A DNA stretch of 64,000 nt, from the NCBI RefSeq assembly GCF_029211325.2, contig NZ_CP135996.1:1364001-1428000 (forward strand), in the 5' to 3' direction. The notes under the pieces are model-generated. The model had not been told where the DNA came from and did no database searches. It was given only the letters and a program-made list of their open reading frames with translations. Origin of the DNA: Caproicibacterium argilliputei (GTDB taxonomy: Bacteria > Bacillota > Clostridia > Oscillospirales > Acutalibacteraceae). Position 1 is the first letter of the stretch, and every line of letters starts with the position of its first letter. Shown in pieces: positions 1-64,000 of the stretch. Both the position numbers and the translations under genes were made by a program.

Positions 1-287
1 TTGGCATCACGCAGGTTTCCAGTTTGGCGGATTATTTCGTCCTGGCCACCGGCACCAGCAGCACCCATGTGAAGGCGCTGGCAGATGAGGTGGAATTTCA
101 GCTGAAAGAAGCAGGTACCGCCCCGAACCATACGGAGGGCTACCGCAGCAATTCCTGGATTCTGCTGGACTACGGCACCGTGATTGTTCATGTCTTTACC
201 AAAGAGGCACGCGAATTTTACGATTTAGACCGTATGTGGCAGGATGGGGAAGCCATAGATATCTCTGCGCTGCTGACAGAGGAATAA
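1..287 (+). CDS. rsfS: Ribosomal silencing factor RsfS, 5' end cut by window
   Basis: RsfS (Iojap/YbeB family) binds ribosomal protein L14 on the large subunit and blocks subunit joining when nutrients are scarce. The reading frame is open from the first bases of the window (GITQVSSLADYFV...), so the true start lies upstream; a TTG at 24 is only an internal codon. The C-terminal half is typical of the family: the ADYFVLATGTS segment, the Y-R-S-x-x-W-I-L-L-D-Y strand and the F-x-x-E-x-R-x-F-Y-D-L-x-x-x-W end. It lies 36 bases upstream of leuS on the same strand and is probably co-transcribed with it. Family assignment is confident; the N-terminus is not visible. Confidence 0.93.
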   Translation, partial: GITQVSSLADYFVLATGTSSTHVKALADEVEFQLKEAGTAPNHTEGYRSNSWILLDYGTVIVHVFTKEAREFYDLDRMWQDGEAIDISALLTEE

Positions 288-323
288 ATATTCGGGAAGT
301 TTTTAGGAATAGAGGGTTAGAGC

Positions 324-2735
324 ATGAAATACGACCATAATGCAATCGAAAAAAAGTGGCAGAATGCCTGGGAAAAGGCCGGCGTCTTTCACGCGGAAAA
401 CAACAGTAAAAAACCGAAGTACTTTGCTTTGGTGGAGTTTCCGTATCCATCGGGTCAGGGGCTGCATGTGGGCCATCCGCGCCCGTATACTGCGCTGGAT
501 ATTGTGGCTCGCAAACGCCGCCTGCAGGGGTATAATGTTCTGTACCCAATCGGTTGGGATGCCTTTGGTCTGCCAACGGAAAACTATGCTATTAAGAACC
601 ACGTGCACCCGGCACAGGTGACAAAGAAAAACATCGCACATTTTAAAGAGCAGATTCAGAGCTTGGGAATTTCCTTTGACTGGAGCCGCGAAATCAACAC
701 CACTGATCCGGATTACTACAAATGGACACAGTGGATTTTTCTGCAGCTTTTCAAAAAAGGCCTTGCCTACAAAAAGGAAATGAACGTTAACTGGTGCACC
801 GGCTGCAAATGCGTGCTGGCAAATGAAGAAGTGGTGGAGGGTGTCTGCGAGCGCTGCGGCAGCCCGGTCATTCACAAAGAGAAAAGCCAGTGGATGCTGA
901 AGATTACGGACTATGCACAGAAGCTGATTGACGGTTTGGATGAAGTCGACTATCCCGAACGAGTAAAAGCACAGCAGAAAAACTGGATTGGACGCAGTGA
1001 GGGCGCTGAGGTGGACTTTCAGACAACGGCGGGGGATGCGCTGACCGTTTACACCACGCGCCCCGACACCCTTTTTGGCGCTACCTATATGGTAATCGCC
1101 CCGGAGCATCCTTACATTGAGCGCTGGGCAGACCAGCTTTCCAATTTGGCGGAAGTTCGCGATTATCAGGCAAAGGCCGCGCGCAAAAGCGAATTTGAGC
1201 GTGCCGAAGTTGCCAAGGAAAAAACCGGTGTCCGTCTGGACGGTGTCTGTGCGGTAAATCCGGTAAATGGCAAACAGATTCCGATTTTTATTTCTGACTA
1301 TGTGCTGATGACGTACGGTACCGGCGCCATTATGGCAGTACCGGCACACGACACACGCGACTGGGAGTTTGCACACAAATTCCAATTGCCGGTGATTGAA
1401 GTCGTCAAGGGCGGCAATGTGGAAAAAGAAGCCTTTACCGACTGCGCGTCCGGTGTGATGGTGAACTCCGGCTTTTTAGACGGCTTGACCGTGGAAGAAG
1501 CCAAGGTGAAAATCAAAGCATATATAGAGGAGAAAGACTTTGGTCATAAAAAAATAAACTATAAACTGCGTGACTGGGTCTTTGCCCGCCAGCGTTACTG
1601 GGGCGAACCGATTCCAATCGTGCACTGTGAAAAATGCGGCTATGTGCCGCTGCCGGAGGACCAGCTGCCGCTGCGCCTGCCTGAAGTAAAAAGCTATGAG
1701 CCTACAGACGACGGCGAGTCTCCGCTTGCAAAAATGACAGACTGGGTAAATACCATCTGCCCGCACTGCGGCGGCCCTGCGAAACGGGAAACAGACACCA
1801 TGCCGCAGTGGGCAGGCTCCTCCTGGTACTTCCTGCGCTACACCGATCCGCACAACGACAAGGCATTTGCAAGCAAAGAAGCACTGGACTACTGGCTGCC
1901 GGTGGATTGGTACAACGGCGGCATGGAGCATACGACCCTGCATTTGCTGTACAGCCGTTTCTGGCACAAATTCCTGTACGATATCGGTGAGGTGCCGACA
2001 CCGGAACCTTACGCCAAGCGGACAAGCCATGGTATGATTCTTGGCGAAAACGGCGAAAAAATGAGCAAATCTCGCGGCAATGTGGTGAATCCGGATGATG
2101 TGGTTCGGGAGTACGGCGCCGACACGCTTCGTCTGTATGAAATGTTTATCGGCGACTTTGAGAAAGCTGCTCCGTGGAATACGTCCAGTATGCGCGGCTG
2201 CCGTCGCTTTATTGAGCGTTACTTTGCCCTGCAGGATATTCTGACAGCAAAAGAGCAGATTCGCCCGGAGCTGGAAAGTGCGTTCCATAAAACCATTAAA
2301 AAAGTCAGCGAGGATATTGAAAATCTGAAGTTTAATACAGCGATTGCCGCCTTGATGTCCCTGCTCAACGAGGTTGCCGCCACCGGTGCTGTCACAAAAG
2401 AGGAACTGCGGATCTTTACGCTGCTGCTGAACCCATTTGCTCCGCACGTGACAGAAGAGGTATGGGCGCTGCAGCAGTTTGGCAGCGGCATGGCGTGTCA
2501 GCAAACATGGCCTGCTTATGAGGAAGCAAAGTGTGTCGATGCGACGGCGCAGATTGTGGTGCAGGTAAATGGAAAGGTCCGTGCGCGTATTTCGCTGCCT
2601 GCGCAGAGTGAGAAGGCGGTAGTGCTTTCTGCTGCGAAGGCGAATGAAAAAATTGCTGCGGAAATCGCAGACAAAACTCTTGTAAAAGAAATTTACGTTC
2701 CCGGAAAACTAGTCAATCTGGTCGTGAAGGGATGA
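324..2735 (+). CDS. leuS: Leucine--tRNA ligase
   Basis: Charges tRNA-Leu with leucine in the cytoplasm. The 803-residue protein is a normal bacterial length. The HIGH motif reads HVGH at residues 48-51 and the KMSKS loop is intact at 579-583. A zinc-ribbon insertion with paired cysteines begins near residue 158 (CTGC ... CERC) and a second CEKC/CPHC ribbon follows near 440-480. The editing (CP1) domain lies between, with the [11 protein letters not shown] segment, and the C-terminal anticodon-binding domain ends in the usual VNGKVRARI block. The ATG at 324 follows a GAGGGTTAGAG Shine-Dalgarno region. No T-box leader is present in the 36 bases upstream. A terminator follows directly. Confidence 0.98.
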
Positions 2736-2740
2736 AACTA

Positions 2741-2786
2741 AAAAAGAACTGGTTCTCTGCTTCTGCTAGGGAACCGGTTCTTTTTA
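2741..2786 (+). terminator. Rho-independent terminator after leuS
   Basis: Inverted repeat AAAAAGAACTGGTTCTC / GGGAACCGGTTCTTTTT with a short loop and a terminal T run, five bases past the leuS stop. The A-rich left arm makes it a possible two-way terminator that also serves the gene ending at 2784 on the other strand. Confidence 0.85.
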
Positions 2787-3071
2787 TGTGCTGTTTCTCA
2801 AGTACCAAACAGCCGCGGCAAGTAAAATCTGTAAAAATATAAGAGCGGGAATCCCCACCATGAACTTGGCGTGCTTGGTTTTGTGACGAATGCACCGCAT
2901 GGTGAGGTACATGGCCACACTGCCACCGAGTGCCGCAAACAGAAGCAGGGTGCGTTCGGGTGTTCGTCGCCGCCTGCAGACAGCCGCGCGTTTGTCATGT
3001 ACCGTTAGCCAAACCGAAAGCAGGCTGATTCCGGCAAAATAGCACACTGAAATTTTCCAGAAAAATGACAT
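2784..3071 (-). CDS. DUF1294 family small membrane protein
   Basis: A 95-residue protein of the DUF1294 family, function unknown. It has an N-terminal transmembrane segment (about residues 3-22), the family hallmark D-K-R-A-A followed by R-R-T-P-E-R-T-L-L-L, a glycine-rich second helix (ALGGSVAMYLTMRC), the conserved R-H-K-T-K-H-x-K-F block, and a last transmembrane helix. The ATG is preceded by GGAG 12 bases upstream. It is transcribed divergently from the glycosidase-like gene at 3154, and its stop abuts the leuS terminator. The assignment to the family is clear; no role can be given. Confidence 0.85.
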   Translation of the reverse strand: MSFFWKISVCYFAGISLLSVWLTVHDKRAAVCRRRRTPERTLLLFAALGGSVAMYLTMRCIRHKTKHAKFMVGIPALIFLQILLAAAVWYLRNST

Positions 3072-3153
3072 TTTGCGCTTTTTCTCCTTCCTTGTTTTCT
3101 ATAATGAACGTAGAGCTAAAAATACAGGAAGACAATGGACAGGGGATGAAAAC

Positions 3154-4452
3154 ATGGTCATTACATTTTTCCACAGACACCGACAGAGTTTTGCAGTGCT
3201 GATGCTGGCTGCCGTCGTATTGCTTACCATGGCGGTGAATCGGCTGGACAGCGGTGAAAAACCGGCTGCTGCGATTTCCAGCCAGGTTTCCGGTACAGCC
3301 GACGCGTCTGCATCCACATCTGCAGCAGCAAAGACTGCGGCGTCACAGACCGTGCCCACTACTGCGTCAGCCAATGAGATGCGCGCGGTCTGGGTGCCGT
3401 ACCTCACACTGGATATGCGCGGAGAAACAGATAAAAGTGAAGCGGCATTTATCAAAAAATACACGCAAATCGTGCAGAATGCAAAGGCTAAGGGAATGAA
3501 TGCCCTGATTGTGCATGTGCGTGCATTCGGCGATGCGATGTATCCGTCCAAATACTTTCCGTGGTCCAGTCTGACGGGTAACACGCAGGGAGTCAATCCC
3601 GGTTACGATCCGCTGAAAGATATGGTGGAAATTACGCACAAGGCAGGGCTGCAGTTTCATGCATGGGTCAATCCCCTGCGGATTCAACTAAATGGCGTGC
3701 CGTCCATTCTTGCACAGAAAAATCCCTGGAATCTTTTTCACAGCGATACCGCGAAAAAGGACTGGGCGGTTTCCTATAAGGACGGAAAATATTTAGACCC
3801 TGGCTGGGAGGGCGTGCGGCAGTACATTGTGGACGGTGTTGCGGAAATCGTTAAAAATTACGCAGTGGACGGCGTGCAGTTTGATGATTACTTTTATCCG
3901 GACGAAGGGGAAGCGTTTGACAAAGCCTCTTATCAAGCGTACTGCACCGGCAAAAAAGAAGGGGAAGCGCTTTCCCTTGCAGACTGGCGTTGCGCCAATA
4001 TCAATGATTTAATCTCGCGCACCTACCGTGCTGTAAAAGAAAACCGCCCGAAAGCGGTTTTCGGGGTTTCGCCGCAGGGAAATTTGAGCAACGACCGAAA
4101 AATCGGCGCGGATGCGGCGGCATGGTGCCAGGCACAGGGATACGTGGACTATGTGTGCCCCCAGCTTTATTATAATTATGACAACCCCATTCTGCCCTAT
4201 GAAACTGCTGTGCAGACTTGGAAAAACCTTGTGACCGCAAAGAATGTCAAGCTGTACTTTGGCCTTGGGCTTTACAAGACAGATACTGATGTGGACAGCG
4301 GCTCCTGGAAAAACAGTGTCGATATCATTTCCAGGCAGATTCAAACCGGACGTGCCCAGAAATGCGATGGCTTTATGTTTTATGCCTATGATGATTTGAT
4401 TTCGCAGAATCGAAAGGAGGAAGTACAGAACGTAATGAAATTGTTCCAGTAA
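3154..4452 (+). CDS. GHL10-type glycosidase-like exported protein
   Basis: A 432-residue exported or membrane-anchored protein of the glycosyl-hydrolase-like 10 (DUF187/YngK) family, thought to act on cell-surface polysaccharide. A hydrophobic helix at residues 8-26 is a signal anchor, followed by a low-complexity A/S/T linker to about residue 70. The TIM-barrel domain then begins with E-M-R-A-V-W-V-P-Y-L and includes FHAWVNPLR, VDGVQFDDYFYP and GVSPQGN, all typical family segments. The ATG at 3154 was chosen because AGGGGA lies seven bases upstream; an earlier TTG at 3073 would add 27 residues without a ribosome site. Its stop codon touches the stop codon of mtaB on the other strand with no base between. 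Substrate unknown. Confidence 0.88.
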   Translation: MVITFFHRHRQSFAVLMLAAVVLLTMAVNRLDSGEKPAAAISSQVSGTADASASTSAAAKTAASQTVPTTASANEMRAVWVPYLTLDMRGETDKSEAAFIKKYTQIVQNAKAKGMNALIVHVRAFGDAMYPSKYFPWSSLTGNTQGVNPGYDPLKDMVEITHKAGLQFHAWVNPLRIQLNGVPSILAQKNPWNLFHSDTAKKDWAVSYKDGKYLDPGWEGVRQYIVDGVAEIVKNYAVDGVQFDDYFYPDEGEAFDKASYQAYCTGKKEGEALSLADWRCANINDLISRTYRAVKENRPKAVFGVSPQGNLSNDRKIGADAAAWCQAQGYVDYVCPQLYYNYDNPILPYETAVQTWKNLVTAKNVKLYFGLGLYKTDTDVDSGSWKNSVDIISRQIQTGRAQKCDGFMFYAYDDLISQNRKEEVQNVMKLFQ

Positions 4453-5736
4453 CTAGAAATTTGCAAGAACGCCTTTGCAGAAATCAGCAGATGCCTCGGT
4501 GATTTTGACCGGAAGAATTTGACCGGACAGATCTTCTGCGGATTCTGTCAGCACCGGCGTATAATTGGGCGTATACCCCTCAAATCCGCCGGATGTACGG
4601 CGGCGTTCAAACAGAACCGGTTCCGTTCGCCCGACCTGTTGCTGCAGGAAGCGGGCGCGCGTTTCTTCTACTGCCGCAGTCATCAAATGGCTGCGGCGTT
4701 CTTTTTCGGCTTTAGAAACTTGACCGGGCAGTTCTGCGGCACGAGTTCCGGGGCGGCGGGAATAGGGGAAGACATGGACTTTTGCAAAGGCAATCTCTCT
4801 GGCAAACTGCAGGCTTTCCTGAAACTCCTGTTCGGTTTCCCCTGCGAAGCCGACCATAATATCCGTTGTCATGGCGGCATTGTCAAATGCGGCGCACAAG
4901 TTCTGAATAATCATGCGGTATTCATCTGCCGTGTAGTGACGGTTCATGCGCTTGAGCGTGGCGGTGCAGCCGCTTTGCAGGGATAGATGAAACTGTGGGC
5001 ATAGTTTTTTTTGAGCCGCAAGGCGGGCAATGACCGGCGGAGAAAGCTGCTCCGGCTCCAGAGAGCCAAGCCGCACACGGGCAATTTCCGGAATTTTGCA
5101 GGCGACCTCCACGGCGTCACAGAGGGTCAAGCCAAGATCCTGCCCATAGGCTGGCAGGTTAATGCCGGTTAACACAATTTCCCGATACCCGTTTTTCCCT
5201 AGCGCCTGCAGTTCTGTGCGCACGTCTGCCAAGGGTTTTGAGCGAACACGCCCCCGTGCGTAGGGAATAATGCAGTAGGAGCAAAAGCGGTTGCAGCCGT
5301 CCTCAATTTTCACAAAAGCACGTGTACGTTCGTGAAAATTTGTTACCTGCATGGATTCAAATTTTTGACTGTGCGGTTCAATGTCTATAATACGCTGATG
5401 CGTGGAAAGATAGTGGAGGATCTGTTCTGTCAAAGCGGCACGGTTGGAGTTGCCCAGCACAATGTCTGCGTCCGCAAGCGCCGCGGCTTGCTCCGGAAAC
5501 GCCTGCGGCATACAGCCGGTCAGTACCAGAACCGCGGTTGGGTTATCGCGGCGAGCGCGGTGCAGCGTCTGGCGGACTTTGTGGTCACTCTGCGCGGTAA
5601 CCGTGCAGGAATTGATGAGAACCACATCAGCAGGTCCATCGCATACTGTGAAGCCGGTGTGCTCCAGTTGGCTGAGCATGGCTTGTGTTTCGTATTGATT
5701 GACCTTACAGCCGAGCGTTATGGCTGAAACTTTCAT
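4453..5736 (-). CDS. mtaB: tRNA t6A37 methylthiotransferase MtaB
   Basis: Radical-SAM methylthiotransferase that adds a methylthio group to t6A at position 37 of ANN-decoding tRNAs. The 427-residue protein has the UPF0004 domain with cluster cysteines C10, C44 and C75, the radical-SAM triad C148-x3-C152-x2-C155 (GCNRFCSYCIIPYARGR), and a C-terminal TRAM region. The N-terminal T-L-G-C-K-V-N-Q-Y-E-T is characteristic of MtaB rather than MiaB or RimO. The start at 5736 is an ATG behind AAGGATC; an ATT-like extension upstream lacks support. It is monocistronic and convergent with the preceding glycosidase-like gene. Confidence 0.95.
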   Translation of the reverse strand: MKVSAITLGCKVNQYETQAMLSQLEHTGFTVCDGPADVVLINSCTVTAQSDHKVRQTLHRARRDNPTAVLVLTGCMPQAFPEQAAALADADIVLGNSNRAALTEQILHYLSTHQRIIDIEPHSQKFESMQVTNFHERTRAFVKIEDGCNRFCSYCIIPYARGRVRSKPLADVRTELQALGKNGYREIVLTGINLPAYGQDLGLTLCDAVEVACKIPEIARVRLGSLEPEQLSPPVIARLAAQKKLCPQFHLSLQSGCTATLKRMNRHYTADEYRMIIQNLCAAFDNAAMTTDIMVGFAGETEQEFQESLQFAREIAFAKVHVFPYSRRPGTRAAELPGQVSKAEKERRSHLMTAAVEETRARFLQQQVGRTEPVLFERRRTSGGFEGYTPNYTPVLTESAEDLSGQILPVKITEASADFCKGVLANF

Positions 5737-5807
5737 GGGGGATCCTTCTTTCTTTGGCAAATGTGAAGAAACAGGATGAAGTTTGTAAATTATTCATAAA
5801 TGGACAC

Positions 5808-5836
5808 TTGAAAACATTGTCAAACTGCTGTATGAT
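5808..5836 (+). promoter_or_regulatory. Sigma-A-type promoter for the HPr-like gene
   Basis: TTGAAA (5808-5813), a 17-base spacer, and TATGAT (5831-5836), about 77 bases before the ATG at 5914. Read by eye only. Confidence 0.6.
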
Positions 5837-5913
5837 ATTCTCGTTCATTCGCAATCAGTGCATTTTTGCGGAAAACTTGCGGAACAAAAGTAATTTATCT
5901 GGAGGGAAAGGAA

Positions 5914-6153
5914 ATGTATACTACTCAAATTATGCTGTCAAGCATTGAAGACGTTCGCAACTTTGTCAACCTGACCAACCAATGTGATTTTGAAGTCAAC
6001 CTGACAAATTCGAAGTACAAGATTGACGCAAAGTCCATTATGGGAGTTTTCAGCTTGGATTTGAGTCAGCCGGTCACCGTTGAGGTGGAAGCGGACAAAG
6101 CGGGGGCTTTCCTGGAAAAGCTCAAGGCGTTCCAGCCGAAAACTGAGGAATAA
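5914..6153 (+). CDS. HPr family protein without the catalytic histidine (Crh-like)
   Basis: A 79-residue HPr-fold protein. The second half matches HPr well: V-N-L-T-N-S-K-Y-x-I-D-A-K-S-I-M-G-V-F-S-L, in which the serine of K-S-I-M-G-V corresponds to the regulatory Ser46. The first half lacks the H-A-R-P-A loop: SSIEDVRNFVNL stands where the phosphorylatable His15 should be, and there is no histidine in the protein at all. It therefore cannot carry PEP-dependent phosphate in sugar transport. Loss of His15 with retention of Ser46 is the pattern of Bacillus Crh, a catabolite-repression cofactor, but homology to Crh itself is not shown. ATG at 5914 follows GGAGGGAAAGG. Single gene with its own promoter and terminator. 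Confidence 0.85.
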   Translation: MYTTQIMLSSIEDVRNFVNLTNQCDFEVNLTNSKYKIDAKSIMGVFSLDLSQPVTVEVEADKAGAFLEKLKAFQPKTEE

Positions 6154-6162
6154 GCAAGAAGG

Positions 6163-6186
6163 AAAGAGCCGCAAGGCTCTTTTTTG
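6163..6186 (+). terminator. Rho-independent terminator after the HPr-like gene
   Basis: AAAGAGCC-GCAA-GGCTCTTTTTT hairpin ten bases past the stop. The symmetric A and T tracts may also help end the ABC-F transcript that arrives from the other side. Confidence 0.85.
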
Positions 6187-6204
6187 ATGCCCGCTTCCTT
6201 ACAA

Positions 6205-8112
6205 CTAGGCATTTTCCACTGTTTGCTGCGAAAGCGTTTCCCACTCTTCCATCAGGGCGTCGCTTTCTTGGCGTACATCGTCCAGCTGCTGTGTCAGTTC
6301 CAATGCTTTTTCATAGTCACTGGCGACCGCTGTGTCAGAAAGCTGCGTGTTCAAGGTTTCTGCCTGCTGTTCCAGCTCTTCAATCCGGTCTTCCACATGG
6401 CGCAGGCGCGCTTTTTGTTTTCGCAGAGCAGCCTGCTGTGCTTTCCGCTGCTGATAGGCATTTTCTTTTGGCGCTGCTGCCTGCTTTTGTGCTTCGGCCA
6501 GAGCCTGCTGTGCTTTTCGCTGCTCCAGAAATGCATCGTAACTGCCCACATAAGGAACCGCGCCGTTTGGCGTCAGCCAGTAAATGCGGTCGGCCAGCTT
6601 ATTGATAAGATAGCGGTCATGCGAAACGATAAACAGGGTTCCCTCATAGTTCTGCAGGGCATTTTCCAGTGCTTCGCTAGAGGCAATGTCCAGATGGTTG
6701 GTCGGCTCGTCCAAAAGCAGGAAGTTTGCCTGACTGAGCATCAGACGGAGCAGCAGCACACGGGCACGCTCTCCGCCGGAAAGCGCTGAAACCGGTTTAA
6801 AGACATCATCCCCGCGGAACAGAAAAATAGCAAGGGCAGAGCGCACCTCGGTTTCCGTCATTTTGGGGTATGTGTCCCAAATTTCATCAATCACACGCTT
6901 TTCCATATGCAGGCCGGTCTGCAGCTGGTCGTAATAGCCGATGTCGACATTGGCGCCAAAGCGTACTTTTCCCGCAGCAGGCTGGTACTGTTCGAGTAGT
7001 GTTTTAAACAGTGAGGTTTTTCCGCAGCCGTTCGGACCCAGTAGGAAAACGCGCTCACTGCGGTGCAGGGAAATCTCTACATTGTGAAACAGGGTGCGTC
7101 CTTCAAACGCAAGTGAAAGCCCCTCTGCCTGCAGCACATCGTTGCCGCTGCGCTGCGCCACTGGAAATTGAAAGGAAAGGGAAGCCTGCTTTGCTTCCGG
7201 CGTGACCAACGTGCTTTCCAACTTGGCAATGGCTTTTTCTTTGCTTTCAGCCTTACGAATACTTTTTTCGCGGTTCCAGCGGCGAAACTGTGTAACCATA
7301 TCCTCCATGCGCTTAATTTCGCGCTGGGTGTTGTCATACTGCCTTTGTACGGAAAGTTCGTTCAGCTCTTTCTGCTCCTGAAATGCGGTATAGCTGCCTT
7401 TGTAGGTTGTCAGATGCCCATTTTCCAGTTCAAAGATTCGGCTGCAGAGCCGGTCCAGAAAGTAACGGTCATGGGAAATGACCAGAAATGCACCGCTCCA
7501 ACCGCGCAGAAAGTCCTCAAGCCATTCCACGCTTTGAATGTCCAGGTGGTTGGTTGGTTCGTCCAGCAGCAGCAGATTGGCGCCGGAAAGCAGCATCTTT
7601 GCAAGCTGCAGCTTCGCCTTTTGCCCACCGCTGAGCACGCCGACAACCTGTCCCATCTGTTCGTCTGTGAAGCCAAGGCCGAGCAGCGCACTACGCGCAC
7701 GGGAACGAAACGTCAGCCCGCCGCTCTGTACAAACTGCTCATTCAGCAGGGTTTGCCGCTCAATCAAAGCGTCGGTAGGCTGGGCGGTGACAGCATTGTT
7801 AAGTTCGTTCAGTTCTTTTTCCATGTTGAGCAGATCGGTGAAAACCGTGAGAACCTCCGCATAGGCGGTGCGGTCTAAGTCCCGGCAAACGTGCTGTTCC
7901 ATATATCCCAAAACGGTGTTTTTAGCCTGATAAAGATTTCCGGCATCCGGCGTGTACTCACCGGTCAGTGTTTTAAAAAGCGTGGTTTTACCGGAACCGT
8001 TGACGCCGACCAGACCAATCCGATCGTTTTGCTGCACTTCAAAGGACACACCGTGAAAAATCACATCCGTGCCGAAGCTTTTTTCCAAGTTGCTGGTGCT
8101 GAGTAATGCCAT
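6205..8112 (-). CDS. ABC-F family ATPase
   Basis: A 635-residue soluble protein with two ABC ATPase domains and no membrane segment, as in ABC-F translation factors and ribosome-protection proteins that act at the ribosomal E site. Walker A motifs are GVNGSGKTT (about residues 36-44) and GPNGCGKTS; signature motifs are LSGGQKAKLQLAKM and LSGGERARVLLLRL; both Walker B regions read LLLLDEPTNHLDI and LLDEPTNHLDI. A charged interdomain linker (the P-site tRNA-interacting arm) and a C-terminal Q/A/E/R coiled coil follow. The start is the ATG at 8112 behind GGAGACGAAACG. Whether it is a housekeeping factor or gives antibiotic resistance cannot be told from sequence alone. Its own promoter lies at 8188-8216. 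Confidence 0.95.
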   Translation of the reverse strand: MALLSTSNLEKSFGTDVIFHGVSFEVQQNDRIGLVGVNGSGKTTLFKTLTGEYTPDAGNLYQAKNTVLGYMEQHVCRDLDRTAYAEVLTVFTDLLNMEKELNELNNAVTAQPTDALIERQTLLNEQFVQSGGLTFRSRARSALLGLGFTDEQMGQVVGVLSGGQKAKLQLAKMLLSGANLLLLDEPTNHLDIQSVEWLEDFLRGWSGAFLVISHDRYFLDRLCSRIFELENGHLTTYKGSYTAFQEQKELNELSVQRQYDNTQREIKRMEDMVTQFRRWNREKSIRKAESKEKAIAKLESTLVTPEAKQASLSFQFPVAQRSGNDVLQAEGLSLAFEGRTLFHNVEISLHRSERVFLLGPNGCGKTSLFKTLLEQYQPAAGKVRFGANVDIGYYDQLQTGLHMEKRVIDEIWDTYPKMTETEVRSALAIFLFRGDDVFKPVSALSGGERARVLLLRLMLSQANFLLLDEPTNHLDIASSEALENALQNYEGTLFIVSHDRYLINKLADRIYWLTPNGAVPYVGSYDAFLEQRKAQQALAEAQKQAAAPKENAYQQRKAQQAALRKQKARLRHVEDRIEELEQQAETLNTQLSDTAVASDYEKALELTQQLDDVRQESDALMEEWETLSQQTVENA

Positions 8113-8187
8113 TCGTTTCGTCTCCAATATGTAAATCTGCCGCCAGATTTTCTGAATTTAGGGAGGACCCTGCGGACCTGTCTTTTT

Positions 8188-8216
8188 ATTATACTGAAAC
8201 CCAGCGGCAAAAGCAA
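8188..8216 (-). promoter_or_regulatory. Sigma-A-type promoter for the ABC-F gene
   Basis: On the minus strand, TTGCTT (8216-8211), 17-base spacer, TATAAT (8193-8188), about 75 bases before the ATG at 8112. The promoter begins just inside the gap after the upstream minus-strand gene ends at 8219. Confidence 0.65.
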
Positions 8217-8218
8217 GT

Positions 8219-8653
8219 TTACAGCAAATGCTTGAGTTCATCGATGGTTTGCTGCTGGTCTTTTAAAAAATTCTCTGCAATCCGGCGGGAGTCACTGTCA
8301 GCTTTTGGCAGTTCGTTGAGCCGCTTCTGCAGGTCAACAATGCCCATGGTGGTGCCTTGAATCATCATTTCCGCAATATGCTGGGAAGAACTGTCTGCCA
8401 GAGTGTTCATCTGAATGCTGCCCCAAAGCATGGCCTTTTGCACCGGCCGCTTTCCGGCATCCGGTGCCGCGCCTTTCTTTTGCAGCATCCGCGCGGCTTT
8501 TCCGGCAGTGGACACATAGGTTTGCCGCTGACTTTGAATCTGCCTGCGCATTTTGGCATCCTGCACCTTTGGCAGCAGGATTTCCGTCGCCGCAAGGCCC
8601 ATTTCGCTTGCTTTATAGACTTCTGTTAAAATTTCCGTATTTTCGCCGTGCAT
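8219..8653 (-). CDS. Hypothetical all-helical protein (ferritin-like length)
   Basis: A 144-residue cytosolic protein that I do not recognise. It has no signal peptide or membrane segment and reads as four amphipathic helices: residues about 4-28 (TEILTEVYKASEMGLAATEI), 30-60 (a K/R/Q-rich helix), 75-100 (W-G-S-I-Q-M-N-T-L) and 105-143. This resembles the size and helix spacing of DUF2383/ferritin-like four-helix bundles, but no E-x-x-H metal motif is evident. The ATG is preceded by AGGGGGA seven bases upstream, a strong site. It is divergent from the asparaginase gene and upstream of the ABC-F gene. Confidence 0.75.
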   Translation of the reverse strand: MHGENTEILTEVYKASEMGLAATEILLPKVQDAKMRRQIQSQRQTYVSTAGKAARMLQKKGAAPDAGKRPVQKAMLWGSIQMNTLADSSSQHIAEMMIQGTTMGIVDLQKRLNELPKADSDSRRIAENFLKDQQQTIDELKHLL

Positions 8654-8723
8654 CGCACATCCCCCTTTGCGCTTAGTGTGCCCTGTCAGGCAGACGGATA
8701 ACCGTGCAGGCTTTCTTTTTCTG

Positions 8724-8732
8724 TGTTATAAT
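8724..8732 (+). promoter_or_regulatory. Possible extended -10 promoter for the asparaginase gene
   Basis: TGTTATAAT (TG-n-TATAAT) 52 bases before the ATG at 8784. No good -35 box is visible 17 bases upstream, which is tolerated by extended -10 promoters. Confidence 0.4.
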
Positions 8733-8783
8733 AAAATGGAATTGAAAAATTTTCAGGTACGAATATCAGACGAAAGGGTCTTT

Positions 8784-9764
8784 ATGAAACGAATTTTGCT
8801 AATTGCGACAGGGGGAACCATCGCGTCGCGAAAAACGAACGACGGTCTGGTTCCGCAGCTGTCACCGGAAGAACTGCTTTCTTATGTACCGGAAGCCCAG
8901 GCGTTTTGCCAAATAGATACCCGGCAGGTGCTCAACTTGGATAGTACGAATATTCAGCCGCAGCACTGGCTTTTGATTGCGGATACGGTGCGTACGTGTT
9001 ATGACACTTATGATGGTTTTGTCATCTGCCATGGAACCGACACCATGGCGTACACAGCTGCAGCGCTTTCCTATCTGATTCGCGGTTCCGCCAAGCCGAT
9101 TGTGGTCACCGGCTCGCAGAAACCGATTGATATGGACGTCACCGATGCCAAAACCAATCTGGAAGACAGTCTGCGCTGGGCCAGCGCAGGGGAGCCGGGC
9201 GTATGCATTGTGTTTGGCGGACGTGTAATTGCCGGTACCCGGGCGCGCAAAATCCGCTCGAAAAGCTACAATGCGTTTTCCAGCATTAACTTTCCGGAGC
9301 TGGCAGTTATCCGCGATGGGCGCATTGTGAAGTATATGCATTTCCCTGCGGAAGGCAAACCGGAATTTTCAGATTCGCTTGACACACGTGTTTCCGCCTT
9401 GAAGCTGACGCCCGGTTTGCCGGCGGCGGCTTTCTCCGCAGTGGGGCAGCTCTGCGATGGATTCATTATTGAAAGCTACGGGGTTGGCGGTGTTCCTGAC
9501 CTGTACGGAGAGGCGCTTGCGCAGCTTTCTGAAGCGGGCAAAACGATTGTTGTAGCCACACAAGTGCCGCATGAAGGAAGCGACATGGCTGTTTATCAGG
9601 TGGGGCATCGGGCAAAAGAGCGCTTCGGTCTGCTGGAAACCTATGATATGACATTGGAATCCACCGTCACCAAATTGATGTGGGCTTTGGCACAGACGCA
9701 TGAGCCGCAGCGCGTACGAAAACTGTTTTACACAACAATCAACCATGACATCCTGTGGGGTTAG
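8784..9764 (+). CDS. ansA: Type I L-asparaginase
   Basis: Hydrolyses asparagine to aspartate and ammonia in the cytoplasm. The 326-residue protein has no signal peptide, which fits the type I class. The first catalytic threonine is in ATGGTIAS (T12), and the second triad sits in C-H-G-T-D-T-M-A-Y-T (T85, D86) with the lysine of T-G-S-Q-K-P. The C-terminal half carries the regular asparaginase C domain (GFIIESYGVGGVP). The start at 8784 (MKRILLIATGG) has AAAGGG upstream; the longer open frame has no ribosome site. It is followed 55 bases later by a sugar-isomerase-like gene, and the two may be co-transcribed. Gene symbol by family only. Confidence 0.92.
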   Translation: MKRILLIATGGTIASRKTNDGLVPQLSPEELLSYVPEAQAFCQIDTRQVLNLDSTNIQPQHWLLIADTVRTCYDTYDGFVICHGTDTMAYTAAALSYLIRGSAKPIVVTGSQKPIDMDVTDAKTNLEDSLRWASAGEPGVCIVFGGRVIAGTRARKIRSKSYNAFSSINFPELAVIRDGRIVKYMHFPAEGKPEFSDSLDTRVSALKLTPGLPAAAFSAVGQLCDGFIIESYGVGGVPDLYGEALAQLSEAGKTIVVATQVPHEGSDMAVYQVGHRAKERFGLLETYDMTLESTVTKLMWALAQTHEPQRVRKLFYTTINHDILWG

Positions 9765-9819
9765 ACTGCTGCAGGACGTATAACACTGCCATAAGCAACA
9801 ACCATAGGAGGAATCTCTG

Positions 9820-10668
9820 ATGAAGGTTGGCATTTCGACTGCGTGCTTGTATCCGGAACTGCTGGAAAAAGGTTTGGAAAAGCTTTTGAAACTCGGATTT
9901 CGGCACTTTGAGTTTTTCTTCAATACATTTCGAGAGTTGGAACCGACGTATGTAAAGGGACTTGCACGGATGCTGAATGAGTATGGCGCTACAGCGCGCA
10001 GCGTACATCCCTTTACATCCGGCTACGAAAGCCTACTGCTTTTTTCCGGGTATGAACGCCGCTTTGAAGATACCGTGGAGTTTTACAAACATTACTTTGA
10101 GGCAGCCAGCCTGCTGGGGGCACAGCTGCTGGTGCTGCACGGGCAGCGGATTGAGAAAGTGTCGGATATGACGGAAGAAAGTTACTTTTCACATTACCAC
10201 CGCCTTTTAGAAGCAGGGCGGACTTTTGGCGTGACAACGGCGCAGGAAAATGTAAATCTGTTTCGCAGCAGCCAACCGGACTTTCTGCGGCATATGCGCG
10301 CTTATCTGCAAAATGACTGTGCTTTTGTTCTGGACGTCAAGCAGTCGGTGCGGGCAGGCTTCAGCCCATTTGAAACCTGCGCTGCCATGGGGGAGCAGTT
10401 GGTACACGTGCACATTAATGACAACCGGCCGGGTCAGTCGTGTCTGTTGCCTGGCCGCGGAACCATGGATTACGCGAAGCTCATGCGGCAGCTCGCCGTA
10501 CAGCACTTTTCCGGTGATTGTATGATTGAAGTTTACCGTTCCAGCTTTGGGGCTGAGTCGGAATTGGTTGAAGCCAGAGAAGTAGTGGAATGTTATCAGC
10601 GCCTTTTTCAGAAACAAACACAGGCAGATGGCAAAACAGTTGCAAAAAATTCCGAAAGCATGATATAA
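9820..10668 (+). CDS. Sugar phosphate isomerase/epimerase-like TIM-barrel protein
   Basis: A 282-residue AP-endonuclease-2/xylose-isomerase-like TIM barrel, as in many sugar epimerases and isomerases. Family signs are the opening M-K-V-G-I-S-T-A-C-L, ENVNLF around residue 145, FVLDVKQSVRAG with D and K/H metal-region residues, V-H-V-H-I-N-D-N near residue 200 (the H-x-N-D metal loop), and the G-R-G-x-M-D-Y plus M-I-E-V-Y end. The ATG is preceded by AGGAGG six bases upstream. It sits between asparaginase and nrdR without a clear pathway partner, so the substrate is unknown. Confidence 0.85.
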   Translation: MKVGISTACLYPELLEKGLEKLLKLGFRHFEFFFNTFRELEPTYVKGLARMLNEYGATARSVHPFTSGYESLLLFSGYERRFEDTVEFYKHYFEAASLLGAQLLVLHGQRIEKVSDMTEESYFSHYHRLLEAGRTFGVTTAQENVNLFRSSQPDFLRHMRAYLQNDCAFVLDVKQSVRAGFSPFETCAAMGEQLVHVHINDNRPGQSCLLPGRGTMDYAKLMRQLAVQHFSGDCMIEVYRSSFGAESELVEAREVVECYQRLFQKQTQADGKTVAKNSESMI

Positions 10669-10669
10669 T
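10640..10669 (+). promoter_or_regulatory. Sigma-A-type promoter for nrdR
   Basis: TTGCAA (10640-10645), 18-base spacer, TATAAT (10664-10669), 62 bases before the nrdR ATG. The -10 overlaps the end of the preceding gene (stop at 10668). Confidence 0.6.
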
Positions 10670-10730
10670 TAAATAATTAACAAAAGCCAGCAGGATTTTC
10701 AACGGAAACGGAATTTTGAGGTGTGATGCT

Positions 10731-11210
10731 ATGAAATGTCCTTTTTGCGGGCACGAAGAAAGCAAGGTTATTGATTCCCGGCCAACGGATGAGGGAGAGC
10801 GCATTCGCCGCCGACGGGAATGTTTAAAATGTGGAAAGCGCTTCACGACTTATGAGGTGATTGAAACAGTTCCGGTTATCGTTATTAAAAAAGATAAATC
10901 CAGGGAAGCCTTTGACCGCAGCAAGCTGCTGCGCGGTTTGTTGCGTGCCTGCGAAAAGCGTCCGGTTTCCCTGGCAACACTGGAACGTCTGGTAGATGAA
11001 ATTGAAACGAACCTGCAAAATTCTCTGGACCGGGAAGTGGAGTCCTCCAAAATCGGAGAATATGCTATGGAAAAGCTCAAAGCCATTGATGAGGTGGCGT
11101 ATGTGCGCTTTGCATCCGTTTATCGTCAGTTTCAGGACATCAACACGTTTTTGGATGAGTTAAATGAGATTATTCAGACGCGGCAGAACCAGCAGACATC
11201 GAAACACTAA
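10731..11210 (+). CDS. nrdR: Transcriptional repressor NrdR
   Basis: Zinc-ribbon and ATP-cone repressor that senses ATP/dATP and controls ribonucleotide reductase genes. The 159-residue protein is full length. The zinc ribbon has C3, C6, C31 and C34 (MKCPFCG ... [12 protein letters not shown]), followed by the ATP-cone from about residue 49 ([16 protein letters not shown]). The ATG at 10731 was chosen because the zinc ribbon must start there; GAGGTG lies upstream. No nrd gene is in the window, which is common for this regulator. Confidence 0.97.
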
Positions 11211-11212
11211 AC

Positions 11213-11263
11213 CAGCCGGTACAGCAGAATTTTTCCGTGTTCTGCTGTACCGGCTGTGTTTTG
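11213..11263 (+). terminator. Rho-independent terminator between nrdR and the DUF4363 gene
   Basis: Perfect 17-bp inverted repeat, CAGCCGGTACAGCAGAA (11213-11229) with TTCTGCTGTACCGGCTG (11240-11256), followed by a T-rich tract. It lies between two convergent genes. Confidence 0.88.
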
Positions 11264-11265
11264 TT

Positions 11266-11646
11266 TTATAGAATATTCTGCAGAAGCGGCAGCTCCCCTT
11301 CGCGCAGGTTTTTGGCCAACACTTCGCCGCGGGCACATTCGCTTGCAAACTGCTCCAGATTCTCAGCCTTTGCCAGGTCGGGCAGGGTTGCCAGAGTCTG
11401 GTCGACGGATTCCAACCTGCTGTGCGGCTGAAAGGTGCAGAGCGTTTCATGGGCATTTTCCCAATCCTTTTTTGCCTGCAGACTCAGCCGGTAAGCGGTT
11501 TTTCGGTCATTTTGCAGCGCCGCTGTGCGGGCATCGGAAAGTGTGCCGTCAAGCTGATTTGTCAACCTTGCCGTAACGTGGCTGCCAGCGAAGCAGAGCC
11601 CTAAAGAAGCGGCCAGCAGAACCACCGCCGCTGCCATGCGTTTCAT
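11266..11646 (-). CDS. DUF4363 family protein
   Basis: A 126-residue protein with an N-terminal signal anchor (residues 3-22) and a helical extracytoplasmic domain rich in K, E, Q and L. The length, the W-E (KKDWENAH) segment and the position directly behind a DUF421 membrane protein fit the DUF4363 family, whose function is unknown. Its start overlaps the stop of the DUF421 gene by four bases, so the two are translated as a pair. Such pairs are common in spore-forming Firmicutes, but a sporulation role is only an inference. Confidence 0.8.
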   Translation of the reverse strand: MKRMAAAVVLLAASLGLCFAGSHVTARLTNQLDGTLSDARTAALQNDRKTAYRLSLQAKKDWENAHETLCTFQPHSRLESVDQTLATLPDLAKAENLEQFASECARGEVLAKNLREGELPLLQNIL

Positions 11647-12320
11647 AGCGTTTCCTCCCGCGGAATAATTTGATATTCGCCTTTAGTATTGGCGGTCATT
11701 AAAAAAATATCCGCCAAATTGACCTGCTCATGCCGCAGAATTCCCTCCAGCCATTTTTGACTTTTTCCACAGAGCTGCAGGGAAGTTCTGCTGACCGTCC
11801 CGTCACTGATCACAACAGCTTCGATGCCGCTGCTGGGAACCGCAACGCCGAGCATTCCGGCGGTTGGCTGCTCTCGGTCGGGCTTTTTAATGATGCTGAT
11901 GCGTCCATTGGTTTCCACAATGGCGTAAGCAACATCTTTCAGGGAAAAGACATCTTTTTCCCGCAGTTCCTCGAACAGATCCTCTGTGGTCAGGCGCAGC
12001 TTTTTCATTTCCTGCTGCTGAATGACACCGTCCAGAATAATGATAATGGGCTTGCCGCAGATGATTTTTCGGAACTTGCCGCTTTTCATCATGAACCAAG
12101 ACGCAAACAGTTCGCAGAACACCAAAACGGCAATCGGCAGCACGCCGCTTACAAGCGGCTGACCGCTGTCCTGCATAGGAATGGCCGCAATATCGGAAAT
12201 CAGCAGGGTAACGACAAGCTCGCTGGTCTGCAGTTCGCTGATCTGCCGTTTCCCCATCAGACGGACCGCCGCTATAATCAGGATATATAGCAACAGGGTG
12301 CGAATAAACGAAATTGTCAC
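11643..12320 (-). CDS. DUF421 (YetF-like) membrane protein
   Basis: A 225-residue inner-membrane protein of the DUF421 family. Two or three N-terminal membrane helices carry the hallmark A-x-R-L-M-G-K-R-Q-I-S-E-L-Q motif (residues about 18-31). The cytoplasmic part has two small domains with I-I-L-D-G-V-I, A-Y-A-I-V-E-T-N-G-x-I-S and V-I-S-D-G-T-V-S strands. It starts at a GTG (12320) with only a weak GGTGATG site. First gene of a two-gene unit with DUF4363. Function unknown in the family. Confidence 0.88.
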   Translation of the reverse strand: MTISFIRTLLLYILIIAAVRLMGKRQISELQTSELVVTLLISDIAAIPMQDSGQPLVSGVLPIAVLVFCELFASWFMMKSGKFRKIICGKPIIIILDGVIQQQEMKKLRLTTEDLFEELREKDVFSLKDVAYAIVETNGRISIIKKPDREQPTAGMLGVAVPSSGIEAVVISDGTVSRTSLQLCGKSQKWLEGILRHEQVNLADIFLMTANTKGEYQIIPREETL

Positions 12321-12371
12321 ACTGCATCACCGTCAGATAGTGTTTGTACAAAAAATGAAAACATACATTTT

Positions 12372-12415
12372 CATAAAAAAGCAGGCCCTGCGGATTTGCA
12401 GGCCCTGCTTTTATC
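12372..12415 (-). terminator. Rho-independent terminator of the minus-strand glycosyltransferase
   Basis: Read on the minus strand, AAGCAGGGCCTGC, a six-base loop, GCAGGGCCTGCTT with one mismatch, then T6. It is placed 12 bases past the stop at 12427. Confidence 0.85.
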
Positions 12416-12426
12416 TATTCTTTTCT

Positions 12427-13680
12427 TTAAAACGGCTTTAGCTTTTCCGCAAAAGCGGTGAAATTTTTGACGCCGTTAAACTGCTGCTCCCAAAGCGTTC
12501 GACAGCGATTCCGCATTGCGGCGGCTGTGTCAGCAGGCTGTTTTGCAGCCTCCAGAATGGTTGAAGCCAGCACTTCCGGTGTCAAGTCTGCCGACAGCAG
12601 CCAGCCAGTTCTGTCAGATTTGACCAATTCCCCCGTGCCGCCAACGTCGGTGGCAATCGCCGGAATTCCAAAGGAAGCCGCCTCCATGATGGACACCGGC
12701 AGCCCCTCGCTGCTGCTTGTGTTGACAAACACGTTGACCGGAGTAGACTGGTAAAACTGCATCAGCTGCTCATTGGGCAGTGCCCCGTGCAAATCCACAT
12801 CCATAAAAGAAAGGTTCTCCGCCGCATAGCTGCGCAGGTCTTCCAATCCGTCCCCGCCGCCGATATGTGTCCATTTTAGGTTCAAACCACTGTCCTGCAG
12901 CTGGGACAGTGCCTGCGCCAGTAGGTTTACTCGCTTTAGCGGAACAATGTGGCAGCAGCTGACAATATGGAATGAATCCGTCTGTGGGGCAGGGCCTAAA
13001 CTGTAGTCCTGTGTTCCTAAGTATGCCGTATGCACTTTTTCCTCAAATCCGGGCCAATGATTCTGTATGTACTTCGTTCCATTCTGACTGCAGGGGTAGA
13101 CGGCGTCCAGACTTTTTAAAAGGTACGGCCGCAGCGGCAGGAAACCGCTGGACTGCCGCTCTTTGTAAAGATCGTAACCGTGTGCGCGGCAAACTGCTTT
13201 GCAGGACTTCGCGGTACAGTATTTTTTTAATTGGCTTGCAGCCACAGCAACGTCATAAAACCAGTAAGCGTAAAAGGTAACGCTGTCGCAAGATTCTAAG
13301 TGGTAGGGCAGCAGAATCCGGCGGCTTGCCTGAAAAACCAGTTCACTTTTTGCGATGAAATAGCGCAGGAAAAGCCGGGCTTTCATGGAGCGACCGGCAG
13401 CTTTTTTTTCTTCACGGCCCGCGAATCCGTGACAGCTGCGCGAAAGCAGCAGACTTGCGGCGGCTGCCGGTAATTTTCGGCGGATGTCTTTGGCTGAAAT
13501 ACGGTGTACCTTCACATTTTCGGGAACTGTACGTGTCTGCACAGCATTTTCCGCTGTGCTGGTGGCGATGACGATAACCTGGCTGAACGCCTGCGCCAGA
13601 ATCGGAATTTCATCCTCAATAAATTCCTCGCCTTTATCAAACGGATAGACCTTTGTCAGCAGTACGAGACAATCCTGCAT
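12427..13680 (-). CDS. GT4-type glycosyltransferase
   Basis: A 417-residue retaining glycosyltransferase of the GT4/GT-B type. The C-terminal nucleotide-sugar domain is clear: I-V-S-C-C-H-I-V-P-L-K-R-V-N-L-L, then V-D-L-H-G-A-L-P-N-E-Q-L-M-Q-F-Y, and the E-x7-E region S-S-E-G-L-P-V-S-I-M-E-A-A-S-F-G-I-P-A-I-A-T-D-V-G-G. The N-terminus (LLTKVYPFDKGEEFIEDE) fits an acceptor-binding domain. The ATG is preceded by GGAGGGAAACGG. It diverges from two other glycosyltransferases that lead into murE, so a surface polysaccharide or teichoic-acid-like role is likely. Sugar and acceptor are unknown. Confidence 0.9.
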   Translation of the reverse strand: MQDCLVLLTKVYPFDKGEEFIEDEIPILAQAFSQVIVIATSTAENAVQTRTVPENVKVHRISAKDIRRKLPAAAASLLLSRSCHGFAGREEKKAAGRSMKARLFLRYFIAKSELVFQASRRILLPYHLESCDSVTFYAYWFYDVAVAASQLKKYCTAKSCKAVCRAHGYDLYKERQSSGFLPLRPYLLKSLDAVYPCSQNGTKYIQNHWPGFEEKVHTAYLGTQDYSLGPAPQTDSFHIVSCCHIVPLKRVNLLAQALSQLQDSGLNLKWTHIGGGDGLEDLRSYAAENLSFMDVDLHGALPNEQLMQFYQSTPVNVFVNTSSSEGLPVSIMEAASFGIPAIATDVGGTGELVKSDRTGWLLSADLTPEVLASTILEAAKQPADTAAAMRNRCRTLWEQQFNGVKNFTAFAEKLKPF

Positions 13681-13743
13681 CCGTTTCCCTCCTATATCTA
13701 ACTCTCCTAAAAGTCGAGCATAAAATTACAGAATTCTGCATAC

Positions 13744-13772
13744 AGGATAGCATACTTCCCGAACATTTACAA
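13744..13772 (-). promoter_or_regulatory. Sigma-A-type promoter for the minus-strand glycosyltransferase
   Basis: On the minus strand, TTGTAA (13772-13767), 17-base spacer, TATCCT (13749-13744), 64 bases before the ATG at 13680. Confidence 0.55.
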
Positions 13773-13802
13773 GTTGAATGCGTTTGTCCCGGCAAATTTT
13801 CG

Positions 13803-13831
13803 TTGTATTGACGGTCACACAATGGTATAAT
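13803..13831 (+). promoter_or_regulatory. Sigma-A-type promoter for the GT2/GT4/mur gene run
   Basis: TTGTAT (13803-13808), 17-base spacer, TATAAT (13826-13831), with its -10 perfect. It lies back to back with the promoter of the divergent glycosyltransferase, 31 bases apart, so one regulator could act on both. No operator palindrome was recognised. Confidence 0.6.
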
Positions 13832-13972
13832 AGACAAATCAGGAGGATCTGCAGCCTGCTCAACTGCAGAAAATATCATTTTGTCCGGCGGCCCTATACG
13901 GTTAGAAATTTTCAAAAGTGAAATGACACCGAAATGTGGATACCGGAAAACGTGAAGAAGGAGCCTGTGATT

Positions 13973-15037
13973 TTGAAGCTATCAATTATTGTACCCGTGT
14001 ACAACGCGGAGGAATACCTGAAAACCTGTGTGGAAAGTATTCTGTCACAGTCCTTTCAGGACTTTGAACTGCTGCTGGTCAATGATGCCTCACCGGATAA
14101 ATCCTTGGAGGCCGCCCATGCCTTGGAGCGTCAGGACCAGCGAATCACGGTTTATGACAAGCCGCACGGCGGTTTGGGAGACACACGCAACTTTGGCGCG
14201 CAGCGCGCACAAGGGGAGTACCTGCTTTTTATCGACGCGGACGACTGGCTGGGGGAAAATACCCTTGCGTCTGTTGTGGAACCTACCGCTGCAGCTACGG
14301 CGGATCTGGCAGTTTTTAATTTCGTGCGGGAAAATGAAAGTGCGGGTGTCAGTCGGCTGAGCACGCTGCCAATCGACTGCCCTTCCGACCGTGCGGAAGA
14401 CAACCAAAAAATGCTGGAGGAACTGCTTGGCCCAGATGCCGGCAGCACGCCGTGGCGAAGCGTGGAAATGCTGGGGAGTGCATGGCGTCGCCTGTACCGC
14501 CGGGAATGGTTTCTTGCGCACAGCTTGCTGTACCCCAATGAAGAAGAAGTCATGCTGGAGGATTTACCGGTCAGCATTCGGGCACATTTCTATTCGGCAA
14601 AAACCCTGTTTCTGGATGTACCGGTTTATCACTATCGGTTCAATGGAAATTCCCTGAGCACGCGATACCGTGCCGAGAAGATGCAGAAACTTTCGCGTTG
14701 TTTTACGATGACAGCGGAATTTCTGAAAGAGCAGCACGCTTACGCGGATTTGGAACCGCGCCATTTGGCGTGGTATCTGCGCAATGCCGGGCACAGTGCG
14801 CTGGTGAATGTATTCAGTAAGGGCAATCTGAAAGATCGCGCCGGCAAAAAAGAAGAAATCCGCGGTATTTTGGCGGACCCGATTCTGCAGCGTGCCGCAC
14901 AGAGCTCGTACTTTCAGAACGGAACCTTTGCCGACCGGCTGATTCACCGGGTGATCAAAAGTGGCTCTGTAGAGCAGGCATATTTATTTTACAGCCTTTA
15001 TACAAAGCATCTTCAAAAAAATATCGAGAATCAGTAG
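13973..15037 (+). CDS. GT2-type glycosyltransferase
   Basis: A 354-residue inverting glycosyltransferase of family 2 (GT-A fold). The opening KLSIIVPVYNAEEYLKTC, the nucleotide-binding LLVNDASPD and the metal-binding FIDADDW are all canonical. The C-terminal part (VYHYRFNGNSLSTRY) is as in wall polysaccharide and teichoic acid transferases. A TTG at 13973 is the likely start because AAGGAG lies nine bases upstream; an ATG at 13934 would add 13 residues but lacks a ribosome site. First gene of a run GT2, GT4, murE, murF. Donor and acceptor unknown. Confidence 0.88.
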   Translation: MKLSIIVPVYNAEEYLKTCVESILSQSFQDFELLLVNDASPDKSLEAAHALERQDQRITVYDKPHGGLGDTRNFGAQRAQGEYLLFIDADDWLGENTLASVVEPTAAATADLAVFNFVRENESAGVSRLSTLPIDCPSDRAEDNQKMLEELLGPDAGSTPWRSVEMLGSAWRRLYRREWFLAHSLLYPNEEEVMLEDLPVSIRAHFYSAKTLFLDVPVYHYRFNGNSLSTRYRAEKMQKLSRCFTMTAEFLKEQHAYADLEPRHLAWYLRNAGHSALVNVFSKGNLKDRAGKKEEIRGILADPILQRAAQSSYFQNGTFADRLIHRVIKSGSVEQAYLFYSLYTKHLQKNIENQ

Positions 15038-15046
15038 GAGATTTTC

Positions 15047-16264
15047 ATGCCGAAAAAAAGAATTCTTTTTATAAATTACAGTCTGCACAGCGGCGGAATT
15101 GAAAAAAGTCTGGTTACGCTGCTGTCTTTATTTGATTATAGCACTTATGATGTCGATTTACAGCTTTTTGCAAATGATGGCCTGTTTTTGCCGCGTGTGC
15201 CGAAACAGGTCCATTTACTGCCGCCGCTGTTTCCGCAGGCATACAAGCGGAATATCCGGCAGGCACTGCCCCTGCTGCTGAAGCAGAAGCAGCCGCTGAC
15301 CGCTTTGTGCCGCACCGGCGTGACTCTGGCGGGTCTGCGCGGAACCATGGGCGAGCGGCTTGTGAAAATGTGGAAGGTAGAGCGGCATTTCGTTCGGAAA
15401 AACACCAAGCCGTATGATGCGGCGGTCGCATTTATGGAAGGGCAGCCGATTTATTACTGCGTGGAAAATGTGCAGGCAAAACGAAAAATCGGCTTTATCC
15501 ACGGTGATTACACGGCGATGGGTTTGAACCGCGCATTTGACGAACCGTATCTGACGAAGCTGAACGCTGTCTGCACCGTTTCCGAATCCTGTCGGGACGC
15601 ATTGGTTCGCACATTTCCTGCCCTTGCTGAAAAATTCCATGTACAGTATAATCTGCTTTCCCCGCCGTTCCTGCAAAAGCTGGCGGAGGAGCCTTTGGCT
15701 GTTTCTGATTCCTATCAAGGTCTGCGGGTGCTGACCATTGCGCGTCTGTCCCAACAGAAAGGACTGGATCTTGCGATTCCGGCCATTCGGGCACTGCGCA
15801 GAAAGGGTCTGCAGTTCCGCTGGTATATTATAGGTATTGGCCCTGAAAAAGAGGCGCTGCAGGCGCAGATTCAGGAGTACGGCCTTACAGAGGATATTGT
15901 TTTTCTGGGGGAGCAGGGCAATCCTTATCCCTTTGTCAAGGCGTGTGATGTGTATTTGCAGCCGTCTCGCTTTGAGGGGAAAAGCATCGCAGTGGATGAA
16001 GCGATGGCGCTGTGTAAGCCAATTCTGCTGACAGACTTTTCAACGGCAAAAGACCAGATTACAGATGGAGAAACCGGTTTGATTGTTCCGATGAATCCGC
16101 AGGGAATCGCGGAAGGATTGGAACGTCTATTGACAGACGCTGCCCTGCGCGGCAAGCTGGAACAGACGCTGTCCGAGATGGATTCCTCCAATGTAGAGGA
16201 AATCCAAAAACTGTATGCACTGCTTGCGGGAACCCCTGCCGAACAGCAGTCTGCAGAATCATGA
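15047..16264 (+). CDS. GT4-type glycosyltransferase
   Basis: A 405-residue GT-B glycosyltransferase. N-terminal domain: R-I-L-F-I-N-Y-S-L-H-S-G-G-I-E-K-S, the usual acceptor-side glycine loop. C-terminal domain: L-T-I-A-R-L-S-Q-Q-K-G-L-D-L-A-I, D-I-V-F-L-G-E-Q-G-N-P-Y-P, and L-Q-P-S-R-F-E-G-K-S-I-A-V-D-E-A-M-A-L-C-K-P-I, the E-x7-E-like catalytic region. Nine bases separate it from the GT2 gene and 19 from murE. It likely extends the same surface glycan as its neighbours; the product is not known. Confidence 0.9.
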   Translation: MPKKRILFINYSLHSGGIEKSLVTLLSLFDYSTYDVDLQLFANDGLFLPRVPKQVHLLPPLFPQAYKRNIRQALPLLLKQKQPLTALCRTGVTLAGLRGTMGERLVKMWKVERHFVRKNTKPYDAAVAFMEGQPIYYCVENVQAKRKIGFIHGDYTAMGLNRAFDEPYLTKLNAVCTVSESCRDALVRTFPALAEKFHVQYNLLSPPFLQKLAEEPLAVSDSYQGLRVLTIARLSQQKGLDLAIPAIRALRRKGLQFRWYIIGIGPEKEALQAQIQEYGLTEDIVFLGEQGNPYPFVKACDVYLQPSRFEGKSIAVDEAMALCKPILLTDFSTAKDQITDGETGLIVPMNPQGIAEGLERLLTDAALRGKLEQTLSEMDSSNVEEIQKLYALLAGTPAEQQSAES

Positions 16265-16283
16265 AAGTTGAGGTGTGCAAGAG

Positions 16284-17759
16284 ATGACCATCCAAGAACT
16301 TCTGGAGAAGATGCCCTGCCGGACATCCGGCGATCTGCAGAAAACTGTAACAGGAATTACTTATGATTCGCGCAAAGTAAAGGCGGGCAGCGTGTTCGTC
16401 TGCTTGGTCGGCAGCCGGACAGACAGCCATGCTTTCGCCGCACAGGCAGCGGCAGATGGCGCCTGTGCGATTGTGACACAGCATGACATCGCGCCGGTAT
16501 CCTGTGCGGAAATACGTGTGAAGGACACCCGAGAAGCACTTGCACTGCTTTCTGCAGCGTGGTTTGGCCATCCGGCAAAGCAACTGAAAGTGATTGGCGT
16601 AACCGGAACAAAAGGCAAAACCACTTCTACGTATATGATTCATTCGATTCTGGAAGCGGCGGGCATCCCGACCGGCATTATCGGCACCATCGGTACTGTG
16701 GTTGGTTCACAGGTTATTAAAACGAACAATACCACACCGGAGTCGTATGATATCCAAAAGTTTATGCATATGATGGTGGAGGCCGGCTGCAAAGCCTGCG
16801 TGCTGGAGGCAAGTTCCATCGGTCTGCGTGACCACCGTGTCGATGGTTTTTCATTTGATATCGGTCTTTTTACCAATTTCAGCGAAGACCATATTGGCGG
16901 TTTGGAGCATAAGGATATGCAGGAATACATGGCCTGCAAAGCGCTGCTGTTTCAAAAATGCCGTCTGGGCATTATTAACGTGGATGATGCCAACTGGCAG
17001 GGGATTACGGCAGGGCACACCTGCACGCTTTCTACCTATGGTTTTCGGAAAGAAGCGCAGCTGCGCGCGGAAAATGACTGCCTGATTTCTAAGCCGGGAT
17101 ATCTCGGCGTTGGGTTTGATCTGTGCGGCAGTATGCGGGGTCATGTGCAGGTGGACATTTCCGGCAGATTTAATGTATACAACGCACTTGGCGCGGTTGC
17201 AGTCTGTCAGCAGTTCGGCGTGTCGCTTGCCGATGTTCGGAGAGGGCTGGACACCGTAAAAGTGAAGGGCCGTGTGGAGCCGGTTCCGGTGCCCGGCAAT
17301 TATACACTGCTGATTGATTATGCCCACAATGCTGTGAGTATGCAGAATATTCTGTCCACTTTGCGGGAGTACCATCCGCGCCGCTTGGTCTGCCTTTTTG
17401 GTGCGGGCGGAAACCGCCCGAAGCTGCGCCGCTACGAAATGGGGGAAATGAGCGGCAAGCTTGCCGATCTTTCTGTCATCACAGCTGACAATTCCCGTGA
17501 CGAAAATGTCATGGATATCCTGGCGGATATTGAAGTGGGTTTGCATAAAACAGTCGGCAAGTATGTGGTGATTCCTGACCGAAAGGAAGCCATCCGCTTC
17601 TGTTTGGACAATGCGCAGGAGGGGGATGTGATTGTGCTCGCCGGTAAAGGGCATGAGGACTATCAGGAAATCAAAGGTGTGAAATATCCCTTTGACGAGC
17701 GCGAGGTGGTTCGCGAAATTTTAATGGCAGAGGGGAAACTGCCTGCCGAGAGTCTTTGA
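16284..17759 (+). CDS. murE: UDP-MurNAc-tripeptide synthetase (MurE)
   Basis: Mur ligase that adds the third amino acid to UDP-MurNAc-L-Ala-D-Glu in the cytoplasm. The 491-residue protein has the N-terminal MurE domain (ITYDSRKVKAGSVFVC), the P-loop G-V-T-G-T-K-G-K-T-T, TTPES, E-A-S-S-I-G-L, and Y-M-A-C-K-A-L-L-F with the lysine that is carbamylated in the family. The C-terminal specificity loop reads TADNSRDEN, so the DNPR motif of diaminopimelate-adding enzymes has Ser for Pro, with Asp, Asn and Arg kept. mDAP is the best guess, but the third residue is not certain. ATG at 16284 follows GAGG; a GTG at 16275 would overlap it. Followed by murF. Confidence 0.92.
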   Translation: MTIQELLEKMPCRTSGDLQKTVTGITYDSRKVKAGSVFVCLVGSRTDSHAFAAQAAADGACAIVTQHDIAPVSCAEIRVKDTREALALLSAAWFGHPAKQLKVIGVTGTKGKTTSTYMIHSILEAAGIPTGIIGTIGTVVGSQVIKTNNTTPESYDIQKFMHMMVEAGCKACVLEASSIGLRDHRVDGFSFDIGLFTNFSEDHIGGLEHKDMQEYMACKALLFQKCRLGIINVDDANWQGITAGHTCTLSTYGFRKEAQLRAENDCLISKPGYLGVGFDLCGSMRGHVQVDISGRFNVYNALGAVAVCQQFGVSLADVRRGLDTVKVKGRVEPVPVPGNYTLLIDYAHNAVSMQNILSTLREYHPRRLVCLFGAGGNRPKLRRYEMGEMSGKLADLSVITADNSRDENVMDILADIEVGLHKTVGKYVVIPDRKEAIRFCLDNAQEGDVIVLAGKGHEDYQEIKGVKYPFDEREVVREILMAEGKLPAESL

Positions 17760-17853
17760 CAGCATTTGATTTGAAAAGCCGAGGTACGGAGTTTTCGTGC
17801 CTTTTTAAATCTGCAAATTGCAGAGATTGGAAAGGGTGTGTACACCAAAAGCC

Positions 17854-19224
17854 ATGCAGATTACAATTAAAGAAACGGCACGTATGTGTGGTGGAAAGCT
17901 GCTGTGCGGAGAGCCGCAGAAAATCATTTCCAGTGTATGTGTCGACAGCCGCCAGGCGCAGCCGGGTTCGCTGTTCGTTCCGCTGAAAGGGGAAAGGACA
18001 GACGCGCATATTTATATTCCGGCGGTCTTTACCGCCGGTGCCGCAGCTGCACTGACACAGGAGCCGGTGGATGGTACCACCGCGACGGGAGCGCTGATTT
18101 CTGTACCGGACACAGCAGAGGCCTTGCAGAAGCTGGCTGCCGCTTACCGCCGTCGCTTTACGGGCCCGGTTGTCGGCATTACCGGCAGCGTTGGAAAAAC
18201 GACAACGAAAGAAATGGTTGCCCTGGCTTTGTCTGCACGTTATCAGGTTATGAAAACGCAGGGCAATCAAAACAGCCAGGTGGGCGTTCCACTGACCATG
18301 TTTCAGCTGGAACCGCAGACAGAAGCTGCCGTGGTCGAAATGGGTATGAGCCAGTTCGGCGAAATGGCACGGCTTGCCAAAATTGCGGCGCCGCAGTTTG
18401 CGGTTTTGACGAATATCGGAGTGTCACATATTGAAAATCTGCATTCACAGGAAGCCATTTTGCGGGAAAAGCTGCATATCACAGATGGATTTGTTGCACA
18501 GTCGATTCTGGTTTTAAATGGTGATGACAAGTTGTTGGCAGGTTTGCGCGGAAAGACGCCGTTTCGGACAGTGTTTGTCGGCACACAGCCATGGTGCGAT
18601 TACCGGGCTGAAGCTGTCAGAAGCGAAAAGGGGGCTATGCACTTTGTTATGGCTTACCACGGCGGTCGGATTCCGGTTTCTCTGCCGGTGCTGGGGGCAC
18701 ATCAGGTGACGAACGCCCTGGCGGCTTTGGCGATTGCGGATGTTCTGCATGTGGAAGTTCCGGCAGCTGCAAAAGCGCTTTCCACTTATGAACCGCTTGC
18801 CATGCGCCAGCAGATTCACCAGGCTGGGCATATTACGGTGATCGATGATTCCTACAATGCAAGTCCCGATGCAATGCGCGGCGCGCTGAACGTATTGTGC
18901 AGTTTTCCGCACCGCCGGGTGGCGGTCCTTGCGGATATGCTGGAGCTGGGCAGTGTGTCACAGGAGGCACACCGGCACTGTGGGCAGTATGCCGCGAGAG
19001 CCGGTGTGGACGTGTTGGTCACCGTGGGAACGGAAGCAGCAACTCTTGCACAGGGGGCAGCTCAGGAACGGGCGGAGCTGCCTGTAAGAGTATGCCAAAC
19101 CAACGCACAGGCAATCGCGGCGCTCAAAGGGCTGCTGCACCCGGGAGATACGGTTTTGGTCAAAGGATCCCGCGGGATGCATACAGAGGAAATTGTATCC
19201 TGGCTGCTGGCAGAGAATTGCTGA
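17854..19224 (+). CDS. murF: UDP-MurNAc-tripeptide--D-Ala-D-Ala ligase (MurF)
   Basis: Adds D-Ala-D-Ala to the UDP-MurNAc-tripeptide, the last cytoplasmic step of the peptidoglycan precursor. The protein of about 456 residues has the N-terminal MurF domain (VCVDSRQAQPGSLFVPLKGERTD), P-loop G-I-T-G-S-V-G-K-T-T-T-K-E, T-Q-G-N-x-N-S-Q-V-G-V-P-L-T, V-V-E-M-G-M-S, and the D-D-S-Y-N-A-S-P-D-A-M segment diagnostic of MurF. The ATG at 17854 was chosen by homology of the first strand; an in-frame GTG/TTG 18-36 bases earlier cannot be excluded because the ribosome site (GGAAAGGGTG) is nearer to those. It follows murE by 94 bases. Confidence 0.95.
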   Translation: MQITIKETARMCGGKLLCGEPQKIISSVCVDSRQAQPGSLFVPLKGERTDAHIYIPAVFTAGAAAALTQEPVDGTTATGALISVPDTAEALQKLAAAYRRRFTGPVVGITGSVGKTTTKEMVALALSARYQVMKTQGNQNSQVGVPLTMFQLEPQTEAAVVEMGMSQFGEMARLAKIAAPQFAVLTNIGVSHIENLHSQEAILREKLHITDGFVAQSILVLNGDDKLLAGLRGKTPFRTVFVGTQPWCDYRAEAVRSEKGAMHFVMAYHGGRIPVSLPVLGAHQVTNALAALAIADVLHVEVPAAAKALSTYEPLAMRQQIHQAGHITVIDDSYNASPDAMRGALNVLCSFPHRRVAVLADMLELGSVSQEAHRHCGQYAARAGVDVLVTVGTEAATLAQGAAQERAELPVRVCQTNAQAIAALKGLLHPGDTVLVKGSRGMHTEEIVSWLLAENC

Positions 19225-19364
19225 AGCGGTACACACAGAAAATGGAACCGGGCATAGCTTGCATATTGCAGAGGAATCTGTTACTCTGAATGGAAGGGAC
19301 ACATTTGGAACAAACGGATTTGTGGAACCGCCTACACAATTTTCAAAGGAGGGATGATCATCCG

Positions 19365-19637
19365 ATGAAAAAAAGCCAAATCGCTCTATCTGCTCTGTCT
19401 TCATCCCTGCTGCTGTCGTTTTCCTTGCTGCCGGCAGCAGGGGTCTGCGCGGCTGCCGATGCTGCCCAGCAAACAGGAAGCGCCTCTGCCGGAATGTTGG
19501 GATTTGCCATTGTGCTGCTCAGCGCGGCACTGTCCAGCGCGATTGTGTTTTTCGTAATCCGCCACAGCAAACAGGGAACGCTGCCGGTAGCACTGGGTTC
19601 CGAGCGCAGCCGGGCGGCGGGCGTTATTATGAAATAA
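19365..19637 (+). CDS. Small exported membrane protein, unknown
   Basis: A 90-residue protein with a cleavable-looking signal peptide (MKKSQIALSALSSSLLLSFS ... AGVCAA), a short A/G/S/Q-rich linker, one transmembrane helix (about residues 44-65) and a basic tail with R-H-S-K. The ATG is preceded by AAAGGAGGG ten bases upstream, which supports translation. It sits between murF and a terminator, so it may belong to the mur transcript. I do not recognise the family. Confidence 0.6.
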   Translation: MKKSQIALSALSSSLLLSFSLLPAAGVCAAADAAQQTGSASAGMLGFAIVLLSAALSSAIVFFVIRHSKQGTLPVALGSERSRAAGVIMK

Positions 19638-19665
19638 AAATAGAAATTTATACAAATTTTTAGGA

Positions 19666-19696
19666 AGTCCTGTCTGTGCAGACAGGACTTTTTTTA
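19666..19696 (+). terminator. Rho-independent terminator of the mur gene run
   Basis: AGTCCTGTCT-GTGC-AGACAGGACT followed by T7. Perfect ten-base stem 28 bases after the small membrane protein gene. Confidence 0.9.
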
Positions 19697-19854
19697 TGTA
19701 GTTTTTGGAGAAAAGATTAAGGAATTTTTCCGGGCCGCACGCTCTGTGTGTTGTGGTTTTTATCCGCGCCAGATAGTGCCGACAGACTATAGAATTCCCA
19801 ATTTAAAACGCAACTCCACGTGGAAAGGTAACGAAGCGGCGAGGAGGTGCGCTT

Positions 19855-20910
19855 ATGAAACATCATTTTCAAATACGGCAGGCAGCTGCGGCTTTTCTAC
19901 TTGCGGTTTTGCTTGGGGGAGTCACAGCCGGTGCGGCAGAGCCGACTGTCAAATCGGTCAGTACGGGAGAAGCGCGAATGGTTGTGCCCTGCGGCACGCC
20001 CTTTGGTATTAAAATTTTTACAAACGGTGTAGTGGTGGTCGGCACTGCAGATTTGGAAACGGGTGCGGGGGTCGTCAATCCCGCACGAGAGGCCGACATC
20101 CGCACTGGGGACATCATTGTGTCCGTAGACGGCAAGGCAATAACCAGTAACGAGCAGCTCTCTCATACAATTTTGAGCTGCAGTGGGCGTTCTTTAACGC
20201 TTGGGGTGGTGCGCAACGGTCAAAAGCTTTTGGCAAAACTTTCGCCTGTGCAGAGTACGGGATGTTATCGTGCGGGTCTTTGGGTGCGCGACAGTGCTGC
20301 CGGAGTCGGCACTTTAACGTATTATGACCCGCAGAACGGAACTTTCGCGGGTCTTGGCCATGGCATTACAGATCCGGACACAAACGAGCTTATCCCATTT
20401 GGATGCGGAGATGTTGTTCCTGTTACCATTTCTGGAATTCAAAAAGGGGTGCAGGGTGTGCCGGGGGAATTGCAGGGATACTTCGACTCGGATATTCCAG
20501 CCGGCACGCTCTATGCCAACAGCTTGCAAGGTGTGTTTGGAACGCTCAACCATGCTCCGCAGGGGCGGGCAGTCCCGGTTTGCCCGGCGGAACAGGTGAA
20601 AACCGGTCCGGCTGAAATCCTTTGTACCATCGACGGGAAAACACCTAAAACGTATCAAGCTGAGATTGAACTGCTGAATACGCGGGTGTCACAAAGCAAA
20701 AACATGATTTTGCACGTTACCGATACGCAGCTGATTCAGAAAACTGGCGGAATCGTGCAGGGGATGAGCGGCAGCCCTATTTTACAAAATGGAAAACTGG
20801 TGGGCGCTGTCACCCATGTTTTTGTGAATGACCCGACTAGAGGATATGGAATTTTAGCAGATCATATGCTGACAGGAGCGGCGGAAGCGGCACAAAAAGC
20901 GGCTTCTTAA
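19855..20910 (+). CDS. spoIVB: SpoIVB-type S55 serine peptidase
   Basis: Sporulation protease with a PDZ domain; in Bacillus it is secreted from the forespore and starts activation of pro-SigK. The 351-residue protein has an N-terminal signal anchor (residues 8-27), a PDZ domain (about 70-125, READIRTGDIIVSVDGK), and an S55 peptidase domain with the His loop G-L-G-H-G-I-T-D-P-D and nucleophile serine in V-Q-G-M-S-G-S-P-I. It is shorter than B. subtilis SpoIVB (about 425 residues), mostly at the N-terminus. Its place directly before spo0A is the classic spoIVB-spo0A order. ATG follows GAGGAGGTG. Confidence 0.93.
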   Translation: MKHHFQIRQAAAAFLLAVLLGGVTAGAAEPTVKSVSTGEARMVVPCGTPFGIKIFTNGVVVVGTADLETGAGVVNPAREADIRTGDIIVSVDGKAITSNEQLSHTILSCSGRSLTLGVVRNGQKLLAKLSPVQSTGCYRAGLWVRDSAAGVGTLTYYDPQNGTFAGLGHGITDPDTNELIPFGCGDVVPVTISGIQKGVQGVPGELQGYFDSDIPAGTLYANSLQGVFGTLNHAPQGRAVPVCPAEQVKTGPAEILCTIDGKTPKTYQAEIELLNTRVSQSKNMILHVTDTQLIQKTGGIVQGMSGSPILQNGKLVGAVTHVFVNDPTRGYGILADHMLTGAAEAAQKAAS

Positions 20911-20961
20911 CGTGTGTTCTCAATATTTTGCCTCTTTATAAAAAAAAATTCAAGAAACCTA

Positions 20962-20990
20962 TTGCTATCTTTGGTAATATATGGTAATAT
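20962..20990 (+). promoter_or_regulatory. Sigma-A-type promoter for spo0A
   Basis: TTGCTA (20962-20967), 17-base spacer, TATAAT-like TAATAT (20985-20990), 31 bases before the ATG at 21022. The spacer and -10 contain a direct repeat of TGGTAATATA. No spo0A-type SigH promoter was recognised. Confidence 0.55.
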
Positions 20991-21021
20991 AATGGTGCAA
21001 AAAATCTTAGGGGGACTAAAT

Positions 21022-21774
21022 ATGGAGAACGTAAAGCTCATGATTGCAAATGACAATCCCGAATATCAGCGTGAGAACAACCAGATCTTCGAGGAAAGCG
21101 GCTTTTCGGTCGTTTACACGGCGAAAGACGGCACTTCCCTGCTGGAAGCCATTGAAGCGCAGCGTCCAGATGCTGTACTGGCACCCATCTTCATGCCCGG
21201 TCTGGATGCCGTGGGAGTCCTCAATGCGCTTCAGGAGCACCGCATTGTCAAAATTCCGGCATTCGTGGTGGAAAGCAACTTTACCAGCCCGACTTTAGAG
21301 CGCGAGGTTTTATCTTCCGGCGCCTGCTACCTTGCTGTGCAGCCTTATGAAACTGTACAGCTGGCCAAACGCATCCGGCAGCTGCTAACCATGGACAATC
21401 CGGCGGTACCCTGCCAAGAAACTCTGGAAGTGCAGGTAACAGAAATTCTGCATCAAATTGGCGTTCCGGCACACATCAAAGGCTATCATTATCTGCGCGA
21501 TTCCATTTTAATGGCCATTGAAGATCCAGACATCATCAATGCGGTGACCAAGCAGCTGTATCCCGGTGTGGCTAAAAAGTACGAAACCACACCGTCCCGC
21601 GTGGAACGTGCCATTCGCCACGCCATTGAAGTGGCGTGGGACCGGGGGGATGTGGACATATTAAATTCGTACTTTGGCTATACCATCCATAACACACGCG
21701 GCAAGCCGACAAATTCGGAGTTCATCGCCATGATTTCCGACCGTCTGCGCTTGCACATGAAGACCGCAGGGTAA
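21022..21774 (+). CDS. spo0A: Spo0A with a degenerate receiver domain
   Basis: Master sporulation regulator homologue, 250 residues. The C-terminal domain (about 135-250) is canonical: I-G-V-P-A-H-I-K-G-Y-x-Y-L-R, the S-R-V-E-R-A-I-R-H-A-I-E-V-A-W recognition helix and K-P-T-N-S-E-F-I-A-M. The receiver keeps the fold but has lost its chemistry: A-P-I-F-M-P-G-L-D puts proline (P55) where the phosphoacceptor Asp of the L-D-I-x-M-P motif belongs, A-N-D-N (residues 9-12) has one of the two acidic residues changed, and the K-P of the active site is Q107-P108. It cannot be phosphorylated at the usual site. The reading frame is intact, so this is not simple decay. Start ATG behind AGGGGGA. A second, normal Spo0A may exist elsewhere. 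Confidence 0.93.
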   Translation: MENVKLMIANDNPEYQRENNQIFEESGFSVVYTAKDGTSLLEAIEAQRPDAVLAPIFMPGLDAVGVLNALQEHRIVKIPAFVVESNFTSPTLEREVLSSGACYLAVQPYETVQLAKRIRQLLTMDNPAVPCQETLEVQVTEILHQIGVPAHIKGYHYLRDSILMAIEDPDIINAVTKQLYPGVAKKYETTPSRVERAIRHAIEVAWDRGDVDILNSYFGYTIHNTRGKPTNSEFIAMISDRLRLHMKTAG

Positions 21775-21850
21775 GAAGCATCCGCAAAATTCCATGTTTT
21801 TATACAGCTAGCCACTGTAATTAAAAGTTTTAATTTTTTAGTCTACTCAT

Positions 21851-21902
21851 CCCATAAAGTCAGGCAGATGCATCCTCTGCCTGACTTTATGGGAATTTTT
21901 TT
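21851..21902 (+). terminator. Rho-independent terminator after spo0A
   Basis: CCCATAAAGTCAGGCAG pairs perfectly with CTGCCTGACTTTATGGG (17 bp) and is followed by AATTTTTTT. It lies 77 bases after the stop; no gene is seen in the gap. It marks the upstream edge of an AT-rich islet. Confidence 0.9.
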
Positions 21903-21995
21903 AGACAAAGATTTTTCTGATTCATTCTATTTTCAATTTTGTTACTTATTTGAAACAAACTGTAATCAATTGTAAATACATTTCCCTGTATTATG

Positions 21996-22004
21996 TGATA
22001 TAAT
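21996..22004 (+). promoter_or_regulatory. Extended -10 promoter for the secreted-protein gene
   Basis: TGATATAAT (TG-n-TATAAT). A TTGTAA at 21970 is too far (23 bases) to serve as a -35. Transcription would begin near 22011 and give a leader of about 110 bases before the ATG at 22121. Confidence 0.5.
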
Positions 22005-22010
22005 AAAGAA

Positions 22011-22120
22011 AATTAAACATTATTTAAAAGGGTGGGCCAAATGGGCTGATTAAATCCGGCAAAGTGCCGGGAGTGTAACTGTGCATTATTGTTTTGAAAA
22101 AATCAAGGAGGAACATTAAA
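22011..22120 (+). promoter_or_regulatory. Structured 5' leader, class unknown
   Basis: Between the -10 box and the ATG at 22121 lies a G-rich stretch in an otherwise AT-rich region. It holds two TGGGC repeats with a small GCC-AAAT-GGC hairpin (about 22032-22048) and a stronger CCGGCA-AAG-TGCCGG stem-loop at 22058-22072, then GAGTGTAACTGTGC. The shape suggests a riboswitch or structured leader, but it does not match the c-di-GMP, cobalamin, purine, glycine, THF, ZTP, SAM or guanidine consensus sequences I know. The ribosome site AAGGAGG follows at about 22105-22111. Confidence 0.4.
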
Positions 22121-22927
22121 ATGAAAAAAAGTAAAAAAACAGTATCACTTTCGCTTCTTGTAGCTTGTATTGCCACTCAGCTTGCTTTCCCTGTAAATGT
22201 ATTTGCAACTCAAATTGCTCCAGATACAGGCACATCCAGTGCAACTGTTCAGACGGAAATTCCAGACAGAATGGAACCCGATACAATCATTCGATACACT
22301 TCTCCGACACAATACATAATTGTACAGGGCGGGAGCTGCGATGAAACAGCGCAGAAAGAGCTGAATGCCCTTTTGGCAGAGAAGCAGAAGTACCTTAATG
22401 AGCATCAGCAAGAGATTCAAGACGGTTCATTGACGATCATTAAGAGTCCAACGCCTGTTGCGGGAATGGTAGTAAAGTATGACGGTGAGGGGTATCAAAA
22501 AGAGATCACACCGGATACAGAGAACCATGCGGTAAACGACAGCAAAGTCTCACTTTCAGCATACCGTGGGCATTATGCAGCAAATGGAAACTATTCGTGG
22601 GGAAGTCACTCAAACAGGATGAAGATAACTAGCTCTACTGTGTCAGGCTCCGGTCGATTCACCAATTTCACGGATACGATTGGTGACCACAACAACTACC
22701 TAAAAAAAGGTGACGTTGCAACAAAGGGCGCATATGATAATCCGCCAAGTGAGACTGCCGTTACATGCACAGCAAATAGGAAGACCGTTAAAATGTATAA
22801 AAACGACAATGGAGGTCTCCCAGATGCGTGCCTTGACATTTGGAAGTATGGCACAGAATATTTTGGTGTAACCTGGCATAGTTATGTGTCTATCGATCAT
22901 TCTTCGTTCAGCCATCCTAAGGCATAA
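22121..22927 (+). CDS. Secreted protein of unknown function
   Basis: A 268-residue protein with a clear signal peptide (MKKSKKTVSLSLLVACIATQ ... NVFAT). The mature part has no family I recognise. It contains a Q/E/K-rich helix (about 75-105) and, from about 145 on, a G/N/S/H-rich beta-like region with SAYRGHYAANGNYSWGSH, TNFTDTIGDHNNYL and a C-terminal WKYGTEYFGVTWHSY with several aromatic and His residues. ATG at 22121 behind AAGGAGG. Base composition is AT-richer than the flanking housekeeping genes. It is followed by a terminator-like hairpin and a lipoprotein gene. Possible toxin, bacteriocin-like or surface protein; none is shown. Confidence 0.8.
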   Translation: MKKSKKTVSLSLLVACIATQLAFPVNVFATQIAPDTGTSSATVQTEIPDRMEPDTIIRYTSPTQYIIVQGGSCDETAQKELNALLAEKQKYLNEHQQEIQDGSLTIIKSPTPVAGMVVKYDGEGYQKEITPDTENHAVNDSKVSLSAYRGHYAANGNYSWGSHSNRMKITSSTVSGSGRFTNFTDTIGDHNNYLKKGDVATKGAYDNPPSETAVTCTANRKTVKMYKNDNGGLPDACLDIWKYGTEYFGVTWHSYVSIDHSSFSHPKA

Positions 22928-22942
22928 TACGTTTTGATTCAG

Positions 22943-22978
22943 CATCATGCACAGATTTTTGTGTGCATGATGTTTTTT
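22943..22978 (+). terminator. Rho-independent terminator or attenuator between islet genes
   Basis: CATCATGCACA (22943-22953) pairs perfectly with TGTGCATGATG (22962-22972) and T6 follows. The ribosome site AAAGGAGAG of the next gene begins right after the T run, so the hairpin both ends the first gene and may limit read-through into the second. Confidence 0.8.
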
Positions 22979-22993
22979 AAAGGAGAGAAAACC

Positions 22994-24118
22994 ATGAAAA
23001 AAGAGAAAGCACTTGCGGTGATGACAACGGTTTTCATATTCATTGGGTTTGTCGGGTGCAGGGACAGCCAGACAGTGAACAGTGCGGTGTCGAAACCGAT
23101 GTCCGCTGTTTCGACCAACAGTACAAAAGAGAATAGTATTGCCAACAGTCAGCCCGCGAAAGCGGCACAAAACGGATACATTTCCTTTGCAATGACGAGT
23201 TATGATGACCCGGATAACAAGGACGGCTCGATGACGATCCACGTTTTCTGTTACGACTTTACAGCGCAGAAAGCGACGGAAGTTACAAAAGTGCCGTATA
23301 CGTCCCAATACCCGTTAGCGGTATACAGCAAAGAGGATAATTGTGTTTATTATTCTGCGCAAAGCACGGATAAGGGGAATAGAGGTGACCAATTATTTTC
23401 CTATAATCTCAGCACCAAGAAAACGGTGGAGTATACGCACGATTTGTCAGCAATTAATGATATTATCCCTTACAAAGATACGATTTATTTGTCAGCGATG
23501 AAAAGCAAAACTCATAACGTAGCACCCATCCTCATCAGTAAAACCAGTAAGATAGAAACGGCGGTTCATACAGGTTTTGAAGATCCACATGTTGAAAAAA
23601 TTGCATATGACCCTTATGCTCACAAGGTATATGCTGCATGTCAGTCTGATAATGCAGAATGGATTTTAATGGATAAATTCAACATGAGTGCCGAAGAAAC
23701 GAAAAAAAAGAATAATTATATGTATGAACATTCAAATACTCATATTAGCGCTGTGGATTTAGATCGGTCATTGTCAAGTCAGATATTTGCATTAAAAAAA
23801 GATCTTATTTATCGAATGGCTGCACATGGAAACCAAATTTACTATGTATCAGGAAAAGATGATATGGAAAGCGCTGCAAGCGAAACCATTCGTCAATATA
23901 ACATCCAGACAAAGCAGACTACCACTCCTATACGAATTGGGAAAAAGGGAGATACCGCAGATACGATTTGCTACAGCCAAGACGGAAGCAAGGCTTATTT
24001 TTTGCGGCAGGACCCGCGTGACCTGGTAGAGTATGACATGAAGACCAAAGAGATAAAAGAATTGTTTTCCTGTGACCCAAACCAAAGCTATATCAACAAT
24101 TTTATGTTGTTTGCGTAA
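22994..24118 (+). CDS. Lipoprotein, beta-propeller-like, unknown role
   Basis: A 374-residue predicted lipoprotein. The signal segment ends in I-G-F-V-G-C, with C22 as the lipidated cysteine, followed by a S/T/N/Q-rich linker to about residue 55. The rest shows repeated short blocks of a strand, a turn and Y-Y-S/Y-V-S (CVYYSAQSTDKGN, TIYLSAMKS, QIYYVSGKDDMES, KAYFLRQDPRDL) as in WD40/DUF5050-type propellers. ATG at 22994 behind AAAGGAGAG. AT-rich like the secreted-protein gene upstream. No binding partner can be named. The IS3 element lies 94 bases downstream. Confidence 0.8.
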   Translation: MKKEKALAVMTTVFIFIGFVGCRDSQTVNSAVSKPMSAVSTNSTKENSIANSQPAKAAQNGYISFAMTSYDDPDNKDGSMTIHVFCYDFTAQKATEVTKVPYTSQYPLAVYSKEDNCVYYSAQSTDKGNRGDQLFSYNLSTKKTVEYTHDLSAINDIIPYKDTIYLSAMKSKTHNVAPILISKTSKIETAVHTGFEDPHVEKIAYDPYAHKVYAACQSDNAEWILMDKFNMSAEETKKKNNYMYEHSNTHISAVDLDRSLSSQIFALKKDLIYRMAAHGNQIYYVSGKDDMESAASETIRQYNIQTKQTTTPIRIGKKGDTADTICYSQDGSKAYFLRQDPRDLVEYDMKTKEIKELFSCDPNQSYINNFMLFA

Positions 24119-24163
24119 AACATACCCTTGCAGGTTCGACTGCAATAATCCTGTTTCAATGGC

Positions 24164-24183
24164 GAAACGTTAGTTTCCTTTTT
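24164..24183 (+). terminator. Weak terminator after the lipoprotein gene
   Basis: GAAAC-GTTA-GTTTC, five-base stem, followed by CTTTTTT. Weak but placed 45 bases after the stop. Confidence 0.4.
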
Positions 24184-24294
24184 GGGAGGGCTCTTTCAGC
24201 GGTTCAGTTCAGGTTGAACTGCCCCAGTAAAAACGGACATTGCAAAAAAGCCTCCCATCGTAGGATAATTAAACTACGAAGGGAGGCAATTTTT

Positions 24295-24588
24295 ATGAAA
24301 AGAAGTTGGACGAATATAAAAGCATTTGAGCCGAAAATTCTGGCGATGAGGGCAGCAGGAAAAACGAGACAAGAAATTGCAGATGAATTAGGATTAAACA
24401 AAATTCAGATAAAGAACTGGATTAACCGACACAACAAAGAAGCAGATCGTGAAGAAGCAGGACTTTCGCCAAAGAGACGGGGGCGTAAGCCTGCCGTCAC
24501 ATTGCAAGAATACAAATACGAGAACAAACGGTTAAAAATGGAGAATGATTTGCTGCGGGATTTTCTTCACGCTGTTGGAAGGAAGTGA
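24295..24588 (+). CDS. IS3-family transposase OrfA (helix-turn-helix)
   Basis: A 97-residue protein with an N-terminal HTH (F-E-P-K-I-L-A-M-R-A-A-G-K-T-R-Q-E-I-A-D-E-L-G), a basic linker (SPKRRGRKP) and a leucine-rich C-terminal coiled coil (YENKRLKMENDLLRDFL), the usual OrfA plan for end binding and dimerisation. ATG at 24295 follows GGGAGG. Its stop overlaps the orfB start by four bases (GTGA). In IS3 elements the fused OrfAB made by -1 frameshifting is the active transposase; the orfB frame is open back to 24549, but no A6G or other standard slip site is evident there. Confidence 0.93.
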   Translation: MKRSWTNIKAFEPKILAMRAAGKTRQEIADELGLNKIQIKNWINRHNKEADREEAGLSPKRRGRKPAVTLQEYKYENKRLKMENDLLRDFLHAVGRK

Positions 24589-25442
24589 AAGCTGCCATAA
24601 AATATGAAGTAATCTATTGTCGCAGTGAGAAATATCCGGTAAGAATCATGTGCAAATTCTTTGGGGTATCGCGCAGCGGCTACTACGACTATGTAAAGCG
24701 CCGTGAATTACTGCCACGTAATACAAAACTTGCTGGACTCATAGCGGAGTGTCAGAAAAGCTGTGGTAAAACTTACGGTTACAGACGAGTTCAAATTTGG
24801 TTGGAACGTAAGAAATCTTTGCATTTCAACCCTAAAACGGTTCTCCGCATCATGAATAAATATGGTTTGCTCTCTGAAATACGTCGTCGTAAGAAGTACA
24901 AGCAAATGGGACAGCAACTTCACAAATATGAAAACGTGTTGAATCGAAACTTTGTTGCCGACAGACCTAATCAGAAATGGGTAACAGACATCTCATACAT
25001 ACACACGGCCCAAGGTGTTCTATATCTGTCTATGATTCGCGATCTCTTTGACAACAGCATTGTCGCCTACAAGACCGGAACCGAACAGACGGTAAATCTT
25101 GTTTTGAATACAATCAAACTTGCTGTGGAAAAAGAAGCGGCCGCCGGGGAGTTGCACCTCCACAGCGACCAAGGGTTTCAATACACCTCACAAGCATATT
25201 TCAACCTAACCAAAGAGTACGGCATCACACCATCTATGTCAAGACGTGGTAACTGCTATGACAATGCATTGGCTGAAAATTTCTTTTCCATTCTTAAAAC
25301 TGAATGTATTTACCGCCATAAGCTTTCCTCTTTTGATGAAGCAAGACAACTGATCGATGAATACATAGATTTCTACAACAATGAGCGCATCGAAACAAAA
25401 ACGCACCTGACACCACTTGAAAAGCGGCATCAGGTTGCGTAA
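24585..25442 (+). CDS. IS3-family transposase OrfB (DDE integrase core)
   Basis: A 285-residue rve-type integrase. The catalytic triad is complete: D135 in W-V-T-D-I-S-Y, D195 in H-S-D-Q-G-F-Q-Y, and E231 in N-A-L-A-E-N-F, with the classic 35 residues between the last two. An HTH_21 region (CQKSCGKTYGYRR) precedes the core. It begins with GTG at 24585 and shares GTGA with the orfA stop. No internal stop or frameshift is seen, so the element may still be mobile. Confidence 0.95.
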   Translation: MKAAIKYEVIYCRSEKYPVRIMCKFFGVSRSGYYDYVKRRELLPRNTKLAGLIAECQKSCGKTYGYRRVQIWLERKKSLHFNPKTVLRIMNKYGLLSEIRRRKKYKQMGQQLHKYENVLNRNFVADRPNQKWVTDISYIHTAQGVLYLSMIRDLFDNSIVAYKTGTEQTVNLVLNTIKLAVEKEAAAGELHLHSDQGFQYTSQAYFNLTKEYGITPSMSRRGNCYDNALAENFFSILKTECIYRHKLSSFDEARQLIDEYIDFYNNERIETKTHLTPLEKRHQVA

Positions 25443-25549
25443 TCTTACAATATTCTACGACAGGGCTTTTTATTCTTTGTCCATTAACTCTGGGGGCAGT
25501 TCAACCAAGCTGGGGGGCTTTTTTCATTTCAAAATGTGTTGAAATCATT

Positions 25550-25578
25550 TGACAGTTTCGCGGAGATTCTTTATAATA
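25550..25578 (+). promoter_or_regulatory. Consensus sigma-A promoter for ilvD
   Basis: TTGACA (25550-25555), 17-base spacer, TATAAT (25573-25578): perfect at both boxes. It lies 53 bases before the ilvD ATG. There is no room for a T-box or leader peptide attenuator. The gap between the IS end and ilvD holds nothing else but a short AAGC-GCTT hairpin with a T run at 25507-25524. Confidence 0.85.
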
Positions 25579-25630
25579 AATAAATATACAAAAATTTGAG
25601 CAGGGCTTGTTACAAATGGAGGGAATAGGC

Positions 25631-27280
25631 ATGAACAGTGACGCAATTAAAAAAGATGTACCGAAACGCGCGTTGTTTCACGCACTCGGTCTTACAAATG
25701 AAGAAATTGACCGACCGCTAATCGGCATCGTCAGTTCTTACAATGAAATCGTTCCGGGTCACATGAACATTGACAAAATTGTACAGGCTGTGAAGACCGG
25801 CGTTTCTATGGCGGGTGGCACACCGCTTGTCTTTCCAGCCATTGCGGTATGTGACGGCATCGCCATGGGGCACCGCGGCATGAAGTACAGCCTGGTAACC
25901 CGTGAATTGATTGCGGATTCCACCGAAGCCATGACAATTGCGCACGCGCTGGATGCTCTGGTTCTGGTGCCAAACTGCGACAAAAACGTTCCGGGGCTGC
26001 TCATGGCTGCCGCCCGGCTGAATGTCCCGGCAATCTTTGTCAGCGGCGGCCCCATGCTTGCCGGTCGGGTGCAGGGAAAGAAAACAAGCTTCTCCAGTGC
26101 CAGCGAGGCTGTGGGGCAGTTTGCCGCAGGGAAGATTTCTAAAGAAGTTTTGGATGAATACGAAGCAAACACCTGCCCGACCTGCGGCTCCTGCTCCGGT
26201 ATGTACACGGCAAACAGCATGAACTGTCTGACCGAAGCACTTGGCATGGGTCTGAAAGGAAACGGAACGGTTCCGGCTGTTTATTCTGCGCGTCTGCAGC
26301 TTGCGAAGCACGCCGGTATGCAGATTATGGAGCTGCTGAAGAAAAACATCCGCCCACGGGATATTATGACCATGGCGGCTTTCGAAAATGCGCTGACCGT
26401 GGATATGGCGCTTGGCTGCAGCACCAACAGCGCACTGCACCTGCCTGCTATCGCACACGAATGTGGGTTGGAACTGAATCTGGATGTTCTAAACCGTATC
26501 AGCGAAAAGACACCAAACCTGTGCCACTTGGCACCGGCCGGTCACACATACATTGAAGACCTGAACGAAGCCGGCGGCGTTTACGCTGTCATGAAGGAAC
26601 TGGCAGACACCGGCCTGCTGCATACAGACTGTATGACCTGCACGGGCAAATCTGTGGCGGAGAATATTGCTGACAGCATCAACAAGAATCCAGAGGTCAT
26701 TCGTACCATGGACAATCCGTACAGCAAAACCGGCGGCATTGCGGTTCTGCACGGAAATTTGGCACCGGACGGCTGCGTGGTCAAGCGTAGTGCGGTTGCG
26801 CCGAATATGCTTAAACACCGCGGCCCGGCTCATGTCTTTGACAGTGAAGAGGATGCCATGCGGGCAATCCTCGGCGGCGGTATTCAGGCCGGTGAAGTCA
26901 TTGTCATTCGCTACGAAGGGCCGAAGGGTGGCCCCGGTATGCGCGAAATGCTGAACCCGACCTCCGCCATTATGGGCAGCGGCCTTGGCGAAAGTGTGGC
27001 GCTCATTACCGACGGACGCTTCAGCGGCGCAACGCGCGGTGCAGCCATTGGCCATATTTCTCCGGAAGCGGCAGTGGGCGGGCCGATTGCCTTGGTGCAG
27101 GATGGCGATATGATTGAGATTGATATTCCCGACCACTCCATCCGTGTGGATTTGACGGACGAGCAGTTGGAACAGCGCCGTGCCGCCTGGACACCGAAAA
27201 AGCAGAATGTAACCGGCTACCTTGCCCGCTATGCGGCGCTGGTGACTTCCGGCAGCAAAGGTGCTGTGCTTTCTCTGTAA
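25631..27280 (+). CDS. ilvD: Dihydroxy-acid dehydratase
   Basis: Iron-sulfur dehydratase of valine, leucine and isoleucine synthesis (dihydroxy acid to 2-keto acid). The 549-residue protein is full length. Cluster and active-site segments are P-N-C-D-K-N (C116, D117, K118) and C-P-T-C-G-S-C-S-G (C182, C185, C188). In the early loop [10 protein letters not shown] has glycine where [2Fe-2S] type enzymes have a third cysteine, so a [4Fe-4S] oxygen-sensitive enzyme is likely, fitting an anaerobe. The start ATG at 25631 lies behind GGAGGG. No other ilv gene is adjacent; a TetR-type gene follows 47 bases later. Confidence 0.97.
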
Positions 27281-27327
27281 TTGAAAGCAGCTGAAAATCG
27301 GCACAGCAGCAAAGAAGGGAAATCGGA

Positions 27328-27897
27328 ATGGCGGATTCAAACATCACCAAAAAGGCCCTTGCAGATGCCATGAAATCGCTTATGAGGGAAAAACCCTTTT
27401 CCAAAATCAGCATCAGCGATATTTGTGCACGCTGTTCGATGAACCGGCAGAGTTTTTACTACCATTTTCGGGATAAATACGACTTGGTAAACTGGATTTT
27501 CTATACAGAGCTGATTGAGCATCTGTGTGAGCACGCCCCCACCAGCGGCTGGAATCTGCTTCTGGAGGTTTGCAATTATTTCTATGCCAACCGGTCCTTT
27601 TATGTGAATGCACTGCAGGTGACCGGTCAAAACTCCTTTACGGACTACTTTGCAGATGTGATGCACGCAATTGTACAGCCGTATTTTGAAGAAATTTTCA
27701 CGGAAGACGAAGAACATATGGATTTCTATGTTCAACTGTTTATCGATGCCTGCAAAACGGGAATCTGCAGATGGCTGACTGATCAAGCGGATATCACGCC
27801 GGAAAAGTTCGTCCGTCTGGTGCACCATGCGGTGGTGTGCGCAGCACACTGCGTGATAACAGATGAGCAAAGCGGAAAAGAATCCGAAGAAAAATGA
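27328..27897 (+). CDS. TetR-family regulator, DhaS-like
   Basis: A 189-residue TetR-type protein. The HTH (residues about 8-50) reads T-K-K-A-L-A-D-A-M-K-S-L-M, F-S-K-I-S-I-S-D-I-C-A-R-C-S-M-N-R-Q-S-F-Y-Y-H-F-R-D-K-Y-D-L-V-N-W, which is the pattern of DhaS-type and TetR_C_8 proteins of Firmicutes. The C-terminal part (DVMHAIVQPYFEEIF...) is ligand-binding. No dihydroxyacetone kinase is near, so the DhaS name is only a family label. Start ATG behind AAGAAGGGAA. Co-oriented with ilvD and possibly co-transcribed; a terminator follows. Confidence 0.85.
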   Translation: MADSNITKKALADAMKSLMREKPFSKISISDICARCSMNRQSFYYHFRDKYDLVNWIFYTELIEHLCEHAPTSGWNLLLEVCNYFYANRSFYVNALQVTGQNSFTDYFADVMHAIVQPYFEEIFTEDEEHMDFYVQLFIDACKTGICRWLTDQADITPEKFVRLVHHAVVCAAHCVITDEQSGKESEEK

Positions 27898-27898
27898 G

Positions 27899-27946
27899 AG
27901 CACCGTTCTGTCGACAGAAAAATGCCGGCGGAACGGTGCTTTTTAC
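27899..27946 (+). terminator. Bidirectional terminator between the TetR gene and the pyrophosphatase-like gene
   Basis: AGCACCGTTC ... GAACGGTGCT with a T run on the plus side and an A-rich flank on the left. It serves two convergent genes; the minus-strand gene ends at 27943, inside the right arm's T tract. Confidence 0.75.
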
Positions 27947-28320
27947 AACATCAAAACGGTTGTGTCAAAATACTGCTCTATAAACGCAGTTTGTTCCCGA
28001 ATGGTTTCCGGCGTCCAATGGGTGTGAAACGGTACGACAACCCACTTGTCTTCCATATCATTCTTTCGGTGAATCACGGCAATGAGCTCGCCGGTAAAGT
28101 ATTTTACCGGTTTGGTTACACCGAGAACGTATGCATCCTGCTCTTCGCCGTCTGAGGCGGGGATGCCGGGAATATAGCCATAGTTGACCGGATATCTTGT
28201 TTTTGGAAAGTCCGGGTGTGTGCTGCCCAGCAGCCGGTCAATGATCACCGTGACAGGATGCCTGTACGGAAAATGGTTGTCTGTTTTTGCATCCTGCTTG
28301 CGTCGACTTGTTGGTTTCAT
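27943..28320 (-). CDS. Inorganic pyrophosphatase-like short protein
   Basis: A 125-residue protein with the soluble family I pyrophosphatase core: V-T-V-I-I-D-R-x-L-G-S-x-H-P, Y-P-V-N-Y-G-Y-I-P-G, and D-G-E-E-Q-D-A-Y-V-L-G, the acidic metal-binding loop, then P-V-K-Y-F-T-G-E-L-I-A-V-I-H-R and D-K-W-V-V-V-P. It is shorter than typical bacterial PPases (about 170-180 residues). Proteins of this length are known in clostridia, and some may act on other phosphoanhydrides, so pyrophosphatase activity is inferred. The 5' half begins with a basic, non-conserved tail. Confidence 0.8.
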   Translation of the reverse strand: MKPTSRRKQDAKTDNHFPYRHPVTVIIDRLLGSTHPDFPKTRYPVNYGYIPGIPASDGEEQDAYVLGVTKPVKYFTGELIAVIHRKNDMEDKWVVVPFHTHWTPETIREQTAFIEQYFDTTVLML

Positions 28321-28433
28321 AACGGATACCTCTGCTTGTCCAGAATATTACAAAATCATACACAGAACCTATGTTATGATAATACAAAATACTCGTACTT
28401 ACAAGCAAAACCAGTTTTATGGTTTGCGAGACT

Positions 28434-28461
28434 TTGCAGCTTGGAAGAAATGTGGTATACT
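28434..28461 (+). promoter_or_regulatory. Sigma-A-type promoter for the VanZ-fusion gene
   Basis: TTGCAG (28434-28439), 16-base spacer, TATACT (28456-28461), about 42 bases before the 19-codon ORF and 98 before the VanZ ATG. Confidence 0.5.
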
Positions 28462-28502
28462 ATGACCATTCTTGTCGACTTTGAAATGGGGTAGGAATAC
28501 CG

Positions 28503-28562
28503 ATGTCTTTTGACCCGAGCTTCGGCAGCACCGTGTTCCGAAAAGGCGGTGGCCGCGCATGA
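28503..28562 (+). CDS. Possible 19-residue leader ORF upstream of the VanZ-fusion gene
   Basis: ATG at 28503 with a GGGGTAGG site seven bases upstream opens a 19-codon frame, MSFDPSFGSTVFRKGGGRA, that ends in TGA at 28560-28562 and shares ATGA with the start of the next gene. The layout suggests translational coupling or a small leader peptide. There is no homology support, so it could also be a chance frame. Confidence 0.35.
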   Translation: MSFDPSFGSTVFRKGGGRA

Positions 28563-30076
28563 AACAGACCGGTCTGCGGGTGCGCCAATGGCTTTGCTTT
28601 TTTCTTGCTGTTGGCTGTATGGTTTGTATCTATGCTTTTTCCGCACAAAGTGGGAAAGCAAGCGATGCAATCAGTATACCTGTGGCGCATTGGCTGCAGC
28701 AAAATCTGCATCTGGCATTTTCTGACACACAGATGAACCACTTCGTCCGTAAGGCAGCACATTTCGGTATTTATTTCTTACTGGCGGCGTTTTTCGGGGG
28801 CTGGATTTCCGGCTTTCAGTGGTCCTCTGCGGTATGGGTAACGATCTGTGTCGGCTTCTGTGCGCTTTATGCGGCAGGCGATGAATTTCACCAGTCGTTT
28901 TCCACACAGCGGACGCCTTCTCTGCGCGATGTGTTGCTGGATATGGTCGGGGCTTTGCTCGGGGCGCTTTTCACCTTGCTGCTGCTGCATATTTTTTATC
29001 ATTTTCATGGTAAAAAGGGAGGCGCATCCATGATTTGCCCGAACTGTGGCTTCGACAATCCAACAGATGTAATCTGCTGTGTGAAATGCGGCGAACCGCT
29101 GGTTGACAGTCAGGCACTGTTTTCTCCAGACGGCACAAAAATTGATTTGAGTGAGCCGGATATTTACGAACCTTATGAAGATGAGGAAGCTGATGTACCG
29201 GAGCATAAGTCCCGTGCACCTTTGGTTATCCTGATTCTTTTCCTCAGTCTGCTGGCGGTGGCTGCCGGATTGTCGCTGGCATGGTATCAAGAAAAAGGGG
29301 AGTGGCCATGGCAGCAGTTCCTTACGGGAACCGCTTCGGTGCAGTCCGCAGAAGAAAACTCCTCGTTGCCGCCTTTAAAACCGCAGCGTGTCACGCGCAC
29401 ATATTCTGCGGCAGATTTAGCTTCCGCTGTCCAGGAAAGTGGATTTCAGGCGTTTGCGGTTTCCGAAACGGAAATCAGTGAGATTAAGGTGGACTCCCAA
29501 ACCTTTGATGACGCTACTTTGGTGCAGTTTACCGTAAAAAAAGCGATGGCGGTTCTGCATATGCAGATTCGTTTTCCGGAAGAAACGTCGGCGTCTTCTG
29601 TTGCGTCCACAGCGCAGTCGGCGGCAGTTTCCTCGGCGGCAAAGCAGGAAAAACCAATTGTCACGTCCTGGGGTGTGGACACTTGGAACCTGACCGGCAC
29701 TTGGAATGATGCAGGCGGCAATACGCTGGTGATCACTTCCTGCAGCGGGGGCAGTATGAACGCTTATTACATTCCTGCAGGCAAAACCGACAGCCGGCAG
29801 GTCACCGGCTCCATCTCGGAAACGGGGGATATTTCGCTTCTGAGCAGCAAAGCGCAGATTAACGGTCGATTCTCGCCGAACGGCACGGGTCTGTTGTCTG
29901 TTACGTTGGATGGAAGCAAGACGCAGACACAGGAGTTTGTTATGTTGTCTACTGCTTTGGCGAGTATTCCCAGCCCTTCTTCTGCGGCATCAGCAGATTC
30001 CTCGGCGGTACCGTCGCAGATCATTCCAACGGCATCAGCCGATTCTGTGACTTCTGATGCCGCGCAGAATCCATAG
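28559..30076 (+). CDS. VanZ-like membrane domain fused to a zinc-ribbon, single-pass exported region
   Basis: A 505-residue composite. Residues 1-150 are VanZ-like: four hydrophobic segments with V-R-K-A-A-H-F-G-I-Y and D-E-F-H-Q-S-F-x-x-x-R-x-P-S-L-R-D-V-L-L-D, the VanZ hallmark. At residue 158 a zinc ribbon begins (MICPNCGFDNPTDVICCVKCG, cysteines C160, C163, C174, C177), then an acidic linker, a transmembrane helix (about 222-242) and a S/A/T-rich exported region with a W-N-L-T-G-T-W-N-D-A-G-G domain. A strong AAGGGAGG site sits seven bases before the internal ATG at 29030, so a second, shorter protein may be made. VanZ domains are tied to teicoplanin resistance but the family is broader; no function is claimed. 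Confidence 0.85.
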   Translation: MKQTGLRVRQWLCFFLAVGCMVCIYAFSAQSGKASDAISIPVAHWLQQNLHLAFSDTQMNHFVRKAAHFGIYFLLAAFFGGWISGFQWSSAVWVTICVGFCALYAAGDEFHQSFSTQRTPSLRDVLLDMVGALLGALFTLLLLHIFYHFHGKKGGASMICPNCGFDNPTDVICCVKCGEPLVDSQALFSPDGTKIDLSEPDIYEPYEDEEADVPEHKSRAPLVILILFLSLLAVAAGLSLAWYQEKGEWPWQQFLTGTASVQSAEENSSLPPLKPQRVTRTYSAADLASAVQESGFQAFAVSETEISEIKVDSQTFDDATLVQFTVKKAMAVLHMQIRFPEETSASSVASTAQSAAVSSAAKQEKPIVTSWGVDTWNLTGTWNDAGGNTLVITSCSGGSMNAYYIPAGKTDSRQVTGSISETGDISLLSSKAQINGRFSPNGTGLLSVTLDGSKTQTQEFVMLSTALASIPSPSSAASADSSAVPSQIIPTASADSVTSDAAQNP

Positions 30077-30102
30077 GACTTTTCATGGAAAGCAGGCGGT
30101 AC

Positions 30103-30131
30103 TTGACAGTGCCGCTTTTTGCCGCTATAAT
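30103..30131 (+). promoter_or_regulatory. Consensus promoter of the fatty acid synthesis operon
   Basis: TTGACA (30103-30108), 17-base spacer, TATAAT (30126-30131), perfect at both boxes. Its -10 overlaps the left arm of the palindrome at 30129-30155. Confidence 0.85.
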
Positions 30132-30155
30132 ACTTAATTAGCTTAACTAAGTATT
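30129..30155 (+). promoter_or_regulatory. Probable FabT/MarR operator
   Basis: A 27-base near-palindrome, AATACTTAATTAG (left half) with CTAAGTATT (right arm), overlapping the -10 and the expected start of transcription and 36 bases before the proposed start of the MarR-type gene. The placement fits autorepression of the operon. It does not equal the streptococcal FabT box that I know, so the family link is by position. Confidence 0.7.
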
Positions 30156-30190
30156 TGATGTCTGTCGCGGACTGAAAGAAGGGATCATGC

Positions 30191-30655
30191 ATTACACCAC
30201 TGGAAACCGAGCTGAACGATTTGCTGACGCTGGCTTATCGCTCAGTCGAAGAAATTGAAGAAGATATGCTGAAAAGCAGCCAGGGACTGAATCTTTCCAT
30301 TTCGGAAATGCACTTGCTGCAGGCGGTGGAAGACACCGGCTCGGACTGCACCATCAGCTCCCTTTCCGCGAACCAGCGGGTCAGTCTGCCCAGTGTGACA
30401 GCAGCTGTAAACAAATTGGCGCGAAAGGGTTATGTAGAAAAGGAAAGGTCCCCACAGGATGGGCGGGTTGTGCACGTTACCCTGACACGTGCAGGGCAAA
30501 AAGCCACTACTGCGCATCGCTACTTTCATACGCGCATGGTTCGCTCGGTCAGCCATGCGCTAAATGCAGAGGAGCAGGAAGCCATGTTGAAGGGGGTTCG
30601 CAAACTCAACCAATTTTTTGCAGACAAATTACATCGGAAAGAGGGAAAGTTTTGA
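30191..30655 (+). CDS. MarR-family regulator of fatty acid synthesis (FabT-like)
   Basis: A MarR-type winged-helix regulator. Core signs are S-I-S-E-M-H-L-L-Q-A-V, V-S-L-P-S-V-T-A-A-V-N-K-L-A-R-K-G-Y-V-E-K, and the wing S-P-Q-D-G-R-V-V-H-V. It leads the fabH-to-accA operon, as FabT does in streptococci, so it probably senses acyl-ACP. The start is odd: no ATG or GTG is in frame near the family's usual N-terminus. An ATT at 30191 lies seven bases after AGAAGGG and gives I-T-P-L-E-T-E-L-N-D-L-L, about the usual first helix. A TTG at 30221 is the alternative, with a poor ribosome site and a shortened helix 1. Its stop overlaps the fabH TTG start. Confidence 0.88.
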   Translation: MTPLETELNDLLTLAYRSVEEIEEDMLKSSQGLNLSISEMHLLQAVEDTGSDCTISSLSANQRVSLPSVTAAVNKLARKGYVEKERSPQDGRVVHVTLTRAGQKATTAHRYFHTRMVRSVSHALNAEEQEAMLKGVRKLNQFFADKLHRKEGKF

Positions 30656-31644
30656 GTTTTACAATACTGGGTACAGGCAGCGCTTTACCGAAACGCACAG
30701 TCAGCAATGAGAATTTATCTGAATTTTTGGATACCAGCGATGAATGGATTCGCACGCGCACAGGAATTCATACCCGCCACGTGCTGACCTCGGAAACCGT
30801 GACGGAGCTGACCGTACAGGCAGCGCGAAAAGCATTGGAAATGGCAGAAACAGAGCCGCAGCAACTGGACTGCATTATCTGCCCGACGGCAGTCGGAGAC
30901 TGGATTTCACCCAGCCAGGCCTGCGTGATTCAGAAGGAACTGGGGGCTTCTTGCCCGGCTTTTGATATAAACGCGGCGTGCAGCGGCTTCCTGTACGGAC
31001 TGGATGCGGCAGACGGATGGTTTGCCAGAAAGAAGGCAAAGCGGATTCTGGTGGTCGCGGTCGAAGGAATCAGCCGACTTTTAAACTGGGAGGATCGCTC
31101 TACCTGCGTTTTGTTCGGTGATGGTGCGGGGGCGGTTGTCCTTGGGGAGGGCGATGCCTTAAAATATATTCAGCTGACCGCAGAAGGCTCTATGGCTATC
31201 CATGTGCCCGGCCCGATGGGCAGCAGCCCTTATCGGGTGCAGGAAAGGGAAACACCCCCCGGACTGCGTATGGACGGAAAAGAAGTTTACCGCTTCGCGG
31301 TGCATGCTATTTGCAGCGGTTTGGAACAGGCAAGCAAAGCAACGGGAATCCCGCTTGCAGAAGTTGACCATTTTCTGCTGCATCAAGCCAATCAGCGGAT
31401 TTTGGACGCAGCTGCAAAAAAGCTGGAGCTGCCGCATGAAAAAATTCCGACCACCATCGCACAGACCGCCAATACTTCCGCAGCCAGTGTTCCGATTTTA
31501 CTGGATCAAGAAGTTCGCGCCGGGCATCTGCAGCCGGGAAAAATCCTGATGCTTTGCGCATTCGGCTCTGGTTTAACCAGCGGCACAGCGGTTCTCCGCT
31601 GGGAACAGAATTACAAACCAACTGATAGAGACAAAGGAGTTTGA
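30652..31644 (+). CDS. fabH: 3-oxoacyl-ACP synthase III
   Basis: Starts fatty acid chains by joining an acyl-CoA to malonyl-ACP. The 330-residue protein has the complete triad: C110 in D-I-N-A-A-C-S-G-F, H244 in H-Q-A-N-Q-R-I-L, and N274 in Q-T-A-N-T-S-A-A-S-V-P. It starts at a TTG (30652) that overlaps the upstream stop codon by four bases (TTGA), behind GAGGGAAAG, so it is translationally coupled to the regulator. Confidence 0.97.
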   Translation: MSFTILGTGSALPKRTVSNENLSEFLDTSDEWIRTRTGIHTRHVLTSETVTELTVQAARKALEMAETEPQQLDCIICPTAVGDWISPSQACVIQKELGASCPAFDINAACSGFLYGLDAADGWFARKKAKRILVVAVEGISRLLNWEDRSTCVLFGDGAGAVVLGEGDALKYIQLTAEGSMAIHVPGPMGSSPYRVQERETPPGLRMDGKEVYRFAVHAICSGLEQASKATGIPLAEVDHFLLHQANQRILDAAAKKLELPHEKIPTTIAQTANTSAASVPILLDQEVRAGHLQPGKILMLCAFGSGLTSGTAVLRWEQNYKPTDRDKGV

Positions 31645-31648
31645 TAAA

Positions 31649-31885
31649 ATGAATCATACAGAAATCCTGAAAAAACTCGAGAAAATCTTTCGTGAATATA
31701 AAGACGACCTGAAGCCCGGTGAATTGAAGCCGGAAACCACCTTTGAGGAACTGGACTTTGACTCTCTGGATGTGGTCGATTTGATGATGTCCTGTGAAGA
31801 CGAGTTTGGTGTTCAGATTCCGGAGGACGCACAGTTGACAACGGTTCAGGATCTGCTGAACTTGCTTGAGAAAACGGAGGCGTAA
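31649..31885 (+). CDS. acpP: Acyl carrier protein
   Basis: A 78-residue carrier that holds growing acyl chains. The phosphopantetheine site is S39 in the D-F-D-S-L-D-V-V-D-L-M-M motif; helix 2 and helix 3 follow in the normal spacing. It is acidic, as expected. It lies four bases after fabH, with AAAGGAG upstream, and just before fabK. Confidence 0.95.
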   Translation: MNHTEILKKLEKIFREYKDDLKPGELKPETTFEELDFDSLDVVDLMMSCEDEFGVQIPEDAQLTTVQDLLNLLEKTEA

Positions 31886-31888
31886 ATC

Positions 31889-32836
31889 ATGCTGCATTCT
31901 CCAATTTGTGAGCTGCTCGGGATAGAATACCCGGTTTTTCAGGGCGGCATGGCATGGATTGCCGATGCAGATCTCGCCGCAGCGGTCAGCAACGGCGGGG
32001 GGCTTGGCATCATTTCCGCCATGAATGCGAACGGAGACTGGCTGCGTGAGCAGATACGGAAAGCAAAATCCCAGACGGACAAACCTTTTGGTGTGAATAT
32101 CATGCTGATGAGCCCTTTTGCGGATGAAGTCGCCAAAGTAGTGGTGGAGGAAGGTGTCCAAGTGCTGACCACCGGCGCAGGCAATCCGGGAAAATATATG
32201 CCTATGTGGCGGGAAGCGGGCATCAAGGTGATTCCAGTTGTGGCGAGTGTTGGCCTTGCTCGCATGATGGAGCGCAGCGGCGCCGCCGCGGTTGTCGCAG
32301 AAGGCTGTGAAAGTGGTGGGCACATTGGCGAATCTACCACGATGGCATTGATTCCACAGGTCAGCGATGCAGTTTCTATTCCCGTTATCGCGGCTGGCGG
32401 CATTGCAGATGGACGCGGTATGGCGGCAGCTGTTCTATTGGGCGCCTGCGGCGTGCAGATGGGAACCCGCTTCTTGGTTGCAAAAGAGTGTAATGTACAT
32501 GAAAACTATAAGAAACGTGTTTTAAAAGCCAAGGATATTGATACCATTGTTACCGGTCGGCGTCAGGGCGATGCAACCCGCAGCCTGAAAAACCGCTTCA
32601 GCCGGGATTTTGCAAAGGCGGAAATGGAACCAGGAATGACAGTGGAGGAACTGGAAAAGCGCGGTGTCGGTGCTTTGCGTCGCGCTGCACTTGAAGGGGA
32701 CGAAATCAACGGCTGCTTTCTGGCCGGACAGATTGCCGGATTGGTTAAAAAGGAGCAGCCTGCTGCTGAAATCATCCGCGAGGTCTGCATACAGGCGGAA
32801 GATTTGCTGAAAGGAGCGCCGCAATGGGTAAAATAG
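31889..32836 (+). CDS. fabK: Enoyl-ACP reductase II (FabK)
   Basis: FMN-dependent enoyl-ACP reductase for the last step of each elongation cycle. The 315-residue nitronate-monooxygenase-like TIM barrel has F-Q-G-G-M-A-W-I-A-D, F-G-V-N-I-M-L-M-S-P, E-G-C-E-S-G-G-H-I-G and A-A-G-G-I-A-D-G-R-G, with G-V-Q-M-G-T-R-F-L-V-A-K-E-C typical of FabK. No FabI is in the operon; FabK enzymes are insensitive to triclosan in species that have been tested. Starts at ATG behind GGAGG, three bases past acpP. Confidence 0.95.
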   Translation: MLHSPICELLGIEYPVFQGGMAWIADADLAAAVSNGGGLGIISAMNANGDWLREQIRKAKSQTDKPFGVNIMLMSPFADEVAKVVVEEGVQVLTTGAGNPGKYMPMWREAGIKVIPVVASVGLARMMERSGAAAVVAEGCESGGHIGESTTMALIPQVSDAVSIPVIAAGGIADGRGMAAAVLLGACGVQMGTRFLVAKECNVHENYKKRVLKAKDIDTIVTGRRQGDATRSLKNRFSRDFAKAEMEPGMTVEELEKRGVGALRRAALEGDEINGCFLAGQIAGLVKKEQPAAEIIREVCIQAEDLLKGAPQWVK

Positions 32837-33741
32837 CTTTTCTGTTTGCCGGTCAAGGCGCGCAGTATGCAGGAATGGGAAAGGCTCTGTATGAAAGCAG
32901 TGCTGCTGCCAAACGCGTTTTTGATACGGCGGAAACGCAGCGTGTTGGCACGCTGCGCCAATGCTTTGCGGGCACCAAAGAGGAGCTTCTGCAGACAGCT
33001 AACACACAGCCCTGTGTTTTTTGCGTAGATCTCGCTGCGGCCCGTGCTTTGGAAGAAGCCGGCGTTCGTGCCGAAGGCGCCGCGGGCTTTTCTCTCGGTG
33101 AGGTTGCCGCGCTGACATTTGCAGGCGCTTTCGCGAGCGATGCCGTCGGCTTTTCTTTGGTCACAGAGCGCGGACGCCTGATGCAAAAGGCAAATGAGGA
33201 ACACCCGGGCGCTATGGTCGCTGTCTTAAAACTTTCCAATGAGCAAGTTGAGCAAATTTGCGCCGATTTTCCGCATTTATATCCGGTAAATTACAACTGT
33301 CCGGGGCAGTTGGTTGTCGCTGGTCTGCGGGAGGAAACCGTACCTTTCTGCAAAGCTGTTTCTGCCGCCGGTGGTCGGGCAAAGCCCTTAGCAGTCGGCG
33401 GCGGCTTTCACTCGCCGCTAATGCATGAAGCAGCACTGCCCTTTGAGGCGCTGCTGCAAAAAGCCGAAACCATGCTGCCGAAGATTCCGGTGTATGCGAA
33501 TGCCACTGCGAAGCCCTATGCAGGAGCTGTGCCGGAACTGCTTGCACGTCAAATGGAAAATCCGGTACGCTGGCAGCAATCCATTGAACAGATGGCAGCA
33601 GACGGGTTTGACACATTCATTGAAGTCGGCCCCGGAAAAACGCTCTCCGGTTTGGTAAAGCGTATTGCGCCGCAGGCGAAAATCCTGCGCGTGGAAACGG
33701 ATGAGGATGTACAGACGGTTGCAGATATGTTAAATTCCTGA
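32824..33741 (+). CDS. fabD: Malonyl-CoA:ACP transacylase
   Basis: Moves malonyl from CoA to ACP. The 305-residue protein has the nucleophile S90 in A-G-F-S-L-G-E and catalytic H196 in G-G-G-F-H-S-P-L-M; the early F-A-G-Q-G-A-Q-Y-A-G-M-G oxyanion segment is intact. Its start overlaps the end of fabK by 13 bases, consistent with coupled translation. Confidence 0.96.
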   Translation: MGKIAFLFAGQGAQYAGMGKALYESSAAAKRVFDTAETQRVGTLRQCFAGTKEELLQTANTQPCVFCVDLAAARALEEAGVRAEGAAGFSLGEVAALTFAGAFASDAVGFSLVTERGRLMQKANEEHPGAMVAVLKLSNEQVEQICADFPHLYPVNYNCPGQLVVAGLREETVPFCKAVSAAGGRAKPLAVGGGFHSPLMHEAALPFEALLQKAETMLPKIPVYANATAKPYAGAVPELLARQMENPVRWQQSIEQMAADGFDTFIEVGPGKTLSGLVKRIAPQAKILRVETDEDVQTVADMLNS

Positions 33742-33820
33742 TACAATAAAGAAATGCAGATTTTACCTGCTGAACAGCCCGACAGTCAAGAATACCATGC
33801 ACTGCAGAAAGGAAAGTAAA

Positions 33821-34564
33821 ATGGGTATGGAAAAGAAAACAGCGCTGGTCACCGGCGGCAGCCGCGGCATCGGCCGGGCAACGGCACTGGAACTTGCCTC
33901 CAGAGGAATGAATGTTGCTGTCGTCTTTGCGGGAAATGCAGAGTCTGCCGCAGAAACCGTGCGGCAGCTGAAAACAATCGGCGCAAAGGCGCAGGCCTAT
34001 CAATGCGATGTCGCAGATTTGACCGCAGTCAAAACAACGGCGCAGCGCATTTTGGAAGACTTCGGCAGCGTGGACGTTCTGGTAAACAATGCTGGCGTTA
34101 CGCGGGACAGCTTGCTGCTTTCTGCCAAGGAGGCCGACTGGGATCGGGTGCTGGGTGTCAGCCTAAAAGGCGCTTTTCATATGACGCAGGCGCTGTATCG
34201 GCACTTTATGAAAAAGCGTGCCGGACGCATCATCAATGTTTCTTCGATTGTCGGCTTGCACGGCAACGCGGGGCAGGCTGGCTATGCGGCTGCAAAAGCG
34301 GGCATTATCGGTTTTACCAAAAGCGTTGCAAAGGAACTGGCAGGGCGCGGTGTTACCTGTAATGCGGTCGCTCCCGGCTTTATACAGTCGGATATGACCA
34401 ACGCGATGCCAGAAAAAGCACGTGATGCGGCAGTTGCAACGATTCCGATGGGCAGACCCGGCTTGCCGGAAGACGTGGCAAAGGCTGTTGCGTTTCTCGC
34501 AGGAGAGGATGCCGCTTATATTACCGGCGTGGTTTTGCGTGTTGACGGCGGATTGGGTATGTAA
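33821..34564 (+). CDS. fabG: 3-oxoacyl-ACP reductase
   Basis: NADPH-dependent short-chain dehydrogenase that reduces 3-oxoacyl-ACP. The 247-residue protein has the T-G-G-S-R-G-I-G cofactor motif (11-18), N-N-A-G (89-92), and the S142-Y155-K159 triad. The ATG at 33821 was chosen for the GAAAGGAAAG site; an ATG at 33797 without one would add eight residues. 79 bases separate it from fabD, the largest gap in the first half of the operon. Confidence 0.96.
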   Translation: MGMEKKTALVTGGSRGIGRATALELASRGMNVAVVFAGNAESAAETVRQLKTIGAKAQAYQCDVADLTAVKTTAQRILEDFGSVDVLVNNAGVTRDSLLLSAKEADWDRVLGVSLKGAFHMTQALYRHFMKKRAGRIINVSSIVGLHGNAGQAGYAAAKAGIIGFTKSVAKELAGRGVTCNAVAPGFIQSDMTNAMPEKARDAAVATIPMGRPGLPEDVAKAVAFLAGEDAAYITGVVLRVDGGLGM

Positions 34565-34581
34565 AGAAAGGAAGAAATAGG

Positions 34582-35814
34582 ATGCACAGAGTAGTTGTTA
34601 CCGGGATGGGGGCCGTTACCCCCGTCGGCAATACAGTTAAAGATACGTGGACAAACCTGCTGCAGGGCAAAAACGGAATTGGCACCATCACGCGGTTCGA
34701 TTCTTCCAATCTGCGGGTTCATCTTGCCGGAGAAGTGAAAAATTTTGATCCTCTGCAGTATTTTGAAAAAAGTGAACTCCGGAAAAATGATTTGTTTACG
34801 CAGTATGCAGTTGCTGCTTCAGAGCAGGCGGTGCAGGACAGCGGCATTCGAGGCAGAATCGCGCCAGAGCGCCTGGGCGTCTATATGGGCAGCGGCATTG
34901 GTGGAATTTCTACTACCTTGGAAAACTACGAAAAACTGCTGCAAAATAAGCACGTTTCTCCCTATATGATTCCGAGTATGATTGTCAATATGGCGGCCGG
35001 CATCATTTCCATTCGCTTTCAGGCGAAGGGACCGTGCGTGCCGATCGTGACAGCCTGCACTACCAGCACGCATACCATTGGAGAAGCGTTTCATTGTATT
35101 CGCGACGGATACGCGGATGCCGTCATTGCCGGCGGAAGTGAAGCTGCGGTCAATGTGCTGACTGTTTCCGGCTTTTCCAGCTGCAAGGCGCTTAGCACAA
35201 ACCCAGATCCACAGACAGCCTGCCGTCCGTTTGATAAGAACCGAGACGGTTTTGTGCTGGGCGAGGGCGCCGGCGTTGTGATTCTGGAAGAATACGAGCA
35301 CGCCAAGGCCCGCGGTGCGAAAATCTACGGGGAAGTACTGGGTTATGCCAATACCAGCGACGCCTATCATATCACGGCACCGTCACCGGACGCAGACGGA
35401 ATTACGCACTGCATCCGTCTGGCAGTACAGGAGGCCGGTGCAAAAATTGATCGGCACACCTATGTGAACGCACATGGAACCAGCACCGTATTGAACGACA
35501 AAACAGAAACTCTTGCCTTTAAGCAAGCGTTCGGTGAGGAAACCGCACGAGAAATTAAAATCAGCAGTACCAAAAGTATGATGGGACATTTACTGGGCGC
35601 AACCGGTGCGGTAGAAGCGATCGTTTGCTTGAAGGCACTGGAAACCGGCAGCGTGCCGCCAACCATTGGTCTTACGGAAGCGGATCCTGCGTGTGATTTG
35701 AATTATACGTCGGGAAAGGCCGTACACATGGATGTTCGGACTGCTGTTTCCACAAATATGGGCTTTGGCGGTCATAACGGTTGCATTGTTTTCGGAAAAG
35801 CAGAGGAGGCATAA
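34582..35814 (+). CDS. fabF: 3-oxoacyl-ACP synthase II
   Basis: Elongation condensing enzyme. The 410-residue protein has C159 in I-V-T-A-C-T-T-S-T-H, H298 in N-A-H-G-T-S-T-V-L-N-D, and H336 in M-M-G-H-L-L-G-A-T-G-A-V. The ATG follows AAAGGAAG, 17 bases after fabG. It is the only KAS II in the operon; no FabB-like gene or FabZ/FabA isomerase partner is visible, so the route to unsaturated chains is unclear from this window. Confidence 0.97.
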   Translation: MHRVVVTGMGAVTPVGNTVKDTWTNLLQGKNGIGTITRFDSSNLRVHLAGEVKNFDPLQYFEKSELRKNDLFTQYAVAASEQAVQDSGIRGRIAPERLGVYMGSGIGGISTTLENYEKLLQNKHVSPYMIPSMIVNMAAGIISIRFQAKGPCVPIVTACTTSTHTIGEAFHCIRDGYADAVIAGGSEAAVNVLTVSGFSSCKALSTNPDPQTACRPFDKNRDGFVLGEGAGVVILEEYEHAKARGAKIYGEVLGYANTSDAYHITAPSPDADGITHCIRLAVQEAGAKIDRHTYVNAHGTSTVLNDKTETLAFKQAFGEETAREIKISSTKSMMGHLLGATGAVEAIVCLKALETGSVPPTIGLTEADPACDLNYTSGKAVHMDVRTAVSTNMGFGGHNGCIVFGKAEEA

Positions 35815-35819
35815 AAAGC

Positions 35820-36263
35820 ATGGATCTGCAGGCGGTGAAAGAATTAGCACAGCTTATGGAGGAAAAGGGATTGACCTCTTTGGAAGTGGAAGAAGAGGGG
35901 CAGCGCATTTGTTTGAAAAAAGAAGTGCAGGCTTCCGTTCAGATGGTTCCGGCGCTTTCTACACTGCCGGAAGTTGCGCCGGCTGTTCCTGCGGTTGCGG
36001 AGAAAAACGGTGTGGTTGACTTTAATGCTATTACAGAAGTGAAATCCCCGATGGTCGGCACAGTTTATATTGCTCCGTCACCGGGAACGGAGCCGTTTGT
36101 GCAGGTTGGTGATAAGGTCAAAAAAGGGCAAGTTCTCTGTGTCATTGAAGCCATGAAACTCATGAATGAATTTCCATCGCCGCAGGACGGAGAAGTTGTG
36201 GACATCTGCATAGAAGATGGGCAGTTAATTGAATATGGGCAGTGCCTTTTCAAAATTTACTGA
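35820..36263 (+). CDS. accB: Biotin carboxyl carrier protein of acetyl-CoA carboxylase
   Basis: Carries carboxybiotin between AccC and AccDA. The 147-residue protein has an N-terminal helical part (KELAQLMEEKGLTSLEVEEE), a P/A/V linker (about 48-65) and the biotinyl domain with K113 in C-V-I-E-A-M-K-L-M-N-E. ATG at 35820 behind GAGGAGG. Followed by 81 bases with short hairpins but no clear terminator before fabZ. Confidence 0.95.
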   Translation: MDLQAVKELAQLMEEKGLTSLEVEEEGQRICLKKEVQASVQMVPALSTLPEVAPAVPAVAEKNGVVDFNAITEVKSPMVGTVYIAPSPGTEPFVQVGDKVKKGQVLCVIEAMKLMNEFPSPQDGEVVDICIEDGQLIEYGQCLFKIY

Positions 36264-36344
36264 CAAGGAGTTTTCCTTTCCAAAGCGCAAGAGAAAACTG
36301 ACTCGTCAAGCAAATTACTTGCCAGCTATTCATAAAGGAGACAA

Positions 36345-36764
36345 ATGCATTTGAACAGAGAAGATTTAAAAAAGATTCTCCCGCACAGAGAGCCGATGTT
36401 GCTGATTGATGAGGCCGACCTGCTTCCGGACGGCTCCGCAGAAGGACGCTACACAGTGCGCGGCGATGAGTGGTTTTTAAAAGGGCATTTTCCTGGGAAC
36501 CCAACTGTTCCAGGTGTTATTCTGTGTGAAATGATGGGGCAGGCCTGCTGTGTGATGATTGCAGACAAACTCAAAGGGAAAACACCGTACTTTACCGGAA
36601 TCGACCGGGTTAAGTTCCATCACCCGGTCAAACCGGGTGATATTCTGCAGATCACCTGTCAGATTTCCCGTGTCTTTAAAGACTTTTACTTTACAAAATG
36701 CAAGGGGAGTGTCGACGGAAAAACCGCGGTTGTGGGTGAACTCAGCTTTGCGGTGGTTGGCTGA
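36345..36764 (+). CDS. fabZ: 3-hydroxyacyl-ACP dehydratase
   Basis: Hot-dog-fold dehydratase of 139 residues. Active-site H48 and E62 lie in G-H-F-P-G-N-P-T-V-P-G-V-I-L-C-E-M-M-G-Q-A; the R-E-P-M-L-L-I-D opening is also typical. ATG behind AAAGGAG. It stands between accB and accC. Confidence 0.96.
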   Translation: MHLNREDLKKILPHREPMLLIDEADLLPDGSAEGRYTVRGDEWFLKGHFPGNPTVPGVILCEMMGQACCVMIADKLKGKTPYFTGIDRVKFHHPVKPGDILQITCQISRVFKDFYFTKCKGSVDGKTAVVGELSFAVVG

Positions 36765-36791
36765 ATATCCCCCAAAAGAGGTGGAACCATT

Positions 36792-38135
36792 TTGTTTTCT
36801 AAAATCCTGATTGCAAACCGCGGCGAAATCGCAGTGCGGATCATACGCGCCTGCAAGGAAATGGGCATTGCAACCGTGGCCGTTTTCAGTGAAGCGGACA
36901 GAGATGCGCTGCACGTCAGCCTTGCGGATGAAAGTGTTTGCATCGGTCCGGCGCGTGTGCAGGACAGTTACTTAAATATGCCGGCAATTCTTTCCGCTGC
37001 TGTCAAAAGCGGAGCGCAGGCGATTCATCCCGGTTACGGTCTGCTGAGTGAAAACGCCAGATTTGCCCATCTTTGTGAGGAGTGCCATATCCATTTTATT
37101 GGCCCGGATGCACAGCTGATTTCTAAACTGGGCGATAAAGACGAAGCCAAACGCACCATGCGTGCGGCGGGAGTTCCGGTAGTGCCCGGCAGCGATTTGG
37201 CGCTGGATGAAGCTGCAGCGCTCACTGCCGCAAAAGAAATCGGCTTTCCGCTGTTAGTTAAGGCACGCGCAGGCGGTGGCGGGCGTGGAATCCGCCTGGT
37301 GCAAAACGAGGACGAACTGCTTCCCGCCTTTCAGGCATCCTCTCAGGAGGCCGCCAGTGCCTTTGGTGACGGTGCCTGTTACCTTGAAAAATATCTGGAT
37401 CCGGTTAAGCACATTGAAATGCAGATTTTGTGCGATAATTATGACCATGTGATTTGTCTGGGCGAGCGGGAATGCTCTGTGCAGCGCAAGCATCAAAAGC
37501 TGCTGGAAGAAAGCCCTGCTGTCTGCGTAACACCGGAACTGCGTGCCGAAATGGTCGAAGCGGCACGGCGGGCGGCACAGGCAGTTCATTACCGCAGCTT
37601 GGGCACCATTGAATTTCTAGTGGATACGGATCTGCATTTTTACTTTATGGAAATGAATACGCGGCTGCAGGTGGAGCATCCGGTTACGGAAATGGTTACC
37701 GGATTAGATTTGGTCAAGTGGCAGATTCGGGCGGCGGCGGGTACCGCACTGCCTTTTCAACAGGAAGACATCCAACTTTCCGGACACGCCATCGAGTGCC
37801 GAATCAATGCAGAAGACCCGGAAAACGGTTTTACGCCGAGTTGCGGAAAAATCAGTCTTTTGCACATACCGGGCGGGCCATGGGTGCGCTTTGACACAGC
37901 GCTTTATCAGGAGTATTCGGTACCGCCATTTTATGATTCCCTGCTTGGCAAGCTGATTGTGTACGCGCCAACGCGTGGGGAAGCCATTCGCAAGATGCAG
38001 GCGGCACTGGCAGAACTCGTGATTGAAGGGGTGAATCACACTGCAGAGCTGCAGATGGATATCCTGTCCGATCCCAGCTTTCTGGATGGAAGCTACCATA
38101 CTGATTTCATGGAAAAGAGGGGATCACCGTGCTGA
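36792..38135 (+). CDS. accC: Biotin carboxylase of acetyl-CoA carboxylase
   Basis: ATP-grasp enzyme that carboxylates biotin on AccB. The 447-residue protein has I-A-N-R-G-E-I-A-V-R-I-I, H-P-G-Y-G-L-L-S-E-N, the glycine-rich A-G-G-G-G-R-G-I-R and the E-M-N-T-R-L-Q-V-E-H-P-V-T-E active-site stretch. It starts at a TTG (36792) behind AGAGGTGG; no nearer ATG exists. Its end overlaps accD by seven bases. Confidence 0.96.
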   Translation: MFSKILIANRGEIAVRIIRACKEMGIATVAVFSEADRDALHVSLADESVCIGPARVQDSYLNMPAILSAAVKSGAQAIHPGYGLLSENARFAHLCEECHIHFIGPDAQLISKLGDKDEAKRTMRAAGVPVVPGSDLALDEAAALTAAKEIGFPLLVKARAGGGGRGIRLVQNEDELLPAFQASSQEAASAFGDGACYLEKYLDPVKHIEMQILCDNYDHVICLGERECSVQRKHQKLLEESPAVCVTPELRAEMVEAARRAAQAVHYRSLGTIEFLVDTDLHFYFMEMNTRLQVEHPVTEMVTGLDLVKWQIRAAAGTALPFQQEDIQLSGHAIECRINAEDPENGFTPSCGKISLLHIPGGPWVRFDTALYQEYSVPPFYDSLLGKLIVYAPTRGEAIRKMQAALAELVIEGVNHTAELQMDILSDPSFLDGSYHTDFMEKRGSPC

Positions 38136-39001
38136 GAAGAGCAAATTTTAAACCGAGCCGCAATGCTTTGGAAAATATTGACGTCGCTGCAAGCGGTGAC
38201 TTTGTGGAGCAGCCGCAGGTTCCGGATCAACTCTGTGTCAAGTGCCCGGGCTGTGGGAAAATGATTTTTTCGGATGATGTCAAGAAAAACAGCCATGTCT
38301 GTGCGGAGTGTGGGTATCATTTTAAAATTCCTGCCAGAAGCAGACTACTTTCTCTGTGTGATGAAGATTCCTTTACAGAATGGGACACAGCATTATACAG
38401 TAAAGATTTTTTGCATTTTCCTGGATATGCTGTAAAGCTAAAAAGCAGTCGTCTTAACAGCCGCGAAAATGAAGCAGTGGTATCCGGCTGCGGTAAAATC
38501 GAACAATCGCCTTGCGCACTGTTTGCGATGGACAGCCGTTTTATGATGGGAAGCATGGGCAGCGTTGTGGGGGAAAAAGTTACGCGTGTGTTTGAACGCG
38601 CCACAGAACGGCGTTTGCCGGTTATTGGTTTTACACTTTCAGGCGGTGCACGAATGCAGGAAGGAACGGTTTCCCTCATGCAGATGGCAAAGACCAGCGG
38701 CGCAGTCAAACGGCACAGTGATGCTGGGCTGCTTTATATTACTGTGCTGACCAATCCGACCACCGGCGGTGTAACCGCCAGTTTTGCCATGGAAGGTGAT
38801 ATTTTGCTTTCGGAGCCGGGTGCATTGATTGCTTTTGCTGGTCCGCGTGTTATTGAGCAGACCATGCGTCAGAAACTGCCGAAAGGATTTCAAAGTGCAG
38901 AGTTCCTGCTGGAAAAAGGATTCCTCGATGGTGTTGTACCGCGCACCGAGATGCGAGCGGTGCTGTCACAGCTGCTGAAACTGCACGAACAGGAGGACTG
39001 A
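38129..39001 (+). CDS. accD: Acetyl-CoA carboxylase carboxyltransferase beta subunit
   Basis: One half of the carboxyltransferase. The 290-residue protein has an N-terminal zinc ribbon (C39, C42, C58, C61) and the crotonase-like region with F-A-M-D-S-R-F-M-M-G-S-M-G, L-S-G-G-A-R-M-Q-E and T-N-P-T-T-G-G-V-T-A-S-F-A. It starts at GTG inside accC. The split AccD/AccA form is typical of bacteria. Confidence 0.96.
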   Translation: MLRRANFKPSRNALENIDVAASGDFVEQPQVPDQLCVKCPGCGKMIFSDDVKKNSHVCAECGYHFKIPARSRLLSLCDEDSFTEWDTALYSKDFLHFPGYAVKLKSSRLNSRENEAVVSGCGKIEQSPCALFAMDSRFMMGSMGSVVGEKVTRVFERATERRLPVIGFTLSGGARMQEGTVSLMQMAKTSGAVKRHSDAGLLYITVLTNPTTGGVTASFAMEGDILLSEPGALIAFAGPRVIEQTMRQKLPKGFQSAEFLLEKGFLDGVVPRTEMRAVLSQLLKLHEQED

Positions 39002-39007
39002 CGGAAG

Positions 39008-39784
39008 ATGGAAGCTTACAAAAAATTGCAGCTTGCGCGAAAATCCGGCAGACCCACCGGGCTGGATTTTATTCACCATACCATTACAGATTTTTTTGAA
39101 ATGCACGGTGACCGCCGCTTTGCAGATGATCCGGCAATTGTTGCGGGAGTCGGCCGTTTGTGCGGCAAACCCGTCACGGTTGTCGCACAGGAAAAAGGAC
39201 ACACCATGCGGGAACGGACGGTTCGCAACTTTGGCAGTGCACATCCGGAGGGGTACCGGAAAGCACTGCGCCAGATGAAACTAGCAGAAAAGTTCGGTCG
39301 ACCGGTTTTGTGCTTTGTAGACACATCCGGTGCCTTTTGCGGAACCGGCGCGGAGGAACGCGGGCAGGGGCAGGCGATTGCGGAAAATCTTTCAGAAATG
39401 ATGACACTGCAGGTGCCAATTCTTTCCGTGTTTATCGGGGAGGGCGGCAGTGGCGGCGCACTGGGACTTGCCGTTGCCAACGAAGTTTGGATGCTGGAAA
39501 ATGCCGTGTACTCCGTTATCAGCCCGGAGGGTTGCGCCAGCATCCTTTGGAAGGATTCCAGTAAAGTGCGGGAGGCCAGCGACAGCCTGCATATGCGCCC
39601 GGAGGATCTTTTGCAGCTTGGACTTATTGAGCGCATTCTGCCGGAAAGTGACTTGGAAGCACTTTGGCACACGCTGCCGGTTGAATTGGACAAAAAATTT
39701 GCGGCGCTGAAAAAGCTTTCCGTTCAGGAGCTCTGCGAAGCGCGGTACCAGCGCTTTCGAAAAATGGGGGTGTACGGAGAATGA
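39008..39784 (+). CDS. accA: Acetyl-CoA carboxylase carboxyltransferase alpha subunit
   Basis: The other half of the carboxyltransferase, 258 residues. Landmarks: A-R-x-S-G-R-P-T, F-x-E-M-H-G-D-R-R-F-A-D-D, G-S-A-H-P-E-G-Y-R-K-A, and I-G-E-G-G-S-G-G-A-L-G-L-A. It lacks the long N-terminal extension of the E. coli protein (319 residues), as is usual in Firmicutes. Its TGA overlaps the ATG of the DegV gene (ATGA). Confidence 0.96.
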   Translation: MEAYKKLQLARKSGRPTGLDFIHHTITDFFEMHGDRRFADDPAIVAGVGRLCGKPVTVVAQEKGHTMRERTVRNFGSAHPEGYRKALRQMKLAEKFGRPVLCFVDTSGAFCGTGAEERGQGQAIAENLSEMMTLQVPILSVFIGEGGSGGALGLAVANEVWMLENAVYSVISPEGCASILWKDSSKVREASDSLHMRPEDLLQLGLIERILPESDLEALWHTLPVELDKKFAALKKLSVQELCEARYQRFRKMGVYGE

Positions 39785-40605
39785 TTGCCATCGTAACCGA
39801 CAGCACGGCCCCCATCACGCAAAAAGAAGCCGAGCAGTACGGCATCTGCGTGGTTCCGCACAGCTATATGACCAACGGAATTGCGTATTTGGAAAACTAT
39901 ACGGACAAAAACGAAAACTATACGCGCCGGCTTCTGGCAGCAGGGACCAGCGCTTCTACCGGACAAAGTACGGCGGCGGCCTTTGCAACCGCTTTTCGCC
40001 AACTGCTGACGCAGGGATATGAGGTGCTGTGTATCGTCATATCCTCCAGGCTCAGCGGTGCCTGGAGCAGTGCAGTGACCGCGGCACGGGAAATTGGCAG
40101 TGCAAAGATTGCGGTTGTAGATTCTCATGCGACAGCAGGCGCGCTGTATTTCCAGATTCGTATGGCACGAGAACTGGCGGATTCCGGCTGTCCGCTGAAT
40201 GAACTGGCGGACCACTGCAAGTCCTTTGACAATATTGCGAAAGTGGCGTTTTCCGTTGAAAACATGGGTGCACTCCGGCGCAGCCGCAGGCTGGGCTTTA
40301 TTAACCAGTCGGTCAACACCATCCTGAACCGCCGTCCGGTATTCTGTCTGGAGGGGGGAAGCATCGTCAGCAAAAATTTGGCACGCGGCCGCGGCGAGCG
40401 GGTACGTATGCTTTCAGCTTTGGTCCCTAAAAATGCCAAACGACTTATGGTGCAGGGCTTTGGAAATGCACCGATTGAAAGCAGTCTGATGCGTATGCTG
40501 CAGCGGCAGTTCCCGGAAGTTGAAATTCTGCACAGAGAACTGGGGCCTGTGCTCAGTATCCACATTGGCGCACAGGCACTGGCAGTTTCCTGGTGCTTAG
40601 ATTGA
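39781..40605 (+). CDS. DegV family protein (fatty-acid-binding, FakB-like)
   Basis: A 274-residue DegV-fold protein; characterised members bind a fatty acid and, as FakB, present it to the kinase FakA. Typical segments are I-V-T-D-S-T-A-P-I, the G-x-S-A-S-T-G-Q-S region, I-V-I-S-S-R-L-S-G-A-W and V-V-D-S-H-A-T, and R-R-P-V-F-C-L-E-G-G. It is the last gene of the fatty acid operon, sharing ATGA with accA, which supports a lipid-related role. No FakA is in the window. Confidence 0.9.
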   Translation: MIAIVTDSTAPITQKEAEQYGICVVPHSYMTNGIAYLENYTDKNENYTRRLLAAGTSASTGQSTAAAFATAFRQLLTQGYEVLCIVISSRLSGAWSSAVTAAREIGSAKIAVVDSHATAGALYFQIRMARELADSGCPLNELADHCKSFDNIAKVAFSVENMGALRRSRRLGFINQSVNTILNRRPVFCLEGGSIVSKNLARGRGERVRMLSALVPKNAKRLMVQGFGNAPIESSLMRMLQRQFPEVEILHRELGPVLSIHIGAQALAVSWCLD

Positions 40606-40607
40606 GG

Positions 40608-40636
40608 TTTACAAATGAACGAAAAACTGCTATAAT
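40608..40636 (+). promoter_or_regulatory. Sigma-A-type promoter for the sortase gene
   Basis: TTTACA (40608-40613), 17-base spacer, TATAAT (40631-40636), starting three bases after the DegV stop. Confidence 0.7.
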
Positions 40637-40649
40637 CCTACTGAATGCG

Positions 40650-40686
40650 AACAGCAGCGGATGCGTAAGCATCTTCTGCTGTTTTT
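40650..40686 (+). terminator. Hairpin with T run: terminator of the fatty acid operon, or 5' attenuator of the sortase mRNA
   Basis: AACAGCAG-C-GGATGC-GTAA-GCATCT-T-CTGCTGTT then TTTTT. A near-complete stem of about 15 pairs. It lies just downstream of a promoter, so it would also form the very 5' end of the sortase transcript, ending six bases before the GGAGGG site. Confidence 0.7.
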
Positions 40687-40702
40687 GATTGGAGGGAACA
40701 GG

Positions 40703-41656
40703 TTGCAGAAACGGAGCCGGTGCTGGAAGCATCGCCATGGGATATTGAATGTTTTGATTTTGCTTTTTTCTGCGGTGGCAGTGTGTGCTGCTGTGTACTT
40801 GGTACAGCAGCTTTGGCTCTATCCTCGCCAGAATACATCAGTCATACGGGAAGCGCAGCAGATTTACAGCAGGCAGTCCGATTCGGCACTTTCTTCCTCC
40901 GGTTCTTCTGCGGTACAAAAAGGAACGAATACCTTAGAAAGTCTGCGCGCAAAAAATGCGGACATCGTTGGCTGGGTGCGGTACCCGGGTACGGTTATCA
41001 ACTATCCGGTTGTTCGAGAAGCTGCCGGATCTTCCGGTTTTTATCTGCACCATAATTATTTGAAAGAAGCCTCCAATCACGGCAGTATTTTTCTGCCAGC
41101 AGGCGCCAAACCAGCAGTGGACAGAAGCCTGCTTCTCTATGGGCATAATATGAAAGATGGACAAATGTTTCACAGCCTTGCAAATTTAACTCTCTCGCAG
41201 CTGCGGCAAAATCCTGTGGTATATTTTGACACGGGCAGCGGCCTGCAGGCTTACAAAATTTTTGCCTATCTGAAAACCAACACGCAGGCTTCCCAGGGCA
41301 ATGTTTTTCCATATGCTTCTGTTTCTCCGAAAAGTGGGCAGGAGGTTCTGCAGTTTGCCTATGCACTTGCCATTCGTTCGGTTTATCGTTTTCCGGTCAA
41401 TGTGCAAGGAACTGACCAGCTTCTTCTGCTTTCGACGTGCTCCTATGAATTTCCGGACTTCCGTACGGTTTTGGCGGCACGTCGGGTTCGTACCGGTGAA
41501 ACAAGCACGGTCAACGCCGCAGCCATTTCAGCTTCCGGCAAAACTTTGTATCCGGACTGCTGGTATGCGTCGCATGGCGGCACAAAGCCCGTCTGGCCTG
41601 TAACGTACACGGAAGCAGAAAAACAAGAGCAGCTGCCATGGCCTGCCAAGGGCTGA
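40703..41656 (+). CDS. srtB: Class B sortase
   Basis: Membrane transpeptidase that attaches surface proteins to the cell wall. The 317-residue protein has an N-terminal membrane anchor (about residues 13-35), then the sortase beta-barrel with H148 in L-L-Y-G-H-N-M, C246 in L-S-T-C-S-Y-E-F and R254 in F-R-T-V-L. The G-W-V-R-Y-P-G-T-V-I-N-Y-P-V-V segment is the usual class B start. TTG at 40703 is used because GGAGGG lies seven bases before it. No LPXTG- or NPQTN-like substrate gene was seen in the window. Class B by motif; subclass uncertain. Confidence 0.93.
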   Translation: MQKRSRCWKHRHGILNVLILLFSAVAVCAAVYLVQQLWLYPRQNTSVIREAQQIYSRQSDSALSSSGSSAVQKGTNTLESLRAKNADIVGWVRYPGTVINYPVVREAAGSSGFYLHHNYLKEASNHGSIFLPAGAKPAVDRSLLLYGHNMKDGQMFHSLANLTLSQLRQNPVVYFDTGSGLQAYKIFAYLKTNTQASQGNVFPYASVSPKSGQEVLQFAYALAIRSVYRFPVNVQGTDQLLLLSTCSYEFPDFRTVLAARRVRTGETSTVNAAAISASGKTLYPDCWYASHGGTKPVWPVTYTEAEKQEQLPWPAKG

Positions 41657-41732
41657 CACCGCAAAAGGAGGCGGCTTTTCTGGCTGAAACTTTGCAAAAA
41701 ATGTCGGCGCAGCCGGCTGAAAGGATGAAATC

Positions 41733-43049
41733 ATGCGGTTCAAAAGTTCATTTGCCGTCTGGGTTGCCCGCACAGTCTGCTGGGTGGAAAAGCACTTGCT
41801 GCACGCAGGTGCCAGCGCGATGCCCGGCCGAATTGCTTTAAAAATTGATCCGATGCTGATTGCGGCACTGGCGCAGAAACTCAAGCAAGGCTCGATTGTC
41901 GTCTGCGGAACCAATGGAAAAACCACAACCAATAATCTTCTCTGCCAAATGATTCAGAACAGCGGCTGCACGGTACTTTGCAACCGTGCAGGGGCCAACA
42001 TGAATTCCGGAGTTGTCACGGCACTGCTGCCGGGAAAGGAAGCAGACTGGGGTGTGCTGGAGGTGGACGAACTTTCCACTCCGAAAGTGCTGCCATTTCT
42101 CAAGCCGAAGTATATGGTGCTGCTGAATATTTTCCGAGATCAGCTTGATCGCTGCGGCGAAATTGATACAGTGATGCAAGCCATTGTCACCGCGTTGGAA
42201 CAGTCACCGGAGACAGTGCTAATCTACAATGCCGATGATCCGTTCTGTACCTCCATTGCTTCGCATGTAAAGCGAACGATTCCTTTTGGAATTGGGGAAG
42301 ACCTGCACCTTCCGCAAGACCGCGTGACAGGGGGACGGTTTTGCTTACAGTGCGGTGCGCTGCTGGAATACGCCTATCACCAATACGGCCAGTTGGGGGA
42401 CTTTCACTGCCCGAAATGTGGGTTTGGCCGGGCACCGCTCGCTTTTGCGGCGACAGCAATCACCTTTGAAAACGGCATTTCGTTCAACGTGGGAAGCGAC
42501 CGCATCGAAACCCGTTACCGCGGCGTTTATATGGTGTACAACCTGCTTGCGGCTTTTGCGGCGGCGCTAACGGTTGGGTGCAGCGTGGGAACCATACAGA
42601 AGACCATTGACCAGTATCACCCGCAGAATGGCCGCCTGCAGGAGTTTCAAGTACAGGGGCAGACAGTTGTGCTGAATCTAGCGAAGAATCCGACAGGCTT
42701 TAACCAGAACATGGCGCTGCTTCTGCAGGACCGCGGCCCGAAAGCTGTCTATTTTATCATCAATGACAATGACAACGACGGCAATGACATTTCTTGGCTG
42801 TGGGATGTGGACTTTGAACGGCTGGCAGAGGAGCAGGATTTGGTGGTGTATGCCGGTGGTCGGCGTATGAACGACCTGCAGGTGCGGCTGAAGTACGCTG
42901 GTATTTCCGCGCAGCTTGTGCAGAACGTTGCACAGGCTGCGTCGCTTGCTGGCGCGCAGCCGCAGGCGCACAAACTTTATGTGCTGACCAATTATTCCGC
43001 ATTGTTCCCTGCGCAGCGGGAACTGCGTGCCTTGAGCGGACAGGAGTGA
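41733..43049 (+). CDS. murT: Lipid II isoglutaminyl synthase, MurT subunit
   Basis: Mur-ligase-like subunit that, with GatD, amidates D-Glu of lipid II to D-isoglutamine. The 438-residue protein has the P-loop G-T-N-G-K-T-T-T-N-N (59-68), a zinc ribbon C-L-Q-C ... C-P-K-C (about 204-229) found only in MurT, and the C-terminal DUF1727 part with K-N-P-T-G-F-N-Q. ATG at 41733; the GatD gene follows seven bases later. Confidence 0.96.
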   Translation: MRFKSSFAVWVARTVCWVEKHLLHAGASAMPGRIALKIDPMLIAALAQKLKQGSIVVCGTNGKTTTNNLLCQMIQNSGCTVLCNRAGANMNSGVVTALLPGKEADWGVLEVDELSTPKVLPFLKPKYMVLLNIFRDQLDRCGEIDTVMQAIVTALEQSPETVLIYNADDPFCTSIASHVKRTIPFGIGEDLHLPQDRVTGGRFCLQCGALLEYAYHQYGQLGDFHCPKCGFGRAPLAFAATAITFENGISFNVGSDRIETRYRGVYMVYNLLAAFAAALTVGCSVGTIQKTIDQYHPQNGRLQEFQVQGQTVVLNLAKNPTGFNQNMALLLQDRGPKAVYFIINDNDNDGNDISWLWDVDFERLAEEQDLVVYAGGRRMNDLQVRLKYAGISAQLVQNVAQAASLAGAQPQAHKLYVLTNYSALFPAQRELRALSGQE

Positions 43050-43056
43050 TTACAAA

Positions 43057-43824
43057 ATGGAACTGTGCATTGCGCATCTCTTTCCGGAACTGCTGAACCT
43101 GTACGGCGATGGCGGTAATATCATCTGTATGCAGAAGCGCTGTGAATGGCGTGACATTTCGGTACAGGTGAATCCTGTCCATTGCGGTGACAAAGTGGAT
43201 TTTACGCATACAGACATCATCTTTGTCGGCGGCGGAACAGACCGTGAACAGAAAATTGTTTGCGGGGAGCTGCTGGCAGCGAAACAGCAGCTTCGTGATT
43301 ATGTGGAAGCAGGTGGTGTCCTGCTGGCCGTCTGCGGCGGCTATCAGTTGCTGGGACACAATTATCTGCTTGGAAACGAGCTGGTAGAGGGCGTCGGTGT
43401 CATTGACCTGAAGACAGAACGTGGGGAAGGTCGGCTGATCGGCAACGTCATGATTGAAAGTGCTATCTGCGAAATGCCGATTGTGGGATATGAAAACCAC
43501 GGCGGGCGGACATACCTCGGCGATTGTGAGCCGCTTGGAAAAGTGACCTCAGCAGGCGGTTATGGAAACAACGGTCAGGATGGTTATGAGGGAGTTCACT
43601 ACAAAAATGTGATTGGCACCTATCTGCACGGCCCGCTGCTTCCCAAAAATCCGCAGGTCTGCGATTATCTTCTGAAAACGGCTTTGTCCCGCCGTTATGG
43701 CTCGGATTTTGCATTTCCGGAGCTGGACGATACTGTGGAAAACGAAGCAAACCTTTATATGCAGGAACGTCTTCGGGACAATGTCGTCAATAAGATGCAG
43801 GTCAGTGCCCGCGGAAAAAGTTAA
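43057..43824 (+). CDS. gatD: Lipid II isoglutaminyl synthase, GatD glutaminase subunit
   Basis: Class I glutamine amidotransferase that feeds ammonia to MurT. The 255-residue protein has nucleophile C93 in L-A-V-C-G-G-Y-Q-L-L-G and H191 in G-T-Y-L-H-G-P-L-L-P-K-N-P. It opens with L-C-I-A-H-L-F-P-E-L-L-N-L-Y-G-D-G-G-N. Start ATG follows GGAGTG. It forms a two-gene unit with murT, ending at a strong terminator. With murE and murF, it gives the window four peptidoglycan precursor genes. Confidence 0.96.
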   Translation: MELCIAHLFPELLNLYGDGGNIICMQKRCEWRDISVQVNPVHCGDKVDFTHTDIIFVGGGTDREQKIVCGELLAAKQQLRDYVEAGGVLLAVCGGYQLLGHNYLLGNELVEGVGVIDLKTERGEGRLIGNVMIESAICEMPIVGYENHGGRTYLGDCEPLGKVTSAGGYGNNGQDGYEGVHYKNVIGTYLHGPLLPKNPQVCDYLLKTALSRRYGSDFAFPELDDTVENEANLYMQERLRDNVVNKMQVSARGKS

Positions 43825-43827
43825 AAT

Positions 43828-43879
43828 AAAAAGAGCACTTCGAATGCGGAGAAAATCCGCATTCGAAGTGCTCTTTTTT
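43828..43879 (+). terminator. Perfect bidirectional terminator between gatD and pepT
   Basis: A 23-base exact inverted repeat (43828-43850 with 43856-43878) round a GAAAA loop, with A tract on one side and T tract on the other, between two convergent genes. Confidence 0.95.
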
Positions 43880-43889
43880 ATAGAAAAGT

Positions 43890-45119
43890 TTATGCCGTTG
43901 CGGAATCTGCAAATTGTGAAAGGATTCCCAGAATGATTTTGGTGCTCAGTTCCATATCTTCGGCTGTAATGTGCTCATACGGTCCATGAAACGCGTGACC
44001 GCCGGTGCCAAGGTTGGGGCAGGGCAGACCGCTCACACTCAGTTTGGCACCGTCCGTACCACCGCGAATCGGCAGCTCACAGGGAACCACACCCAGCGCG
44101 CGCATAGCTTTTCTGGCGTTTTCAACCAACTGCGGATACGGTTTGATGTAAGAGAGCATATTTTCGTATTGGTCGGTTATTTCAGCCTGCACCGTACCTG
44201 CTCCGTACTTTTCATTTAAAATTTCCGCAATCTTTTGCATCATATCTTTGCGGATTTCAAAGTGTTCTTTGGAGTGATCGCGGATAATATAGGAAAGCTT
44301 TGCTTGCTCAACGGTGCCACTCATTTCACACAAATGGAAAAATCCCTCACGGCCGTCTGTGTGCGCGGGCGTTTCTGCGGCAGGTAGCATAGAATTAGCT
44401 TCCATGGCAATCAGTGAGGCATTTAGCATGGTGTTTTTTGCATCGCCCGGATGTACGTTAAAGCCATGGATGGTCAGGACCGCTCCGGCAGCGTAAAAGT
44501 TTTCGTAGCTGATTTCACTGGAGTCACCGCCGTCAACCGTGTAAGCAAAGTCAGCACCAAATCCCTGAATGTCAAAATGATCCGCGCCGCTTCCGACTTC
44601 CTCGTCGGGGGTAAAGCCAATGCAGATGCGTCCGTGCGGCCTTTTTTCCTGTATAAGACGTTCGCAGGCGGTCAAAATTTCTGCGATACCGGCTTTATCG
44701 TCCGCCCCCAGCAGGGTTGCGCCGTCTGTGGTAATCAAAGTTTTCCCTTTCAGCTTTTCCAGATGCGGAAACTCACGCGGGGAAAGAACGCGGCCGCTGT
44801 TGCCCAAAGAAACGTCGCCGCCGTCATATTGCTCAATAATCTGCGGATTGACGCCCTCGCCGTTAAAGTCCGGTGCCGTATCCATATGGGCAATCAATCC
44901 CAGCGTGGGCACCTGCTCTTTTCCGGCGGTTGCCGGAATTTCTCCGTAAACATAGCACATATCCGTTACCCGCACGTGGTCAATACCAAGCTGACGCATT
45001 TCCTCAGCCAGCTGATTGGCAAGGTCAAACTCCCGCTTTGCAGTGGGCACTGCGGAGGATGTTTCGTCGGAGGTCGTGTAAACCCGAATATACTTTAAAA
45101 GGCGTTGCGCTGCATTCAT
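43890..45119 (-). CDS. pepT: Peptidase T (tripeptide aminopeptidase)
   Basis: Zinc M20 peptidase that removes the N-terminal residue of tripeptides in the cytoplasm. The 409-residue protein has A-H-M-D-T-A-P-D, G-A-D-D-K-A-G-I, T-P-D-E-E-V-G-S-G and R-G-G-T-D-G-A, which hold the two-zinc site and catalytic residues. The ATG is preceded by GAAGGATG. Single gene with its own promoter (45159-45187). Confidence 0.97.
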   Translation of the reverse strand: MNAAQRLLKYIRVYTTSDETSSAVPTAKREFDLANQLAEEMRQLGIDHVRVTDMCYVYGEIPATAGKEQVPTLGLIAHMDTAPDFNGEGVNPQIIEQYDGGDVSLGNSGRVLSPREFPHLEKLKGKTLITTDGATLLGADDKAGIAEILTACERLIQEKRPHGRICIGFTPDEEVGSGADHFDIQGFGADFAYTVDGGDSSEISYENFYAAGAVLTIHGFNVHPGDAKNTMLNASLIAMEANSMLPAAETPAHTDGREGFFHLCEMSGTVEQAKLSYIIRDHSKEHFEIRKDMMQKIAEILNEKYGAGTVQAEITDQYENMLSYIKPYPQLVENARKAMRALGVVPCELPIRGGTDGAKLSVSGLPCPNLGTGGHAFHGPYEHITAEDMELSTKIILGILSQFADSATA

Positions 45120-45158
45120 CTTTCATCCTTCTTTCCATCTGTTTTACAGCCAAGGATT

Positions 45159-45187
45159 AGTATACGCTGTTTTCGTGCCAGAAACAA
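45159..45187 (-). promoter_or_regulatory. Sigma-A-type promoter for pepT
   Basis: On the minus strand TTGTTT (45187-45182), 17-base spacer, TATACT (45164-45159), 40 bases before the ATG at 45119. Confidence 0.6.
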
Positions 45188-45254
45188 GCCGGCAGGGCTG
45201 GCTTTTAAAAATAGGAATTGACAGATGCAGAAAAGCCTGTCCGCAAAAGCAGCC

Positions 45255-45309
45255 AACCCCTTTCGCCGCATGAAGGAGGCTTTGGCTTTTTCAAAATGCG
45301 GCTGGGGTT
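45255..45309 (-). terminator. Possible terminator after sigK
   Basis: AACCCC and GCCGCAT (45255-45271) pair with ATGCGGC and GGGGTT (45296-45309), with a further inner A/T-rich loop. A short T run (CTTTT) follows the stem on the minus strand. Weak. Confidence 0.35.
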
Positions 45310-45312
45310 GTT

Positions 45313-45996
45313 TTAAGACTCAAACTGCTTGTGCAGTGTTTCCAGTGCTTTTTTTTCAATGCGGGAAACATAGCTGCGGGAGATTCCCAGCACTTGGGCA
45401 ACTTCCCGTTGTGTCTGCGGTTCTTTTCCGTCCAAACCATAGCGCAGGCGCAGAATGGTCTGCTCACGAGCCGGAAGCTGCCGTATGTACCGATAAAGCT
45501 GTTCGCACTTGATTTTGCGGTCCAGATTGTCAAAGATATTATCGTCGGTTGCCAAAACGTCCATCAGGGTCAGCGCGCTGCCATCTTTGTCACTGTCAAT
45601 GGGCTCGTTCATGGAAACGTCCTGGGCAGATTTCTTTGTACTGCGGAAGTACATGAGGATTTCATTTTCAATACATCTGGCTGCATAGCTGGACAGGCGG
45701 ATGCCCTTGCTTTGGTCAAAGGTATTGACTGCCTTAATCAGCCCGATAGTTCCGATAGAGATTAAATCCTCCTGGTCTGTATTTCCGGTACCGTACTTTT
45801 TGATAATGTGTGCCACAAGGCGGAGATTGTGGGCAATCAGCGTATCTCTGGCAATTTTATCTCCTTTGGCAAGCCGCTGCAGACAATCCTTTTCCTGAGC
45901 CGGTGTCAGGGCCCGCGGAAAAGAGCCAGAGCCTGTTACATGCAGGATAAAAAACAGAAGGCCGGACAAAATTCCCGATAAGAGTGATTCCAGCAT
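45313..45996 (-). CDS. sigK: Sporulation sigma factor SigK
   Basis: Late mother-cell sigma factor. The 227-residue protein has a hydrophobic N-terminal pro-segment (LLSGILSGLLFFILHVTG), as in pro-SigK, then region 2 (L-I-A-H-N-L-R-L-V-A-H-I-I-K-K-Y, D-L-I-S-I-G-T-I-G-L-I-K-A-V-x-T-F) and region 4 (Q-T-Q-R-E-V-A-Q-V-L-G-I-S-R-S-Y-V-S-R-I-E-K-K). The gene is not split by a skin element, unlike that of B. subtilis and some C. difficile strains. ATG at 45996 behind AAGGAG. With spoIVB in the window, the pro-SigK activation pathway is at least partly present; spoIVFB was not found here. Confidence 0.96.
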   Translation of the reverse strand: MLESLLSGILSGLLFFILHVTGSGSFPRALTPAQEKDCLQRLAKGDKIARDTLIAHNLRLVAHIIKKYGTGNTDQEDLISIGTIGLIKAVNTFDQSKGIRLSSYAARCIENEILMYFRSTKKSAQDVSMNEPIDSDKDGSALTLMDVLATDDNIFDNLDRKIKCEQLYRYIRQLPAREQTILRLRYGLDGKEPQTQREVAQVLGISRSYVSRIEKKALETLHKQFES

Positions 45997-46165
45997 CAGC
46001 GCATACTCCTTTTTATCAGATATTCTTAGTTTATGCACGGGCAGTAAAATGTGTTGCAAGTCCCTGCAAAAAACATTTTTTCAGATACACATCTGGTTTC
46101 AAAAAATAGCCACTTTGTATTCTGCACATTTTTTATAAAATAGACTCGCTTTTTCATGCAGAGTA

Positions 46166-46174
46166 TGCTATAAT
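46166..46174 (+). promoter_or_regulatory. Extended -10 promoter for the SH3/C39-like protein gene
   Basis: TGCTATAAT with no strong -35 box, 85 bases before the ATG at 46259. Between it and the ATG lies an AT-rich leader without a clear hairpin. Confidence 0.5.
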
Positions 46175-46258
46175 AACAAAGCTTACAATTTTGTAATCAT
46201 TGCAAATCAACAGATTGTGTTGCTTTTTCCGGAATCATGAAGAAAAGGAGTACGGCTT

Positions 46259-47908
46259 ATGAAGAAAGAGCACGGTTCGCTTTGCAGAGCTGCTGCAGCC
46301 GCTGTAACAGCGGCGTTGGTTTTCGCTTCGGCAGTTCTTCCGGCTTCTGCTGCGGGGGTTTCCTGCACGGTGCAGGGAAAAACCATCACCCTGCCCCTAC
46401 AGAAAACGGCACAGGTAATTTCTATGGAGCAATCCACGGTTCTGGATGTCAGCTTAAAGTCAGCCAGTGCCTTGCATTTTCACACCGCAGACGGAAAGAA
46501 GTTGGAAGTTTCCACTAGAAAGCCGTTTGCCGACGGTGCCGCCACATATTCGATTTATGCAAAGGGCAGCGTTAACTCAGCAGTAGGGGTGTACGCAGAA
46601 GATGCCACGGACAGCAAATTATTTGTTGTACAGATTACAGACCGTCCGTTTACTTCAGACACGACCATGGATGTCAGCCTGAAGTCCGGCGATTCTTATA
46701 CCTTTCGCATCACGCCCAATAGCGCCAAAGACTATGTGACATTTTATACAACAGACGGTTCTGTCTTTTCAACAAAAAGTGCCGGCAAAAGCACAGCGAA
46801 TGGCAAAACCAATTATTATTTTCAGTTCAAAGCTTTAAAGAGCGGTTCCGCAGGTGTTTACGTCACGGTTGGCAAGCAGAATTACCGTGTTTTTACCGCG
46901 ACATCCACTGGCAGTGCGGCACCTGCCGGAAGTACGGCATCCGCCGGGCGCACCGGTACGGTGTGCGTGGACGACACACTGAATCTGCGTGCGCAGCCGA
47001 ACACAAACGGTCGTGTCATTGGACAGCTTACTAATGGGGAAACTGTTACCGTTCTTGCTGACGCAGCCAGCGGATGGATTCAAGTAAAAACCGCTGCGGG
47101 GCTTGTCGGCTATTGTAGCAGCGATTATGTGCAGTTGGATCATGCGACAGAAGTGACGAATACGGGGTCGTCTTCGGATACACCACAGACCGCTCGTGTA
47201 AAAACCAGCGGAGATGCACTCAATCTCCGTGCAGGCTCCAGTTCCGGCAGTGCAGTGATCGGCCAGCTGGAAAATGGGGAAGCTGTGACGGTTCTGGGTA
47301 CCGAAGGAAATTGGACATACATACAGACAAGTGAAGGCATAAAGGGCTACTGCAGCTCGGATTTTTTGGTTGCGGAAAACAGCGGCGGCGATTCCGGGGA
47401 AACACTCGGCGCCAGTAAAACTTTGAGTGGGATGCCCGCTTATAAACAAAAAGACGCAGCGTGGGCCAATACATACATCGGCGGGACAAACGGCGGAACA
47501 ATTGGAACCATCGGCTGTCTGGTCACCAGCATTGCCATGTCGGAAAGTTATCGCACCAGCAGCAGTGTCACCCCAAATGACATTGCAAAGCAATGCCAAT
47601 TTACCGACGGCGGCGGTTTGTATCTTCCATCCGGCTATTATGATATGTCCGGCGTGAGCGACAGCAGACTTTTGAAGGTCTTTCAGCAGCTGCAGGCGGA
47701 CAAGCCAGTGCTCGTTGGCGGTGTAAATTCACGTTCCTCCCATTGGGTAATCATCAAGGGTTACAAAAATGTGCCGCTGGATTCTGCAGGAAACCCAACG
47801 GCATTAGATGCTTCCATGTTCCTGGTCAATGATCCCGGATATGACAACTACACTTTAGCAGATTATATCGGTCAGTTCCCATCCGGCCGTGTCTTTCGTA
47901 CGTATTAA
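46259..47908 (+). CDS. Secreted SH3b-repeat protein with C39-like peptidase domain
   Basis: A 549-residue exported protein. A signal peptide ends near residue 33 (VLPASAAG). Residues about 35-215 form two similar beta-rich repeats that each hold S-L-K-S and Y-x-x-x-T-x-D. Two bacterial SH3 (SH3b) domains follow (about 233-296 and 312-375), each with L-N-L-R-A and G-Y-C-S-S-D. The last part (395-549) is C39-like: C420 in G-T-I-G-C-L-V-T-S, H495 in S-S-H-W-V-I-I-K-G-Y and a V-N-D-P-G aspartate. It probably binds the cell wall and cleaves peptide bonds, but the substrate is unknown. ATG at 46259 behind AAAAGGAG. Confidence 0.88.
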   Translation: MKKEHGSLCRAAAAAVTAALVFASAVLPASAAGVSCTVQGKTITLPLQKTAQVISMEQSTVLDVSLKSASALHFHTADGKKLEVSTRKPFADGAATYSIYAKGSVNSAVGVYAEDATDSKLFVVQITDRPFTSDTTMDVSLKSGDSYTFRITPNSAKDYVTFYTTDGSVFSTKSAGKSTANGKTNYYFQFKALKSGSAGVYVTVGKQNYRVFTATSTGSAAPAGSTASAGRTGTVCVDDTLNLRAQPNTNGRVIGQLTNGETVTVLADAASGWIQVKTAAGLVGYCSSDYVQLDHATEVTNTGSSSDTPQTARVKTSGDALNLRAGSSSGSAVIGQLENGEAVTVLGTEGNWTYIQTSEGIKGYCSSDFLVAENSGGDSGETLGASKTLSGMPAYKQKDAAWANTYIGGTNGGTIGTIGCLVTSIAMSESYRTSSSVTPNDIAKQCQFTDGGGLYLPSGYYDMSGVSDSRLLKVFQQLQADKPVLVGGVNSRSSHWVIIKGYKNVPLDSAGNPTALDASMFLVNDPGYDNYTLADYIGQFPSGRVFRTY

Positions 47909-47930
47909 AAATTGCGGGAACTGCCAAGGA

Positions 47931-47967
47931 GGGCTGCTGCGAAACTTGCGGCAGTCCTTTTTTCTGT
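47931..47967 (+). terminator. Terminator after the SH3/C39-like gene
   Basis: AAGGAGGGCTGCTGCGA / GCGGCAGTCCTT, imperfect GC-rich stem, then TTTTT, 22 bases after the stop. Confidence 0.75.
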
Positions 47968-48006
47968 ACAGCAGAGAACCGCGTACTTAAAAAATCAGGT
48001 GAAATT

Positions 48007-48966
48007 TTGGAACTTCTTAACCGAATAAACCATTCGCTCGAAAAGGCCATGCCGCTGATTACACCTGCCTGTCTGGTATTGGGCGTATTGTTCCCGCAAA
48101 TCACCGGTCGCTTCCTTCCATATGTCATGTTTCTCTTTGCGTTTATGACGTTTCAAGGCAGTCTTGGCTCAAACTTTCAGCAGGTTGCGCAGGTCTTCAA
48201 GCGCCCACTGCCGCTGCTTATAATCCTTTTTCTGCTGCACATCTGGATTCCATGCATTGCCTGTCTGATTGGGAATATGCTGTTCGGATTTGACAAAAAC
48301 CTGGTGGCTGGCATTGTGTTGGAGTATGTCGTGCCGACCGGCATCGTCAGCTTTATGTGGGTGAACATTTATCGTGGCAACGGTGCACTGACTCTTTCCG
48401 TGATTTTGATTGATACTATTCTGACACCGGTTTTGCTTCCGGCCAGCCTGCAGATTCTGTTGGGCACTTCGGTAAAAATGGATGCATTGGGCATGACAAA
48501 AGATATGGCGCTGATGATTGCAGTACCGGCGGTGTTGGGTATGGCTGTTAATCAGGGTACGCGGGGACGTGCTAATAAAACATGGAAACCGGCGCTGGCG
48601 CCTTTCGGCAAGCTGGCACTGATTCTAGTCGTTTCAGGAAATTCCAGCAAAGTCGCACCCTTTGTGCGCCACTTGACACCGACACTGACGGCTGTTGCGC
48701 TGCTGATTCTGGTTATTTCTGCCTCGGGCTATCTGTGGGGATGGGGTGCGGCAAAGCTGTTGCATCAGCCGCGAGATGTTTTGGTATCCATGGCGTTTAA
48801 CAGCGGGATGCGCAACATCAGCGCAGGTGCCGTCATTGCCGGAGCCTATTTCCCGGCGGAAGTCATGTTTCCGGTTATGATTGGAACCCTGTTTCAGCAG
48901 GTACTGGCTGCTTTGTACGGTTCTTTGATGCAAAAGCGCCTGGGTAGGGGAGAAGAGAACATCTGA
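48007..48966 (+). CDS. Bile acid:sodium symporter (BASS) family membrane protein
   Basis: A 319-residue protein with nine or ten hydrophobic helices in the BASS fold. Typical features are the G-V-L-F-P start, the E-Y-V-V-P-T-G-I-V-S unwound-helix region (about 96-110) and N-S-G-M-R-N-I-S-A-G-A-V-I in the second half. Firmicute members move organic acids, not bile acids, and the substrate here is unknown. The start is a TTG at 48007 behind AGGTGAAA. No promoter was recognised; the gene is single. Confidence 0.88.
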   Translation: MELLNRINHSLEKAMPLITPACLVLGVLFPQITGRFLPYVMFLFAFMTFQGSLGSNFQQVAQVFKRPLPLLIILFLLHIWIPCIACLIGNMLFGFDKNLVAGIVLEYVVPTGIVSFMWVNIYRGNGALTLSVILIDTILTPVLLPASLQILLGTSVKMDALGMTKDMALMIAVPAVLGMAVNQGTRGRANKTWKPALAPFGKLALILVVSGNSSKVAPFVRHLTPTLTAVALLILVISASGYLWGWGAAKLLHQPRDVLVSMAFNSGMRNISAGAVIAGAYFPAEVMFPVMIGTLFQQVLAALYGSLMQKRLGRGEENI

Positions 48967-49126
48967 GTACCGCTGCACAACTTTCTGCTTCTCTATTTGT
49001 AAATTTTTGTGTACGTATGCTTGCCCCCTGTGGTTCAGGGGTTGTAAATTTCATTGAAGTATTGTAAAATAAGTCTGCTATCATATTGCAGAGAGTTCTG
49101 AATTGGATTTTAGGAGTGTATTTTAT

Positions 49127-49846
49127 ATGCAGCCAAAGTATAAGCGTGTTCTATTGAAACTCAGCGGAGAGTCGCTGGCCGGAAAAGAAGGACACGGCAT
49201 TGATTTCGACACCGTTTTAAAGATTTGCCGACCAATTAAAACCTGCTCTCTGATGGGGGTGCAGATTGCGATTGTTGTTGGCGGCGGCAACTTCTGGCGC
49301 GGCCGTTCCAATGGGCAGATGGATCGCACCCGCGCTGACCACATGGGGATGCTGGCAACTGCCATCAACGCACTTGGCGTTGCGGATGCGCTGGAGCAGT
49401 TAGGGATGCAGGTACGTGTACAGACCGCAATCAGTATGCAGGAAGTGGCGGAACCATATATTCGGAACCGCGCAGTACGGCATTTGGAAAAGGGGCGCGT
49501 GGTCATTTTCGGATGCGGCACCGGCAATCCATTCTTTTCCACGGACACGGCCGCCTCTCTGCGCGCTGCTGAAATCGAGGCGGACATCATTCTGAAAGCT
49601 ACCATGGTGGACGGTGTGTATGACGCAGACCCCAAAATCAACGCCAACGCTAAAAAATTCGATACCCTGTCTTATATGGATGTGCTTAGCAAAGATCTGA
49701 AGGTAATGGACAGCACGGCGGCTTCCATGTGCCGTGATAACCATATTCCAATTTGCGTATTCAGTCTGGAAGATCCCGAAAATATTGAACGCGTCATCTG
49801 CGGTCAGTCAATCGGCACTGTTGTCAAGGAGGATACCTGTTTATGA
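49127..49846 (+). CDS. pyrH: UMP kinase
   Basis: Makes UDP from UMP. The 239-residue protein has the amino-acid-kinase-fold signs [28 protein letters not shown] and [16 protein letters not shown]. ATG at 49127 behind TAGGAGTG. First visible gene of the pyrH-frr-uppS-cdsA-dxr-rseP-ispG-polC run. Its stop overlaps frr. Confidence 0.97.
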
Positions 49847-50397
49847 AAGAAGTATTAAAAGCTGCTGAAACCAAAATGCAGAAATCCATTAACGTTTTAC
49901 ATGAGGAATATATCGAAATCCGTGCGGGCCGCGCAAATCCGAATGTCCTCAATAAAGTGACCGTGGATTACTACGGTGCCCCCACGCCGATTAACCAGTT
50001 GGCGGCAGTCGCGGTTTCCGAAGCGCGCGTGCTGACGATTCAGCCGTGGGATCCGTCTGTCTGCCGTTTGATTGAAAAAGCAATTCAAACGTCTGATATC
50101 GGCATCAATCCGCAGTCTGACGGAAAGATCATTCGGATGATTTTTCCCGCACTGACAGAAGACCGCCGCAAGGACATTGCCAAGGATATTGGCAAAATGG
50201 CAGAAGAAGCAAAGGTCGCTGTTCGCTCCATTCGCCGCGATGCCATGGATAAACTGAAAGCCATGAAAAAAGACGGTGAACTCGCAGAGGATGACCTGAA
50301 GAACGCAGAAAAGCAGACGCAGGATTTGACAGACAAATACTGCAAAGAAGCAGACAGCCTCTGTACAGAGAAAAGAAAAGAAATCATGGAATTGTAA
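49843..50397 (+). CDS. frr: Ribosome recycling factor
   Basis: Splits the post-termination ribosome together with EF-G. The 184-residue protein has [19 protein letters not shown], and [10 protein letters not shown]. It overlaps the pyrH stop by four bases. ATG behind AAGGAGG. Confidence 0.97.
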
Positions 50398-50409
50398 AAT
50401 TCCCGGCAG

Positions 50410-50454
50410 CGGGGACCTGCCCCGCTTCACACGCTCGGCAGGAATTTTATTTTG
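50410..50454 (+). terminator. Possible weak terminator after frr
   Basis: GCGGGG-ACCT-GCCCCGC hairpin plus outer partial pairing (CCCGGCAG with CGGCAGGAATTTTATTTTG). Poor T run; may allow read-through to uppS. Confidence 0.35.
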
Positions 50455-50504
50455 CTCTCTTTCCAAAAACGGCAGGGGAGCAACTATCATATTAGAGGGT
50501 TTGC

Positions 50505-51239
50505 ATGAAAGACACAACGCAGAAATTTGCTTTATCTCCGGAATTTTTACCCAACCATCTGGGCATCATTATGGATGGGAACGGACGCTGGGCGAAAAAG
50601 CGCGGGTTGCCGCGCTCGGCCGGGCATACTGCCGGCGCCGCCGTATTTAAGAAAATTGCCCGGTACTGCAGTACCATCGGTATTCGTTATTTAACGGTAT
50701 ACGCTTTTTCAACTGAAAACTGGACGCGGCCGCCGGAGGAAGTCGGCGCGCTGATGGTTCTGTTTAAGCAGTATCTGCAGGAGTCTCTGCGGGATTTTCG
50801 CAGCGACGACATCAAGGTGAATTTTATCGGAGACACTTCCAGATTTCCGGCAAGCCTGCAGGAACTCATTGCAGAAACCAAAGAAGTTTGTGCAAACCGC
50901 AGGGGCATGGTACTGAATATTGCCATGAATTACGGCGGCAGAGCGGAACTGGTGCAAGCGGCTGAAAAAGTCGCGGAGCGTGTAGCTGCCGGAACACTGC
51001 AGCCGGCAGAAATTGATGAAAAGGTGCTTTCCGGAGAGCTGTACACAGCCGGACAGCCGGATGTGGATTTAATTATTCGTCCAAGCGGAGAAGAGCGCCT
51101 GTCTAATTTTCTGCTTTGGCAGTCTGCTTATGCCGAGTTCGTATTTATGGATGTTTTGTGGCCAGACTTTACGCCGGAAGACCTGAACCGGGCGCTGCTG
51201 GAGTTTGCGCGCCGCTGCCGCAGATTTGGAGGGATTTAG
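50505..51239 (+). CDS. uppS: Isoprenyl transferase (undecaprenyl diphosphate synthase)
   Basis: cis-Prenyltransferase that makes the C55 carrier lipid for wall synthesis. The 244-residue protein has D24 in I-I-M-D-G-N-G-R-W-A-K-K-R-G, Y-A-F-S-T-E-N-W-x-R-P, and the C-terminal D-L-I-I-R-P-S-G-E-x-R-L-S-N-F-L-L-W-Q. ATG behind GAGGG. Next to cdsA by one base. Confidence 0.97.
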   Translation: MKDTTQKFALSPEFLPNHLGIIMDGNGRWAKKRGLPRSAGHTAGAAVFKKIARYCSTIGIRYLTVYAFSTENWTRPPEEVGALMVLFKQYLQESLRDFRSDDIKVNFIGDTSRFPASLQELIAETKEVCANRRGMVLNIAMNYGGRAELVQAAEKVAERVAAGTLQPAEIDEKVLSGELYTAGQPDVDLIIRPSGEERLSNFLLWQSAYAEFVFMDVLWPDFTPEDLNRALLEFARRCRRFGGI

Positions 51240-51240
51240 C

Positions 51241-52083
51241 GTGAAAGTACTGAATTCGATAAAGCAGCGACTCATTTCCGCGCTTGCCATCTTGATCCTG
51301 ATGGCTGCAGTTGTTCTGTGCAATGCCCGTTTCCCGCTGGCGCTGAATTTTGTCATTGCGGTCATCAGCGTTATGGCCGTCTGGGAAATTTCCGCTGCGC
51401 TGCAGCTCACGCGGCAGATTGCGCTGGTTGTTCCCAGCATGGTTCTGGCTGCGGTTTTGCCGTTTTTATCCGGTCTGTTCGGGCAGGGGTTTGTTCTGTT
51501 TGTATATACCGTTGTGCTTTTCAGCGCAATGATTCTTTATCACTCTGTCATTACCTTTCGGGAAGTGGCCATCATCTACAGCATGACTATGCTGATTCCT
51601 ACGGCACTGCAGTCGCTGGTTCTGCTGCGAGAGTTGGGCGGCACCCATGGAATGTTCCACGTCATCGTGGCGATTTTTGCTGCATGGGTTGCGGATGCAG
51701 GTGCATACATTTTCGGAAGTTTGTTTGGCAAGCATAAGCTGTGTCCCAGCATTAGCCCCAAAAAGACGGTGGAAGGTGCCATTGGCGGCGTGATTGTAGA
51801 CGTACTCATTATGCTGTTGTTCGGCGTTATTTTTCAAGATATTTACTGGAACCGTACGGTACATGTCAATTACTTCATTTTAGGAGCCATCGGTTTCTTT
51901 GGCGCGCTGCTTTCCATGTTAGGAGATTTAAGCTTTTCTATCATCAAGCGCAGTTGCCACATCAAGGACTTCAGTGAGCTGATTCCCGGTCACGGCGGGA
52001 TTCTGGACCGCTTTGACAGTGTTATTTTTGTTGCGCCCTTTGTATGCCTGCTGTTAAAGATGGTGCCAATGGTTTATGAATGA
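51241..52083 (+). CDS. cdsA: Phosphatidate cytidylyltransferase
   Basis: Makes CDP-diacylglycerol for phospholipid synthesis. The 280-residue protein has about seven membrane helices and the C-terminal signature S-x-L-G-D-L-S-F-S-x-I-K-R-x-x-x-I-K-D-F-S-x-L-I-P-G-H-G-G-I-L-D-R-F-D-S. Starts at GTG (51241) with GGAGGG seven bases upstream. Confidence 0.96.
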   Translation: MKVLNSIKQRLISALAILILMAAVVLCNARFPLALNFVIAVISVMAVWEISAALQLTRQIALVVPSMVLAAVLPFLSGLFGQGFVLFVYTVVLFSAMILYHSVITFREVAIIYSMTMLIPTALQSLVLLRELGGTHGMFHVIVAIFAAWVADAGAYIFGSLFGKHKLCPSISPKKTVEGAIGGVIVDVLIMLLFGVIFQDIYWNRTVHVNYFILGAIGFFGALLSMLGDLSFSIIKRSCHIKDFSELIPGHGGILDRFDSVIFVAPFVCLLLKMVPMVYE

Positions 52084-52121
52084 TTTCTTATACAGTAAAT
52101 GAACAGATTAAGAAGGTTATC

Positions 52122-53270
52122 ATGAAGAAAAACATTTCCCTTTTGGGTTCCACCGGGTCCATCGGCACGCAGACACTGGAAGTGGTACGAAACTTAGGTC
52201 TGCAGGTTTGTGCACTGACCGCACATTCTAACATTCAGCTTCTGGAACGGCAGATTCGGGAATTTCATCCGCAGTTAGCCGTAGTTTATGAAGAGCGCGC
52301 AGCGCAGCAGCTGAAAGCGAACCTTGCGGATACCGCCACAAAGGTTTTGGCAGGGGAAGAGGGACTGGAAGCCGCGGCGTGTATCCCCGAGGCCGATTTG
52401 GTTCTGAATGCGGTTGTAGGAATGGTTGGTCTGCGCCCAACACTTGCAGCCGTTGCAGCGGATAAAGACCTGGCGCTCGCAAACAAAGAAACTCTGGTGG
52501 CGGGCGGTGCTTTGGTGATGGACGCATTGCAAAAGCACAAAGGGCATTTGATTCCGGTCGACAGTGAACACAGCGCTGTTTTTCAGTGCCTGCAGGGAGC
52601 GCCGAATCGTGCTTTGAAAAAAGTGATTTTAACCGCATCCGGCGGGCCGTTTTTTGGGAAAACCTGCGCAGAGCTTGCCTCTGTAACGCCAGAGCAGGCG
52701 TTACAGCATCCGAATTGGAACATGGGGGCAAAGGTTACCATAGATTCCGCCACCTTGATGAACAAAGGGCTGGAAGTTATGGAGGCAGGCTGGCTGTTCC
52801 ATGTTCCGCTTTCTAAAATTCAGGTCGTAGTTCACCGGGAAAGCGTCATTCATTCCATGGTGGAATTTGAAGACCACGCGATTCTTGCTCAGCTTGGTAC
52901 TGCAGATATGCGTCTGCCGATTCAGTATGCGCTGACTTACCCGGAGCGGGTGCCGGGGCCAGTGGAAGAACTGGATTTATGCAAAGTGGGGCGCCTGACC
53001 TTTTACGAACCGGACCAGCAGACATTTCCCTGCTTTGCAGCCTGCCTTAATGCCATGCAGCGTGGCGGTGTAGCTCCGGCTGCTGTTAACGGTGCAAATG
53101 AAGCGGCTGTTCAGCTGTTCCTGCAAAAGAAGATTTCATTCTTGGAAATTGGAGAACTAGTACAGGCTGCGCTCCATGCACAGCCTGATGTAACGGAGTT
53201 GACATTGGATACTATTTTAAAGGCGGATGCACAGGCCCGCAACTATGTGCTTTCCCATCGAAAGGAGTGA
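52122..53270 (+). CDS. dxr: 1-deoxy-D-xylulose-5-phosphate reductoisomerase
   Basis: Second step of the MEP isoprenoid pathway. The 382-residue protein has the NADPH motif L-G-S-T-G-S-I-G-T-Q-T-L, the V-D-S-E-H-S-A-V-F metal-site block and W-x-M-G-x-K-V-T-I-D-S-A-T-L-M-N-K-G-L-E. ATG at 52122 behind AGAAGG; an earlier ATG in frame at 52080 overlaps cdsA by four bases but has no homology. Its stop is followed by AAAGGAG... of rseP. Confidence 0.97.
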   Translation: MKKNISLLGSTGSIGTQTLEVVRNLGLQVCALTAHSNIQLLERQIREFHPQLAVVYEERAAQQLKANLADTATKVLAGEEGLEAAACIPEADLVLNAVVGMVGLRPTLAAVAADKDLALANKETLVAGGALVMDALQKHKGHLIPVDSEHSAVFQCLQGAPNRALKKVILTASGGPFFGKTCAELASVTPEQALQHPNWNMGAKVTIDSATLMNKGLEVMEAGWLFHVPLSKIQVVVHRESVIHSMVEFEDHAILAQLGTADMRLPIQYALTYPERVPGPVEELDLCKVGRLTFYEPDQQTFPCFAACLNAMQRGGVAPAAVNGANEAAVQLFLQKKISFLEIGELVQAALHAQPDVTELTLDTILKADAQARNYVLSHRKE

Positions 53271-53276
53271 ACCACA

Positions 53277-54377
53277 ATCAGAGCTGTCGAAATTATTCTT
53301 TTAATTCTCATTGGAATTTTTCTGTTCTGCCTGACGATTCTCATCCATGAAGCCGGTCACTTTTTTACAGCCAAAGCTTGTGGCATTCGCGTTGATGAAT
53401 TTGCAATTGGCATGGGACCGCGGCTGGCGCATTTTCGGAAAGGGGAAACGGAGTATTCCCTCCGCCTGCTGCCAATTGGTGGCTATTGTATGATGCCCGG
53501 CGAAGACGGTCAGGACGAAGACGGAAACGTCTGCACAGATCCGCGCGCTTTCTGCAACAAGCCCAAATGGCAGCGCTTTCTTGTGCTGGTGATGGGTGCG
53601 GCCATGAACATCGTGCTGGGCTTGATACTGATGGGAATTTTACTGGGGCAGAGCAGTGCATTTAACTCGGTTATGATCAGCAAGTTCAGCAGCCACTCGG
53701 CTTTGCAGAGCGCCGGTCTGCAAGTAGGGGACAGCTTTACGGAGGTCAATGGATACCGGGTGCGCACAGATAAAGATTTGAGCTTTGCTCTGGCTTTGGC
53801 GAACCCAGACTCTGTCAATATTCAAGTTAAGCGCAACGGCAAATTGGTAACCTTTCAAAACGTAAAGTTAAACACGGTCACAGGTTCTGGCGGTAAAAAA
53901 ACGACGCAGCTTGATTTTTATGTACAGCCGATTGCCAAAACACCGCTGTCACTGCTGCAAAAAAGTTGTGCGGATACCATTTCTGTTGTTCGGCAGGTGT
54001 GGGCAAGCCTTGCAGGGCTGGTAACCGGTCGCTTTGGCTTGAATGATATGACGGGTCCTGTCGGTCTGGTGCAGGTAATCAGCGAATCCGCCAGCGCGGG
54101 TTTGCAGCAGAGTTTTTGGGCGGCGGTAGAAAATATCGTTTACGTCATTATGATTATCACGGTCAACCTGGGCATTGTCAATTTGCTGCCGATTCCCGCA
54201 TTGGACGGCGGTAAAATCTTATTTTTGTTGATTGAAGCTGTTCGCCGCAAACCGCTGAATCAGAAGTACGCCGCCATGGTGGAATCTGCGTTTTTCGCCC
54301 TGCTGCTTGGTTTTATGGCGATTGTTGCAGTCAGCGATGTGATGCGCATTACGACTGGGCACGGAATCGGAGGGTAA
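53277..54377 (+). CDS. rseP: Site-2 protease RseP/RasP
   Basis: Intramembrane zinc metalloprotease that clips anti-sigma factors and remnant signal peptides. The protein of about 366 residues has H-E-A-G-H (24-28) in the first helix, a PDZ domain (about 135-205), and the N-L-L-P-I-P-A-L-D-G-G-K third site. The region between dxr and the first in-frame ATG (53412) clearly codes for the first helix and HExxH, so that ATG is not the start. No ATG, GTG or TTG is in frame; AAAGGAG (53261-53267) is followed nine bases later by ATC at 53277, which is the likely start. Confidence 0.93.
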   Translation: MRAVEIILLILIGIFLFCLTILIHEAGHFFTAKACGIRVDEFAIGMGPRLAHFRKGETEYSLRLLPIGGYCMMPGEDGQDEDGNVCTDPRAFCNKPKWQRFLVLVMGAAMNIVLGLILMGILLGQSSAFNSVMISKFSSHSALQSAGLQVGDSFTEVNGYRVRTDKDLSFALALANPDSVNIQVKRNGKLVTFQNVKLNTVTGSGGKKTTQLDFYVQPIAKTPLSLLQKSCADTISVVRQVWASLAGLVTGRFGLNDMTGPVGLVQVISESASAGLQQSFWAAVENIVYVIMIITVNLGIVNLLPIPALDGGKILFLLIEAVRRKPLNQKYAAMVESAFFALLLGFMAIVAVSDVMRITTGHGIGG

Positions 54378-54378
54378 C

Positions 54379-55422
54379 ATGAAAGAAAGAAAACAGGTGC
54401 TGGTCGGCAGCGTACCGGTTGGCAAAGGAGCGCCAGTTACGGTGCAATCTATGCTGAATGTGCCGTCCACTGACCTTGACGGCAGTGTACAGCAGGCTGT
54501 GGCATTGGAAAAGGCAGGCTGTCAGATTTTGCGTGCTGCGATTCCCAGCTTTGATGCTGTCGCGCTGATTCCTGCTATTCGCCGTGCAGTCGCGATACCA
54601 CTTGTGGCAGATATCCACTTTGATTATCGGCTTGCACTGGCAGCTGCTGATGCGGGCGCCAATGCCATTCGCATTAACCCCGGAAATATCGGCGGAGAAG
54701 ACCGCGTTCTGGCAGTGGTTCAGAAATGCAGAGAAAAGCATCTGCCCATCCGCATTGGTGTCAATTCCGGCTCTCTGGAAAAGGAACTGCTGCACAAATT
54801 CGGCGGGCCAACGCCGGAAGCGCTGGTGGAAAGTGCACTAGGGCACGCGGCGCTATTGGAGAAGCATGGGTTTACCGATATTGTGATTTCCATGAAATCC
54901 TCAGACGTTGATACGACAATCCGTGCCTATGAATTGTGTGCGGAAAAGTGCCCATATCCGCTGCATCTGGGCGTCACTGAGGCTGGAACCGAACGCATGG
55001 GTCTGGTAAAATCCGCCATTGGAATCGGTTCTCTGCTGCAGCGCGGCATTGGGGACACCATCCGCGTTTCTTTGACAGCTGATCCGGTACGGGAAATTTA
55101 TGCCGGATATGATATTCTGAAAGCGCTGAAGCTAGGCAAGCCGTCTCCTACCTTGATTTCTTGCCCAACGTGCGGCAGAACGCGGATTGACTTGATCCAC
55201 ATTGCGCAGGAAGTAGAGGACAGGCTTCGCGGCTGCAGCAAGCCAATTACGGTTGCAGTCATGGGCTGTGCTGTTAATGGGCCTGGCGAAGCGCGGGAAG
55301 CCGACATTGGCATTGCCGGCGGAAACAGTGTGGGGCTTTTGTTCCGCAAGGGCGAAATTATCCGTAAAGTTCCCGAAACACAGCTGGTAGATGCATTGAT
55401 GGAAGAAATCGATAAATTGTAA
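54379..55422 (+). CDS. ispG: 4-hydroxy-3-methylbut-2-enyl-diphosphate synthase (IspG/GcpE)
   Basis: [4Fe-4S] enzyme late in the MEP pathway. The 347-residue protein has the TIM-barrel opening V-T-V-Q-S-M-L-N-V-P, R-I-N-P-G-N-I-G-G, I-S-M-K-S-S-D-V, and cluster cysteines in S-C-P-T-C-G-R-T and V-M-G-C-A-V-N-G-P-G-E-A. One base past rseP. With dxr it gives two MEP steps here. Confidence 0.97.
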   Translation: MKERKQVLVGSVPVGKGAPVTVQSMLNVPSTDLDGSVQQAVALEKAGCQILRAAIPSFDAVALIPAIRRAVAIPLVADIHFDYRLALAAADAGANAIRINPGNIGGEDRVLAVVQKCREKHLPIRIGVNSGSLEKELLHKFGGPTPEALVESALGHAALLEKHGFTDIVISMKSSDVDTTIRAYELCAEKCPYPLHLGVTEAGTERMGLVKSAIGIGSLLQRGIGDTIRVSLTADPVREIYAGYDILKALKLGKPSPTLISCPTCGRTRIDLIHIAQEVEDRLRGCSKPITVAVMGCAVNGPGEAREADIGIAGGNSVGLLFRKGEIIRKVPETQLVDALMEEIDKL

Positions 55423-55511
55423 ATGGTACCCTGCCGGTTTATTTTTCGGTGGGGTGTCTTTGTCCGCACAGAAAGCAGAAAACTGAACAAACAGAACTGA
55501 GGCATGCACGC

Positions 55512-58500
55512 ATGAACACCTTTCAAAACTTTTTTGGTATGTACATAGACTGTTCGAATTTGCCGGAGCAACTGCTTTCCGGTGAATTAAGGCAACTGCA
55601 AATCAACGCAAAGGAGCGCGTGATTTCTACGGCGGTAGCGCTGAACGGCATTGTGGTTCGAAAAACGCTTTATGAAGCCGAAAAGCGCATTGCAGACTGC
55701 AAAAAGCTCAACTTGAGCCGCGCACAAATTCTGCCAAAGTACGATGCCGAGCTTTTCAGCTTGTCTTACTACCCGGAACTGGTAGTGGAACTTAAGCGGA
55801 GAGAAGCAACCATCAACGGCACCCTGCTTGGCTCCACAGCAGTGCTGGAAAATGACACGCTGACGATTACTCTGACACACGGCGGCGCCCATTTGTTGGA
55901 AGCACGCCATGCCGATCGCATTTTGTCCCAACTGATTCGTGAAGAATTCGGTCTGAACATCCGCGTCGCTTTTACCGGCCGTCTGGAAGTTGACGGGGAA
56001 AGCGCACATTATCAAGAAATGCAGGCACATCAGACAGAAAAAGTGCGCCGTCAAGAAGCCGCCGCCCAACAGGAAGATTATGAGATTGCCATGGCGCATA
56101 CCACAGAACCACGTGTCATTGAAGTTCGGGAAGGAGAAATGCTGCGTCCGGCAGTTTTGCTTTCAACCGCCAAAGCCCTTTACAAAACTTTGCCAAAAGC
56201 CAAACCGGCACCCATCAGTACCATCACGCCGGACATTGGCTCGCTAACCGTTTGGGGTGAAATTTTTGCAATGGAAACCCGGCTGACACGTGACAAGCAG
56301 CACAAAATCTTTTCTATTAAAATCACAGATTACACCAGTTCTATCACCTTGAAGATTTTCGAAAGTGTACAGGACTGCAAAGCGCTGGATACCCTGCATA
56401 ATGGGATGTCTGTGCTTGTGCGCGGCGATGTAGAATATGATAAGTATGACCATGAAGTGGTCATGCGGCCGCGCGGACTGGGTACTGTCAAACAGGTGCA
56501 AGTAACCGACAAAGCGCCCGCCAAGCGGGTAGAATTGCATCTGCATACCAATATGTCCCAAATGGATGCAGTTAACTCCGCAGCGGACTTGATTACACGG
56601 GCAGCAGAGTGGGGGCATCCCGCAGTCGCTATCACAGATCATGGAGTTACACAGGCATTTCCAGAAGCAATGAACACAGCCGCTTCCCTGAAGAAAGCCG
56701 GAAAGCCTATCAAAATTATTTACGGAACAGAAGCATACTTTGTCAATGATTTGGTGCCGGCTGTTACCGGAGAAAGCTCCCGCACTCTGGATGATGAATT
56801 TATTTCATTCGACATTGAAACAACCGGGCTTTCTCCCAATCAGGAAAGAATTACGGAAATTGGCGCCGTTCGGATTCGCAATGGTGAAATCGTTGAAAGC
56901 TTTGACACCTTTGTAGACCCAGAACGCCCAATTCCGCCGAAAATTACGCAGCTGACCAGCATTACGGATGAGATGGTTGCCGGCGCGCCCAGTGAAGAAG
57001 AAGCAATCCGCCAGTTCTACGCCTTCTGCGGAGCAGACGCGGTTTTGGTTGCGCACAATGCCGACTTCGACACATCCTTCATCCGTGTTGCCGCGCAGCG
57101 CCATCAAATGACTTTTCCCTATGTTTATATTGATTCCATCCCCATGTGCCGCGCCATGCTGGTGGACATCAAAAACTATAAGCTGGACACCGTAGCCAAA
57201 TATCTGAAACTCGGTAACTTCAATCATCACCGCGCCTGTGATGATGCCGCTATGCTGGGACAGATTTTCATCACATTGCTGCAGCGGCTGAAAGAGGATA
57301 CCAAAGCCAAAACCGTTTCAGATATCAACACCACGCTGGCAGCTTACCACAATCAGGGCAGTGCCAAAAAAATTCGTTCCTACCACCAGATTATTTTGGT
57401 TAGAAACCAAACCGGTCTGAAAAATCTTTATAAGCTTGTTTCCATGGCGCATCTCAAGTATTATTACCGCAATCCGCGTATTCCAAAAAGTGAGCTGATA
57501 AAATACAGGGAAGGCCTGCTAATTGGCAGCGCGTGCGAAGCCGGGGAACTCTACCGCGCGGTTTTCGCCGGAAAGCCATGGAACCAACTGCTTGAAATTG
57601 CGGACTTTTACGATTATCTGGAGATTCAGCCGAACGGCAACAACCAGTTTCTGGTGCGCAATGGCTCCGTACCGAATGTGGAGAAGCTGCAGGAATTTAA
57701 TAAAACCATTATCAAGTTGGGCAAGGCTTTGCACAAACCGGTTGTGGCAACCTGCGACGTGCATTTTCTGGACCCCAAAGATGCTGATTACCGCAAAATT
57801 CTGCAGACAGCACAGGGCTTTGATGCCGGGGAAGAGCAGGCGCCGCTTTATCTGCGCACCACCGCTGAAATGTTGAAAGAATTTTCCTACCTGGGAAAAG
57901 AGCTTGCCTATGAAGTGGTCGTGAAAAACACGAATCTGATTGCAGATATGTGTGAAGAGCTTCAGCCAATTCCGAGCGGTGTTTTTCCGCCGTTTATTGA
58001 TGGCGCGGAACAGCAGCTGAACGAAATTTGCTGGAAGCGGGCAAAGCAAATTTACGGAGAACCGCTGCCCAAAATCGTTAAGGAACGGCTTGAACGAGAG
58101 TTGGGCTCCATTAACAAACACGGATTTTCTGTTCTGTATATGACGGCACAAAAACTGGTGGCAGACAGTGAGGCGCACGGTTATCTGGTCGGTTCCCGTG
58201 GTTCAGTCGGGTCTTCCTTTGTTGCGAGTATGTCCGGTATTTCAGAAGTCAATCCGTTAAAGCCCCATTATATCTGTCCATACTGTAAGTACAGCAAATT
58301 TATCGAAGACGGCAGTTACGGCTCCGGTTTTGACCTGCCGCCGAAAATCTGCCCTGTCTGCGGTTCCCCACTGCGGCAGGATGGGCACAACATTCCGTTT
58401 GAAACGTTCCTCGGCTTTGACGGCGACAAAACACCGGACATTGACCTGAACTTTTCCGGGGAATATCAATCCGGTGCACACCGCTACACAGAAACACTCT

Positions 58501-59867
58501 TCGGAAAAGACCACGTTTTTAAGGCCGGTACCATCGCAACCGTGGCAGATAAAACAGCGTACGGTTATGTGAAAAAGTATCAGGAACTGAACAATGTCAC
58601 CCTGAACAGTGCGGAGGAACTGCGCTTGGCACAGGGCTGCACAGGGATTAAACGCACAACCGGTCAGCATCCGGGCGGCATGGTTGTTGTACCGCGCGGC
58701 TACGAAATTTATGATTTCTGTCCGGTGCAGCACCCGGCCAATGACCAAAAGAATGACAACATCACCACACACTTCGACTTCCATTCCATTCATGACACCA
58801 TCTGCAAGTTGGACGAGCTTGGGCACGATGTGCCGACCATTTACCGGTATTTGGAGGAATACACCGGTATTCCGGTTATGTCTGTTTCTATGAGTGACCC
58901 CAAAGTGATGAGTCTGTTCCATTCTCCAGAAGCGCTTGATGTTCGGGAAGAAGACATCGATTGCCAAACCGGCACCCTCTCCATGCCGGAACTGGGCACC
59001 CCGTTCGTTCGGCAGATGCTGATGGACTCTCAGCCAAAAACCTTTACCGATTTGCTGCAAGTTTCCGGCTTGTCACACGGTACAGATGTGTGGCTCGGCA
59101 ATGCACAGGATTTAATTAAAGACGGTACCTGCACAATTTCCGAAGTAATCGGAACACGTGATTCCATCATGACCTATCTGCTGCAAAAGGATCTGGAGCC
59201 AAAGATGGCGTTTAAAATCATGGAAATCACCCGAAAGGGAAAAGCCACAAAGCTGCTTACGGAAGAACATATCAATGCGATGAAAGAACACCATGTCCCG
59301 CAATGGTACATTAACTCCTGCTTCAAAATTAAATATATGTTTCCGAAAGCGCACGCTGCCGCTTACATGATTGCGGCGTTGCGGCTTGGCTGGTACAAGG
59401 TGCACAAGCCAGTGGAATATTACGCTGCTTACTTTACAGTGCGCGGCGAAGACTTTGACGGTGCCACCGTTGTAAAAGGACGTGCGGCAGTGCGGCAGCG
59501 GATGCACGAAATCCAGCAAAAGGGCAAGGAAGCAAGCGCTAAGGAAGAAGCCGCATTCGGCACCCTGCAGATTGTCAACGAAATGCTGGCGCGCGGCATC
59601 GGGGTACTGCCAATTGACCTGTACAAATCGGATGCACGCAAATATCTGGTGGAAGATGGTAAGGTTCGTCTGCCGTTTGCATCCATCAGCGGTGTTGGGG
59701 AGTCTGCGGCAAATGCGCTGGCTGCCGCGCGCGACGGCGGTCCTTACATTTCCGTTGATGACCTGCAGGCCCGCAGCAAGGTCAGCAAATCTGTAATTGA
59801 GAACCTGCAGGCGGCAGGTTCCCTGAACGACTTACCGCAGAGCAGCCAAATGACGCTTTTTGGCTGA
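55512..59867 (+). CDS. polC: DNA polymerase III PolC
   Basis: Main replicative polymerase of low-GC Gram-positives. The 1,451-residue protein has an N-terminal OB region, a PHP domain beginning at H343 (HLHTNMSQMD), a DnaQ-type 3'-5' exonuclease inserted in it (D434 in F-D-I-E-T-T-G-L-S), and the C-family polymerase core with catalytic D976 and D978 (K-T-P-D-I-D-L-N-F). A zinc-binding C-P-Y-C ... C-P-V-C region is near residue 923-950. ATG at 55512 was chosen; a longer frame upstream overlaps the ispG gap without a site. No terminator was seen between it and the his promoter. Confidence 0.98.
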   Translation: MNTFQNFFGMYIDCSNLPEQLLSGELRQLQINAKERVISTAVALNGIVVRKTLYEAEKRIADCKKLNLSRAQILPKYDAELFSLSYYPELVVELKRREATINGTLLGSTAVLENDTLTITLTHGGAHLLEARHADRILSQLIREEFGLNIRVAFTGRLEVDGESAHYQEMQAHQTEKVRRQEAAAQQEDYEIAMAHTTEPRVIEVREGEMLRPAVLLSTAKALYKTLPKAKPAPISTITPDIGSLTVWGEIFAMETRLTRDKQHKIFSIKITDYTSSITLKIFESVQDCKALDTLHNGMSVLVRGDVEYDKYDHEVVMRPRGLGTVKQVQVTDKAPAKRVELHLHTNMSQMDAVNSAADLITRAAEWGHPAVAITDHGVTQAFPEAMNTAASLKKAGKPIKIIYGTEAYFVNDLVPAVTGESSRTLDDEFISFDIETTGLSPNQERITEIGAVRIRNGEIVESFDTFVDPERPIPPKITQLTSITDEMVAGAPSEEEAIRQFYAFCGADAVLVAHNADFDTSFIRVAAQRHQMTFPYVYIDSIPMCRAMLVDIKNYKLDTVAKYLKLGNFNHHRACDDAAMLGQIFITLLQRLKEDTKAKTVSDINTTLAAYHNQGSAKKIRSYHQIILVRNQTGLKNLYKLVSMAHLKYYYRNPRIPKSELIKYREGLLIGSACEAGELYRAVFAGKPWNQLLEIADFYDYLEIQPNGNNQFLVRNGSVPNVEKLQEFNKTIIKLGKALHKPVVATCDVHFLDPKDADYRKILQTAQGFDAGEEQAPLYLRTTAEMLKEFSYLGKELAYEVVVKNTNLIADMCEELQPIPSGVFPPFIDGAEQQLNEICWKRAKQIYGEPLPKIVKERLERELGSINKHGFSVLYMTAQKLVADSEAHGYLVGSRGSVGSSFVASMSGISEVNPLKPHYICPYCKYSKFIEDGSYGSGFDLPPKICPVCGSPLRQDGHNIPFETFLGFDGDKTPDIDLNFSGEYQSGAHRYTETLFGKDHVFKAGTIATVADKTAYGYVKKYQELNNVTLNSAEELRLAQGCTGIKRTTGQHPGGMVVVPRGYEIYDFCPVQHPANDQKNDNITTHFDFHSIHDTICKLDELGHDVPTIYRYLEEYTGIPVMSVSMSDPKVMSLFHSPEALDVREEDIDCQTGTLSMPELGTPFVRQMLMDSQPKTFTDLLQVSGLSHGTDVWLGNAQDLIKDGTCTISEVIGTRDSIMTYLLQKDLEPKMAFKIMEITRKGKATKLLTEEHINAMKEHHVPQWYINSCFKIKYMFPKAHAAAYMIAALRLGWYKVHKPVEYYAAYFTVRGEDFDGATVVKGRAAVRQRMHEIQQKGKEASAKEEAAFGTLQIVNEMLARGIGVLPIDLYKSDARKYLVEDGKVRLPFASISGVGESAANALAAARDGGPYISVDDLQARSKVSKSVIENLQAAGSLNDLPQSSQMTLFG

Positions 59868-59890
59868 TTCTTGCTTTCAGGAATTCATAG

Positions 59891-59919
59891 TTGACAATGG
59901 ATATTTAACGTGGTATTAT
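59891..59919 (+). promoter_or_regulatory. Sigma-A promoter of the his genes
   Basis: TTGACA (59891-59896), 17-base spacer, TATTAT (59914-59919), 44 bases before the hisZ ATG. The leader is too short for a His T-box or leader peptide. Confidence 0.75.
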
Positions 59920-59962
59920 ATTAACACGCTAAAGCGAAATCGAGGTAAGGGTTGGTTACTGC

Positions 59963-61156
59963 ATGAAAAAAAACAACAGGATTACACCGGAAGGTACACG
60001 CGATCTGCTTTTTGAAGAATGCCTGGCACGCCGGGAAGTTGAACATCAGCTGACCGCTGCCTTTCGTATGCGCGGCTACAACGAAGTTATGACTTCCGGA
60101 CTGGAATTTTACGATGTGTTTGACCCGGAATCCTCTGGAATTCCGCCGGAAGAAATGTACAAGCTGACCGACCGCCGCGGTCGCCTGTTGGTGATGCGCG
60201 CCGACTCGACCATGCCGATTGCACGTCTAGTCGCCACACGGCTGCAGAACCATCAGCTGCCGCTCCGCCTGTTTTACACACAACCCATTTACCGAAATTA
60301 TCCCGGTCTGGCGGGTCGCCTGAACGAAAACGCACAGGCCGGCATTGAGCTGATGGGGGCAGCCGGCATCCGGACCGATTTAGAGGTGCTGACCACTGCA
60401 GTAGAAGCTTTAACCCCTTGTTCGCCGGATTTCCGTCTGGAACTGGGGCATGCAGGATTTTTCCGCGAACTGGCTAGGCAGCTTCCGATTACAGAAGAGC
60501 AGCGTGAAGCCATTCGCGGAGCCATCGAGGCCAAAAACTACGCAGCACTGGATACTTTGCTGGACGCGCTTCCGCAAACGGCCGCGGTCAGCGGTATGCG
60601 GCGCCTGCCAAGGCTGTTCGGCGGAGAAGAAATCTTTTCACAGGCAGCGACCGTCTGTCCAACGGAAAAAGCAAAGGCAACGCTTTCTTACCTGCATAAA
60701 GTGTACCATGCTGTGCAGGAACTCGGTCTGGGCGACCGTGTAATTGTGGACTTAGGCCTTGTGCAGCGCAATGATTACTACACGGATATTATTTTTACAG
60801 CATATACGGAAGGCTACGGAGATTCCATTTTAACAGGCGGGCGTTATGACAATCTGCTGTCACGCTTTAACTGCCCGATGCCGGCCATTGGTTTCGGTGT
60901 GAATGTGGATGCCCTAACACGCATAGCGCTCGCGAAGGGACATTTTCAGGCGCCTGCGGCGGCGCAGGTGCTGGTTTACAGCCAAAACGGTTATTCTATC
61001 AAAGCTCTGTCTCACGCACGCACGCTTGCTACGCAAGGGCTGCGCTGTGAAACCAGCGTCGCAGAAACACAAGCCGAAGCAGAGGCTTACGCCCGTACGC
61101 TCGGAATTCGCAGACTGGATATTGTTGGCGAAAAAATCACGGAGGTGCTTTTATGA
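59963..61156 (+). CDS. hisZ: ATP phosphoribosyltransferase regulatory subunit
   Basis: HisRS-like protein without charging function that completes short-form HisG. The 397-residue protein has the class II synthetase motif signs P-E-G-T-R-D-L-L, V-M-R-A-D-S-T-M-P-I-A-R-L, F-Y-T-Q-P-I-Y-R and G-G-R-Y-D-N-L-L, as in HisZ. Its stop overlaps hisG (ATGA). Confidence 0.95.
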   Translation: MKKNNRITPEGTRDLLFEECLARREVEHQLTAAFRMRGYNEVMTSGLEFYDVFDPESSGIPPEEMYKLTDRRGRLLVMRADSTMPIARLVATRLQNHQLPLRLFYTQPIYRNYPGLAGRLNENAQAGIELMGAAGIRTDLEVLTTAVEALTPCSPDFRLELGHAGFFRELARQLPITEEQREAIRGAIEAKNYAALDTLLDALPQTAAVSGMRRLPRLFGGEEIFSQAATVCPTEKAKATLSYLHKVYHAVQELGLGDRVIVDLGLVQRNDYYTDIIFTAYTEGYGDSILTGGRYDNLLSRFNCPMPAIGFGVNVDALTRIALAKGHFQAPAAAQVLVYSQNGYSIKALSHARTLATQGLRCETSVAETQAEAEAYARTLGIRRLDIVGEKITEVLL

Positions 61157-61791
61157 GACCACTTCAGATTGCATTGACCAAAGGGCGGCTGGAGGACAGC
61201 ACGATTTCTCTCTTTGAACGAATGGGAATCAATTGCGATGCAGTTCGGCAAAAAGGCCGCAAACTGATTTTGCCGATTGGAGACGGCTCTGTTGAAGTCG
61301 TGCTTGCTAAAGCCGCAGATGTGATTACCTATGTCAACCACGGTGTCTGCGACTTGGGCGTTGTTGGAAAAGACACGATTTTGGAAGCCGGTGGCAGCTT
61401 TTACGAACTGCTGGATCTGGGCTTTGGAAAGTGCCGCTTTGCGCTGGCAGGCCCGGTGGGACGTGATTTTTTTGCAGGGTATCATACCAAAACCATTGCC
61501 AGCAAGTACCCGAATGTTGCACGCAGCTATTTTGAGGGAAAGTCCATGAATGTGCGCATCATCAAAATCGAAGGCAGCGTGGAACTGGCGCCGCTGCTCG
61601 GTTTGTCAGATGCCATTGTGGATATTGTGGAAACCGGCACAACACTGAAGGAAAATGGGTTGGCGGTCATTGACAGTATTTGCCCGGTTTCCGCACGGCT
61701 GATTGCCAATTCCGCGAGTTTGAAACTTCAAAAGGCAAAAATAGAAAGCTTAGTCTCCCGTATGGAGCGGGCAAAGGAGGAACAGGCATGA
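61153..61791 (+). CDS. hisG: ATP phosphoribosyltransferase catalytic subunit, short form
   Basis: First step of histidine synthesis. The 212-residue protein is the short HisG_S type that lacks the C-terminal regulatory domain, so it needs HisZ, which lies just upstream. Signs: A-L-T-K-G-R-L, G-V-C-D-L-G-V-V-G-K-D-T, and the D-I-V-E-T-G-T-T-L-K-E-N-G-L phosphate-binding loop. Overlaps hisZ by four bases and hisD by four. Confidence 0.97.
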   Translation: MRPLQIALTKGRLEDSTISLFERMGINCDAVRQKGRKLILPIGDGSVEVVLAKAADVITYVNHGVCDLGVVGKDTILEAGGSFYELLDLGFGKCRFALAGPVGRDFFAGYHTKTIASKYPNVARSYFEGKSMNVRIIKIEGSVELAPLLGLSDAIVDIVETGTTLKENGLAVIDSICPVSARLIANSASLKLQKAKIESLVSRMERAKEEQA

Positions 61792-63071
61792 TTCAAGTCG
61801 TTCGTCAGGGCGGGGAAGTGGCTCGAGACTTTGTCAAACGTTTTCGGGTTCGCAGTGAAGCTGCAGGTAAAAAAGTAGACGCTGCCGTTACAGAAATTTT
61901 GGAAGCTGTAAAACATCATGGCGATGAAGCTGTGCGGGCATACACCCTGCAATTTGACGGAGCACTGCCGGAGTCTGTTGAAATTGACCGGCCGCAAATG
62001 GAGCAGCTGGCTAAAAGCTGTGACCCCTCTTTCCTTTCCGCATTGCAAAAAGCCGCCGCAAATATCGAGAATTTTCACGCCCGCCAAAAACAGCAAAGCT
62101 GGCTGGAACCTCGCGCGGACGGAGTGATTATGGGGCAGCGTATCCGCGGACTGCATCGCGTAGGGCTTTATGTTCCAGGTGGTACGGCGGCGTACCCAAG
62201 CAGCGTTCTAATGAATGCCATTCCGGCAAAAATTGCCGGTGTGGAGGAACTGGTGATGGTTACGCCCCCTGGAAAGGACGGGCGCCCCAATCCTAATATT
62301 CTTGCCGCGGCGCTGACTGCCGGAATTGACCGGGTTTTCCTTGTCGGCGGTGCACAGGCCGTGGCAGCACTGGCTTACGGAACGGAAACCATTCCGAAGG
62401 TAGATAAAATCGTCGGCCCGGGCAATATCTATGTGGCAACTGCCAAGCGTCAGCTGTACGGAATTGTAGATATTGACATGATCGCAGGCCCGAGCGAGAT
62501 TCTGGTTCTTGCGGATGAAACCGCAAAGCCGGCTTATCTGGCCGCCGATTTGATGAGCCAGGCAGAACACGATCGTATGGCATCTGCGATTCTGCTGACC
62601 ACCAGTGAGCAAATTGCAGATGAAACCGTTAAGGAACTGTATCGCCAGATAGAAGCTCTCTCCCGAAAAGAAATCATTGAAGAGTCACTCGACCGCTTTG
62701 GCGCCGTGATTTTGTGTGACAATATGGAGGAAGCTGTTTCATTCGCGAATGAACTGGCGCCGGAACACTTGGAAGTCTGTGCTGAAAACCCAATGGAGTA
62801 TATCGGCAAAATTGATAACGCCGGAAGCGTTTTCCTCGGTAATTTTTCTCCGGAACCGCTTGGTGATTATTTCGCAGGTCCTAACCACGTACTCCCGACC
62901 AGTGGCACCGCTCGCTTTTTCTCTCCGCTTTCAGTAGACAGTTTCCTGAAAAAGTCCAGTTTCATTTATTACACGAAAGAAGCTTTGCAACCGGTCAGCG
63001 CAGACATTATGAAGTTAGCGGAAACAGAAGGTCTGACCGCACACGCCAACAGTATTCAAGTGAGGCAATGA
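61788..63071 (+). CDS. hisD: Histidinol dehydrogenase
   Basis: Last two steps of histidine synthesis (histidinol to histidine). The 427-residue zinc enzyme has V-P-G-G-T-A-A-Y-P-S, G-P-G-N-I-Y-V-A-T-A-K, I-A-G-P-S-E-I-L-V, A-D-L-M-S-Q-A-E-H-D, N-E-L-A-P-E-H-L-E and G-P-N-H-V-L-P-T-S-G-T-A. ATG at 61788 behind AAAGGAGG. Confidence 0.97.
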   Translation: MIQVVRQGGEVARDFVKRFRVRSEAAGKKVDAAVTEILEAVKHHGDEAVRAYTLQFDGALPESVEIDRPQMEQLAKSCDPSFLSALQKAAANIENFHARQKQQSWLEPRADGVIMGQRIRGLHRVGLYVPGGTAAYPSSVLMNAIPAKIAGVEELVMVTPPGKDGRPNPNILAAALTAGIDRVFLVGGAQAVAALAYGTETIPKVDKIVGPGNIYVATAKRQLYGIVDIDMIAGPSEILVLADETAKPAYLAADLMSQAEHDRMASAILLTTSEQIADETVKELYRQIEALSRKEIIEESLDRFGAVILCDNMEEAVSFANELAPEHLEVCAENPMEYIGKIDNAGSVFLGNFSPEPLGDYFAGPNHVLPTSGTARFFSPLSVDSFLKKSSFIYYTKEALQPVSADIMKLAETEGLTAHANSIQVRQ

Positions 63072-63072
63072 T

Positions 63073-64000
63073 ATGGCTTATCAACTGAACGAAAAACTGA
63101 GCAGACTGCAGCCTTATGTACCAGTTGCGGAAACCGCCGGAATTATCCATTTGGACGCGAATGAGTCCTTCCTAAATCTGCCGGAAACGTTGCGGCAAAA
63201 AATTTCGGAAGCGGTGGCACAGACTTCCTATCACCGCTATCCAGATCCCTATGCGGTAGAACTGTGCAAAGCCTTTGCAGCATATTATCACGTAAAGGAA
63301 AATCACATTACAGCTGGAAACGGCTCTGATGAGCTGATTAGTCTGTTGATCTCCAACTTCCTCATGAAGGGAGAAACTGTCGTTACAACAGATCCGGATT
63401 TCTCTATGTACACGTTTTATCCAGCTTTAGCAGAAACAAATTGCGTGGAAATCTGTAAAGGGAACAACTTTTCAATTTCTTCGGAAGACCTGATTTGTAA
63501 GGTTCAAGAACTTCATGCCCGTATGCTCCTCTTCAGCAATCCCTGTAATCCTACTTCGCTGGGCCTTACAAAACAGCAGATTCTGCAAATTGTAAAAAAT
63601 GTGGATGCTTTGGTTGTGGTAGACGAGGCATATATGGACTTTTGGGATTTGTCGCAGTCGGTTCTGGGGGAAGAAGAAAACTACGACAATCTGATTGTCT
63701 TGAAAACCTGCTCGAAAGTCGGTGCCGCCGCCATCCGCTTAGGATTTGCTGTTTCAAATGAGAAACTAACCGGCATTTTGCACGCGGTTAAGTCGCCTTA
63801 TAACGTAAATACCTTAACGCAGAAAATCGGTTCTCTATTCCTACAGGCACAGGATGTTCTGCGCAGCCGTACAAAAGCCATACAAATCTCCCGTGATGCT
63901 CTGCAAAATGGCGTTGAAGCCGTTCTGCAGCGTCATCCCGGCGCCTTTCAGCTGTATCGCAGTTGTACCAATTTTGTAATCTTGCGTCTGCCCCGTGCGG
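63073..64000 (+). CDS. hisC: Histidinol-phosphate aminotransferase, 3' end cut by window
   Basis: PLP aminotransferase of histidine synthesis. ATG at 63073, one base after hisD. The visible 309 residues include H-L-D-A-N-E-S-F, Y-P-D-P-Y-A, G-N-G-S-D-E-L-I, F-S-N-P-C-N-P-T-S, V-V-V-D-E-A-Y-M-D-F, and the PLP-lysine region L-K-T-C-S-K. The gene runs off the window. The lysine loop S-K-V-G-A-A-A-I-R-L-G is one residue shorter than the commoner S-K-x-F-G-L-A-G-x-R-L-G, which I note but do not interpret. Confidence 0.94.
   Translation, partial: MAYQLNEKLSRLQPYVPVAETAGIIHLDANESFLNLPETLRQKISEAVAQTSYHRYPDPYAVELCKAFAAYYHVKENHITAGNGSDELISLLISNFLMKGETVVTTDPDFSMYTFYPALAETNCVEICKGNNFSISSEDLICKVQELHARMLLFSNPCNPTSLGLTKQQILQIVKNVDALVVVDEAYMDFWDLSQSVLGEEENYDNLIVLKTCSKVGAAAIRLGFAVSNEKLTGILHAVKSPYNVNTLTQKIGSLFLQAQDVLRSRTKAIQISRDALQNGVEAVLQRHPGAFQLYRSCTNFVILRLPRA

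Follow-up and report, generated by a model that had tools for sequence, protein, structure and literature searches.

The single Spo0A of Caproicibacterium argilliputei is, by its sequence, a genuine Spo0A orthologue carrying a pseudo-receiver, that is, a receiver predicted to be incapable of phosphorylation at the normal place. The gene lies in the window, by which we mean the whole stretch of 64,000 nucleotides that was analysed, together with the following features, all on the + strand.

19855..20910, +, spoIVB (PDZ and S55 peptidase, motifs GMSGSP and GHGIT), from domain matches
20962..20990, +, promoter-like element TTGCTA - 17 bp - TAATAT upstream of spo0A, conserved
21010..21016, +, ribosome-binding site GGGGGAC upstream of spo0A
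21022..21774, +, spo0A (250 aa), from translation, TIGR02875 and Spo0A_C; sole Spo0A_C match in the genome
21049..21051, +, N10 codon, replacing the first Asp of the acidic pair (ADDN)
21184..21186, +, P55 codon CCC, replacing the phosphoacceptor Asp (B. subtilis D56; Asp of LLLDIIMP)
21271..21273, +, E84 codon, a residue found with Pro in 15/15 genus Pro-type tree rows
21331..21333, +, L104 codon, replacing the aromatic K-3 switch residue (genus: Leu 9/10, Phe 1/10)
21340..21342, +, Q107 codon, replacing the conserved pocket Lys (LKPF)
21595..21639, +, recognition-helix region SRVERAIRHAIEVAW; residues 193-206 invariant and S192 nearly so in a 72-sequence alignment

The 21022-21774 product matched TIGR02875 (spore_0_A) over residues 3-248 with 268.5 bits, against a cut-off of 200. 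Its Pfam-type domains were Spo0A_C (157 bits) and, weaker, Response_reg (40.8 bits). As the whole sequence is recognized by the curated TIGR02875 model, the protein was filed as a Spo0A orthologue and not as a phosphorylation-activated one. The score of the DNA-binding half and the invariance of residues 193-206 bear out the first-pass annotation, which had called this half canonical and had placed the gene after spoIVB; spo0A is indeed directly 3' of spoIVB in the window. The promoter-like element is common to 8 aligned genus sequences and to the sister genus, the others reading TTGCCA. The complete genome (one contig of 2,904,997 bases, 99.94% complete) holds one Spo0A_C match, and the idea of a second copy competing with a normal Spo0A, raised when the gene was first annotated, was rejected on this ground. 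Two open frames with export signals by eye and no Pfam match follow spo0A at 22094-24118, and farther downstream, at 24214-25442, is a pair of IS3-type transposase frames encoding an HTH protein and an rve integrase. At gathering scores, the window gave no Rfam match.

The positions of the receiver residues were taken from an alignment with the solved Spo0A receiver 1DZ3/1QMP, which makes no use of the B. subtilis reference sequence. In this alignment P55, within APIFMPGLD (residues 54-62), falls on the Asp of LLLDIIMP and Q107 falls on the Lys of LKPF, as had been read at first. The loss of the acidic pair, claimed at the same time, is half correct: N10 replaces the first Asp, and the second acidic residue, D11, is kept. 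The Thr/Ser switch position is kept as S85 (Ser in 217/232 aligned rows), and the aromatic switch residue is changed too, to L104. Residue K+2 is Tyr here and Phe in the Trp type described below, and E84 is a new Glu that directly precedes the Ser/Thr position. An excerpt of PMC12632262 lists five receiver active-site residues (two acids, Asp, Thr/Ser and Lys), and by this count three of the five (Asp, first acid and Lys) are gone from this Spo0A.

The predicted structure presents a complete (beta-alpha)5 receiver followed by the effector helices, with P55 ending strand 3 (mean pLDDT 86.8; 8/12 ten-residue receiver blocks above 90 pLDDT; pTM 0.55). A model of the Asp- and Lys-intact Spo0A of Ruminococcus bromii (pTM 0.52) has its receiver elements in the same order, the two models being compared through their listed secondary structure alone; with pTM values of 0.55 and 0.52, the domain arrangement is unreliable in both. 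The Response_reg match and the modelled (beta-alpha)5 fold, with Asp, first acid and Lys lost, are those of a putative pseudo-receiver.

The same state was found throughout the genus, represented by 11 genomes (our own, G000, and 10 others). Spo0A was found in 10/11; the remaining genome, G008 (74% complete), gave receiver-type matches alone and no spoIVB match either, so that an assembly gap is likely. Both the Asp and the Lys are absent from all ten Spo0A proteins, the Asp being replaced by Pro in six and by Trp in four. The Trp-type proteins keep both acids, the acid at the D11 position is Glu in two genus genomes, and the lost Asp is preceded by Ala, by Thr or by Ser. Across the six Pro-type genomes the proline is encoded by CCC, CCT and CCG. 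The genus rows (18 distinct, 15 Pro and 3 Trp) form one clade with an SH-aLRT of 100 in a quick tree with database proteins added. In the Trp-type genomes about 3.4 kb separates spoIVB from spo0A (L008 and L011; G005:C1:1371484-1374884 and G010:C1:1690971-1694379), and the interval holds a gene in the opposite orientation that by eye resembles an anaerobic ribonucleotide reductase. Further distant matches to the Spo0A DNA-binding half occur at G002:C1:428795-429076 and G010:C1:1592789-1593112, with 31 and 35% identity.

The receiver dN/dS is 0.028 between G005 and G010 (dS 0.25; 2 replacement and 18 silent differences) and 0.034 between our genome and G002 (dS 2.14, near saturation), and the corresponding effector values are about 0 and 0.013. 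For most other genus pairs synonymous sites are saturated, hence no ratio is claimed. Among Pro-type pairs the receiver dS is at least 1.39 or not computable owing to saturation, yet the Pro is held. Ratios of receiver to effector divergence were compared in two matched bins of effector divergence, the pairs being non-independent. For the genus (here 16 Pro and 2 Trp rows) they are 7.46 (61 pairs) and 5.33 (67 pairs), for rows with Asp and Lys intact 7.16 (23 pairs) and 4.95 (102 pairs), for rows that have the Asp and lack the Lys 6.78 and 5.28, and for other Asp-less rows 5.81 and 3.84. As the genus ratios are close to those of the Asp+Lys-intact rows, there is no measurable speed-up of the receiver after loss of the chemistry. 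When the receiver elements are delimited by hand, conservation is highest in helix alpha4 in the genus (mean majority fraction 0.94) and in strand 3 in the Asp+Lys-intact rows (0.78). The low receiver dN/dS values and the intact frame uphold the original argument against decay: the spo0A receiver is, as judged from these comparisons, under purifying selection.

Loss of the Asp also recurs outside the genus. At the phosphoacceptor column, the 232 aligned rows read Asp in 146, Asn in 41, Pro in 22, Glu in 13, Trp in 5 and Ser in 4, with one truncated; these counts are not independent, the rows being 110 loci, 121 proteins and one reference sequence, duplicates and the window included. A tree of 221 rows, from which duplicates, the truncated row and two copies of the window protein had been removed and which was built without columns 10, 11, 56 and 108, needs at least 18 Asp/non-Asp changes; supported (starred) branches alone give 8 independent contrasts, and such counts do not distinguish a loss of the Asp from its return. 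On this tree L040, L041 and P0085 make up another Pro lineage, apart from the genus, and the Spo0A of the sister genus (G035) has kept the Asp and lost the Lys and the first acid. A coupling of Asp loss to Lys loss was considered, and a test on independent pairs gave no significant result (median p 1). A further 20 Spo0A genes (17 of the same order, 3 of the same family) have Asp in 14, Asn in 4 and Glu in 2. Across the class, 88 Spo0A genes (the best 30 loci plus 58 fetched, out of 118 genomes, the weakest matches left out) have Asp in 78, Glu in 6, and Asn, Ser and Ala in one each, one being unreadable; the Lys is kept in 86/88. The presence of Asp-less Spo0A proteins outside the genus lowers the surprise of the present one. 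Among the sequences read, Pro or Trp combined with a missing Lys occurred in this genus and the L040/L041 lineage alone.

The protein resembles the Spo0A of Bacillus and Clostridioides in its two-domain full length, its place beside spoIVB, its closely similar DNA-binding half and the near-0A-box upstream of spoIIG, and differs from it in that the phosphoacceptor Asp, the first acid and the pocket Lys are replaced. With the pseudo-receivers ChxR and RitR, described in parts of PMC4395418 and PMC12632262, it shares a receiver fold without phosphoacceptor and a retained DNA-binding output, but here the Asp site holds Pro or Trp and the output is the sole Spo0A. The common Asp substitutes given in an excerpt of PMC4395418 are Glu (26%), Asn (16%), Ser (15%), Gly (11%) and Ala (9%). 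The Pro type of the genus keeps the second metal acid and has lost the first, which is the reverse of the usual pseudo-receiver pattern. The Asp-less Spo0A proteins of other Clostridia (9 of the 87 readable in the class sample) likewise carry another residue at this site (Glu, Asn, Ser or Ala); however, 8/9 of them keep the Lys, and the Glu in 6/9 is a possible phosphate mimic. No natural Asp-less Spo0A was described in the open-licence papers searched; Spo0A has 0 occurrences in the excerpted pseudo-receiver review PMC12632262, and of its two mentions in PMC4395418 the one in the excerpt concerns mutants. Asp-less and pseudo-receiver regulators are thus already known, and what appears to be new is a pseudo-receiver in the sole Spo0A.

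Two options of the first-pass annotation remain, namely that the protein is constitutive or level-controlled, or that it is controlled by another signal. The reading we favour, at slightly less than even odds, is that the pseudo-receiver Spo0A works without Asp phosphorylation, its activity being set by its level or by another signal, with spoIIG and others remaining its targets. The receiver would still pair subunits or restrain the DNA-binding domain, and aspartyl phosphate would no longer be needed for release. Activity would be set mainly by the amount of protein, made from the conserved housekeeping-type promoter; a non-phosphate signal may act on the pseudo-receiver, and early sporulation genes such as spoIIG would stay under Spo0A. 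According to part of PMC3485338, the isolated Spo0A DNA-binding domain binds its targets unphosphorylated owing to the absence of inhibitory receiver contacts, and many pseudo-receivers are activated by dimerisation without phosphorylation (PMC12632262, in part). Against this reading, the K+2 Tyr/Phe is not among the residues that the excerpt of PMC12632262 names as activating in CheY. With no phosphoacceptor, and with the protein and the spore genes kept, sporulation, if it happens, would be switched on otherwise. The broader proposal, that the genus starts sporulation without Spo0A aspartyl phosphorylation, using level control or a new pseudo-receiver signal instead, with parallels in relatives, is put forward tentatively, the chances leaning somewhat against it.

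In B. subtilis, the Spo0A-dependent spoIIG promoter combines a 0A box that covers the -35 with a spacer of more than the normal length. Upstream of spoIIGA, TTTGACA followed by a -10-like hexamer at 21-22 bp was present in 9/9 genus genomes fetched (of 11), and the sister genome has TATGACA with a 21 bp spacer; TTTGACA turns up in 4.4% of letter shuffles of the spoIIGA upstream regions. The element reads TGTCAAA on the opposite strand, not the core TGTCGAA. In an excerpt of PMC3485338 the 0A core is given as TGTCGAA, of which Spo0A contacts G5, and G5A is among the changes with which the C. difficile domain bound the abrB promoter less well; the perfect core is also missing from many real B. 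subtilis targets (same excerpt). As TTGACA is an ordinary -35 hexamer too, these data do no more than suggest that the spoIIG promoter has retained a near-0A-box -35 and an overlong spacer. The regions upstream of spoIIE and spoIIAA gave no 0A-box core common to the genomes, and the sister genome has none there either. The mismatch at the contacted base of the spoIIG site lowers our confidence in a phosphate-free Spo0A and in the broader proposal, and raises that in a cryptic programme and in a sensory receiver, both considered below.

In a search that covered HisKA-type kinases, our genome gave six, of which five adjoin a response regulator and one, a hybrid kinase, is an orphan. The latter (SBP_bac_3 - HisKA - HATPase - receiver) is at G000:C1:1877276-1880160 (L132:2276-5161, - strand), and G002 has a similar one (L284). 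Kinases beside a response regulator number 7/8 in G002, the eighth being a hybrid, and 10/10 in the sister genome G035. Among Asp+Lys-intact relatives, a receiver stands beside each kinase in G017 (12/12 read, 13 found) and in G030 (5/5). Only in G022 were there kinases, 2/13 read (14 found), that lack an adjoining receiver, one of them at a contig end, and 4 others have a receiver match in the same frame. The scarcity of orphans, shared with Asp+Lys-intact relatives, is therefore not specific to the Asp-less clade, and kinase loss as the cause of Asp loss was rejected. Spo0E-type phosphatase was found in 0/60 genomes, Asp-intact ones included, and for this reason is uninformative as a marker of co-loss.

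An unlikely reading is that sporulation is cryptic or being lost in the genus, the phosphorylation chemistry fading because the programme no longer has to be turned on, and Spo0A surviving for other stationary-phase jobs. Spores were not observed in Caproicibacter fermentans and Caproiciproducens galactitolivorans according to part of PMC7873966, and an excerpt of PMC6675982 calls C. galactitolivorans non-spore-forming; with such relatives, the sporulation programme may be silent. The words 'spore', 'sporulation' and 'Spo0A' are absent from the text of PMC9600882 on Caproicibacterium lactatifermentans. SpoIIE and SpoIIAA were both found in 11/11 genus genomes, with scores that fall short of the family cut-offs, as they do in each of the 60 genomes searched. 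The SpoIIE match of the genus, split into two pieces, has a best E of about 5e-52 to 3e-60 and is thus much weaker than that of the sister G035 (2.9e-119), a weakness shared by G028, G031 and G036. The SpoIIE of our genome is located at G000:C1:2357618-2359645, and the profile match is likewise weak in the 10 congeners. SpoIIGA, present in 11/11 genus genomes (in two pieces in G001 and G003), scores somewhat lower in its complete copies, at 1e-48 to 4e-56 against 3e-66 in the sister. The single orphan HisKA kinase of our genome would also fit a fading programme, though it is unspecific. However, SpoIVA (11/11 genus genomes, the G003 copy being a fragment at a contig end), alpha/beta SASP (10/11, missing from the 81% complete G006) and SpoIVB (10/11) score as in other relatives and contain no internal stop. 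SpoIVB, moreover, is under purifying selection (dN/dS 0.04 to 0.22 at dS 1.8 to 3.0, in genus pairs with a computable ratio), and its motifs GMSGSP and GHG[IV]T are intact in the 6 loci read from the genus. The conserved spoIIG promoter element likewise argues against a lost programme.

It is rather unlikely that the pseudo-receiver is an allosteric sensor which a small molecule or a partner protein, instead of phosphate, turns on and off. Pseudo-receivers controlled by ligands or by partners have been described (PMC12632262, in part), the receiver remains constrained, and the Pro-type receivers of the genus share the new acidic E84. On the tree one change suffices for the acidic residues at this site, where the other Pro lineage has Val in both of its tree rows; however, E84 arises in the same clade as the Pro and is not independent evidence. 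Phosphorylation of Spo0A by a kinase on another residue (D11, S85 or another Ser/Thr) is improbable: D11 and S85 are kept here, and an excerpt of PMC12632262 cites GlnR as an atypical regulator phosphorylated on Ser/Thr, but the D11 position is Glu in two genus genomes, the variable Ala/Thr/Ser before the lost Asp provides no conserved acceptor beside it, and one acid and the Lys are lost. An artefact, whether a sequencing error at the codon, a wrong frame or a misalignment, has a negligible chance and is refuted by the agreement of six genomes on the same Pro through three codons and by the solved-receiver alignment.

Endospore formation is regarded as starting with the phosphorylation of Spo0A, and the clade described here keeps Spo0A and spore genes without the phosphorylation site. 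The Pro, Trp, Asn, Glu and Ser variants would serve as natural replicates for the roles of the receiver beyond phosphate receipt. In a genome survey, as an excerpt of PMC11536998 has it, the presence of spo0A was taken as the first criterion of sporulation potential. The present case is a warning that the presence of spo0A does not imply a phosphate-operated switch.
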